Below are positions 1 to 33,212 of a stretch of DNA of 33,212 bases, one piece after another; the stretch's first letter is position 1, and the number at the start of each line of letters is the position of its first letter. The stretch is taken from positions 1 to 33,212 of IMG/VR virus record IMGVR_UViG_3300046804_002300; one strand, 5' to 3'. A program made the position numbers and the translations under genes. Below the pieces are notes generated by a model that was not told where the DNA came from, did no database searches, and saw only the letters and a program-made list of their open reading frames with translations. Origin of the DNA: a virus.

Positions 1-108
1 CCTCGAGCGGCACGCCCTCCCCCCCCACCCCTCCCCCTATCTCTTATTCTTTTACATTGCGCACAAAGGTAGGAGTTGCGAACAATAGTTCCACATCGAG
101 AACAAGGT
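1..108. other. Noncoding left edge with G-rich tract
   Basis: No convincing gene is present before the endonuclease VII stop codon. Positions 15-37 are almost pure C on the plus strand, so the minus strand carries four or more G runs separated by single bases, a strong G-quadruplex-type pattern. The octamer CAAAGGTA occurs at 64-71 and recurs as an inverted pair near 9429-9455. If the genome is circular this stretch would lie in the leader of the methyltransferase/terminase operon that starts at 33155. Confidence 0.5.
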
Positions 109-507
109 CTAGGAAGTAACGCCATCGTTCTTTATTAAGTATTCAATAGCCATGGCCAGGGTAGTGGGGGAGTCACTAAAGAAAGCAAGACCGCTATTAC
201 ATTTGTGACAAAGTAATCCACGCACTTGATGTGTTGCGTATGAATGGTCAACATAAAGTTTTATCTTGAGTTCGTCTTTATGAATACCACATATAGCACA
301 AGAATAATTCTGTCGTTCTAATAGTTCTTGATATTCATCATTTGATAAGTTAATGATGGCGCGATGATACTGACGACATCTCTTGCATATCGTGTGTCGT
401 TTGTTATCTGCTTTGTTTTGATAAGGAAAGAAAAGAGATTCTTTTGTTTGCTTACAGATACGACAGGTGAGAAAGTCATCAGTCTGAATCTTCCTCGTCA
501 TCGTCAT
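109..507 (-). CDS. Recombination endonuclease VII-like (HNH/zinc) nuclease
   Basis: About 132 aa. The C-terminal half has the endonuclease VII layout: a CxxC pair (CAIC), then VDH followed by a RGLLCHKCNSGL segment, giving the second CxxC and the catalytic Asn of the His-Me/HNH fold. An additional N-terminal zinc knuckle (CRIC, then CKRC) precedes it. The family resolves branched DNA during packaging or recombination. The open frame extends to a TTG at 537 inside the preceding gene, but ATG codons at 507 and 501 fit better; no strong Shine-Dalgarno (SD) sequence decides between them. It overlaps the end of the preceding gene by about 29 bases. In many actinophages such a nuclease sits next to the terminase genes, which would hold here if the genome is circular. 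Confidence 0.8.
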   Translation of the reverse strand: MTMTRKIQTDDFLTCRICKQTKESLFFPYQNKADNKRHTICKRCRQYHRAIINLSNDEYQELLERQNYSCAICGIHKDELKIKLYVDHSYATHQVRGLLCHKCNSGLAFFSDSPTTLAMAIEYLIKNDGVTS

Positions 508-673
508 CCGTTCCGAAGCTGGCAAGACGATCTTCAACAGGGAGTGACAGATATGATTGCAATGTTGCTGCTACTGCACGATTCAATAAAGATTCAATAG
601 CATCAAAAGAAAGATTTTGATCTGTCGTCATTTCTGTTTCGACATCACCGATGCTGATTGTTATGTTTAACAT
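479..673 (-). CDS. Small acidic protein of unknown function
   Basis: About 64 aa from the ATG at 673, which has a GGAG ribosome site eight bases upstream and overlaps the stop of the previous gene (ATGTTAA); an ATG at 688 in the same frame lacks such a site. The N-terminal part (LNITISIGD) looks like a beta strand, the middle is a predicted helix, and the tail is a run of Asp and Glu after position 55. No family is recognised. It lies between two other small proteins in a translationally coupled string, so a role as an accessory or DNA-mimic-like acidic protein is conceivable but unsupported. Confidence 0.55.
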   Translation of the reverse strand: MLNITISIGDVETEMTTDQNLSFDAIESLLNRAVAATLQSYLSLPVEDRLASFGTDDDDEEDSD

Positions 674-873
674 TTCGACAACTCCCATCGCAGTTCGAGT
701 AAATCATCAATGAACTCGTCAACAATGGCGCGTTGGCGCTCGGTGTAGTGAGGAAGGTTTCTTGCTCTTGAGGCATGGCCTAGAGCTTCATCTATTTCGT
801 CAAGTGATTGTTCCGAGATAGGGAACTCTGATAGTGATAGCGTAGCATAGAAGGTTGACAACATTCTAGCCAT
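667..873 (-). CDS. Small helical protein of unknown function
   Basis: 68 aa, predicted almost wholly alpha-helical, with a Leu/Glu/Arg-rich second half (VDEFIDDLLELRWEL). No recognisable domain. Its start overlaps the end of the zinc/HTH gene by eight bases and its stop overlaps the start of the small acidic gene, so it belongs to the same coupled operon. Amino-acid composition is ordinary for the neighbouring coding sequence, which supports it being a real gene, but nothing in the sequence indicates a role. Confidence 0.55.
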   Translation of the reverse strand: MARMLSTFYATLSLSEFPISEQSLDEIDEALGHASRARNLPHYTERQRAIVDEFIDDLLELRWELSKC

Positions 874-1606
874 CAGATTGCCTTGCTTTCATTATCGCTT
901 GCAGGTCATACATTGATCCACGCTTCTCAATAGAAAACTTCTTAACGAGACGATAAACCTCTCGTTGTGTCATCTGTAACCAAGCAGAGATGGCTTCGAC
1001 ATCGAGAAAGAATCTGCGATTCGGATTGCTCATTGCCAATGCCACCAATCTCAAGACCGACCAAGTTTGTTTGCATCCAAAGCAACTGACATCTTGTGAC
1101 AACTGTTCAACATCGATGACAACGAATTTGCTGCAATCATCGGTTGGGCAGGGAATCCTTCGAGCCTGTTCCTTGAACTTCTTAGCAGCCGCACGCCCCC
1201 GAGCGTGCAGTTGCCATACTTCCCCTGCAAAGTCTAACGCCCATTCCTGTTGCAATGTCCAAGACAGATGAGCGATATGGAACTCGCAGGTTGCCAAGAC
1301 CTCAGCATCAATAGTTCGCTCCTTGGCGACCAGCGCCGGCGGGGTCAACCGCCGCTCGCGCCTGATGATGGACTCCCAACTGTGAAGGATGGCCAGCAGG
1401 TCGGTAGCCATCGAGAAGTCAAGGGCGTTGACATTGATCCCAATCGAGCGCTCGGCGCTGACACTGCCATCGCCCCCTCGCCCTGGCTCAAGGTAGAAGC
1501 CAGCCTCAAATTGAAGATTAGGCAGCTCTCTCAAGATGGTTCGTAATCGACCGAAGCATCGCCAGCAGTAAGTCTCAATCGCGCTTTTGCAGACATGACA
1601 TAACAT
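866..1606 (-). CDS. Zinc-ribbon and helix-turn-helix protein
   Basis: 246 aa from the ATG at 1606, which overlaps the stop of the upstream gene as TGATG; the frame is open to 1657 but those residues lie over the neighbouring gene. The N-terminus has CHVC...CWRC, a zinc-ribbon pattern. A second CPTDDC...CFGC set lies at about residues 150-180. The last 50 residues resemble a helix-turn-helix/excisionase-like DNA-binding domain (DVEAISAWLQMTQREVYRLVKK). This layout is common in actinophage proteins annotated only as helix-turn-helix DNA-binding proteins. A DNA-binding role, regulatory or in replication, is inferred. The GGGAAAC array lies just upstream of its operon. Confidence 0.65.
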   Translation of the reverse strand: MLCHVCKSAIETYCWRCFGRLRTILRELPNLQFEAGFYLEPGRGGDGSVSAERSIGINVNALDFSMATDLLAILHSWESIIRRERRLTPPALVAKERTIDAEVLATCEFHIAHLSWTLQQEWALDFAGEVWQLHARGRAAAKKFKEQARRIPCPTDDCSKFVVIDVEQLSQDVSCFGCKQTWSVLRLVALAMSNPNRRFFLDVEAISAWLQMTQREVYRLVKKFSIEKRGSMYDLQAIMKARQSDG

Positions 1607-1956
1607 CAGAAGGCAGGCTCCTCTTGCGTAGAATGGACGATGACAGGCGATGACCAATATGACGGCGGGATAGACTCAAAGAGCTTCAATCCTTGGCAGG
1701 TATGGTCAGCCAGGATGATTGATGTCTTCTCATCCCTTGACCATCGAATCCGATTCAAGGTTCTCTCGATAGCCTCAAAAGAAACCCTCGTGCGGAATAG
1801 CTCATAGGTCATCAGACCCGAGAGGCGTTTGACGATTTCTTCCTCAATGGTCAGTCGCGGGGTATCCAGATACTTTTGGAAGCCAGCCCAGGAGATACCA
1901 GCCCAAACCAAGGCTCCGCACCGGCGACAGTTGATAGGCTTGAAATCTTGGTTCAT
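1606..1956 (-). CDS. Small zinc-ribbon protein of unknown function
   Basis: 116 aa. The N-terminus has a single CxxC (INCRRCGALVWAG), comparable to the knuckle in the next gene, and a later pair HTC could complete a metal site. The rest is mixed helix and strand with no family I recognise. It is the first gene after the heptamer array at 1984-2088 and is coupled to the downstream zinc/HTH gene by a TGATG overlap, so the two products probably act together. The ATG at 1956 is preceded by a GAAAG-like weak ribosome site. Confidence 0.6.
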   Translation of the reverse strand: MNQDFKPINCRRCGALVWAGISWAGFQKYLDTPRLTIEEEIVKRLSGLMTYELFRTRVSFEAIERTLNRIRWSRDEKTSIILADHTCQGLKLFESIPPSYWSSPVIVHSTQEEPAF

Positions 1957-2093
1957 CTATTGCTTTCGGGTGACCGTTGCCCTGTTTCCCGTTCCCCCCT
2001 TATAGGGGGGAAACGGGGAAACAGTTGGCACGCTCGAGTCGGTGGTGTTTCCCGAAATAGTGGGAAACGGTTGGGAAACAGGGAAACGGTTAT
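1957..2093. repeat. GGGAAAC heptamer array with near-perfect hairpin
   Basis: This 137-base gap between the Mom-like gene and the zinc-ribbon gene contains GGGAAAC, in either orientation, seven times: 1984-1990 (reverse), 2008-2014, 2016-2022, 2047-2053 (reverse), 2062-2068, 2073-2079 and 2082-2088. Copies at 2062, 2073 and 2082 are 11 and 9 bases apart, about one helical turn. The left group forms a hairpin from 1982 to 2024 with about 18 bp of nearly continuous pairing, and 2047-2068 forms a second palindrome. The arrangement resembles an iteron array or a multi-site operator for the minus-strand operon starting at 1956. Confidence 0.75.
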
Positions 2094-2564
2094 TCACAAG
2101 CAAATCTCCCATCTAACCTTTGGAACTGAAGATTGAATTTGGTTGCGTTTTCTGGTTTTTGTAGTCCATTCAACTTGTTTATTTAATGTTTCAACTAAAG
2201 TCCATCCAGAGGCTTTGTAAATTGTGCCAAAATGCACTTCTGTATCTTGATAGGAAATTAGCCTGATTAGCTCTGGAAATCGTTTTTTAATGTCTTTTTT
2301 CATCCACGATAACATTCGAGAGGCGGTATTCATTGGGGCTTTGTCTTGTATTGCCATACGCCTTAACTCTAGTAATAATTGACCATCTTTTAATCTATTA
2401 GCGGCAATCGGAGAAGACCAAATAGCAACGGCATAATATTGACCCTCAAACCGAGCGCCGTAGCAGATATACCTTCGATTCCTAACCACATTTGACCAAT
2501 CAATTTGTGGGAACCTGCTATGCCAGTGACTGTTCAAAATACAAGCTGTTTGCGCTCGAATCAC
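2094..2564 (-). CDS. Mom-like / GNAT-fold putative DNA base-modification protein
   Basis: About 156 aa from a GTG at 2564, 13 bases past the tRNA; the frame is open upstream to 2741 but runs through the tRNA and into the helicase gene, so that part is not counted as coding. An N-terminal NSHWHSRFP segment, then YGARFEGQYYAVAIWSSP, LELRRMAI and a late SYQDTEVHFGTIYKASGW segment match the pattern of phage Mom and XF1762-like acetyltransferase-fold proteins. Mom of phage Mu modifies adenine in DNA and blocks restriction. The assignment rests on motif resemblance. Its neighbours on the other side of the tRNA are a helicase and a cytosine methyltransferase, which fits a DNA-modification role. Confidence 0.65.
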   Translation of the reverse strand: MIRAQTACILNSHWHSRFPQIDWSNVVRNRRYICYGARFEGQYYAVAIWSSPIAANRLKDGQLLLELRRMAIQDKAPMNTASRMLSWMKKDIKKRFPELIRLISYQDTEVHFGTIYKASGWTLVETLNKQVEWTTKTRKRNQIQSSVPKVRWEICL

Positions 2565-2577
2565 CTCAAAATGAAAT

Positions 2578-2653
2578 TGGAGCGGTGAGGTCGGAATTGA
2601 ACCGCCTTCTGAGAACTGGAAAGCCCCCTGTGTTGCCATTACACCATCACCGC
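2578..2653 (-). tRNA. tRNA-Gly (anticodon UCC)
   Basis: 76 nt on the minus strand with a perfect 7-bp acceptor stem (GCGGTGA with TCACCGC), a D arm containing AATGGCA, anticodon UCC at 2620-2618 flanked by U33 and A37, a T loop TTCAATT, and an encoded 3-prime TCCA. G1-C72, C2-G71, G3-C70, U73 and C35-C36 are the bacterial glycine identity set. Irregularities are a weak anticodon stem with two G-U pairs and one mismatch, and what appears to be a bulged A in the T stem. It lies 11 bases after the helicase stop codon and 13 bases before the Mom-like start. Confidence 0.85.
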
Positions 2654-2664
2654 ATTGGTTTATC

Positions 2665-4728
2665 TTATTCATCAGGAGTCCAAGGTTTGACATCATTGGC
2701 AAAGAAGTCTGATTGATAGCCATAAAGATACTTCTGCCCATCCTTGCGATAGGTCAGATGACCGCCCCCGACAAGACCTTCGAGGACGAATTTAATTTCG
2801 GCATCCTTCATCCCATGACCTTCTTTGCGTAGGCGCTCGGCAATCTCATTCCTGCCCATCTCGTATCCATGGCGGCGCAGTAGGTCACTGACAGCTTCCA
2901 TTCGTTGCTCGCGTGAGGATATCTTGACCGTTCCACCCGAGATTGCCACGGTAATCCCGCCATCATCGAGGGAGCGTAGGTTGGCAACGCCGACGGTCTT
3001 GGCATCGGGGCAGATGGCGCGGACAAAGCCAGGACGATCCTTGGTGCAGGTAATGTCCAAGGCACCGTCAATGCCCCTGCCGAAGGGCATCGCCACTGAC
3101 ACGGCAAATGCCGCCCCGTCGATATCGGCTCTCTTAGCTTGAGCGCCGATGGCGTAGTTGCCACGGTTATCTTTACTCTTGGTGACATGATCAATGGTCA
3201 AGATGCCAGCGCCACCGACGCGGAGAGGTTTGAGGACTTTCTGTGAGAAGGTCGTGGCATCTTTGTTCTTCTCAAGGTCAAGACCGAGCAGATTCATCGC
3301 AGCATTGACTCCATCAACAACAATCAGGGTCGGTAGGTAGGCCATGATTTCAGTTCGCATAATCTCTCCGATGCCTTCGCCTAATGGCTCATCAGGGTTG
3401 GCATAACGGAAGAATTTGAACTTCTCGGTCGGCACACGCAAGGTCTTGAGGCGGTTGAGGATGCTTCGAGCGCTATCTTCAAAGTCAAGATAGAAGACGA
3501 TGTTGTTCTTCTCTAGCTCTTGACGGATGGCTTCGAGTGCTACCCAAGTCTTGCCTGACTCAGATTCTCCGAAGATTGCATTGACCTTGCCGGCATAGAG
3601 AAGGCAGTTGCCATCCTCGCGCTTGAGCATGGTCGGCGGGTTCTCATCTGCTAACTCGGTTTCCTTGATTTGCTTCGGTATCCACGAGGAATCAACGACT
3701 TCGCCTTCTTCATTGTGCAGTTGCACGAGAGATGGCGAATGCACTTCGAGCGTTCCGAGTTCTCTGCGTGCTTCACCATAGCCTTGCGCTCTCAGAGCGC
3801 GTGCAGCAGCTCCGAAGTCTCCGGCGTGTTCGACAAGGGCAAAGACGGCAAACTTGGAATAGGTGCGCTCTGCCTCGAACTGAGTTGAGGTAGTAAAGAC
3901 GAAGAACTTGTCGTTTCCGGCGTGATTGGTCGTCGCCGAGATGCCGTCGTCCTTGCCAGGTCTTCGCCAGGCGGTGACACCGGCGCGGTTGGTATAGACC
4001 TTCGACCAGCCGAGAGGCTCAAGGATTTGTTGCCAGGTGACCTTGGCATTGTAATCATCGCCAGGGGTAAGACCTTCGCCTTTGGTCTTGAGTTCTTCGG
4101 TGATGTGTTCGGTTCTAGGGATTGAATCGAAAGTGGCAAAGAGAGAATGAAGTTGATCTCTTTCGGCCATCGTCAGGGTCGGGATGGACTTCGGCCCGCC
4201 GACGAGCATTGTCCACGCTCCGCCTGACGGATGGCAGGAGCCGCCGGTCGGGGCGACAATGACAAAGCCGCCTTCGCCTCGTGTCTCAGCTAGGACATCG
4301 ATGCCGCCGTTTTCGCCAGGGCGACGAGCAAGTTTGGTATTGCCAGGAACCTCGCCATCGATGCGATAGAGCCAATGCAGACCGCCTGATGGCGTGACTT
4401 CGACATAGCCTTTGTTGATGCGATCCCAGACATCGCTAAGACCGGCGTTGTGAGCCATCTCTTTGAGGTCGAGGTGAATCTTGTCGGCAACTGCTCGACC
4501 TTCTAGCTCTAACATCTCAAGGTTGCCTGAGACTGAACCGCAGATGACACCAACGCCTTGAGTATCGGCAGCAAACCATCCCATCAATTCTGATGTCGTC
4601 GGTCGCTTCTCTTGATATTGCTTCCAACTTGCAACCCCTGGTCGTTTGGAACCGTCCGTTGCAACTGGCACAACCGAGATGCCTTCATTGGCAAGTTCCA
4701 AGGCTCGCAACATGATGTCAGTTTTCAC
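2665..4728 (-). CDS. Prim-Pol primase fused to RecA-like helicase
   Basis: About 687 aa. Residues 1-190 are a bifunctional primase/polymerase (Prim-Pol) domain, seen in the opening segment ending VVPVATDGSKRP, a GVGVICG segment, VTPSGGLHWLYR and GGIDVLAE. Residues about 370-560 are a RecA/AAA_25 ATPase with Walker A GESESGKT near 386 and Walker B LIVVDG near 468. The C-terminus looks like a winged helix. Such proteins prime and unwind phage DNA. The GTG at 4728 has an AGAGGG ribosome site and overlaps the methyltransferase stop; an ATG at 4713 is the alternative. The usual metal-binding DxD of Prim-Pol appears as LELEG here, so polymerase activity should not be assumed. Confidence 0.88.
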   Translation of the reverse strand: MKTDIMLRALELANEGISVVPVATDGSKRPGVASWKQYQEKRPTTSELMGWFAADTQGVGVICGSVSGNLEMLELEGRAVADKIHLDLKEMAHNAGLSDVWDRINKGYVEVTPSGGLHWLYRIDGEVPGNTKLARRPGENGGIDVLAETRGEGGFVIVAPTGGSCHPSGGAWTMLVGGPKSIPTLTMAERDQLHSLFATFDSIPRTEHITEELKTKGEGLTPGDDYNAKVTWQQILEPLGWSKVYTNRAGVTAWRRPGKDDGISATTNHAGNDKFFVFTTSTQFEAERTYSKFAVFALVEHAGDFGAAARALRAQGYGEARRELGTLEVHSPSLVQLHNEEGEVVDSSWIPKQIKETELADENPPTMLKREDGNCLLYAGKVNAIFGESESGKTWVALEAIRQELEKNNIVFYLDFEDSARSILNRLKTLRVPTEKFKFFRYANPDEPLGEGIGEIMRTEIMAYLPTLIVVDGVNAAMNLLGLDLEKNKDATTFSQKVLKPLRVGGAGILTIDHVTKSKDNRGNYAIGAQAKRADIDGAAFAVSVAMPFGRGIDGALDITCTKDRPGFVRAICPDAKTVGVANLRSLDDGGITVAISGGTVKISSREQRMEAVSDLLRRHGYEMGRNEIAERLRKEGHGMKDAEIKFVLEGLVGGGHLTYRKDGQKYLYGYQSDFFANDVKPWTPDE

Positions 4729-5356
4729 GACAAGCCCTCTCCACTTCACTAGCTAACTCGTAGGGAATAACTGACTTCGTTGCGTAGTCTTTCATCCCTT
4801 GAGTGCCTGTCACCGATCCACGCGGCGCTGAGGCGTGGTCGGCGCAACAACAATTAGTTGCGTGATTGGGCTTGCGATTATGACATTCGCCGCGAAAATT
4901 CATAGGCGGAAAAGGTAAGCCCCAAAGGTCAGTTGGCTTTGCTCGATTCTCTCCAAAGTGGCAATACCAAACTGTTACCCTCGGTGCTGGAATCAAATCT
5001 AATTTACGAAGCATCCCTCTTGGGTTTTCCATAATGGCAAATCTTGGCTCAAGGTCTTGGATAAGTTTTACTGTTTTACGAACTAAATTAAGACTCCACT
5101 CTGCCTGAACTGTTTTTGGTCTATGGTCTTTATGCCAATGATGACCAATAGAAGCCACAGAAAAAGTTTCGCAGGGTGGACTAGCAAGAATAACATCAGG
5201 CTTCCAAGGTAAATCTCTTGGTTTTAATAATGAAATGTCAGCAATCAAATCAACTGTGAATTTTATATCCCAATCCACCCTGAAAACTTCGTGACCGCGC
5301 TCGATGAATGGCTTAGACCATCCCCCAAGGCCGGCAAATAAATCAAGAACTTTCAT
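4718..5356 (-). CDS. DNA C5-cytosine methyltransferase
   Basis: 212 aa. Motif I is DLFAGLGG (residues 5-12), motif IV is SPPC with the nucleophile Cys62, and motif VI appears as MENPRG near 110. The later HFGENRAKPTDLWG segment is typical of short phage Dcm-like enzymes. It is shorter than classical restriction-system methyltransferases because the target-recognition region is reduced. It methylates C5 of cytosine in DNA, probably to protect against host restriction. Its 3-prime end overlaps the helicase start by eleven bases. The middle of the gene (about 4960-5270) is visibly more AT-rich than the helicase next to it, which may indicate separate acquisition. Confidence 0.88.
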   Translation of the reverse strand: MKVLDLFAGLGGWSKPFIERGHEVFRVDWDIKFTVDLIADISLLKPRDLPWKPDVILASPPCETFSVASIGHHWHKDHRPKTVQAEWSLNLVRKTVKLIQDLEPRFAIMENPRGMLRKLDLIPAPRVTVWYCHFGENRAKPTDLWGLPFPPMNFRGECHNRKPNHATNCCCADHASAPRGSVTGTQGMKDYATKSVIPYELASEVERACREN

Positions 5357-5357
5357 A

Positions 5358-5549
5358 TTAAATTGACCACCATCCCCCGAATTTCGCCTTTCCGCTCTTT
5401 ATCCAATCTCGATGCAATGCAGCTTGATATTTCCAATCAACTTCATGGGTGTCATTCCAACAATCAGGGCATAGTGGAAACCTAACATCCTGATAAATGT
5501 GACGGCAGAGGGGCTGATTCTCGTCCTTGGGCGGCAGAGGGATCATCAT
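5358..5549 (-). CDS. Small zinc-knuckle protein
   Basis: 63 aa with a CRH...CPDC arrangement (residues 15-30) that could bind one zinc ion, followed by a Trp-rich basic tail (KFGGWWSI). No family recognised. The doublet ATG at 5549/5546 is preceded by AAAGG at suitable distance. Its first 68 bases overlap the end of the preceding small gene in another frame, longer than is usual here, but both have good ribosome sites. It ends one base before the methyltransferase start and is probably translated with it. Confidence 0.6.
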   Translation of the reverse strand: MMIPLPPKDENQPLCRHIYQDVRFPLCPDCWNDTHEVDWKYQAALHRDWIKSGKAKFGGWWSI

Positions 5550-5688
5550 TGACCTTTAGATACCCTTCTTCTCGTAGTTTCTGAGCAATGACAAGAGCCA
5601 TCTGATAGGGCGTATTCGGCAACGATTCTTCCCAGACCTTCCATAAGATATTGGCAATCGCTCCTTCGGGCGAGTGTCTGCTCATCAT
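5482..5688 (-). CDS. Small protein of unknown function
   Basis: 68 aa. The doublet ATG at 5688/5685 has an excellent AAAGGAG ribosome site, the best start evidence in this stretch. Residues 8-45 are predicted helical (ANILWKVWEES, ALVIAQKLREEGY), resembling small helical phage proteins, and the tail is low complexity where the gene overlaps the zinc-knuckle gene. A longer competing frame at 5546-5848 on the same strand is Arg/His-rich, lacks a ribosome site and was rejected as a shadow. Confidence 0.6.
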   Translation of the reverse strand: MMSRHSPEGAIANILWKVWEESLPNTPYQMALVIAQKLREEGYLKVNDDPSAAQGRESAPLPSHLSGC

Positions 5689-5807
5689 TTCTCCTTTGTA
5701 TCGAGTGCAGTGGCAGGAATTGCACCTGCCGATGAATGACCCCGTATCTCATCGCCCCTAGGCACTGCGGTTGGTCGCGGTGGAAAGGTGGCACCGACGA
5801 CCGGCAT
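5685..5807 (-). CDS. Possible 40-aa Pro/Ala-rich protein
   Basis: This short frame encodes a Pro/Ala/Gly-rich peptide that ends in DTKEK with its TGA overlapping the ATG of the next gene as ATGATG, the junction style seen throughout this genome. No Shine-Dalgarno sequence precedes the ATG at 5807. The same DNA can fold on the minus strand into several short stems (5707-5712 with 5763-5768, 5713-5717 with 5725-5729, 5730-5735 with 5749-5754), so it may instead be a structured leader. Confidence 0.33.
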   Translation of the reverse strand: MPVVGATFPPRPTAVPRGDEIRGHSSAGAIPATALDTKEK

Positions 5808-5850
5808 GACGACAGGCGGAGACGGAAGGAAATCCGCCCGTCATTCACAT

Positions 5851-6315
5851 TTATGCTGGCTTGGCTCCTAGTTGTGCAAGGAGCGCGGCAACTTCAGGGG
5901 TAATGCCCCCTGTCGGAGCCGCCGTCGCTGCCGGTGCGGGAGCTGCAATGACCGGTGCCGGAGCAACGGAGAGATAAGCGTTGGCGGCGGCAACGGCGTT
6001 GGCATCGCCTGTGGCATCAATCAAAATCCACGGTGCCGATTTGCCTGGCTTAGCCGCGCCTTGGCCGATGCGTGCGAGAACTTTCTGATTCAACTTGCTC
6101 TTCAATGCATTGCGCAGAGCTACATTGAACCACAGAAGCGATCCGTAACTTTGCTTGGTATCAAGGTCAACGACATTGACTTCGACTGCCTCGGCAAGAC
6201 CGTGAACTGTCTGAATCCCTGTCTTATATTCGGTTGGTGTGATGATGAGCAGATGTCCTGCAAGGTCAGCAACCTTGACGGAATCGCTCGCATTTGATGG
6301 TGCTGCGAAGGTCAT
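5851..6315 (-). CDS. Putative single-stranded DNA-binding protein
   Basis: 154 aa. The pattern LAGHLLIITPTEY, then VNVVDLD, WFNVALRNALK, VLARIGQG, and KPGKSAPWILIDAT matches a conserved actinophage family commonly annotated as ssDNA-binding, likely OB-fold based. The C-terminal 35 residues form an Ala/Pro-rich flexible linker ending in a short helix, reminiscent of protein-interaction tails on ssDNA-binding proteins. Its start overlaps the preceding gene as ATGA, and it sits beside the Cas4/RecB-like exonuclease, which fits a recombination or replication role. Function is by family resemblance only. Confidence 0.6.
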   Translation of the reverse strand: MTFAAPSNASDSVKVADLAGHLLIITPTEYKTGIQTVHGLAEAVEVNVVDLDTKQSYGSLLWFNVALRNALKSKLNQKVLARIGQGAAKPGKSAPWILIDATGDANAVAAANAYLSVAPAPVIAAPAPAATAAPTGGITPEVAALLAQLGAKPA

Positions 6316-6536
6316 TCCCCCGTCTCCTTATCTACTTGTCGGTTCATTTTATCTTCTTCATTGTTTTTTCTTACATCGTTGATGGAAGGTTCCATCACGA
6401 ATTCATAATCGGTATTGCAATGATTGACTCTCACATAAGTAATCTCACCATTGCGAAGTCCGACCAATCGTGCAACGGCATTCAAAATCTTGGCTTGAAA
6501 TGGATGCATTGCTTCAACGACGAGGCGCGGTTTCAC
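6312..6536 (-). CDS. Small protein of unknown function
   Basis: About 74 aa from a GTG at 6536 that has an AAAGGA site eight bases upstream; the open frame continues to 6608 over the exonuclease gene, and an ATG at 6509 is a further alternative. The first half suggests a small alpha/beta fold (KPRLVVEA, KILNAVARLVGLRNGEITYVRVNHC), and the tail is charged and Asp/Glu/Lys-rich. No family recognised. It is coupled on both sides, to the exonuclease and to the ssDNA-binding candidate. Confidence 0.55.
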   Translation of the reverse strand: MKPRLVVEAMHPFQAKILNAVARLVGLRNGEITYVRVNHCNTDYEFVMEPSINDVRKNNEEDKMNRQVDKETGE

Positions 6537-7257
6537 CGTGGCATCCTTTCGATAAGTCAGCACTGAAAGGCATAAAGTAAGGACAGTAATTACAGAGGCG
6601 ATTGGCAACAGATGGAATCATCTCCCACATCGCGGGATTTTCTTCGACATTGATTTGACTCAAGACGGTATGGATTGAATCTATCCTCTCCAAAGCTGCC
6701 AGGGCAACCGATTCGTCATAGTCGTAAAGCTCGACATGCATATCATCGATGGCTCCGCTGGTCGGCAAATAAATCAGAGCAACCTGATTGACCTTTGCTC
6801 CGGTTTGAGCTTTGCCGTAACCATAGAGTTGAACCTGTGTCTGATATTGCTTGGAGCCGCCATCTTTGCGCTTACGATCCATTTGATTAGGACTTGTGGT
6901 CTTCCAGTCAATAACGATGCCTCGAGCAATATCATATAAATCGACTGTGCCGGTCAGATTGCCACGAATAGTGACGCGTTGCTCGACCTCATAGCCTTCA
7001 ATCTTGCTGAAGACATCTGCAAGATATTTATGAATCGCAGAGCCGACTTGAGCGCTCCAATTCGATGACCCCATCTCGTTTGTCTTTTCCCAATCGAGTA
7101 ATTTGTAAGCAAGTCGCCTTGTGCAATCGTGACCCATTTCAGACGGCCCAATGACGACTTGCTTACTTCTAGGAGTCCAGATACCCGCCTGCGTAATGAT
7201 CTCAGCAAGTCCTTGCCCCAAGGATTTTGCAGGCGATACCAGTGATGTGAATGTCAT
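6514..7257 (-). CDS. Cas4/RecB-like PD-(D/E)XK exonuclease
   Basis: 247 aa. The nuclease core is visible as GTVDLYD (Asp106), VIDWKTT (Asp117, Lys119) and QVQLYGYG (Gln141). Cys45, in GHDCTRR, together with C-terminal Cys222, Cys225 and Cys239 reproduces the four-cysteine iron-sulfur site of Cas4-type exonucleases. Such phage enzymes resect double-stranded DNA ends for recombination or replication. The start codon overlaps the stop of a 27-aa acidic gene as ATGA, and the putative ssDNA-binding protein and an exonuclease-associated protein flank it, forming a recombination module. Confidence 0.85.
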   Translation of the reverse strand: MTFTSLVSPAKSLGQGLAEIITQAGIWTPRSKQVVIGPSEMGHDCTRRLAYKLLDWEKTNEMGSSNWSAQVGSAIHKYLADVFSKIEGYEVEQRVTIRGNLTGTVDLYDIARGIVIDWKTTSPNQMDRKRKDGGSKQYQTQVQLYGYGKAQTGAKVNQVALIYLPTSGAIDDMHVELYDYDESVALAALERIDSIHTVLSQINVEENPAMWEMIPSVANRLCNYCPYFMPFSADLSKGCHGETAPRR

Positions 7258-7337
7258 TCGTCATCCTCATCTTCGTCATCATAATCAGGAATGATTGGCA
7301 CAATGGGTTCCATTGGCGCAATAAACGGGATGCTCAT
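7254..7337 (-). CDS. 27-aa proline/acidic mini-protein
   Basis: A complete short frame, MSIPFIAPMEPIVPIIPDYD followed by seven more residues, all acidic. The first half is hydrophobic and Pro-rich, the second entirely Asp and Glu. Its ATG overlaps the stop of the preceding gene as ATGA, and its TGA overlaps the exonuclease start as ATGA, so it fills exactly what would otherwise be an unexplained gap. It may bind or regulate the nuclease, or be only a translational coupler. Confidence 0.55.
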   Translation of the reverse strand: MSIPFIAPMEPIVPIIPDYDDEDEDDE

Positions 7338-7654
7338 TGCTGATCCTGATTGACGAGAGTGAAGCGGCGAGAATTGGATTGAACTTGAAGGATATCCAAC
7401 ACTTGAGCAGGGAGGAGTTCCTTAGCCTTTTTCACATCAAAACGGGTTGATGTGACGGTTGTATAGCGAACGACTGGTTGACCTTTGTAAAAGCCAACCT
7501 CAGCATCGCCAAGTGCAGATTCAATATGGGAGCGAGCGACATCTGCCACTTCTTCCCATTCTTTTATCTTTACAAGTGCGCTGCGATATTGCTCAAGCCA
7601 CATCGCCATTGACTCATCGAAGTCAATCACACCTTTTTCAATTTCAACTGACAT
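7334..7654 (-). CDS. Exonuclease-associated conserved phage protein
   Basis: 106 aa. A helical N-terminal half (residues 15-50) is followed by a beta-rich segment GDAEVGFYKGQPVVRYTTVTSTRFD and a short helix with KKAKELLPAQV. The same order, with GDAEVG and an RFD-like motif, is seen in small proteins encoded next to YqaJ- or Cas4-type nucleases in many phages, where it probably helps the exonuclease. Here it precedes the 27-aa gene and the Cas4-like nuclease. The assignment rests on family resemblance and neighbourhood. Confidence 0.6.
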   Translation of the reverse strand: MSVEIEKGVIDFDESMAMWLEQYRSALVKIKEWEEVADVARSHIESALGDAEVGFYKGQPVVRYTTVTSTRFDVKKAKELLPAQVLDILQVQSNSRRFTLVNQDQQ

Positions 7655-7669
7655 TGTGATTCCCCCGAA

Positions 7670-8041
7670 TCAGAAGTAATTATTTTTCTTGAAGAACTCC
7701 CAGGCGTTGCAGGGAGTCACATGTCGCCTGTGGATATAGGCGAGCGTTGCCACAAGTTGTGACACCGAATCCTTGGTATGTTTCATGCCAAGGTTGTCAT
7801 AGGTGGAATCCAGCAGTTGCCCGATTCCTTGCGCCGAAGACTTCGGGTTTTTTGCCGAAGGATTCCACGCACTTTCCTTGCCCAACAATGAGGTCAGACA
7901 AGAAAATTGTTTTTTGGTCAATAAAGTGCGGGCAAGTTCTTTCGCATTGACTTGTTCGAGAACCGGCCTGTCCTTGTAGATGACAGTTGCAGGAACGACC
8001 ATCTCTGGCGCGAATCCGGCGTTGACAATCATCGAGGTCAT
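7670..8041 (-). CDS. Lytic transglycosylase (SLT-like domain)
   Basis: 123 aa. The segment SLLGKESAWNPSAKNPKSSA followed by QGIGQLLDSTY is the soluble lytic transglycosylase signature, with Glu56 as catalytic acid; a YIHRR segment near 105 matches the family end. It cleaves peptidoglycan glycan strands. No clear signal peptide or membrane segment precedes the domain, so it may be exported by a holin or carried in virions. It lies among replication genes, distant from the CHAP endolysin at 12887-13462, which makes a particle-borne role less likely but not excluded. The start overlaps the WhiB gene end. Confidence 0.8.
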   Translation of the reverse strand: MTSMIVNAGFAPEMVVPATVIYKDRPVLEQVNAKELARTLLTKKQFSCLTSLLGKESAWNPSAKNPKSSAQGIGQLLDSTYDNLGMKHTKDSVSQLVATLAYIHRRHVTPCNAWEFFKKNNYF

Positions 8042-8505
8042 TGTGCTAACTCCGATGATGATGAAGATTCCCCTGATTGCTTTTGCTCTTTGAGTAATTG
8101 GCTTTCTCCTTCCAATTTCGCAGCTCGCTTCAAGACTTGAGTGACATAAGCCATCTCAAGATGAAGCGTCTCTGCAATTTCTTTCGGTTGTCGCCCTAGA
8201 GAATGAAGGGAACGGATAGCATCAGATCGATTCACGCGACCTGTATTCCTATCTCGAAACCCTTGCCCAAACCCTCGTTGAGCCGGCGTAGTTCCTGCCC
8301 ATATTCCGTGAGGGATTTGTTCTCGAAGTGCGTAGTCCAAGCACTCCTTTCGCTCGATACAACCGCCGCAAATAGCGCGGACGGTAGGGAGAGACTTTCT
8401 CTCTTCTTCTCTTGATTCAGGAAAAAATAAATTAGGTTCGATGGTTCTGCACAATGCATTCGGCAGAAGCGGAAGATTCGGGAAAAAGTATTGTAACGCA
8501 TTCAC
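8038..8505 (-). CDS. WhiB-family iron-sulfur transcriptional regulator
   Basis: 155 aa. Four cysteines (19, 46, 49, 55) form the WhiB pattern C-x26-CxxC-x5-C, followed by GIWAGTTPAQR, equivalent to the G(V/I)WGG turn. An additional C-terminal helix-turn-helix-like segment (residues about 105-135, SDAIRSLHSLG...AYVTQVL) is unusual, since many WhiB proteins have only a short basic tail. WhiB proteins bind sigma factor region 4 through a 4Fe-4S cluster and modulate transcription; phage versions such as WhiBTM4 antagonise host WhiB2. This is the clearest indication of an actinobacterial host. Confidence 0.88.
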   Translation of the reverse strand: MNALQYFFPNLPLLPNALCRTIEPNLFFPESREEERKSLPTVRAICGGCIERKECLDYALREQIPHGIWAGTTPAQRGFGQGFRDRNTGRVNRSDAIRSLHSLGRQPKEIAETLHLEMAYVTQVLKRAAKLEGESQLLKEQKQSGESSSSSELAQ

Positions 8506-8855
8506 TTGTGTCTTTCACCTAGCCATGACTCAAGGTCTTGCACGACAAAAGCTCGCTCAACCGATGCATTTCTGCGTTTGATCACAACATAAGATGGCGG
8601 TGCAACTTCTAAGTTTCGTGCCTTGGCGTAGTTGGCAGCTTCGTCACAGGCTTCATCCCAAAATGTCGGCAATGAAATTGATTTGCGATTCTTCAATTCG
8701 AGCAGATATGTCTTGCCTGCAATGAGGGTGACGATATCGCCTTCATCTTTTACACCGGATAGCCGCAAGCGCTCGGCAAAGACACCGCGAGAACGCAACC
8801 ACTTGAGAACTCCAATCTCAAATGCCGCTCCCTTGCGACCATTCGGATTCGCCAT
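8502..8855 (-). CDS. Holliday-junction resolvase-like nuclease
   Basis: 117 aa. The pattern RKGAAFEIGVLKWLRSRGVFAER, GDIVTLIAGKTYLLELKNRK gives the PD-(D/E)XK core: Glu in the first helix, Asp in GDIV and ELK. This resembles Hjc-type and other phage resolvases that cut four-way junctions. It starts with ATG at 8855, one base from the end of the preceding gene. The genome also encodes an endonuclease VII (109-507), so two junction-cleaving enzymes may be present, one perhaps working in recombination and the other in packaging. Confidence 0.75.
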   Translation of the reverse strand: MANPNGRKGAAFEIGVLKWLRSRGVFAERLRLSGVKDEGDIVTLIAGKTYLLELKNRKSISLPTFWDEACDEAANYAKARNLEVAPPSYVVIKRRNASVERAFVVQDLESWLGERHK

Positions 8856-9188
8856 TTATTTCACCAATTCCAGTTTCGTCGGTTTGCCGGCAATGGCGCG
8901 GGCGAATTTGACCGACATCAATAATTCTTCAGCCAAGTCCAACGCCTCTCGCTCGGTCATTTTGACGACCTGCGTTGCCAGGGTAGGAATCGCCTCACGC
9001 GCTCGTTCTAAATCTTGAACATCCACACCGCCAAGGATGAATCGACCACTGGCATCGCGCAGTCGAGCTAATGCCAGCAAAGGCACCTGATCCATCACAT
9101 CCTCTAAAAGGTCGAGGTTGGCATCGCGCTCTTCAAGGAAGAGTTTGAAAGAGCCATCGGCGCTTGGATGGACAGAGAAAAGGCTCAT
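8856..9188 (-). CDS. Hypothetical phage protein
   Basis: 110 aa, soluble and charged, with a predicted beta-rich N-terminus (SLFSVHPSADGSFKLFLEE) and three helices after residue 25. A segment near 75-100 (REALDLAEELLMSVKFARAI) looks like a helical hairpin. No family recognised. It is coupled by ATGA overlap to the 50-aa membrane gene upstream and directly abuts the resolvase gene, so it is an early gene of this leftward operon. Confidence 0.6.
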   Translation of the reverse strand: MSLFSVHPSADGSFKLFLEERDANLDLLEDVMDQVPLLALARLRDASGRFILGGVDVQDLERAREAIPTLATQVVKMTEREALDLAEELLMSVKFARAIAGKPTKLELVK

Positions 9189-9337
9189 TTGCCTAGAACC
9201 TTCCTAAGGCGCTTTTGACGGCTTTCCCACTCTCGCGCCTCTTTGAAACCTTCTTCGAGCGGGTCGTCGTGGAGCCATAGAATGCCCCATAGAAGCCCTA
9301 GAATGCCTATTACAGCCCCAAACATCAGATATTGCAT
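9185..9337 (-). CDS. 50-aa single-pass membrane protein
   Basis: Begins with ATG at 9337 preceded by AAGGGGG, and its TGA overlaps the next start as ATGA. Residues 4-22 form one transmembrane helix of Phe, Gly, Ile, Leu and Trp. The rest is a charged cytoplasmic-type tail with many Glu, Arg and Lys residues. It is the first gene of the leftward operon that runs to the endonuclease VII. No function can be read; small membrane proteins at this position in phages sometimes act in lysis or superinfection exclusion. Confidence 0.65.
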   Translation of the reverse strand: MQYLMFGAVIGILGLLWGILWLHDDPLEEGFKEAREWESRQKRLRKVLGK

Positions 9338-9494
9338 AAAACCCCCTTCTTGGTTGTGGATAAGTATGAGGGGAAGGGCTGACAGGCTACCCGCGCCACG
9401 CCGAATCCTTCAATGCTTTATGTATGGACAAAGGTATAGACAAGCATTACCTTTGGGGTGTGGGCGAAAGGTAGTAACTCACGGAACGGAAGAA
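9338..9494. promoter_or_regulatory. Divergent control region with inverted repeat and DnaA box
   Basis: This is the only gap between genes transcribed away from each other. It contains CAAAGGTA at 9429-9436 and its reverse complement TACCTTTG at 9448-9455, separated by 11 bases, with another AAAGGTAG at 9467-9474, just before the regulator gene at 9495. A perfect DnaA-box match (TTATCCACA on the minus strand) lies at 9355-9363. It likely holds promoters for both operons and the binding site of the ribbon-helix-helix protein encoded beside it. No clear -10/-35 pair was fixed. Confidence 0.65.
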
Positions 9495-9620
9495 ATGAAA
9501 AAGATTCGATCCATTCGCGTCAGCGAGCAACTGTGGCGACGGGCGATGGCAAAGGCGCGCTCGGAAGGTAAGACAGTCTCAGAGGTCATCGTTGATTTCC
9601 TCAAGGAGTTCGTCAAATGA
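9495..9620 (+). CDS. Ribbon-helix-helix regulator (CopG/Arc-like)
   Basis: 41 aa from the ATG at 9495, which follows a GGAAG ribosome site; the frame is open upstream only through noncoding DNA. The sequence KIRSIRVSEQLWRRAMAKAR then EGKTVSEVIVDFLKEF is a minimal ribbon-helix-helix: one beta strand, a helix, a turn and a second helix. Such dimers bind short inverted repeats and usually repress their own operon. The pair CAAAGGTA/TACCTTTG just upstream is a plausible target. Its stop overlaps the Prim-Pol start as ATGA. Confidence 0.75.
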   Translation: MKKIRSIRVSEQLWRRAMAKARSEGKTVSEVIVDFLKEFVK

Positions 9621-10075
9621 CTACCGCCGAGATTGCCAGTGCCTATGCCGAGCGCGGTTGGTATGTCCTGCCTTGCTATCCGCAACAGAAGATTCCCTTC
9701 TTTCCTATTGCAAAGAAAGGCTACAAGTCGGCATCAAATAAGCCTGCAATTGTCGCCAAGTGGTTTGAGAAATCACCGCTTCTCAACATTGGCATCGCCT
9801 GTGCGCCAAGCAATCTTGTTGTCTTTGATGTTGATTATCGCAATGGCGGTACAACTGACGGTCTTGACCTAGAAACCTTCACGGTCAGTACAGGAGATGG
9901 TCTGCATCTGTATTACAAGGCTCCTGCCAATGCGACCTTCGGTGGCAAATTGCGCCAAGGCGTTGATATCAAGTTCAACGGATATGTCGTGACCGCAGGA
10001 TCATTGCATGAGAATGGTAAGTTCTATGAAATCGTCAAAGATATTGAACCCGCTCCACTGATGGGATGGTGCTAG
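9617..10075 (+). CDS. Stand-alone Prim-Pol (bifunctional primase/polymerase)
   Basis: 152 aa, nearly all a single Prim-Pol domain: AYAERGWYVLPCYPQQKIP, a YKSAS segment, GIACAPSNLVVFDVD (Asp71 and Asp73 as the metal-binding pair), STGDGLHLYY (His97) and GVDIKFNGYVVTAGS. Unlike the Prim-Pol fused to the helicase at 2665-4728, it retains the acidic DxD pair. It lacks helicase or zinc modules, so it must work with partners. It is in the rightward operon after the ribbon-helix-helix gene, and has evolved apart from the fused copy, since by eye the two share only family motifs. Confidence 0.85.
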   Translation: MTTAEIASAYAERGWYVLPCYPQQKIPFFPIAKKGYKSASNKPAIVAKWFEKSPLLNIGIACAPSNLVVFDVDYRNGGTTDGLDLETFTVSTGDGLHLYYKAPANATFGGKLRQGVDIKFNGYVVTAGSLHENGKFYEIVKDIEPAPLMGWC

Positions 10076-10240
10076 ATGAACGGATGGGATGTTTTGATTC
10101 TCTTCTTCACTGCCTTCTATTCTTTTGCCGTAGGTCGAAACATCATCTTTTGGACGGTGATGTCATACTTTTACGGCTTTTGGATTGTCATCATTTTGTT
10201 CGCACTTCCCGACAAGAAGGCTCACCTTAGAGGTCGTTAA
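10076..10240 (+). CDS. 54-aa small membrane protein
   Basis: Begins immediately after the Prim-Pol stop (TAG then ATG) and ends with TAA inside the terminal codons of the convergent epimerase gene, a 14-base tail-to-tail overlap. Two hydrophobic segments, about residues 6-20 and 24-44, are rich in Phe, Ile, Trp and Tyr; a short basic tail (PDKKAHLRGR) follows. No family is recognised. It is probably translated from the same transcript as the regulator and Prim-Pol. Confidence 0.6.
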   Translation: MNGWDVLILFFTAFYSFAVGRNIIFWTVMSYFYGFWIVIILFALPDKKAHLRGR

Positions 10241-11093
10241 AAGCCCGATAGATACCTTCTTCAAGAGTTATCTTCGGCTCATAGAAAGAAAGCATTTTGG
10301 TTGGATTACCAACCCGATAGGCAACTCCCACGGGAGCCTTCGGGTTGGTTCTTATTTGACCGAGATATCCTGCTTGCATCATCGTCATCTCTGCCAATTC
10401 AACAAAAGAAGTCGCTCTTCCGGTGCAGAGATTGGCAACGGTGACATTGTTGAGAACTGCCTCGAAAGTAGCTCGAACGACATCTTCAATATGAATGAAA
10501 TCGCGTACCTGCGTTCCTCTGCCCCAAACATCAAACGGATCAGCCTTCTCTTTGGCTCGTTTGATAAATGTCGGAAATGGATAATCAAGGGATTGGTCAT
10601 TGCCATAACCGCTAAAAGGACGCAAGATGGTAACTTTCAAACCTTCGGCTCGTGCATAACGAGCAAGCATTTCACCTGACAACTTCGCCCAACCGTAGGT
10701 CATATCAGGGGTGCGAATATGGTCAAGATTGATATCAAATTCCTTTAAGGATTGCTTGTATTCAGCTCGTTGCAGATAAATCGGATAGGCAGCGCTTGAG
10801 GAAAAATAGACAATGTGACCAGGACGAGTGCGAAGCGCCCATTGGAAAAGGTCGGCATCAATGGCAAGGTCGGCGGCAACTGCCAAAGGTTGCCCTTCGA
10901 TAGTGGCGCGGCCGCCGACGACCGCCGCAAGATGGATGACGACATCAAATTTCGTGTCGTCTTTGGCGAAGAATTCTCTGACATCTTTGCCGTCTTTGAG
11001 GTCAATGCCCGTGATGTGATTATTTTTGCCATCAAGGAATTTCTTAAAATTGGTGCCGACAAATCCTTGATCTCCCGTTATGAGAATCTTCAT
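10227..11093 (-). CDS. NAD-dependent sugar-nucleotide epimerase/dehydratase
   Basis: 288 aa from the ATG at 11093 (ATGA overlap, preceded by GGGGGAA). Extended short-chain dehydrogenase: the nucleotide-binding GDQGFVG (GxxGxxG) at the start, the active-site YGWAK, and RPFSGYG with later RDFIHIEDVV typical of GalE/RmlB-like enzymes. It would interconvert or modify NDP-sugars. It follows two glycosyltransferases in one operon and could supply or tailor sugar for glycosylating phage proteins, DNA or host surface glycans. Confidence 0.85.
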   Translation of the reverse strand: MKILITGDQGFVGTNFKKFLDGKNNHITGIDLKDGKDVREFFAKDDTKFDVVIHLAAVVGGRATIEGQPLAVAADLAIDADLFQWALRTRPGHIVYFSSSAAYPIYLQRAEYKQSLKEFDINLDHIRTPDMTYGWAKLSGEMLARYARAEGLKVTILRPFSGYGNDQSLDYPFPTFIKRAKEKADPFDVWGRGTQVRDFIHIEDVVRATFEAVLNNVTVANLCTGRATSFVELAEMTMMQAGYLGQIRTNPKAPVGVAYRVGNPTKMLSFYEPKITLEEGIYRAFNDL

Positions 11094-11827
11094 TTCCCCC
11101 ACCTGTCATTTTCGTAGTGATATCGCTCGCAACGACAATACTCGTTTTGCGCCTTTCGGTCGATATCAAAGAAAAACTTATCATCGGCATCAAGAGCTGC
11201 GCCGATATGAGAGCGGGGAGTAGGGGCATCAAAGGCGATAGTTGTCCGAATAGATGCCCCTTCAATGGGAGTGTTGAAATAGGGGTCATGGATGAGGACA
11301 GAATCCTTGACTTTTGGATAAATCACGCCGGCAAGGAAATCTTGGTCAACTGTGTAGTAATCCTGACGGTATTCGCTCTCGATGAGCATGACCATATCTC
11401 GCAAATCGGCAGTCTTTCCGGCGAACATTCCGGCGCTGATGAGGTAATTATGACCAATCGGATGATCCTTGATGATGTGGTAATCAAGACCGGAGTTGAC
11501 CCAATCCTCGTGAGCTATTCTGTCTCGATAGGATAGACGGGCATCGCTATCACGGCAGATGACAACCTCAAATTGTGGGTCAGAAAAGGCACGATAACGC
11601 CATAATTTAGCGCTGTGGTCTTCTCGCTCTTGCATTCGCACGATTTGAACGCCCTTGAATCGTTCCAATGTTGTCGTGATTGCCTCACTGACAGATTCGC
11701 CGACATAGAAACGAAGAACAAAACCATCATCAAAAGGGAAATAGCGTGAGGCTAGGACGGCATTCTTGATGGCTCCGATGGTATAACGGGTGTCATTGCC
11801 GTAAAGAGAGAATGAGATTGCCTTCAT
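11090..11827 (-). CDS. Glycosyltransferase-like protein (DxD)
   Basis: 245 aa. The opening SFSLYGNDTRYTIGAI resembles the GT-A nucleotide-binding start, and CRDSDARLS around residues 91-99 contains the DxD metal/sugar-nucleotide motif (Asp93, Asp95). Later DQDFLAGVIY is consistent with an acceptor-side segment. This family is annotated in phages and actinobacteria as sugar-transferase-like. It shares overlaps of ATGA type with both neighbours, so the two glycosyltransferases and the epimerase appear to be one unit. Substrate is not predictable. Confidence 0.75.
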   Translation of the reverse strand: MKAISFSLYGNDTRYTIGAIKNAVLASRYFPFDDGFVLRFYVGESVSEAITTTLERFKGVQIVRMQEREDHSAKLWRYRAFSDPQFEVVICRDSDARLSYRDRIAHEDWVNSGLDYHIIKDHPIGHNYLISAGMFAGKTADLRDMVMLIESEYRQDYYTVDQDFLAGVIYPKVKDSVLIHDPYFNTPIEGASIRTTIAFDAPTPRSHIGAALDADDKFFFDIDRKAQNEYCRCERYHYENDRWGK

Positions 11828-12495
11828 TGCTTTAACTTATTTACCACAATCGCATAATCTTCGCTCTTGATGTAATTGTTGAACATCAGGGCATCGAATG
11901 AATAAATCTCGGTGGCATTGACGGCTCGATAGCCTTCATCCCAATCGGCTTTGCCGGCAATCGGATGACAATGTTCGATGATGACCTGTGGCAAATAAAC
12001 CAAGTTTTTGATGTCTTCGCCTAACTTCTTCCAAAAATTGTCAAGATAAAGATGTTGCATTCGCGGTGGCACCATCCCGCCGAGGGCGCGGACGATGGCA
12101 GATGACATCATCACGGCAGTTGGCAGAGCTTCGCCTTGAAGAAGGTCATTGCCATAGCCAATGCCAGGGCGAGAGCCGATGGCGCGCATCAAGGCGACAT
12201 CCCAATCAGGGGTTCTAAAGCGATGATCATCGCCGACAAATGTAAAGAATTCATAGTCATTGACAAGGCGCTTGGCAGCAGCATTGATGGGATATGCCAT
12301 ACCGCGTTTGATATTTTCAATTTCGATGATGCGCTCGACCCCGACTGTGGAGCGATAATCAGGCAAGGTTTCATCGTCATTATCGATGACAAAAAATAGG
12401 TCAGAACGACAAGAGAATTCTTTATGTGCGTGCAAGACTTCTGCGGCATTTTTCGGTCTGCCACGAGTAGGAACCAAGACGACATTATTTTTCAC
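11824..12495 (-). CDS. GT2-like glycosyltransferase
   Basis: 223 aa. N-terminal VVLVPTRGRP is characteristic of family-2-type glycosyltransferases; FFVIDNDDE and FTFVGDD with Asp89-Asp90 provide the DxD-like region. The sequence ends with EHCHP and a short tail. It transfers a sugar from a nucleotide donor, substrate unknown. Its start overlaps the DUF6378 gene stop, its stop overlaps the next glycosyltransferase. Together with the third glycosyltransferase in the capsid cluster (23614-24297) this phage carries an unusually large sugar-transfer set for its size. Confidence 0.78.
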   Translation of the reverse strand: MKNNVVLVPTRGRPKNAAEVLHAHKEFSCRSDLFFVIDNDDETLPDYRSTVGVERIIEIENIKRGMAYPINAAAKRLVNDYEFFTFVGDDHRFRTPDWDVALMRAIGSRPGIGYGNDLLQGEALPTAVMMSSAIVRALGGMVPPRMQHLYLDNFWKKLGEDIKNLVYLPQVIIEHCHPIAGKADWDEGYRAVNATEIYSFDALMFNNYIKSEDYAIVVNKLKQ

Positions 12496-12752
12496 GATTC
12501 AATCTCCCCTGCAATGGCGGCATAGGCGGCCAAGTCAATAAATGAATCTTGATGGTCAGGTGTCTGCATCAGGCGAGCAATTTTCACGAGACATAAGCAC
12601 AAAGCGACCTGTGAAGGGCTTATCTCTTTTTCGAGATAAACACTCCACAGGTCTGCAATGCGTTGATGATTAGTAAGCGGTTCGCCATAGATATCTTGAC
12701 GCTCCGATGAGGTGAGGCGCTTGGCCTCATCTAAGATTTTCCCCCGATGCAT
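12492..12752 (-). CDS. DUF6378-like protein
   Basis: 86 aa. The sequence begins with ILDEAKRLTSSERQDIYGEP, then NHQRIADLW, and ends with IARLMQTPDHQDSFIDLAAY; this is the recognised arrangement of the DUF6378 family found in many actinophages and sometimes compared with MazG-like nucleotide pyrophosphohydrolases. The NHxRIA and PDHxDS motifs contain likely metal-binding residues, but no activity has been read from sequence. It begins three bases after the holin-like gene and overlaps the glycosyltransferase start. Confidence 0.8.
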   Translation of the reverse strand: MHRGKILDEAKRLTSSERQDIYGEPLTNHQRIADLWSVYLEKEISPSQVALCLCLVKIARLMQTPDHQDSFIDLAAYAAIAGEIES

Positions 12753-12755
12753 AAT

Positions 12756-12953
12756 TTATTTACTTCCACGCCCGAATTCTGTTGCCTTCGGGTCGATTGC
12801 CTTCAAAACGGGGCCGATGATGGCCGCGACGAAAGCTGCGACATAATCTTTCAATGGTCGTGATGGATCACTGAGATAAAGAGCTGCTACGGCTGCTGCC
12901 CCTGCTCTTGCGTAGGTACTGCCGATGGCGATGAGTTTTGCTTTATCGAACAT
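12756..12953 (-). CDS. Holin-like small membrane protein
   Basis: 65 aa from an ATG at 12953 preceded by AAGGAG. One or two hydrophobic segments rich in Ala, Val and Leu at residues 8-27 and 35-50 (ARAGAAAVAALYLSDP, VAAFVAAIIGPVLKAIDP) resemble r1t-type and other small phage holins common in marine and freshwater phages. It overlaps the 3-prime end of the CHAP endolysin gene by 67 bases, a typical lysis cassette. Holins form the membrane lesions that release endolysin. Confidence 0.7.
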   Translation of the reverse strand: MFDKAKLIAIGSTYARAGAAAVAALYLSDPSRPLKDYVAAFVAAIIGPVLKAIDPKATEFGRGSK

Positions 12954-13462
12954 TTGCACTCCTTGAATTTAGGTCTGCCAAAGCCAACGATGGCTACCGG
13001 CAGAGATGGCTTGAGTTTGCCACGATTGTTCTTCTTATAGGCGCGAATCTTACGCGCAACCATACCGCCATTGCGTTGATCGCCTTTGTTGTCGCTGGCT
13101 GTGTTGCCTTCAATGGTAGTGACGGTGCCATCAGGATTGACCGCTTCTACGATGCCAACATGCGAAATGCGGTCGATTCCATCGGCAGGAAAATCGAAGA
13201 AGACGATATCGCCCTTGCTTGGAGTTGCTGAAGCTACGGGTTGCCAGGTGCCGGCCTCGTTGAAGGCTTTGGCTCCGGCAGGGGTATAAGTGCAATCAGG
13301 AATCTTCAGGGCAACCTGCTTGGCACACCAATTAACAAAGGCACCGCACCAAGGCTGTTTTGCCTTTTGATACTTGGTTTCATTATCGGCAGGGCCTTCA
13401 ATATAGCCAACTTCGGCTCCGGCGATATGCAAGAAGTTTTCTAGTTGTCTATTTTGGCACAT
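12887..13462 (-). CDS. CHAP-domain endolysin
   Basis: 191 aa. The CHAP (NlpC/P60-fold amidase or endopeptidase) domain spans about residues 10-160: nucleophile Cys39 in WCGAFVNWC, His101 in SHVGIVE and polar residue in EGN near 118-120. The last 40 residues are basic, with a C-rich segment and a Gln/Pro-rich tail of unknown use. No signal peptide is present, so release through the neighbouring holin is expected. It digests peptidoglycan cross-links or peptide stems. Its ATG overlaps the stop of the next membrane gene upstream. Confidence 0.88.
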   Translation of the reverse strand: MCQNRQLENFLHIAGAEVGYIEGPADNETKYQKAKQPWCGAFVNWCAKQVALKIPDCTYTPAGAKAFNEAGTWQPVASATPSKGDIVFFDFPADGIDRISHVGIVEAVNPDGTVTTIEGNTASDNKGDQRNGGMVARKIRAYKKNNRGKLKPSLPVAIVGFGRPKFKECKCSIKQNSSPSAVPTQEQGQQP

Positions 13463-13665
13463 TATCGTTTCAAAGCCTCTTTCACAAAGTCAGTCAAGAG
13501 GTCAACCTTATCCTCAAGAGCTGTCACTTTGTCTTTGAGCGAACTTCCGCCATTAGGTTTGAGTTCTGTCAGGTAATGTTTGACGAGCCATTTGACTCCC
13601 AAAGCAACCGATCCAATAATTGAAAAAAGAGCAACGGCAAAGGAAGCCCAATCAATAAGGCTCAT
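13462..13665 (-). CDS. Membrane/coiled-coil holin-like protein
   Basis: 67 aa. One transmembrane helix at residues 7-29 (FAVALFSIIGSVALGVKWLV) and a predicted coiled coil at 43-65 (LKDKVTALEDKVDLLTDFVK). This organisation, membrane anchor first and heptad repeat after, is the mirror image of XhlA-type holin partners. It precedes the CHAP endolysin with an overlapping stop/start and could be a second holin or antiholin paired with the holin-like gene at 12756-12953. Confidence 0.65.
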   Translation of the reverse strand: MSLIDWASFAVALFSIIGSVALGVKWLVKHYLTELKPNGGSSLKDKVTALEDKVDLLTDFVKEALKR

Positions 13666-13916
13666 TTGTTAATCACCAAGACATTCATTGTATGAGTGCT
13701 TGAAGCAACTATTCCCCAGATGCCGGTTTCGTGATTATCGATGACGAGTTTGTCGCCATTATCCATTCGGTATCCGGTTGATGTCGTCACATCAGAATTG
13801 CCAATCCAAATCTGACCTGATGAGCTATGAAGAACGACCTGCTCTGCGGTACTGGTGGCATCGACGAGAGCTGTTGGCGTTGTTCCGACAGTTACTTGAC
13901 GAGTTGAAATGCCCAT
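13662..13916 (-). CDS. Small beta-rich virion-associated protein
   Basis: 84 aa, beta-rich, Thr/Val/Ser-rich (TVGTTPTALVDATSTAEQVV, GQIWIGNSDV, DNGDKLVI). Such compact proteins recur at the tail-fibre/lysis junction in phages and are usually annotated as structural or hypothetical. No specific domain recognised. It lies between the fibre genes and the lysis cassette and overlaps the membrane/coiled-coil gene start. Confidence 0.55.
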   Translation of the reverse strand: MGISTRQVTVGTTPTALVDATSTAEQVVLHSSSGQIWIGNSDVTTSTGYRMDNGDKLVIDNHETGIWGIVASSTHTMNVLVINK

Positions 13917-13949
13917 TGATGACTCCTTACAAATGACCCCGTTTACTCC

Positions 13950-14174
13950 TTACTTAGAAAGGGCTGCAATCTCTTCTGCGGTCAAACCAAGTGCTGCAAG
14001 TTTCGCCTGAGCCGAAGCCTTAGCAGCATCAGCAGCAGCCTTGGCAGCATCTTCTGCGGCTTTAGCCTCTGCGTATGCAGCAGCATCTGCTTCTGCCTGA
14101 GCAATCTCTTCGGCGGTAAGTTCTACCTCTTCTGAGATTCCCGTACTGCAATCAACGACGAGTTTGGTTGGCAT
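13950..14174 (-). CDS. Ala/Glu-rich coiled-coil protein
   Basis: About 74 aa from the ATG at 14174, which lies seven bases beyond AGGA; an ATG at 14180 is in frame. After a short beta segment (PTKLVVDC) it becomes a long Ala-rich helix (residues 20-65) with Ala/Glu/Lys heptads and ends LGLTAEEIAALSK. The motif LTAEEIAQ recurs near its end as LTAEEIAA, an internal duplication. It is positioned right after the three fibre-tip-like genes and may be a fibre chaperone, but no family is certain. Confidence 0.55.
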   Translation of the reverse strand: MPTKLVVDCSTGISEEVELTAEEIAQAEADAAAYAEAKAAEDAAKAAADAAKASAQAKLAALGLTAEEIAALSK

Positions 14175-14188
14175 TATCATTTCCTTTC

Positions 14189-14707
14189 CTATGAGTTCTT
14201 GATTCCATAAAGGGTTGCGGTTGAGTATTGGGAAAAGTTACCCGCAGTATTTGGTGTAAGTCCAATGCTTGTTATAGCCGAAGTATTGCTCCATAAACCA
14301 GCAGTCAAACCAGCCAAAGCCTGTGTTGCATTGTTTTCAGTTACTTGGTCAATGCTCACAGATTTATAGTTTGAACTTGTATAATTTGGAATGTAAATCG
14401 AAGCGCTACCAAAAGTATTAGCAGTAGCAACGCCATTGTTTACGCTTCTAATAACAATTCCAGTATCACTTTCGCTAATGCTGGTTGCACTTGACCCATC
14501 TCCATAAAGCAATTTATCTGTGTAACTTGTAGTGGAACTGTTGAATCTTATGCGTAAATCAGACCAACTAGGAGCGCCACCTGGTTGGCGGGTACTAATA
14601 ACCAACAACAAATCCGTATAAGTCGCAGGAATACTTGTAAAGTCAATACTGCTCGCCCCACCTGACCCTACTGTTGTGGTGGCGATAGCCTTGTAAGTGA
14701 TAGCCAT
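14189..14707 (-). CDS. Fibre-tip-like paralogue C
   Basis: 172 aa, beta-rich and Ser/Thr/Gly-rich, ending with LYGIKNS. The opening MAITYKAIATTTVGSGGASS resembles the start of the neighbouring gene (ATTTLSSAQSS), and both share SIPATYTDLLLVI-like segments and a late SAITSIGLTPN/TLYGIK segment. This is the third member of a tandem set. Such proteins cap tail fibres or decorate baseplates and determine host recognition in many environmental phages. The genes are separated by 2-14 bases and share the same order, so they are probably all late virion proteins. Confidence 0.65.
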   Translation of the reverse strand: MAITYKAIATTTVGSGGASSIDFTSIPATYTDLLLVISTRQPGGAPSWSDLRIRFNSSTTSYTDKLLYGDGSSATSISESDTGIVIRSVNNGVATANTFGSASIYIPNYTSSNYKSVSIDQVTENNATQALAGLTAGLWSNTSAITSIGLTPNTAGNFSQYSTATLYGIKNS

Positions 14708-14720
14708 AAGTTATCCTTCC

Positions 14721-15233
14721 CTAAAAACTCTTGATGCCGTAGAGGGTGAATTGACTACCCGATGAAAATGTGTCGTTATCACAAGTAATGGTTATTGAGT
14801 TGATTGCTGAAGTAGAACGCCATAAACCAACCGTTGCATCGGTGCCAGTAGTTCCAGCGAATGAAGTTCCCGTTGCTCGCCCTGCTCTAACCAATCCTGT
14901 CTTATAGGTAGTGGTATTTGAATAATTCATTATTTGAACGATTCTTTGGCCGGGTGTAGGCGCAGGAGTACCTTGATAATCAATGTTGAAGTTTGTTCTA
15001 TTAGCCCATCTACTGCTGATAGCAGAACTTCCAGTTCCAGAGACTACCGTTGTTGAATAGTTTGACCCAGTATCTCCGTTATATTGCATATAAACATAAT
15101 TTGCATTGGCTCCTGCAATAACATAAATCACCAAAACCAAATCCGTATAACTGCCGCTAATGCTAGAGAATGTGACGCTGGATTGTGCGCTACTTAAAGT
15201 CGTCGTCGCTAGTGAATCGTAAGTTGCTGGCAT
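14721..15233 (-). CDS. Fibre-tip-like paralogue B
   Basis: 170 aa, ending TLYGIKSF, in the same family as its two neighbours: YDSLATTTLSSAQSSVTFSS at the start, SYTDLVLVIYV, and SAINSITITCDN near the end. The shared C-terminal L(Y)GIK hallmark probably reflects a fold-forming strand. The middle portion has diverged from the neighbours, as expected for proteins under selection by host receptors. Confidence reflects family resemblance and gene position rather than any known function. Confidence 0.65.
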   Translation of the reverse strand: MPATYDSLATTTLSSAQSSVTFSSISGSYTDLVLVIYVIAGANANYVYMQYNGDTGSNYSTTVVSGTGSSAISSRWANRTNFNIDYQGTPAPTPGQRIVQIMNYSNTTTYKTGLVRAGRATGTSFAGTTGTDATVGLWRSTSAINSITITCDNDTFSSGSQFTLYGIKSF

Positions 15234-15235
15234 AT

Positions 15236-15841
15236 TTAGGCTCCCTTAATTCCGTAAAGGGCGAAGGAACTGTATTGTCTGATAGTTCTTGAACTTTCCA
15301 TAGTTATCTTAATGGAAGTAATTGCAGAAGTTGATACCCAAAGTGCTGATTCAAACCACATTCTGCTTAAAGTATCTCCGCTGTTTTGGTCATTACCATC
15401 TAATGTTCTTACGGTTTTATTTTTATTAGTATTTGCATAATCTAAAATATCAACTACTCCAGCGTTAAAACAATTTGTATAATCATTTGTCGGCGCCGTT
15501 CCAATTACTATATTGCTTCTACCAGTATCGGCTCCAGCAGAAACAGCAGCGCCAGTTCCTAATAAGTAGTGTCGTTTATAGTTTGCAGCAGTGTCAGAAT
15601 TAAATTGCATCTGAACATTCATAATGTCAGCAGAACCACCGCTGGAAGATTGTGCAATATATCTTAATTGTAGATGAGCATAAGTTCCAGGAATAGAAGT
15701 AAATTCAACATTTGATGTTCCACCACTACCAACAGTAACGGTGGCGATGGATTCGTAGGAGCCAGAATTGGCAGCAGCTAGAAATGCACCATAGCCGCGA
15801 GCTGATCCATTGCCAAAAGTCTGAACAATCGGTGACATCAT
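15236..15841 (-). CDS. Fibre-tip-like paralogue A, long form
   Basis: 201 aa. An additional N-terminal segment of about 28 residues (SPIVQTFGNGSARGYGAFLA) precedes the conserved SYESIATVTVGSGGTSNVEF core seen in its two neighbours; it ends ALYGIKGA. The extension may anchor this copy to the fibre while the others attach downstream, but this is inference. Tandem triplication of such genes is unusual and likely gives the phage several receptor-binding variants. Confidence 0.65.
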   Translation of the reverse strand: MMSPIVQTFGNGSARGYGAFLAAANSGSYESIATVTVGSGGTSNVEFTSIPGTYAHLQLRYIAQSSSGGSADIMNVQMQFNSDTAANYKRHYLLGTGAAVSAGADTGRSNIVIGTAPTNDYTNCFNAGVVDILDYANTNKNKTVRTLDGNDQNSGDTLSRMWFESALWVSTSAITSIKITMESSRTIRQYSSFALYGIKGA

Positions 15842-15853
15842 CTCCCCTTGCTT

Positions 15854-16873
15854 TTAGGCGAACTTCGTCTGAGTCTCTAAAACTGTGTAAGTTGGTGTCG
15901 CAGCAGTTTTAATAATGGTGAAGACATAAGCGTCAATGGCGCTGGCATTGCCGGCACTGATGGCCGCAGGCACCTTTGGGGTGACGGCGTTTCCATCAAT
16001 TTGAATGGTGCTTGGATAATAAGCAGTCGTTCCATTCGTGTTCAGCCAGACAAGCGTGATGGCATCGCCGACCGCCAAGGCTGAAGCTAGGGATGTTCCA
16101 CTTGAATATCTAAAGTTCAAAGTGTGATTAGCGGTGGCATTGGATGTGTAATACCAAACCGAAGCTGTTGAGACATCAAAATTGATAGTTCCTGTTGCAG
16201 CAGAGGCAACGACATTGACATCTTCTTCAAAGCCACGAATGATTGCATCAGAAACAATGGGGCCACTAATTGTCGGCGTTGTTCCAAATACAAGAGAACC
16301 TGAACCTGTTTCATCAGTAATTGCTGAAGCAAGATTTGCGCTTGATGGAGTGCCGAGAAAAGTGGCAATACCTGTTCCAAATGAGCTAATTCCAGTTCCA
16401 CCATTAGCAACTGAAACTGGAGTTGAAAGTGATAGCGTCACTGTGCCGCTCGTGCCACCGCCTGAAAGACCTGTGCCTGCGGTAACGCCTTCGATATCCC
16501 CTGAAGCTGGCGTTGCAAATTGGAAGAAGATTGCTGCGCTTGCACTTGTGAAGCGAAGAACGCCACCTTGATTTTGACTTAAGGCAAGTGAGCCTGATGT
16601 TGTGACCGTTGCCGTTCCTGCGGTAATGGTGCAAACACCCGCGCCAAGATTGATGATGGTGACAGTATCACCTGCGGCGAATAACCCAGTGTTGACCGTG
16701 ATTGTCGTTGCACTGCCATTGCTCATTGAAATAGCGGTGCCTGCATCGGCAGCGGTGAGGACATAGGAAGCAACTTTCGCGCTTGCATCGCCACCCAACA
16801 TCGCGGTCTGTTGCAGCGAAGTCATTTGCGCTGCGGTAAGAACTTGACCAGAGGTGAAGGTCTGTTTTGCCAT
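15854..16873 (-). CDS. Tail fibre protein
   Basis: 339 aa, very Ala/Gly/Ser/Thr-rich. Contains VTAGTGLSGGGTSGTVTLSL, VANGGTG and SLVFGTTPTISGP, segments that recur in tail fibre and receptor-binding proteins of diverse phages. N-terminal residues 1-25 (FTSGQVLTAAQMTSLQQ) resemble a baseplate-attachment start. It lies between the distal tail protein and the three fibre-tip paralogues, as expected for a side or central fibre. Receptor is not predictable. Confidence 0.8.
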   Translation of the reverse strand: MAKQTFTSGQVLTAAQMTSLQQTAMLGGDASAKVASYVLTAADAGTAISMSNGSATTITVNTGLFAAGDTVTIINLGAGVCTITAGTATVTTSGSLALSQNQGGVLRFTSASAAIFFQFATPASGDIEGVTAGTGLSGGGTSGTVTLSLSTPVSVANGGTGISSFGTGIATFLGTPSSANLASAITDETGSGSLVFGTTPTISGPIVSDAIIRGFEEDVNVVASAATGTINFDVSTASVWYYTSNATANHTLNFRYSSGTSLASALAVGDAITLVWLNTNGTTAYYPSTIQIDGNAVTPKVPAAISAGNASAIDAYVFTIIKTAATPTYTVLETQTKFA

Positions 16874-16882
16874 CGTTTCTCC

Positions 16883-18148
16883 TTAGTAGCTCAGAACGCC
16901 TTGACTTCCATCAAGAACGCCCTGTGTCGTCGAATCTAGGATGAATGCTTGAATTATAGGTTCAGCGGTGAGGAACCTTGTTGTCCAAGTATTCGGGGTA
17001 ATGTCATGAGTGATGCCTTGAACGAAAAGTTCCAAAGTCACACTTGAGGATGCCTGCGCCGTCTTGGTGACATTGATGAGGGTGAAAAGGTCAGAATCAA
17101 GACCAGCAACAATGCGGTCGCTTGCGTTTTCATCCATCAAATTCAACCCAATAGAATCAATGCGGAAAAGGGCATTTTCGCGGGCATGGAGAAGCATATT
17201 TGCTTGATTCAATGCCTCGCTGTCGGTCTGCATCAAGAGATCAGAACGCGCTCCTGAATGGATAAAATAAGTCTCGATTGAACTTGTGGATTGAACCTCT
17301 TGAGCTGTACCACCCAAACGAGTGACTGTGATGTCGTTATAGATTTGAGTATCGTCATAGGCAAAATCAATGGATTGATAGGTGATATCAGAGCCATTGT
17401 CATTGAACAATAATGGAGTTTGGTCAGCTTTTAAGGATACGGTTTCTCTTGAAAGAAAGACTGCACTTCCTTCAGGGTCAACAAAGAATCCGCCTAATTC
17501 AGTCTGTTCAATAGTCTGAAGAGCTGCAAGTAGGGTGCGAGCGGTGCCAGGATCGGCTTGGACAGTCGAACTTCCGGTGTCAATGCTTTGTTGGCTTGGT
17601 GGGTAACTAGCCAAGTCAAGCAAGTTAGTAATGCGCGCCCCCGTAGTTTGACCGGCGCTTGTTCCCGCTACGGTCGTTATGTTGACATTCTGAAAAAGAC
17701 GAAAGGCATCAACGCACTGCAAAGTTACGCTTGAAACCTCATCAAGTCCAAGTTTGAATGAGTTGTCGTAACTTGTAATGTACCCTGAAAAAAGATAATA
17801 ACGATTTGTTCCACTGCCGCTGTCATAATCAGCCCAGATACGAATCTTGCGGAGAGGTAAGAGCTTGCCATAATAGGGCGAAGCAGTATTTTGAGGATTC
17901 CAGTCGCCATTGGCATCTTCAAGAATGACACTTGCGGTGCCTGCCTCGAAATTATTGAGGATGCGATTTCGACCTCGCCTTGTGCTGACGCGAAGGGCGA
18001 TATCAGAGACATCGACGACATCTGCCGGCGCATCGGCAAGGATGGCGCTATTGAGCAAAGTCGTCGGGTCATCAAGGATGAGCGGGTTTCCGAATGACGG
18101 CCCATTGGCAAAGTCAATGCTGACTCCCAGATGCGGTGTTCCGGTCAT
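16883..18148 (-). CDS. Minor tail protein (distal tail/hub-like)
   Basis: 421 aa, beta-rich. The pattern STRRGRNRILNNFEAGTASV, then DWNPQNTASPYYGKLLPLRK and FSGYITSYDN occurs in actinophage minor tail proteins encoded directly after the tape measure, which probably form the distal tail or baseplate hub. Its start overlaps the stop of the tape-measure gene by one base. The C-terminal part contains regions with alternating beta strands but no recognised enzyme motif. Confidence 0.72.
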   Translation of the reverse strand: MTGTPHLGVSIDFANGPSFGNPLILDDPTTLLNSAILADAPADVVDVSDIALRVSTRRGRNRILNNFEAGTASVILEDANGDWNPQNTASPYYGKLLPLRKIRIWADYDSGSGTNRYYLFSGYITSYDNSFKLGLDEVSSVTLQCVDAFRLFQNVNITTVAGTSAGQTTGARITNLLDLASYPPSQQSIDTGSSTVQADPGTARTLLAALQTIEQTELGGFFVDPEGSAVFLSRETVSLKADQTPLLFNDNGSDITYQSIDFAYDDTQIYNDITVTRLGGTAQEVQSTSSIETYFIHSGARSDLLMQTDSEALNQANMLLHARENALFRIDSIGLNLMDENASDRIVAGLDSDLFTLINVTKTAQASSSVTLELFVQGITHDITPNTWTTRFLTAEPIIQAFILDSTTQGVLDGSQGVLSY

Positions 18149-20460
18149 CAGAGTCCACTCAAATAGAGAACAGGTTTGCCGCTAGCTTGATCCTTGAGGA
18201 GCCTTGAGCGAATAGTCTCGGCAAGGTCATTTTCGCTTTGCACGCTTCCTTGAACTGTCACATTGACGGTCATTCCTTGATTATCAACAGAGCGGAATGC
18301 TGAAGGATCAAAGGTCGATTGGAATGCGCCTCGTTCACGATTGATTTCCAAAGGAGCTGCCGGAGTAATCGGTGTTGGAACAGTTGCTTTGATGGTGTCG
18401 TTTAATTCGTCAATTTTCTCTTTGAGACGAATTCCGACGGCAGTAAATGAACCGGCATCAAGACGCTCTTTAGTTAATTTAGCAATAGTGCCAAGCATCT
18501 CTGCTCCTCCTTTACCACCCCCAGGAAGAACAGGAAGTGGAACGGGAACTGGAGTCGGACGACCATCAGGTAACGGTTGTGGTTTCTTGAGAGCATCAAG
18601 ATATGTATTTAATGCATCAAGAGCATCTTTCCACGATTTTGCTGCTGCATCTCCTGGTTGTGCATAAGTTGGAGAGAGAACAGTTTGAAGCGCGCTGCCA
18701 GTAGTGATTTGCTTAGCATAATCAACGACTGCCTGACGGGTCATACCCCATTTGCCCATCAACTTTTCTATCTCGCTGTCATCAAGTTTTTCATCCTTGA
18801 GTGCGCGAGTGAAGTCAACATATTTTTGCGCTTGTTCCTTGGTCAATCCCCATTTCATTAAGAGATTGACTACGCCACTGTCATCGACCGCAGTGGTATT
18901 GGCAGCATAAATGCGAGCAATGTATTCGAGAACTTGACCCTTGGTGACATTCCACTTTTGAGCAAGAAGGCTGACTTCCTCATCACTAATCTTAGTGTCA
19001 GATAAAACAATAAGAAGGTCTGCATATCTTTGAGCAGCCTGATTGAGACGCATCTGAGCTTCAAAGTTTTGAATAAGCAATTCAACGCGACGAGCCTCTT
19101 CAAGACTTGCTTGTTTCAACAGATTCAAACGAGCTGCTTCCAACTGAATAGGATCAGTTTCGGTTGTCGGTTTGATCCCTAACTTAAGAAGTGCGGCAAG
19201 TGCCTTCTCAAGAGCAAGTTTCTTTGCCAATGCTTCATTCTGTTTGACAGTTGTCGCTGTGACTTTCTTATTATTAGTCGAAAGTTTATCAAGATTAGCA
19301 GTGTAATCTGCTGCTGTAACACCGACTTCTTTGAATCCAAGATCAAGATTTGTGTCTTCTGCGTCATCATCTAAAGCATTCATTGCAAGATTGACACCGA
19401 TAAGAGCGGCAGCAAATGCGGCTGCACCGGCTAATGCTGAAGCACCGCCTGTTGCCAGCGCAGTTGCGGCAGCAGCGCGCAAAGCATTTGCACGCAATAA
19501 TTTCATAATGACAATGATTGTTTTGATTGCGTTATAGAGTGCAGTTGCCGCCGCTGCTACCTTAGCGCCCGCAAATGCTGCAATCAGAATTGCTCCGAGT
19601 TGCTTGAAAACTTTTGTATTGTTCATTACAAAAGAAAAAACATCGTAGAGAACTTGGAAGAAACCTACGACATAACCAATCGCTTTTTCAAAGACGGCGC
19701 TAAGTTCTTCTCCGTGAATAGAAATCCATTGTTGAATGGCAGGAATGACGGTTTCTGTCAAAAATGTTGCAAATCGCTCAAGGAGCGGAAGAAGAAGATA
19801 ACCAACCTGCTCAAGAACATTGCCAAAGGCAATCTTCAGACCTTCTAATTTTCCTGCAAATGTATTGGCATTCTTTGCTGCTGCGCCGCCGTATGCATCT
19901 GCTAATTGTTTTGTGACCGCAGCAAGATCACCAGTCTTGATTGCATTCTTATCAAGTTGCGGAAAGAGTTTGCTTAATGCGGCGAAATTACCATTGGCGG
20001 CCTTTGCCAAGGCAGATGTTATGGTTTCAAGAGAAACGCCACTTCCGGCGCTAACATCAAGGGCAAGACCAAGGAGTGTTTGAGCGCTGGTCAAATCTCC
20101 GGTTGCGGTCGTCAAGGTCGATAGGGCCGGCCTTAATTGGTCATCGGCAATCGCAAATTGTTTCTCAAGGGCGCTGATATAGCTTTCAGCCGAGGCAATC
20201 GCGGCATCATTGGCACCGATGGTATTGCGAAGAGCATTGGCAAGAAGAGCTTGGCTCTTCTGGTCTTCCATTGCTGCATTAACAGCATCCTTGCCAATTT
20301 TAAGAGCGAGAGCCGCCGCTGCCGCCGTCGCCACCGCGAAGGATTTTGCAATCTTCTTGCCTGCTGCGGCAAAACTGTTTTCTAGCTTGTTGATATCTTT
20401 GAGAGCTTGTTTGGAACCCTTGTCATTATAGACGGTGATAATGCGCTCAAAAATTGCCAC
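18148..20460 (-). CDS. Tape measure protein
   Basis: 770 aa. N-terminal tape-measure features: AIFERIITVYNDKGSKQALK, an Ala-rich helical stretch, and a duplicated TLTTATG...TLLGLALDVS segment characteristic of phage-tail TP901-type proteins. Hydrophobic segments at about 250-380 (including AAFAGAKVAAAATALYNAI and FAAALIGVNLAMNAL) may insert in the membrane during infection. Residues about 487-585 contain three related Trp-containing repeats. Tape length correlates with tail length, so at the usual 0.15 nm per residue the tail would be about 115 nm. A Pro-rich linker follows the repeats. Confidence 0.88.
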   Translation of the reverse strand: MAIFERIITVYNDKGSKQALKDINKLENSFAAAGKKIAKSFAVATAAAAALALKIGKDAVNAAMEDQKSQALLANALRNTIGANDAAIASAESYISALEKQFAIADDQLRPALSTLTTATGDLTSAQTLLGLALDVSAGSGVSLETITSALAKAANGNFAALSKLFPQLDKNAIKTGDLAAVTKQLADAYGGAAAKNANTFAGKLEGLKIAFGNVLEQVGYLLLPLLERFATFLTETVIPAIQQWISIHGEELSAVFEKAIGYVVGFFQVLYDVFSFVMNNTKVFKQLGAILIAAFAGAKVAAAATALYNAIKTIIVIMKLLRANALRAAAATALATGGASALAGAAAFAAALIGVNLAMNALDDDAEDTNLDLGFKEVGVTAADYTANLDKLSTNNKKVTATTVKQNEALAKKLALEKALAALLKLGIKPTTETDPIQLEAARLNLLKQASLEEARRVELLIQNFEAQMRLNQAAQRYADLLIVLSDTKISDEEVSLLAQKWNVTKGQVLEYIARIYAANTTAVDDSGVVNLLMKWGLTKEQAQKYVDFTRALKDEKLDDSEIEKLMGKWGMTRQAVVDYAKQITTGSALQTVLSPTYAQPGDAAAKSWKDALDALNTYLDALKKPQPLPDGRPTPVPVPLPVLPGGGKGGAEMLGTIAKLTKERLDAGSFTAVGIRLKEKIDELNDTIKATVPTPITPAAPLEINRERGAFQSTFDPSAFRSVDNQGMTVNVTVQGSVQSENDLAETIRSRLLKDQASGKPVLYLSGL

Positions 20461-20462
20461 AG

Positions 20463-21110
20463 TTATCCCTCTCTATTTTTCAACTGAGTATCCATACGCT
20501 CTTGCGCTTTTTTCTCAGCATCTTTGACTGCTTCTAAAATAGCACGCTGAGCAGTCTTCTTGTTGTCATCGACGGCGCGAATAAGAGCGCGACCTTTATC
20601 ATTACCCTGCAATTTTGATGGCGGAAGAATGCCATAGTATTTTTCGACTGCTTTAATAAAATCTTGAGATGCAGTTGGGTTTGTCGAACGAGAAGCGCGA
20701 GTTCTTGCTCGACTTGCCTTTGATCCTCGACCAGCCGTTTCAAAGATTGCTCCGGCTTTATCGCGTTGAATCACGCCATAAGCATTTTTGAATCCAGTTG
20801 AGGATTTCTGAGATGTTGGAGTTACGCTCTTGATTCCCTGTTTAGCAGAAGAGGCATCATATCTGACAAATGAACCTCTCCCCTGACCTGCTTGCAAAGG
20901 GCCAATAAGACTTGCGTTTTTGTTCTCTCTTGCCCATCCCGAAGGATGGATGTCAAAAGGAACAAATGAACGAGCATCATTGACGACCTTACTCAGAACT
21001 TTTCTGACCTGTCTATCTAACTGCTTCTTCAAGTCAGGCGCGAAGCGTTCAAGAGCGCTAATTGTTTCTGTTAGACCACTGATTGCAATACGATAATGAG
21101 GTGAATCCAT
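20463..21110 (-). CDS. HK97-gp10-like tail-associated protein
   Basis: 215 aa, basic. The start ISGLTETISALERFAPDLKKQ, followed by RKVLSKVVNDARSFVP, matches the pattern of the HK97 gp10-like family (leading helix with Ala/Leu and RFVP-type end). The C-terminal half is rich in Lys, Arg and Ser. Family members usually sit before the tail tube as tail completion proteins. Here it is between the tail chaperones and the tape measure, an atypical place, so it may have been relocated or may act as a minor tail component. Confidence 0.5.
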   Translation of the reverse strand: MDSPHYRIAISGLTETISALERFAPDLKKQLDRQVRKVLSKVVNDARSFVPFDIHPSGWARENKNASLIGPLQAGQGRGSFVRYDASSAKQGIKSVTPTSQKSSTGFKNAYGVIQRDKAGAIFETAGRGSKASRARTRASRSTNPTASQDFIKAVEKYYGILPPSKLQGNDKGRALIRAVDDNKKTAQRAILEAVKDAEKKAQERMDTQLKNREG

Positions 21111-21358
21111 TATTTGCTCCGCGCCTTTGATCGTTCTTTGATGTAAGCGAACATCGCATCCAAGATACCGTTAGGGGCATCAATAAGAGCGATTGGAGAT
21201 ATTCCCGTCTCCACCGAAAGAGCTGCTATTGAATAAATCAGGCTGTCTCGGTGGATTCGGAAGAAGGGTCTGTTACCAGCGAAACCTCTTGAAGAGTATC
21301 CAAGAAGTCGGAGCCAAAAGGTTTGACAACGCGACCATTGTGCTTCATTGCCGACCAA
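21110..21358 (-). CDS. Tail assembly chaperone T frame (GT product by -1 frameshift)
   Basis: This frame continues past the G stop and encodes RIHRDSLIYSIAALSVETGI, IALIDAPNGILDAMFAYIKE and a basic tail. It has no plausible start of its own and reads in the -1 frame relative to G, the classical relation of siphophage G and T chaperones. A GT fusion from 21516 to 21110 would be about 135 aa. No canonical XXXYYYZ heptamer is present in the shared stretch. CTTTTGG at 21314-21320 (minus strand) permits a simple one-tRNA slip on TTT and is the best candidate. The products bind the tape measure during assembly. Confidence 0.65.
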   Translation of the reverse strand: MVGNEAQWSRCQTFWLRLLGYSSRGFAGNRPFFRIHRDSLIYSIAALSVETGISPIALIDAPNGILDAMFAYIKERSKARSK

Positions 21359-21516
21359 GCAAGGAAATAAATATGCTCTAATCGTTGCTCTTCGGAAATC
21401 AATTTTGCCAAACCTTTATTGTATTTCGTTTCAAACTCGACGATGATTCGAGGTCGTAGATCATAAGTAGCATCTAAACCATCTGTCGTCTTTACGCGGA
21501 TTTTCAAGCCATCCAT
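21238..21516 (-). CDS. Tail assembly chaperone G
   Basis: 92 aa. Start MDGLKIRVKTTDG, then DLRPRIIVEFETKYNKGLAK and EQRLEHIYFLAWSAMKH: a common actinophage tail chaperone arrangement with a helical FLAW motif. The gene is followed by a longer -1 frame, and their combination gives the G/GT ratio required for tape-measure loading. It is the only tail gene between the tail tube and gp10-like gene that has this overlap, and its position directly before the tape measure fits. Confidence 0.75.
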   Translation of the reverse strand: MDGLKIRVKTTDGLDATYDLRPRIIVEFETKYNKGLAKLISEEQRLEHIYFLAWSAMKHNGRVVKPFGSDFLDTLQEVSLVTDPSSESTETA

Positions 21517-21536
21517 TTATTTCCCCCTTGTAGTAG

Positions 21537-21944
21537 TTAGGATGTTGCCTTTGTTATCGTTCCCGAGATTGGCCAAGTAACACTTGCAGTTGCTAATTCT
21601 CCAACGGCACCGCTCAAAGGTGTCCATTCGGAAATAAGAACCGAAAATGTATATTTTGGATTTGTGGCGCTGACTGTCGTATTGACAGGTCGAACTTCAC
21701 AAGTGATTGCCGTTCCAAGCAGCGGATAAATCGTAGATTCAACCGATCCTGAAGCGTAATCTTGATGAAATTCAAAGCTCACAGAATTATCTGCTAAGCC
21801 TGCCACTCTGCGCTTTGCTGTGTCTCCGAATGCCGTTGTCTCAACAATATCATAGGTCGTATTTAACGAAACACTAGCGATATGGTCACTCAAATCAACG
21901 GTACCGAATTTCACAAAGGCATTTGTGAGAACGAGTCGTGCCAC
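21537..21944 (-). CDS. Major tail protein, copy 2
   Basis: 135 aa. TNAFVKFGTVDLSDHIASVS, DIVETTAFGDTAKRRV, LEFHQDYASGS-like segment and TASVTWPISGTITKA are characteristic of the tail-tube protein of small siphophages. About 60 per cent of residues match the adjacent copy by eye. It begins one base after the neighbouring copy stops (stop/start overlap), so both are made from one message. Whether both copies form the tube or one is a minor component is not evident from sequence. Confidence 0.82.
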   Translation of the reverse strand: MARLVLTNAFVKFGTVDLSDHIASVSLNTTYDIVETTAFGDTAKRRVAGLADNSVSFEFHQDYASGSVESTIYPLLGTAITCEVRPVNTTVSATNPKYTFSVLISEWTPLSGAVGELATASVTWPISGTITKATS

Positions 21945-22354
21945 TATGCAGTTGCCTTAGTGATTGCTCCGCTTACAGGCCAGGTGACGGAAGCAGTCGC
22001 CAATTCTCCTACTGCGCCATTCAGAGCAGTCCATTCAGAAACCAAAACGGTTGCTGTATAGGAAGGATTGGTTGTGCTTGTGCTTGATCCGTTTGGCTTG
22101 ACAACAACCGAGGTTGTGCTGCCAAGAAGCGGATAGATTGTTGCTTCGATTGAACCCGAAGCATAATCTTGATGAAATTCAAGAGTGATGGAATTGTCCT
22201 GCAAACCACCGATGCGAGTTCTTGCTGCGGTGCTTGAGAACGCCGTAGTCTCAACGACATCAAATGATGAATTGAGCGTAACGGATGCGACATGATCACT
22301 GACATCAACAGAGTTGACAGTGACATAAGCATTTGTGAGAACAATGCGTGCCAT
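21944..22354 (-). CDS. Major tail protein, copy 1
   Basis: 136 aa, closely similar throughout to the downstream copy, including VETTAF, FHQDYASGSIEATIYPLLGS and TASVTWPVSGAITKA. The tube-protein motifs (SDH near the start, a central GG, and TWP-type C-terminal strand) are all conserved in both. The gene follows a 57-aa head/tail junction gene by a stop/start overlap. The tandem arrangement looks like an in-place duplication followed by divergence, with most changes in surface-loop-like stretches. Confidence 0.82.
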   Translation of the reverse strand: MARIVLTNAYVTVNSVDVSDHVASVTLNSSFDVVETTAFSSTAARTRIGGLQDNSITLEFHQDYASGSIEATIYPLLGSTTSVVVKPNGSSTSTTNPSYTATVLVSEWTALNGAVGELATASVTWPVSGAITKATA

Positions 22355-22527
22355 TAGTTTTTGGCTCCTTCTTGTGCTGGTTTGATTGTTGGTTTATTTG
22401 CTTCAATGTGGCCACCAACAATGAGAGCATCAATGTTAGCGCCTGCATCTTCAAGTTCTTTCAAGGTAAGAATCTCACCTTGTGTTTTTCCGCAGACCTC
22501 GCGGTCTGAGATGACTTTGAAAGTCAT
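22354..22527 (-). CDS. Small head-tail-region protein
   Basis: 57 aa from the ATG at 22527, with AGGAG upstream; a longer frame to 22620 reads into the adjacent gene and is not used. It has a compact alpha/beta profile (MTFKVISDREVCGKT, ILTLKELEDAGANIDALIVGG) and a flexible Lys/Pro/Ala tail. Proteins of this size at this place in actinophage head-tail clusters are usually unannotated. Its stop overlaps the start of the first tail-tube copy. Confidence 0.6.
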   Translation of the reverse strand: MTFKVISDREVCGKTQGEILTLKELEDAGANIDALIVGGHIEANKPTIKPAQEGAKN

Positions 22528-22534
22528 TAGTCTC

Positions 22535-22933
22535 CTATCCCCAAAGCGTGAGTCTGTATCTATAAGACAGAAAAGTGACTCCTTGAGAATCATAAGTGCC
22601 GGCTTCGGCACCTGTAACACGCAAGGTATTCACTGCTCCGGACAAAGTGCGATCACTTTCTATTGCGGCCTTGATAGAACTAGCTCCTGAACCTGCAAGG
22701 TAGGCATCTAATTTGTCTTGACCTGTTCTTTCAGAAAAGCGTTGCACAATCACAAGGACATCAACCTGCGCTTGGTCAAGACCACGAGCATTGTCGATAT
22801 CGAATGTGAAATCTAATTGACCTACAATCGCCGCAGGTGGCACGACGGTATCGGGAATCAAGTCATAGGCGCGAAGACCTGTAATGGTCTGAAGAGCGCT
22901 TTTGAGTCTATCTCGAACGGTGCTTGGATTCAT
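22535..22933 (-). CDS. Tail terminator/completion-like protein
   Basis: 132 aa. VRDRLKSALQTITGLRAYD and PDTVVPPAAIVGQ precede a beta-rich middle (DFTFDIDNARGLDQAQVDVLVIVQRFS) and a VTFLSYRYRLTLWG end. This arrangement is typical of siphophage tail-terminator or tail-completion proteins encoded just before the tail tube. Its start overlaps the connector gene end. Function is inferred from gene order and overall pattern; no catalytic motif is expected. Confidence 0.6.
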   Translation of the reverse strand: MNPSTVRDRLKSALQTITGLRAYDLIPDTVVPPAAIVGQLDFTFDIDNARGLDQAQVDVLVIVQRFSERTGQDKLDAYLAGSGASSIKAAIESDRTLSGAVNTLRVTGAEAGTYDSQGVTFLSYRYRLTLWG

Positions 22934-23538
22934 ACTGCAAGACCATTATTTCTCTTCATTGGTCGAAGAAGAGCCTCAACATCAGGATCAAGTTTGGAAG
23001 AGAGACGAACTGTTCCAAGTTCAGGCGTTCCAGCAATTCCGAATGGTGATTGCTTGCGTACAAAGAGACGAGAAGATTGAATAATGCAGGCTTGGTTGAC
23101 TTCTGATGGAACTGCCGACCAACCCCATACGCCGGTCACCTTGACTGCTTGTGGCAAATAATAAGGGAAGACATAAGCCCCAGTTGCAAGGAGTCGTGTG
23201 AAAGGCCATCCACGGCGAGGATTATTGATTGGCTCAGTCATATAGTCCGAAGTTGACCAAACCGTTGACCAAGTTTGATTGAAATCATCATCTGTTGCGA
23301 TGGCAGTAATAGCAGTGTAGTCATCAACTGCAAGGCTCCAAGCATCTTGCGCCGTATAATATCGCACAACAGGAGTTCCGCTTGTGCCATCAGCATAAAA
23401 GAAACGGCCACAAAAATCATCAATCATTCTGCTTGTTGCAGTGATAGAGATTTCAAGCAAAGCATCATCGGTGGTATCAGTTATCGCTAGAGATGCCTTT
23501 ACTTCTGCGAGAGTTGCGTAACCGTTTGTGATTGCCAC
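22930..23538 (-). CDS. Head-tail connector (gp6-like)
   Basis: 202 aa. YATLAEVKASLAITDTTDDA, LLEISITATSRMIDDFCGRFF and a long middle with aromatic motifs (WSLAVDDYTAITAI, YVFPYYLPQAVKVTGVWGW) fit the phage gp6-like head-tail connector family, a dodecameric ring joining portal and tail. It ends with ALLRPMKRNNGLAV. The start has a weak ribosome site, perhaps because it is coupled to the small basic gene before it. It begins the connector/tail completion set. Confidence 0.78.
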   Translation of the reverse strand: MAITNGYATLAEVKASLAITDTTDDALLEISITATSRMIDDFCGRFFYADGTSGTPVVRYYTAQDAWSLAVDDYTAITAIATDDDFNQTWSTVWSTSDYMTEPINNPRRGWPFTRLLATGAYVFPYYLPQAVKVTGVWGWSAVPSEVNQACIIQSSRLFVRKQSPFGIAGTPELGTVRLSSKLDPDVEALLRPMKRNNGLAV

Positions 23539-23642
23539 TTGTTTTCCTCTTTTTCGGTTTTGATTGCATAGCTCGTTCCAAGTGTGGAGCGGCGGTAGCG
23601 GTTTCTTTTCTTTCTAATCGCGCCATAAATCGTGATGTTCAT
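23499..23642 (-). CDS. Possible small basic protein
   Basis: If real, 47 aa rich in Arg, Lys and Tyr (GAIRKKRNRYRRSTLGTSYA) filling an otherwise unexplained gap between the glycosyltransferase and connector genes. It overlaps the connector start by 40 bases and has no obvious ribosome site; several in-frame starts exist upstream. Similar tiny basic proteins are found at this place in some actinophages, but there is no motif. Low confidence. Confidence 0.3.
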   Translation of the reverse strand: MNITIYGAIRKKRNRYRRSTLGTSYAIKTEKEENKWQSQTVTQLSQK

Positions 23643-24297
23643 CATCAAGCCAATACGACTTTGAATGTGGCAATATCGCACCGGTATTGACATATATTGG
23701 GAAACCTAGAGACTTGATTCTGCGACAGAAGAGCAAATCCTCTCCTATCCATTCACCGGCAACAGGGCCATCCCAAAACCAACACCAATCTTTGCCTTGA
23801 TTCGGATCGGCATTCTCACGGATTGCTTCAAGGACGCTGCGATGAACCATAAGACAACCAGTTCCAGCGGCATCTATTTCAAAAACTGAATTTTTATCGT
23901 ATTTGTAGAGAGGCAAAAAGCCATTAGGTGAATCTTGGAAAATAGCAGGAACAGGTTTGGGATACGGTTTTCCTGGTACTCCGAATCCTGCAAATACTAA
24001 ACCTGCGACCACTGGTCTTTCTTTATCGTGCGCCGTTTCACAAAGAAGGTCAAAAGTACGCACATCAAGTTGCTCATCTGAATCAATCATCAAAAGCCAA
24101 TCGGAATCTGTCATTTCTAAAAATTGCTTGACAACGCGATTTCGTTGCTTGGAAAGCAAGCCTGAACCTTTGATTCTGACAAATGAACCAAGTTTATTAG
24201 CTCGTGCCGATGCTAATTGAATGAGATGGTAGGCAAATCCGCCATTGACCATGCCAGGGTCACACGACCCGATTGATACTTTGTGTCCTGATTTCAT
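23614..24297 (-). CDS. Glycosyltransferase in the capsid cluster
   Basis: 227 aa from the ATG at 24297 (GGGGGA site); the frame is open to a GTG at 24363. KVSIGSCDPGMVNGGFAYHL is followed by DWLLMIDSDEQLD (Asp72-Ser-Asp74, the DxD motif) and later AGTGCLMVHRSV and GEDLLFCRRI, giving a GT2/GT-A-type fold. It lies between the major capsid and connector genes rather than with the two glycosyltransferases at 11090-12495. It may glycosylate a capsid or connector protein; the target is unknown. Confidence 0.75.
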   Translation of the reverse strand: MKSGHKVSIGSCDPGMVNGGFAYHLIQLASARANKLGSFVRIKGSGLLSKQRNRVVKQFLEMTDSDWLLMIDSDEQLDVRTFDLLCETAHDKERPVVAGLVFAGFGVPGKPYPKPVPAIFQDSPNGFLPLYKYDKNSVFEIDAAGTGCLMVHRSVLEAIRENADPNQGKDWCWFWDGPVAGEWIGEDLLFCRRIKSLGFPIYVNTGAILPHSKSYWLDDEHHDLWRD

Positions 24298-24320
24298 AGT
24301 TCCCCCGAACCGTTTGAGAA

Positions 24321-24363
24321 GTGCAGAAGCGAGCAAGTCGGGGGGCCTTACCCGCCTCTGCAC
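24321..24363 (-). other. Stable hairpin after the capsid gene
   Basis: On the minus strand, 24363-24353 pairs with 24331-24321 in an 11-bp stem (one G-U) around a 21-base GC-rich loop containing GGCCCCCC. It lies between the major capsid stop (24387) and the glycosyltransferase start. No run of U follows, so a classical terminator is unlikely. It may attenuate transcription or protect the 3-prime end of the capsid message. Confidence 0.5.
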
Positions 24364-24386
24364 AATTATTCAGTTGTCCTTCTAAA

Positions 24387-25733
24387 TTAGAAGGTTGGTG
24401 CTGATAGACCCGATCCACTGATAATCGAGTTCGCTAATGGATAGCGGCCTGCGGTGAACGCGGCATAACCATAAACGACGGTCTTGATGGTGAGGTTGCC
24501 TGCACCTGTCGCATCATAGCGAAGTGTGAATGGCGAACCTGGTTGCTCCCAAAGGTGATTCTCGCCTGCGGTGACAACATAGATTTCATCTCGGTTTGTT
24601 GTCGTTCCATAGGTTGTGCCGATGTTTGCATCGGTGATGATTGGAAGACCCATCATTTGATAACCGGAGTTTCCATAGGAAGAAGCTCCTGCGCCAACTC
24701 CTGCTGCATTCATTGGGCCGTTTGCTGCTGGCACAACGAGTGGGCGGTTGGATGAATCAACGGCTGCGAGCAAGAATGCAAGGCGGCGTGGATGCATCAC
24801 GAAATGAGTTGGATTAACGAATGCATTGGTCTGAATCTGCTGAATTGCATCAGCGAGTTTCGGATAAAGCAAGGCAACTGTTGGAGCAGTTGAGGTGAAG
24901 GTGATTGCATTTCCACCTGCTGCGCGGAGTCCTTCAATCTGACCTGCGCTGCCTGTTCCATTGAGAAGTTGTGCGTCGAGAGTTGTGTGCCAGCTCTTGA
25001 TGAGGTCGGCTGCTACGAAAGCATCAATGCCGGTTCCTCGCTCAATAGCCTGTCGGCTGAGGTCTTGCTGTCCGGCAATGGTGCGGACATTGACCGTGAG
25101 CAGAGTATCGTCAACATCGGTTTCGCTAACGGCATCATTCTGTGTGACCTGAACTGCGGTTGAAGAACCGGTGGTCATACGAGAAATGTTCAATGTCATT
25201 CCGCTTGGTGGGAGTGTCATCTTGTTGGTTGCGAAATCAGCGAATGGGCGACCTGCGCGAGCGTATGGAGCTGCGAGATCAACGAGGTATTGTGGAATCA
25301 CAAGACCATCGAATTGAGCAGTACCGACATCGCGGCGCTCAACTGATTCTTCTCGTTGGTGACGAGCGAGACGCTCTTGAGCAGCGTAATCAGAACGGAA
25401 TTGTGCTGAATATGCATCGCGGAAGAACGAAACTTCACCTTCAGGTGAATATGTGCGTGCTTCCTTTGTTACTTTGAAACCGCCGACCTTTGGTGCAGCG
25501 ATATCTGCTACTGCTGCGCGAGCTTCTGCGGCCTTACGGTCTGCATCTGCTTGAGCAGAGAGCTTTTCAATCTTCTCATCGAGAGTGCGGGATTCAGCGA
25601 CCAGAGCATCAACCTTTGCGGTTTCCTCTGCGGTCAGATCAGTGCGATTCTCTGAAGCGACTGCCTCGAGAATTGCATCCATTTCTGCCTTCACTGCATC
25701 ACGGCGCTCGACTACTTTGTCAAAATATGACAT
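24387..25733 (-). CDS. Major capsid protein (HK97 fold)
   Basis: 448 aa. Residues 1-75 form a coiled-coil delta/scaffold domain (ERRDAVKAEMDAILEAVASE), linked to an HK97-fold body starting near 125 (FDGLVIPQYLVDL), with E-loop and A-domain features such as RTIAGQQDLSRQAIERGTG and HPRRLAFLLAAVDSSN. The delta domain is normally removed by the prohead protease encoded upstream. The start has a clear GGAGCAAAACTC site. Position after protease and portal is canonical. Confidence 0.9.
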   Translation of the reverse strand: MSYFDKVVERRDAVKAEMDAILEAVASENRTDLTAEETAKVDALVAESRTLDEKIEKLSAQADADRKAAEARAAVADIAAPKVGGFKVTKEARTYSPEGEVSFFRDAYSAQFRSDYAAQERLARHQREESVERRDVGTAQFDGLVIPQYLVDLAAPYARAGRPFADFATNKMTLPPSGMTLNISRMTTGSSTAVQVTQNDAVSETDVDDTLLTVNVRTIAGQQDLSRQAIERGTGIDAFVAADLIKSWHTTLDAQLLNGTGSAGQIEGLRAAGGNAITFTSTAPTVALLYPKLADAIQQIQTNAFVNPTHFVMHPRRLAFLLAAVDSSNRPLVVPAANGPMNAAGVGAGASSYGNSGYQMMGLPIITDANIGTTYGTTTNRDEIYVVTAGENHLWEQPGSPFTLRYDATGAGNLTIKTVVYGYAAFTAGRYPLANSIISGSGLSAPTF

Positions 25734-25822
25734 TGAGTTTTGCTCCTTGTGAGTTTGGTTGCGAGGTGGTGGCGAAGATGCTCGCGGCGCTGACAGGGTG
25801 CGAGTTTCGCTCCGACTTCAAT

Positions 25823-25838
25823 CTGCTCGATTGAGCAG
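25823..25838. other. Short perfect hairpin after the protease gene
   Basis: CTGCTC GATT GAGCAG forms a 6-bp stem with a tetraloop, five bases after the protease stop codon (25843) and about 90 bases before the capsid start. With no U-tract it is more likely an mRNA-processing or attenuation element than a full terminator. The remaining 25734-25822 stretch holds only the capsid ribosome site. Confidence 0.4.
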
Positions 25839-25842
25839 AAAT

Positions 25843-27363
25843 CTATTTTGTTGAATTGATGATTGCTTTGGCAAGACGCAAAGAAATCTTGCGACCTTCT
25901 TCTTCAGTCGGTTCAGGTAGTGGATCAATAGCGCGCAATTCTGATGCTTTGTGTCCTACGAGGGTTTCAGTCTCAACCCAACCGTCACGAAGTTCACGAT
26001 AGACTCGAATCAAGATTGCAGGGTCGCCTTCTTCGGCGGTGATAGAAAAATCAGAGTTTGGAATTCCAAGAACACCCTCACGCATGACATGTTCAATGCG
26101 ACCGCGTGCAGTTCCACCTGATGAATCCCATTCGACGAAATCGCCAACTACATCAACGGCGCGTGAATCCTCTTCCATATCGCCTTCTGGCATTACGCCA
26201 AGGAGAGATTCAAGCATTGACTTTCCTTCGCCAAGATATTCATAAGATTCATCAATCTTGTCAAGAATTGCTTGAACGACAATCAAAGATTCGCCGGTTA
26301 CTTCACGACCCTCTTTCATTGCCTTGATTGCTTCCTTGATGTGTTCACGAGCTTCAACTGTGGTCGTTGGATAAGCAGGATAGGTGACAACTGAGACATC
26401 GCCATCAGCTAGTGAAACTTCCGTCAAGACTCGACGGCTTCTATCGTCATTCCATTTTTGACGAATGACGCGGAAGGCAAAAGACATCTGATCAACATCT
26501 CCGCGCTTGACCAGTTCATAAATATCGCGGCCTTCTTGAGTATCTGCAAGGTCGGCCTCGAATCGCAAGCCTCTCTCGTCTTCTTCTAACTTCAAAGTGT
26601 CATTTTTGGTTCTAGCCAATGGCAAGCCTTCGTGATTGATAAGCAAGCGAACATCAGGAGTTTCGCTCAAAGTCTTGCGGAATGCCCCTGGCGCGATGCT
26701 CTCTTTGAATGGTAGTGGCACGCTTGAGTCATTGAAGACTGCTGCATAACCGGCAAGGCGCATTCCATCGCCATCTGCGCGCGCTTCTACATCTCGCACT
26801 GTATAGGTGCGGCGTTCGATTTTCTTTGCCATTTTGCTCCTTGAATCGGCTTCGGCATTGAGGGCATCAATCTTTCGTTGCGCCCAGTTCTGCGCTCTAT
26901 CACTAAAGTCTGAATCTCCACCCCACAAAAGCCAGGCGACAAGACCAGCGCCAGGATATTGCGGATGTGATGTGTCTTTATTCTTTGGTGCTTGACCGTC
27001 AACTTGATGACGAGCAAACCAAGGTGCCATCTTGCGAACCTTGTTTTCGGTGATCCGTCCTGCTGCCATTTCTCGCGCTTCGCGCTTGGCAGTGTCGGTC
27101 AGTCCATCTCCCCCAAAACCTTCGCTAACATATTTCAATCCACGAGCAGCATTGTCTCGAATGAATTGTGGAACGCTCAAATCTACCTGTCGAACTTCGC
27201 CGCCTGGCTCCATATCTTCAGCGATGCTAACTGCGACCATTTGATCAATAGCAGCCTGCTTTGTGTCATGGCATCCGATTGTCGTGTAAGAACCATCAGA
27301 TTCTTCTTTGACCGTTGCCCAACCTTGACAATCGCTTTGCTTGTCTGAAATGTAATATGGCAT
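25843..27363 (-). CDS. Multidomain HK97-type prohead protease
   Basis: 506 aa, far longer than a simple prohead protease (about 200 aa). Residues 1-60 are a small Cys-containing module (DCQGWATVKEE, GCHDTKQAAIDQMVA). Residues 60-165 resemble a head-associated helical module (ARGLKYVSEG, GITENKVRKMAPWFARHQ-like, LVAWLLWGGDSDFSDRAQ). Residues 185-350 are the protease: FKESIAPGAFRKTL, INHEG (His near 244) and DQMSFAF (Ser near 294). The C-terminus (about 400-490) is a Tudor-like DUF2945 segment, VGDFVEWDSSGGTARGRIEH. The protease matures the capsid by clipping the delta domain. Confidence 0.82.
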   Translation of the reverse strand: MPYYISDKQSDCQGWATVKEESDGSYTTIGCHDTKQAAIDQMVAVSIAEDMEPGGEVRQVDLSVPQFIRDNAARGLKYVSEGFGGDGLTDTAKREAREMAAGRITENKVRKMAPWFARHQVDGQAPKNKDTSHPQYPGAGLVAWLLWGGDSDFSDRAQNWAQRKIDALNAEADSRSKMAKKIERRTYTVRDVEARADGDGMRLAGYAAVFNDSSVPLPFKESIAPGAFRKTLSETPDVRLLINHEGLPLARTKNDTLKLEEDERGLRFEADLADTQEGRDIYELVKRGDVDQMSFAFRVIRQKWNDDRSRRVLTEVSLADGDVSVVTYPAYPTTTVEAREHIKEAIKAMKEGREVTGESLIVVQAILDKIDESYEYLGEGKSMLESLLGVMPEGDMEEDSRAVDVVGDFVEWDSSGGTARGRIEHVMREGVLGIPNSDFSITAEEGDPAILIRVYRELRDGWVETETLVGHKASELRAIDPLPEPTEEEGRKISLRLAKAIINSTK

Positions 27364-27371
27364 TGAGTGTC

Positions 27372-27821
27372 CTAAATCAGAAGCAGAACTTCTGCATCGT
27401 CTTCAAGTATGGAGAAAGTAATTTCTGCCATCGCTTGTGATGTAATTGAACCAAGCGAAACATTCGCACCGGCGATGATTGTTGCAATTTCAATCTCTTG
27501 CGGTGGAACTACTTGTGGGAAATTAGGCTGAACGAAATCAAGTCTGCCGCTTGTGGAAGCGACTATTGCGCTTTCAGGTCGTGAATTAGCAGTTGCATCA
27601 AGTGAACCAAGAGGCGCATTTGCACTTGCTTGAATTGTCTCTGCTGCTCGAGCGGTTGCGGTAAGAGTTCCTAGAGGAGCTGCCATAGTAACGGAATGCG
27701 TTACTAATGAAGTTGCACTTGGAGTGATTCCGCCTAGGGTCGCCGATGCACTGACGATGACAACAGGGCCAAGAAGGTCTGTGTCAAGAACGCCTGTATT
27801 AAGGACGAATTGTGATGGCAC
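27372..27821 (-). CDS. Repeat-containing virion-like protein
   Basis: 149 aa, Ala/Thr/Ser-rich. The motif (A)xLGxxxxxA recurs as SASATLGGITPSATS, AAPLGTLTATARA, NAPLGSLDATANS and ANVSLGSITSQAMA, with spacing of about 25-30 residues, suggesting beta repeats. It lies between the protease and a decoration-like gene in the head cluster. No family recognised; a capsid decoration or minor head component is inferred from position only. Confidence 0.55.
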   Translation of the reverse strand: MPSQFVLNTGVLDTDLLGPVVIVSASATLGGITPSATSLVTHSVTMAAPLGTLTATARAAETIQASANAPLGSLDATANSRPESAIVASTSGRLDFVQPNFPQVVPPQEIEIATIIAGANVSLGSITSQAMAEITFSILEDDAEVLLLI

Positions 27822-27822
27822 T

Positions 27823-28206
27823 TTAAGAAGCCAAAGTCAATGATGCGCTTAGTTGACCGCTTGGAATGGTGTAAGTATCACCGGCAGTATAAGCATTGCC
27901 AGTAATAGTGCCACTGAATAAGAAATTGCCAGCAGAAGCATTATCCCAAGCAGTGAAATAAGAAGCATCTTCCGAACCGGCGATGTTTGTCCAAGTGACG
28001 GCGGCATCAGATGTAATCGCGCCACCTGAAGCAGCAGCGAATGTGACTTCTTTGCGGGTTGTTTCAGTCGCGGCATTGGCAGTTCCATTCGCCCCAGGAT
28101 CGCCCGTATGAAGTTTCACATAAACATTGGCAGCAGAATAAGCAGTTGCATTGCCGACTGCATCAAGGAATTTATTTGCCAAGTATGAACTAAGACCTGT
28201 TGCCAT
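27823..28206 (-). CDS. Virion-like decoration/minor structural protein
   Basis: 127 aa. The pattern ATGLSSYLANKFLDAVGNAT, then ANVYVKLHTGDPGANGTANAA and WTNIAGSEDASYFTAWDN is widespread in phages and usually annotated as a head-decoration or minor tail protein. The YVKLHTGDPG motif is especially diagnostic. It overlaps the portal gene by one base, supporting translation with the head genes. Confidence 0.65.
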   Translation of the reverse strand: MATGLSSYLANKFLDAVGNATAYSAANVYVKLHTGDPGANGTANAATETTRKEVTFAAASGGAITSDAAVTWTNIAGSEDASYFTAWDNASAGNFLFSGTITGNAYTAGDTYTIPSGQLSASLTLAS

Positions 28207-29861
28207 TACTCATCTCCCTCGATGAACTCTTCAATAACTTCTGCGATGCGACCAACTTCGTCGCGGATAACTTTCTTGCGAACCTTGCGTCGGTCAATCT
28301 GATTTGTCACTTCAATCTTTGGCGCTTCAACATTGACTGTCGGCGCTTCTACTCGGACTTCAGGAGACTCAAGCATCACCATCGCAGGCTCAACATTGAC
28401 ATTCGGAGCTGCAACATTGACCACAGGCTCAGGAACATTGACCACGGTTCCATTACGAGCTTCACGAACATCATAAACAGCAGAAGGATTGGCAGGGTCA
28501 ATTTGTGAAATCGGTTGAAGTTGTGAACTTGGAAGACCTGTGTGAGCAATAGGAACCATCTCAACCGCCTTGAGGACTTCTTCAGGATCAAAGCCAACTT
28601 GAACGAGTTTGCTCACAATGTCAGCGCGTAGATTCAGACCGACATCCTTGGCATCAGCAGCATCGATATTCTGCAACGGCACACGGAATTGATCGCCTGC
28701 CTCGCCAATAGGAGACAAATCTTCAACAGAACGAACATCATTCAAGGAAAGGAAACCCTCACGAAGACCCTTGGTATAAGCCTCATAACGCTCAAGTGTC
28801 GTGCCACGAAGAAGGGCATCAAGATTGAATTTGATGAAACCGTCGGCTTCAGGGAGCAGGGTGGAAAGGCTCTGCTCTAGGCGCTCAAGGAGCGGACGAA
28901 GGCTATGTTGGACGAATGAGAGGTTTTGAGCTTCAACTGAGGCAAAAGACATCGCCCCCGCCACCGGATGCCCTAAAAGGCTCACAGGAACGCGGAAAAG
29001 GCGTGCTATATCCTCGACATTAAAGCGGCGAGCTTCAAGTAACTGTGCATCGGCAGCATTGAGAGTCAAAGGCTTGAAAGCTGCTCCGCCTGAGAGGATG
29101 CCAATCTTGCCGGCACGATAAGGGCCGGTGTGAGTGATATTCCAATCACGACCAATATCTTGAGCCTGCTCTTGTGTCAGTTCGCCAGGAACCTCAATTA
29201 CGCCGCCAGGATTGGCAGCATTGCCAAAGTAGGCGGCTGCATAAGTGTCGGCTGCCATCGCTGCACCTATGGTCAAGCGGGCGGCTGAGACAGGGCCAAG
29301 ACCATAGTGCGAGCCAGGAAGTCTGAACATCGGAATATGCACGATTTCACGATTGGTCAGGATTTCAGTACGAACATCGCCAACTTCGCGGATTGTAATT
29401 TCATAGACCAATGGTTCGTTTGGCCGAAGGCGACGAATGCGAACTTCATCAGGATTCAAGCAATAAAGTTCAATGACTTCATCATTCTCATCACGAACTG
29501 TCAAAATGAATGCGTTGCCATGAAGATTCAATGAGGCAATGACTTGTTCAAAAAACTCAAGGCGAGAAGTTTCAGGATTCGGGCGATTGATCCAAGCTGG
29601 TTGCTCGCCATAGACGGCGGCATAAGAGATTCGATTACGACCACGACGAACATAAGCGCCAAGTGGCAATGATGAAATCGTATCGCCAAGCAGACGAACG
29701 CAGGCATAAACCGTTGACATTCTGATTGCAGAATCAGCAGTGACATCAACTCCTGAAGGAGCCATGAATGCAGGACGACCAGGAATAAGCGGTTCAACCC
29801 ATTGTGAGGTGTTGCCTTGTCGCTTCTCTTCAAATCGTCGAATGCGCTTTGATATTCCCAT
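28206..29861 (-). CDS. Portal protein (HK97 family)
   Basis: 551 aa. Portal signatures: VYACVRLLGDTISSLPLGAY, HGNAFILTVRDENDEVIELY and later RLFRVPVSLLGHPVAGAMSF. The body ends near 450. The C-terminal extension of about 80 residues contains repeats of VNV and (V/A)E(A/S)P (VNVPEPVVNVAAPNVNVEP, VRVEAPTVNVEAPKIEV) then RRKVRKKVIRDEVGRI. The dodecameric portal is the DNA entrance channel. The start codon overlaps the 46-aa membrane gene stop. The extension is longer than in many portals and may contact scaffold or decoration proteins. Confidence 0.88.
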   Translation of the reverse strand: MGISKRIRRFEEKRQGNTSQWVEPLIPGRPAFMAPSGVDVTADSAIRMSTVYACVRLLGDTISSLPLGAYVRRGRNRISYAAVYGEQPAWINRPNPETSRLEFFEQVIASLNLHGNAFILTVRDENDEVIELYCLNPDEVRIRRLRPNEPLVYEITIREVGDVRTEILTNREIVHIPMFRLPGSHYGLGPVSAARLTIGAAMAADTYAAAYFGNAANPGGVIEVPGELTQEQAQDIGRDWNITHTGPYRAGKIGILSGGAAFKPLTLNAADAQLLEARRFNVEDIARLFRVPVSLLGHPVAGAMSFASVEAQNLSFVQHSLRPLLERLEQSLSTLLPEADGFIKFNLDALLRGTTLERYEAYTKGLREGFLSLNDVRSVEDLSPIGEAGDQFRVPLQNIDAADAKDVGLNLRADIVSKLVQVGFDPEEVLKAVEMVPIAHTGLPSSQLQPISQIDPANPSAVYDVREARNGTVVNVPEPVVNVAAPNVNVEPAMVMLESPEVRVEAPTVNVEAPKIEVTNQIDRRKVRKKVIRDEVGRIAEVIEEFIEGDE

Positions 29862-30001
29862 CAGTTAGCCTTCTCCGTTATCCATACTAGAAACGACCCC
29901 AAGCAAATCAAAGCTAGAGGGAAAGAAATCATCGCAAGTCCAACGGTGGCAATAACAAGCCCACCGACACCGACAAGCATCGAGATATCAGGTTTCTTCA
30001 T
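29861..30001 (-). CDS. 46-aa membrane protein between terminase and portal
   Basis: Opens with MKKPDISML, then 30 hydrophobic residues with Gly and Val (GVGGLVIATVGLAMISFPLA) and an ITEKAN end. Its TGA overlaps the portal ATG (TGATG), and it begins eight bases after the large-terminase stop. This is one or two membrane helices. Similar mini-genes between terminase and portal occur in some actinophages without known role. Its codon use resembles its neighbours. Confidence 0.62.
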   Translation of the reverse strand: MKKPDISMLVGVGGLVIATVGLAMISFPLALICLGSFLVWITEKAN

Positions 30002-30009
30002 AACGCCTC

Positions 30010-31557
30010 TCAGACTTGAATTGAGAAAAACTTTGCCACAGGTGCCTTCGGCGGTGGCGGTTGCGTTGCTCTGTCATAGCCAAAGATTGCTGCGACAGCG
30101 GCATCGACTTTACGCCTCGCAGATGCCTTGGCCACCATTACACCGCGACTTGATTGCTTTGTCACGCAGTTGGCGATGTGTCGTGCAAGTCCTTCGTGTC
30201 CATCGTGGGTGAAGGATTGATTGACGACTGCCTCATAAAACTTTTGAGTGGCAGGAACCATTCGCTCTGCGGAGTTAGGGTAGGCCAGAATTGGGAGTCC
30301 TTCTTCGTCAAGCACCATAAATGTTCTGTTCCATCGTGCGGGATCGAAAACAATCTCGCGGAGAGCGATTCGAGTATCGCGTGCAGAAGCGATGATTGCT
30401 GCCTCAACTTCGGCGACTGGCACGAACCATCCTTGATCTGCATTATCAGGTTTCTCCCATAATCCTATGACTGAGCAATGAGGCTTTTCACCGCCAAGAT
30501 GCCATGCCAGCAAAGCCGTTGAGTCATTGGAGAATGAACCATCAAAGGCTAAGACAACATCTTCGCCAGGAATTGTTGGTCTGCCTTCGTAGGTAAGGGC
30601 TTCCCATGAACCTTGCGGAAGCCAAGCAGTCGTTGTGCTGACAAATGTGTTGCATCGCTTGGTGCGGAATTCAGCTTCAGGTGTTCGCAAAACTGCGGAC
30701 TCGAAATCTTGCATATCAACGATGTCGCCAAGACCAGGATTAGCCTCTGCCCAAACTTGTTGATCTCGATGGTCTGCATCAGTTTTAACTGGTTCCCACC
30801 ATGCGAAAAAGAATGAAGGGTCGTTGGTTTCGCCCTTAACTATTTTCTGACCGTATTGATAAAGCGAGTAGCAGAGCGAATCTTGCCCTGTCGCATTCGA
30901 TTTAACTCCTGCGGTCGTAATACCAAAAAGTAAAGAATCCGCACGAGCGCCACCGGCCAGCGATAGCGTGTTCCATAAATCCCACGACGGTTGTGCGTGA
31001 ACTTCGTCAAAGATAACAAGCGGGGAAGGGTTAAGTCCTTCTTTGGTGTATGCCTCGGCTGAGAGAACACGATAGACACTTGCCTTCTCTTTGTATTCAA
31101 TCGCATCACGATAAAGGGTGAACATTGAGGAAAGTTCCTCATCAAGTTCAATCATTCGCTTTGCAGTTCCAAAGACAATGCGTGCTTGATCTCTATCTGC
31201 TGCACAGGAATAAATTTCTGAACCGTTGCCGCCGATTGTCAGACCTGCAAGACCCATTGAAGCTGCCAAAGCAGACTTGCCATTCTTGCGAGCCATGCCG
31301 ACAAGAGCGGTGCGATGTCTAAATCTTCCATCAGGTTTTCTAGCAAGAGCGTGACGGAGAAGTTCCTTCTGCCAATCACGAAGAACAAGTAATTTTCCAG
31401 CAGGAGAAGCGATGGAATCTTTTGTCACTCGGCATACAGCCTCGGCAAACTTGGCGTAGATATCGCCATCGCCTGCGTTCTGTTCTTCAAGTGGCACCGG
31501 CGTTAGCCAGCGCGGGGGCCACGAATAATTCTTTGGTTTATTTTTCTTTGGCGGCAT
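30010..31557 (-). CDS. terL: Terminase large subunit
   Basis: 515 aa. ATPase: Walker A GMARKNGKSA around 87-96 and Walker B LVIFDEVHA with Asp184-Glu185. Nuclease: LAFDGSFSNDST (Asp339) and a late ARRKVDAAVAA segment with Asp near 489, the acidic residues of the RNase H-like fold. It matches the HK97-like large terminase group. It cuts concatemeric DNA and drives it into the prohead. The start overlaps the small terminase by about 20 bases. Confidence 0.92.
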   Translation of the reverse strand: MPPKKNKPKNYSWPPRWLTPVPLEEQNAGDGDIYAKFAEAVCRVTKDSIASPAGKLLVLRDWQKELLRHALARKPDGRFRHRTALVGMARKNGKSALAASMGLAGLTIGGNGSEIYSCAADRDQARIVFGTAKRMIELDEELSSMFTLYRDAIEYKEKASVYRVLSAEAYTKEGLNPSPLVIFDEVHAQPSWDLWNTLSLAGGARADSLLFGITTAGVKSNATGQDSLCYSLYQYGQKIVKGETNDPSFFFAWWEPVKTDADHRDQQVWAEANPGLGDIVDMQDFESAVLRTPEAEFRTKRCNTFVSTTTAWLPQGSWEALTYEGRPTIPGEDVVLAFDGSFSNDSTALLAWHLGGEKPHCSVIGLWEKPDNADQGWFVPVAEVEAAIIASARDTRIALREIVFDPARWNRTFMVLDEEGLPILAYPNSAERMVPATQKFYEAVVNQSFTHDGHEGLARHIANCVTKQSSRGVMVAKASARRKVDAAVAAIFGYDRATQPPPPKAPVAKFFSIQV

Positions 31558-31990
31558 CGCGCTTGTGCAATAGGTCTTCTATCTTGCTTCGTGCCTTGAC
31601 CTCTGCAACCCCCAATTTGGTTCTATCGGTTGGACTCATTCCGAGAAGGCTAAGCATAGTTTGAAGTTGAGCATCTAGGCTTCGCAACGCGACACGATCT
31701 CGCCAATCGCCCGTGCCTCGTAAGACTTGCAGGCGTAATTGAGAGCGTTCGTCCATAGATTCGCAAAGCAAGGTCACCATTTCAAGGTCAGAGTTGGAGC
31801 TAATCCAAGTTCGACCTTGCTCCCAGATACGATTCCAAAGTTTTAATCCTTCAGGGCCTAGTGGCCTTGGCGGTGTCGGTGCCTCCGCCGCCATCGGAAG
31901 GGCAATCAATTTGCCTTGGTCGGGAAGAGCGCGCTTGCCAGGGTTTCCTAGTTTTCTCTTGACTTCGTTAGGCTTTGGCGGATTCGGCAT
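31538..31990 (-). CDS. terS: Terminase small subunit (P27 family)
   Basis: 150 aa. The pattern KRKLGNPGKRALPDQGK, PPRPLGPEGLKLWNRIWEQG and the LQTMLSLLGMSPTDRTKLG end is the P27-type small terminase signature. Binds packaging-site DNA and recruits the large subunit. Its start lies within the 3-prime end of the methyltransferase gene (overlap of 23 bases), so methylation and packaging genes are directly coupled. Confidence 0.88.
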   Translation of the reverse strand: MPNPPKPNEVKRKLGNPGKRALPDQGKLIALPMAAEAPTPPRPLGPEGLKLWNRIWEQGRTWISSNSDLEMVTLLCESMDERSQLRLQVLRGTGDWRDRVALRSLDAQLQTMLSLLGMSPTDRTKLGVAEVKARSKIEDLLHKRDAAKEK

Positions 31991-33155
31991 TGCTAATCAA
32001 CTCGGCCTTCTCGCCCGTTAAAGTTTCCCATCGCTGAATGATGACATCGCAGTATTTAGGGTCTAATTCCATCATATAGCAGGTGCGGTTTGTCTGTTCG
32101 GCGGCGACAAGAGTTGAACCTGAACCGCCAAATAAATCTAAAACATTTTCAAAAATTTTGCTTGAATTTTGTAAAGCATTACTAACAATTTGAATTGGCT
32201 TTGGAGTTGTATGCCCTAAAACTTGTTCTTTGTGAGCATTCCAAACACTCACCTGTTTTCTATCTGAGAACCAAAAATGACTTGCATCATCTTTCCATCC
32301 ATATAAACAAGGTTCGTGTTGACTTTGATAATCAGTTTGAGAAAGAGTCAAACTATTTTTGACCCAAATTATCATCGAAGAAAAATGAAAAAATTGTCTA
32401 AAAACTTTGTGAAAAATATCTGCATTTCTATCTGAATGAAAAACATAAATAGAAGCACCAGGCTTCATATTTGTTTTGTAATTTGTAAATGCTTTGGTTA
32501 GTAAAAATTCTAATCCTTGTCTTGAATCATTATGGATTCCTTCGTAATCAACACCATAAGGTGGATCAGTGAAAACCATATCTGCCTTTGCGCCATCCAT
32601 TAGGCGAGCAACAGTTGCCTCATCGGTGCTATCACCACAAAGAAGTCGATGACGACCTAAGTGATACAGGTCACCTAACTTTGTCTTTGGCTCAATCGGT
32701 GGCTCTGGCACTTCATCTTCGTCAATGACTTTTGGAAGTTCTGATTCAATTTTGTCTAGCAATTCTTTGACTGCATCATCAGACCAACCGCTATCGTGCA
32801 ACAAATCAGGATCAACTTGTCCAACTGATTCAATGAGTTGCTTTAATAGCTCATCATCATAGTCGCCAAGTTCTGCGGTGCGGTTATCTGCTAAGGCATA
32901 AGCCTCCGCAGTCACATCGTCATCGCCCACATAAGCAACAGCAATTTCAGTCCAACCTAATTTCTTTGCGGCCTGCCAAGTGTGATTGCCAGCGATGATT
33001 GTGCCATCATCTTTGCGCACAACGATTGGCTTGCGCTGACCAAAACGCGATAAAGAAGCCGCTACTGCATCCACATCGCCCCTGCGTGGATTGCCTGACA
33101 ACCCCTGCAAAGATTCAATCGGAACGGCAAGAGAGCGAAGACTCTCAATTATCAT
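31968..33155 (-). CDS. ParB-domain DNA methyltransferase (N4/N6-type)
   Basis: 395 aa fusion. Residues 1-125 are a ParB/sulfiredoxin-like domain (NPRRGDVDAVAASLSRFGQR, IIAGNHTWQAAKKLGW). Residues 165-385 are an amino-methyltransferase of beta order: catalytic DPPY at 197-200 and the AdoMet loop FGGSGST at 342-348. It probably methylates adenine or cytosine amino groups in phage DNA. The central part (about 32130-32560) is strikingly AT-rich compared with both ends. The gene starts with a GGGGG-rich site and precedes the terminase genes, so modification could mark packaging or protect packaged DNA. Confidence 0.9.
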   Translation of the reverse strand: MIIESLRSLAVPIESLQGLSGNPRRGDVDAVAASLSRFGQRKPIVVRKDDGTIIAGNHTWQAAKKLGWTEIAVAYVGDDDVTAEAYALADNRTAELGDYDDELLKQLIESVGQVDPDLLHDSGWSDDAVKELLDKIESELPKVIDEDEVPEPPIEPKTKLGDLYHLGRHRLLCGDSTDEATVARLMDGAKADMVFTDPPYGVDYEGIHNDSRQGLEFLLTKAFTNYKTNMKPGASIYVFHSDRNADIFHKVFRQFFHFSSMIIWVKNSLTLSQTDYQSQHEPCLYGWKDDASHFWFSDRKQVSVWNAHKEQVLGHTTPKPIQIVSNALQNSSKIFENVLDLFGGSGSTLVAAEQTNRTCYMMELDPKYCDVIIQRWETLTGEKAELISNAESAKA

Positions 33156-33212
33156 TTTTCCCCCTGTGTTGCTTTATTACCAAAAACTTCTAAACTGCGG
33201 ATATATGTGAAA
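33156..33212. other. Noncoding right edge
   Basis: This 57-base end contains only the ribosome site of the methyltransferase gene and an AT-rich stretch upstream of it. No gene is visible, and any promoter would continue into flanking sequence or, if circular, into positions 1-108. Confidence 0.4.

Follow-up and report, generated by a model that had tools for sequence, protein, structure and literature searches.

The window analysed here is a 33,212-nt stretch of viral DNA (IMG/VR record IMGVR_UViG_3300046804_002300) in which a 137-nt gap filled with short repeats lies between a 116-aa gene and a Mom-like DNA-modification ORF. The genes around this array are on the minus strand and their order, in gene sense, is Prim-Pol/AAA_25, an insert (tRNA-Gly and the Mom-like gene), the array and the 116-aa gene (Table 1). 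The array is not directly beside Prim-Pol in the window only because the Mom-like gene and the tRNA-Gly are inserted between them. Since the 5′ part of the Mom-like ORF overlaps the tRNA, its true start is probably further inside the frame. The putative Zn-binding protein of 116 aa had no match in Pfam. A WhiB-like gene is also present in the window and suggests an actinobacterial host; cultured freshwater actinophages carry whiB (PMC10202952). No match was obtained when 8 kb of the window was searched against annotated-phage DNA. The nearest isolate Prim-Pols are those of Arthrobacter Bridgettevirus (47% identity over 44% of the query), in which the next gene abuts Prim-Pol, so that there is no array. 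A C5-cytosine methylase-like gene adjoining Prim-Pol (window 4718-5356) is found in some relatives only, with 42-44% identity.

Table 1. Position of the array, its elements and the neighbouring genes in the window.
Feature	Position	Strand	Remarks
116-aa gene right after the array, CRRCG motif, putative Zn-binding	1606..1956	-	non-covarying
Array region, putative origin	1957..2093	.	137-nt gap, 116-aa gene (1606-1956, -) to Mom-like ORF (2094-2741, -)
Degenerate inverted word GGGCAACGG	1974..1982	-	
Word 7, inverted	1984..1990	-	
C-run/G-run hairpin TTCCCCCCT-TAT-AGGGGGGAA	1992..2012	.	counterpart in most relatives: CCCCCTCTTTAGAGGGG
Word 6, GGGAAAC	2008..2014	+	overlaps hairpin arm
Word 5, GGGAAAC	2016..2022	+	
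Word 4, inverted	2047..2053	-	
Word 3, GGGAAAC	2062..2068	+	
Word 2, GGGAAAC	2073..2079	+	
Word 1, GGGAAAC	2081..2087	+	first direct word in gene sense
Inserted Mom-like DNA-modification ORF	2094..2741	-	PF25680 E=1e-15, phrog_1384
tRNA-Gly (TCC)	2578..2653	-	part of the Prim-Pol/array insert
Prim-Pol (PF09250) + RepA-type AAA_25 (PF13481) helicase, 694 aa	2665..4749	-	proposed initiator
C-terminal winged-helix domain, residues 608-690	2680..2928	-	protein half of the specificity cassette; covariation, model, exchange boundaries
Predicted recognition helix H3, residues 649-661	2767..2805	-	structure model
Residues 647-650	2800..2811	-	separate GTTCCG from GTTTCCC loci

Seven exact copies of GGGAAAC/GTTTCCC lie within 105 bp (1984-2088 region) and only 2 more were counted in the rest of the 33 kb. 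After dinucleotide shuffling of the window (300 replicates), this heptamer never exceeded 2 copies per 105 bp; in 60 shuffles, 3 copies per 105 bp was the upper limit for every 7-mer. The compact array of seven heptamers described in the original prediction is thus real, and its density elsewhere in the genome, proposed there as a check, is low. The array has the form expected of iterons, that is, a cluster of short sites, above chance, near a proposed initiator gene. The palindromes, one of them described as a hairpin of nearly 18 paired bases, were recovered as inverted repeats with 18-nt arms at 78-83% together with a perfect 9-nt pair (TTCCCCCCT/AGGGGGGAA) around a 3-nt loop. The start-to-start spacing of the right-group words is 11 and 8, so that of the predicted phasing of 11 and 9 the first value holds and the second does not. 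A change of GC skew had also been suggested as a sign of an origin; skew over the window gave no signal.

In order to follow the array in other phages, we scanned for Prim-Pol and obtained several hundred related loci among the matches listed. Those counted were 223 loci in which the 3′ end of Prim-Pol is complete, 218 of them with enough flank (the other five have at most 61 nt). A word array was found at the same place in all 218, these loci being related and their counts non-independent. The common layout is made of 3 direct words, 1 inverted, 2 direct, the C-run/G-run hairpin and 2-3 inverted words. Gene order around the array is conserved; in most loci the array starts near the Prim-Pol stop codon, a few, the window included, having an intervening insert, and it ends 10-40 nt ahead of a start codon.

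The word differs between lineages. Type A loci (n=99) carry GTTCCG, type C (38) CGAACCT, type D (59) CCGCGCC, type E (6) CCGATCC and type Ap (5) TGTTCC[C/T], while GTTTCCC, the type B word of the window, is found in 11. Hence the exact heptamer array, whose conservation in related phages had been made a test of the prediction, is present in 11/218 loci, whereas the architecture is kept in every one with other words. The switch occurs by lineage: all copies of an array change together and the layout is kept. The four words of the first locus set are unmixed within arrays, with the exception of single stray A or B words. In longer arrays (~230-260 nt; L026, L033-L036, L039, L054, L087, L137), a second word block is found upstream, flanked by TTTACGCTCAAA-like sequence, and A and C types are alike in this layout. 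Between the Prim-Pol stop codon and the array lies an insertion hot spot: the insert of the window occupies 2094-2665 and other inserts of 0.6-1 kb were observed in the same place (L028, L029, L074, L105, L118).

Folded as single-stranded DNA, the 137-nt gap reaches -31 kcal/mol (z -5.4 compared with shuffles). A fold of this strength would also be expected of an RNA element or a terminator in the intergenic transcript, and at other places the hairpin core does occur by itself, in simple hairpins that have A/T tracts and look like terminators. In the array, no T-run follows the hairpin as it would in an intrinsic terminator, and no Rfam match above the gathering score was found. Moreover, the leftmost words, which are unpaired in the fold, hold the lineage word as strictly as the paired ones, which points to double-stranded binding sites, and the partner that covaries with the word (see below) is a helix of DNA-binding type. 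We therefore consider an RNA function extremely unlikely. Even less credit can be given to a coding repeat, represented by a 51-aa ORF (1957-2112, minus strand): this frame is open in the window and a related one exists in L045, but array lengths vary by non-multiples of three and no one frame is open across the word types.

We then asked which protein covaries with the word. Six neighbour proteins were compared. In the first set, 17 columns of Prim-Pol part A from C loci at 100% accuracy. No such column was detected in zn116 (the 116-aa gene), zn263, orf69 or orf142, and the only one in orf68 is a start codon, with only 10 proteins compared. The zinc/HTH protein had been put forward as a possible binder along with the Prim-Pol helicase; no column of the zinc/HTH proteins covaries with the word, and sequence comparison thus favours Prim-Pol. 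The analysis was extended to 92 distinct Prim-Pols (43 A, 17 D, 16 C, 6 B, 6 E and 4 Ap). Between A and C, residues do not overlap at 13 columns, every one of them within 608-690. Between A and B, type B being represented by 6 distinct proteins of which 5 are closely related, 5 of ~675 columns tested are non-overlapping and 4 of these are residues 647, 648, 649 and 650. With residues 645-655 as input, nearest-neighbour prediction gave the correct word for 92/92 proteins, and for 86/88 when winged helices ≥90% identical were excluded. The corresponding values from residues 16-600 were 79/92 and 62/88.

Region 608-690 is predicted to fold as a winged helix (H1 613-627, H2 633-642, H3 649-661, wing 665-678; mean pLDDT of the model 79), and the DNA-binding domains of Hop2, BlaI and Fur are among its best structural matches (E ~1e-3 to 1e-2). 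With H3 predicted at 649-661, residues 647-650 would correspond to the turn and the first residues of the recognition helix. Together, these comparisons indicate that, among the six neighbour proteins, covariation with the word is limited to the C-terminal winged helix of Prim-Pol.

The winged helix physically adjoins the array, and part of the A/C covariation could consequently reflect linkage. Trees were compared for two parts of the protein. On that of residues 16-600, word type has to change 15 times, and supported branches force at least 7 changes for type A and likewise for type C. With residues 608-690, 6 changes suffice, one more than the minimum of 5. In four pairs of loci whose words differ (L019/L042, L046/L020, L041/L017 and L040/L016), identity on either flank is mostly 90-100%. 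Between the flanks it drops to ~50-60%, over a stretch that begins ~300 nt ahead of the Prim-Pol stop codon and extends to ~130 nt beyond it, and it is back to 91-100% in the next gene. The low-identity block, ~430 bp, coincides with the winged helix plus the array. These alignments are direct evidence that the two were exchanged together, as one block, between phages that are nearly identical in other respects. It could be argued that winged helix and array merely hitch-hike together in a recombination hot spot without interacting, as they are adjacent and both lie inside the exchange blocks. However, the blocks stop at the array and the equally close 116-aa gene on its other side does not covary, the match between word and winged helix persists where inserts of 0.6-1 kb separate the gene from the array, and the A versus B difference falls where the recognition helix begins instead of being spread over the domain. 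The clean neighbour and the A/B pattern argue against linkage, which as the sole explanation appears very unlikely.

To evaluate how far the arrangement extends beyond this family, the hairpin core CCCCCTCTTTAGAGGGG was used in an exact scan. It was found at no fewer than 120 viral loci, compared with 0 viral contigs for a control hairpin of equal composition (CCCCCTGTTTACAGGGG). Of the hairpins that do not belong to the four main word types, 53/74 had a significant word array. The 3′ end of an AAA_25 ORF lies 28-514 nt before the hairpin in 42/53 array loci versus 2/18 array-less loci (Fisher p 4e-7, kinship of loci uncorrected). Array-bearing loci form 14 protein clusters, namely the window family and 13 further AAA_25 clusters, each with its own word(s). 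Our local AAA_25 model was partly built from these loci, so that the independent result is that of Pfam, which assigned AAA_25 to 18/20 proteins tested. The primase modules that accompany these AAA_25 proteins are Prim-Pol, Toprim, CHC2, PriCT_2, DnaB-N or none recognised. In the Toprim/AAA_25 group (L159), the C-terminal model has moderate confidence and weak structure matches, and the winged helix is accordingly claimed for the window family and not in general.

Among cultured phages, a repeat cluster was found right after the AAA_25 gene in Paenibacillus phage Vegas (GCCGCAA), Bacillus phage BCJA1c (AAATGAA), Enterococcus phage EFC-1 (AATAGCT) and Streptococcus phage Javan68 (AAGGACA). Gordonia phage Upyo and the Arthrobacter phages have no repeat cluster after the gene. 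In Rhizobium phage 16-3 (L438, 2628-3080), 14 copies of CGTGACA and a CTCCTTTAGGAG hairpin with loop CTTTAG follow p101 (AAA_25-like), making this phage a tractable model for the candidate origin. In bacterial genomes, CCCCCTCTTTAGAGGGG is mostly dispersed in a few MAGs and 5/119 loci are near AAA_25; it is many-fold dispersed in an Oscillospiraceae MAG and in Anaerolineaceae MAGs (L314-L432), mostly without a nearby AAA_25. The 17-mer alone is therefore not diagnostic, whereas the word array combined with AAA_25 is. In the full text of the papers covered by our search, the hairpin sequence had one unrelated oligonucleotide match and no other. We tentatively suggest, as an idea that may well not hold throughout, that C4-TCTTTAGA-G4 could be the invariant part of phage origins that form a broad class not yet described. 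In this class, a RepA (AAA_25) primase-helicase with any primase module would read lineage words through a C-terminal winged helix and would load or prime at a shared hairpin 3′ of its gene, and cassettes of winged helix plus words would be swapped under selection by origin-targeting parasites.

The conserved layout, the coordinated switching of words, the covariation confined to the winged helix and the block exchange support an origin. From these comparisons, the array is very probably a replication origin of this freshwater phage, with iterons that would be bound by the Prim-Pol winged helix and are exchanged with it as a specificity cassette; of the readings originally offered (origin, iteron set or operator), origin and iteron set are the best supported. 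In the mechanism that we propose, the C-terminal winged helix of the Prim-Pol/AAA_25 primase-helicase would bind the GTTTCCC words, and this binding would nucleate or load the AAA_25 helicase ring at the adjacent hairpin. The hairpin may be the site of strand opening or of priming start; priming there by the Prim-Pol domain would follow the example of SaPI Rep and pRN1 ORF904. Word binding, ring nucleation and opening or priming at the hairpin would together make the array an origin, and word plus winged helix constitute the ~430-bp specificity cassette swapped by recombination.

Initiators that double as regulators are common, and the array could alternatively be an operator through which the Prim-Pol winged helix or another regulator controls the operon headed by the 116-aa gene, replication starting elsewhere. 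Its end 10-40 nt upstream of a start codon and the BlaI/Fur kind of the closest structural matches would fit such a role. Nevertheless, a search limited to the sigma-70 type found no promoter-like sequence in 1850-2250, operator function needs no hairpin, and unrelated phages have the array after a primase-helicase gene, not after a regulator gene. We thus regard operator function in place of an origin as unlikely.

The proposed mechanism resembles those of SaPI Rep/ori and pRN1; binding of the words by the winged helix could serve initiation or regulation. In SaPI Rep and SCCmec Cch2, iterons located immediately 3′ of the gene are bound by the C-terminal domain of its product (PMC7581432). 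The window system likewise has a self-contained initiator helicase with a C-terminal DNA-binding domain and an array 3′ of the gene, the position and the domain being observed and the origin function putative. It differs in helicase class, since the SaPI/SCCmec helicases are hexameric 3′-5′ AAA+ enzymes (PMC7581432) and that of the window is a RepA/RecA-type AAA_25 fused to Prim-Pol, and in the near-constant hairpin beside the words. As in pRN1 ORF904, Prim-Pol, helicase and C-terminal winged helix are united in one protein. The stem-loop directly downstream of ORF904 is essential for replication and conserved in structure, not in sequence, an arrangement proposed for phages too (Bordetella phage BIP-1); gel shifts detected no binding of the protein to the stem-loop region, and the motif that it binds was described as 'not yet identified' (PMC4234260). 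A large stem-loop 3′ of the gene whose structure is kept despite sequence change is found in the window system as well. In contrast, the pRN1 helicase belongs to SF3, a family that the AAA_25 helicase of the window does not match, and pRN1 has no iterons, whereas here a motif covarying with the winged helix is proposed. RSF1010 oriV/RepA also combines an AAA_25-type hexameric helicase with iterons and hairpins at the origin, but there a separate RepC binds the iterons (PMC8965321, PMC4234260), while the proposed binder of the window is fused to the helicase. In PLE satellites of Vibrio cholerae, the origin and the origin-binding domain of RepA are co-exchanged and the origin-directed nuclease Odn was proposed as selector (PMC8263062). 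PLE differ by an N-terminal RepA_N domain, iterons of ~30 bp and at least 2 exchanges in a satellite; the window family is one of phages, with at least 7 forced changes each for A and C and visible ~430-bp exchange blocks. At a guess, exchange in this family could be selected by escape from origin-targeting parasites or competitors. We did not find the helicase class, the constant hairpin or the graded covariation of word and helix described in the papers searched.

Since pRN1, the way in which initiators that fuse primase and helicase recognise their origins has been an open question. Six word types with matched recognition helices, one pair of which differs by four residues, make the putative binding code directly testable, and the array offers a means, needing sequence only, of finding origins in phages that have not been cultured. 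The results further suggest that origin identity is changeable in common freshwater phages, a point of relevance to co-infection, satellites and defences aimed at origins. As a minor observation, related contigs end a few hundred bases beyond the endonuclease VII gene (window 1-108; L110, L111, L116, L117, L123) and several of them share the terminus ...GGGGGGAGTTCAC; the genome probably does end at this point, which lies ~2 kb from the array.
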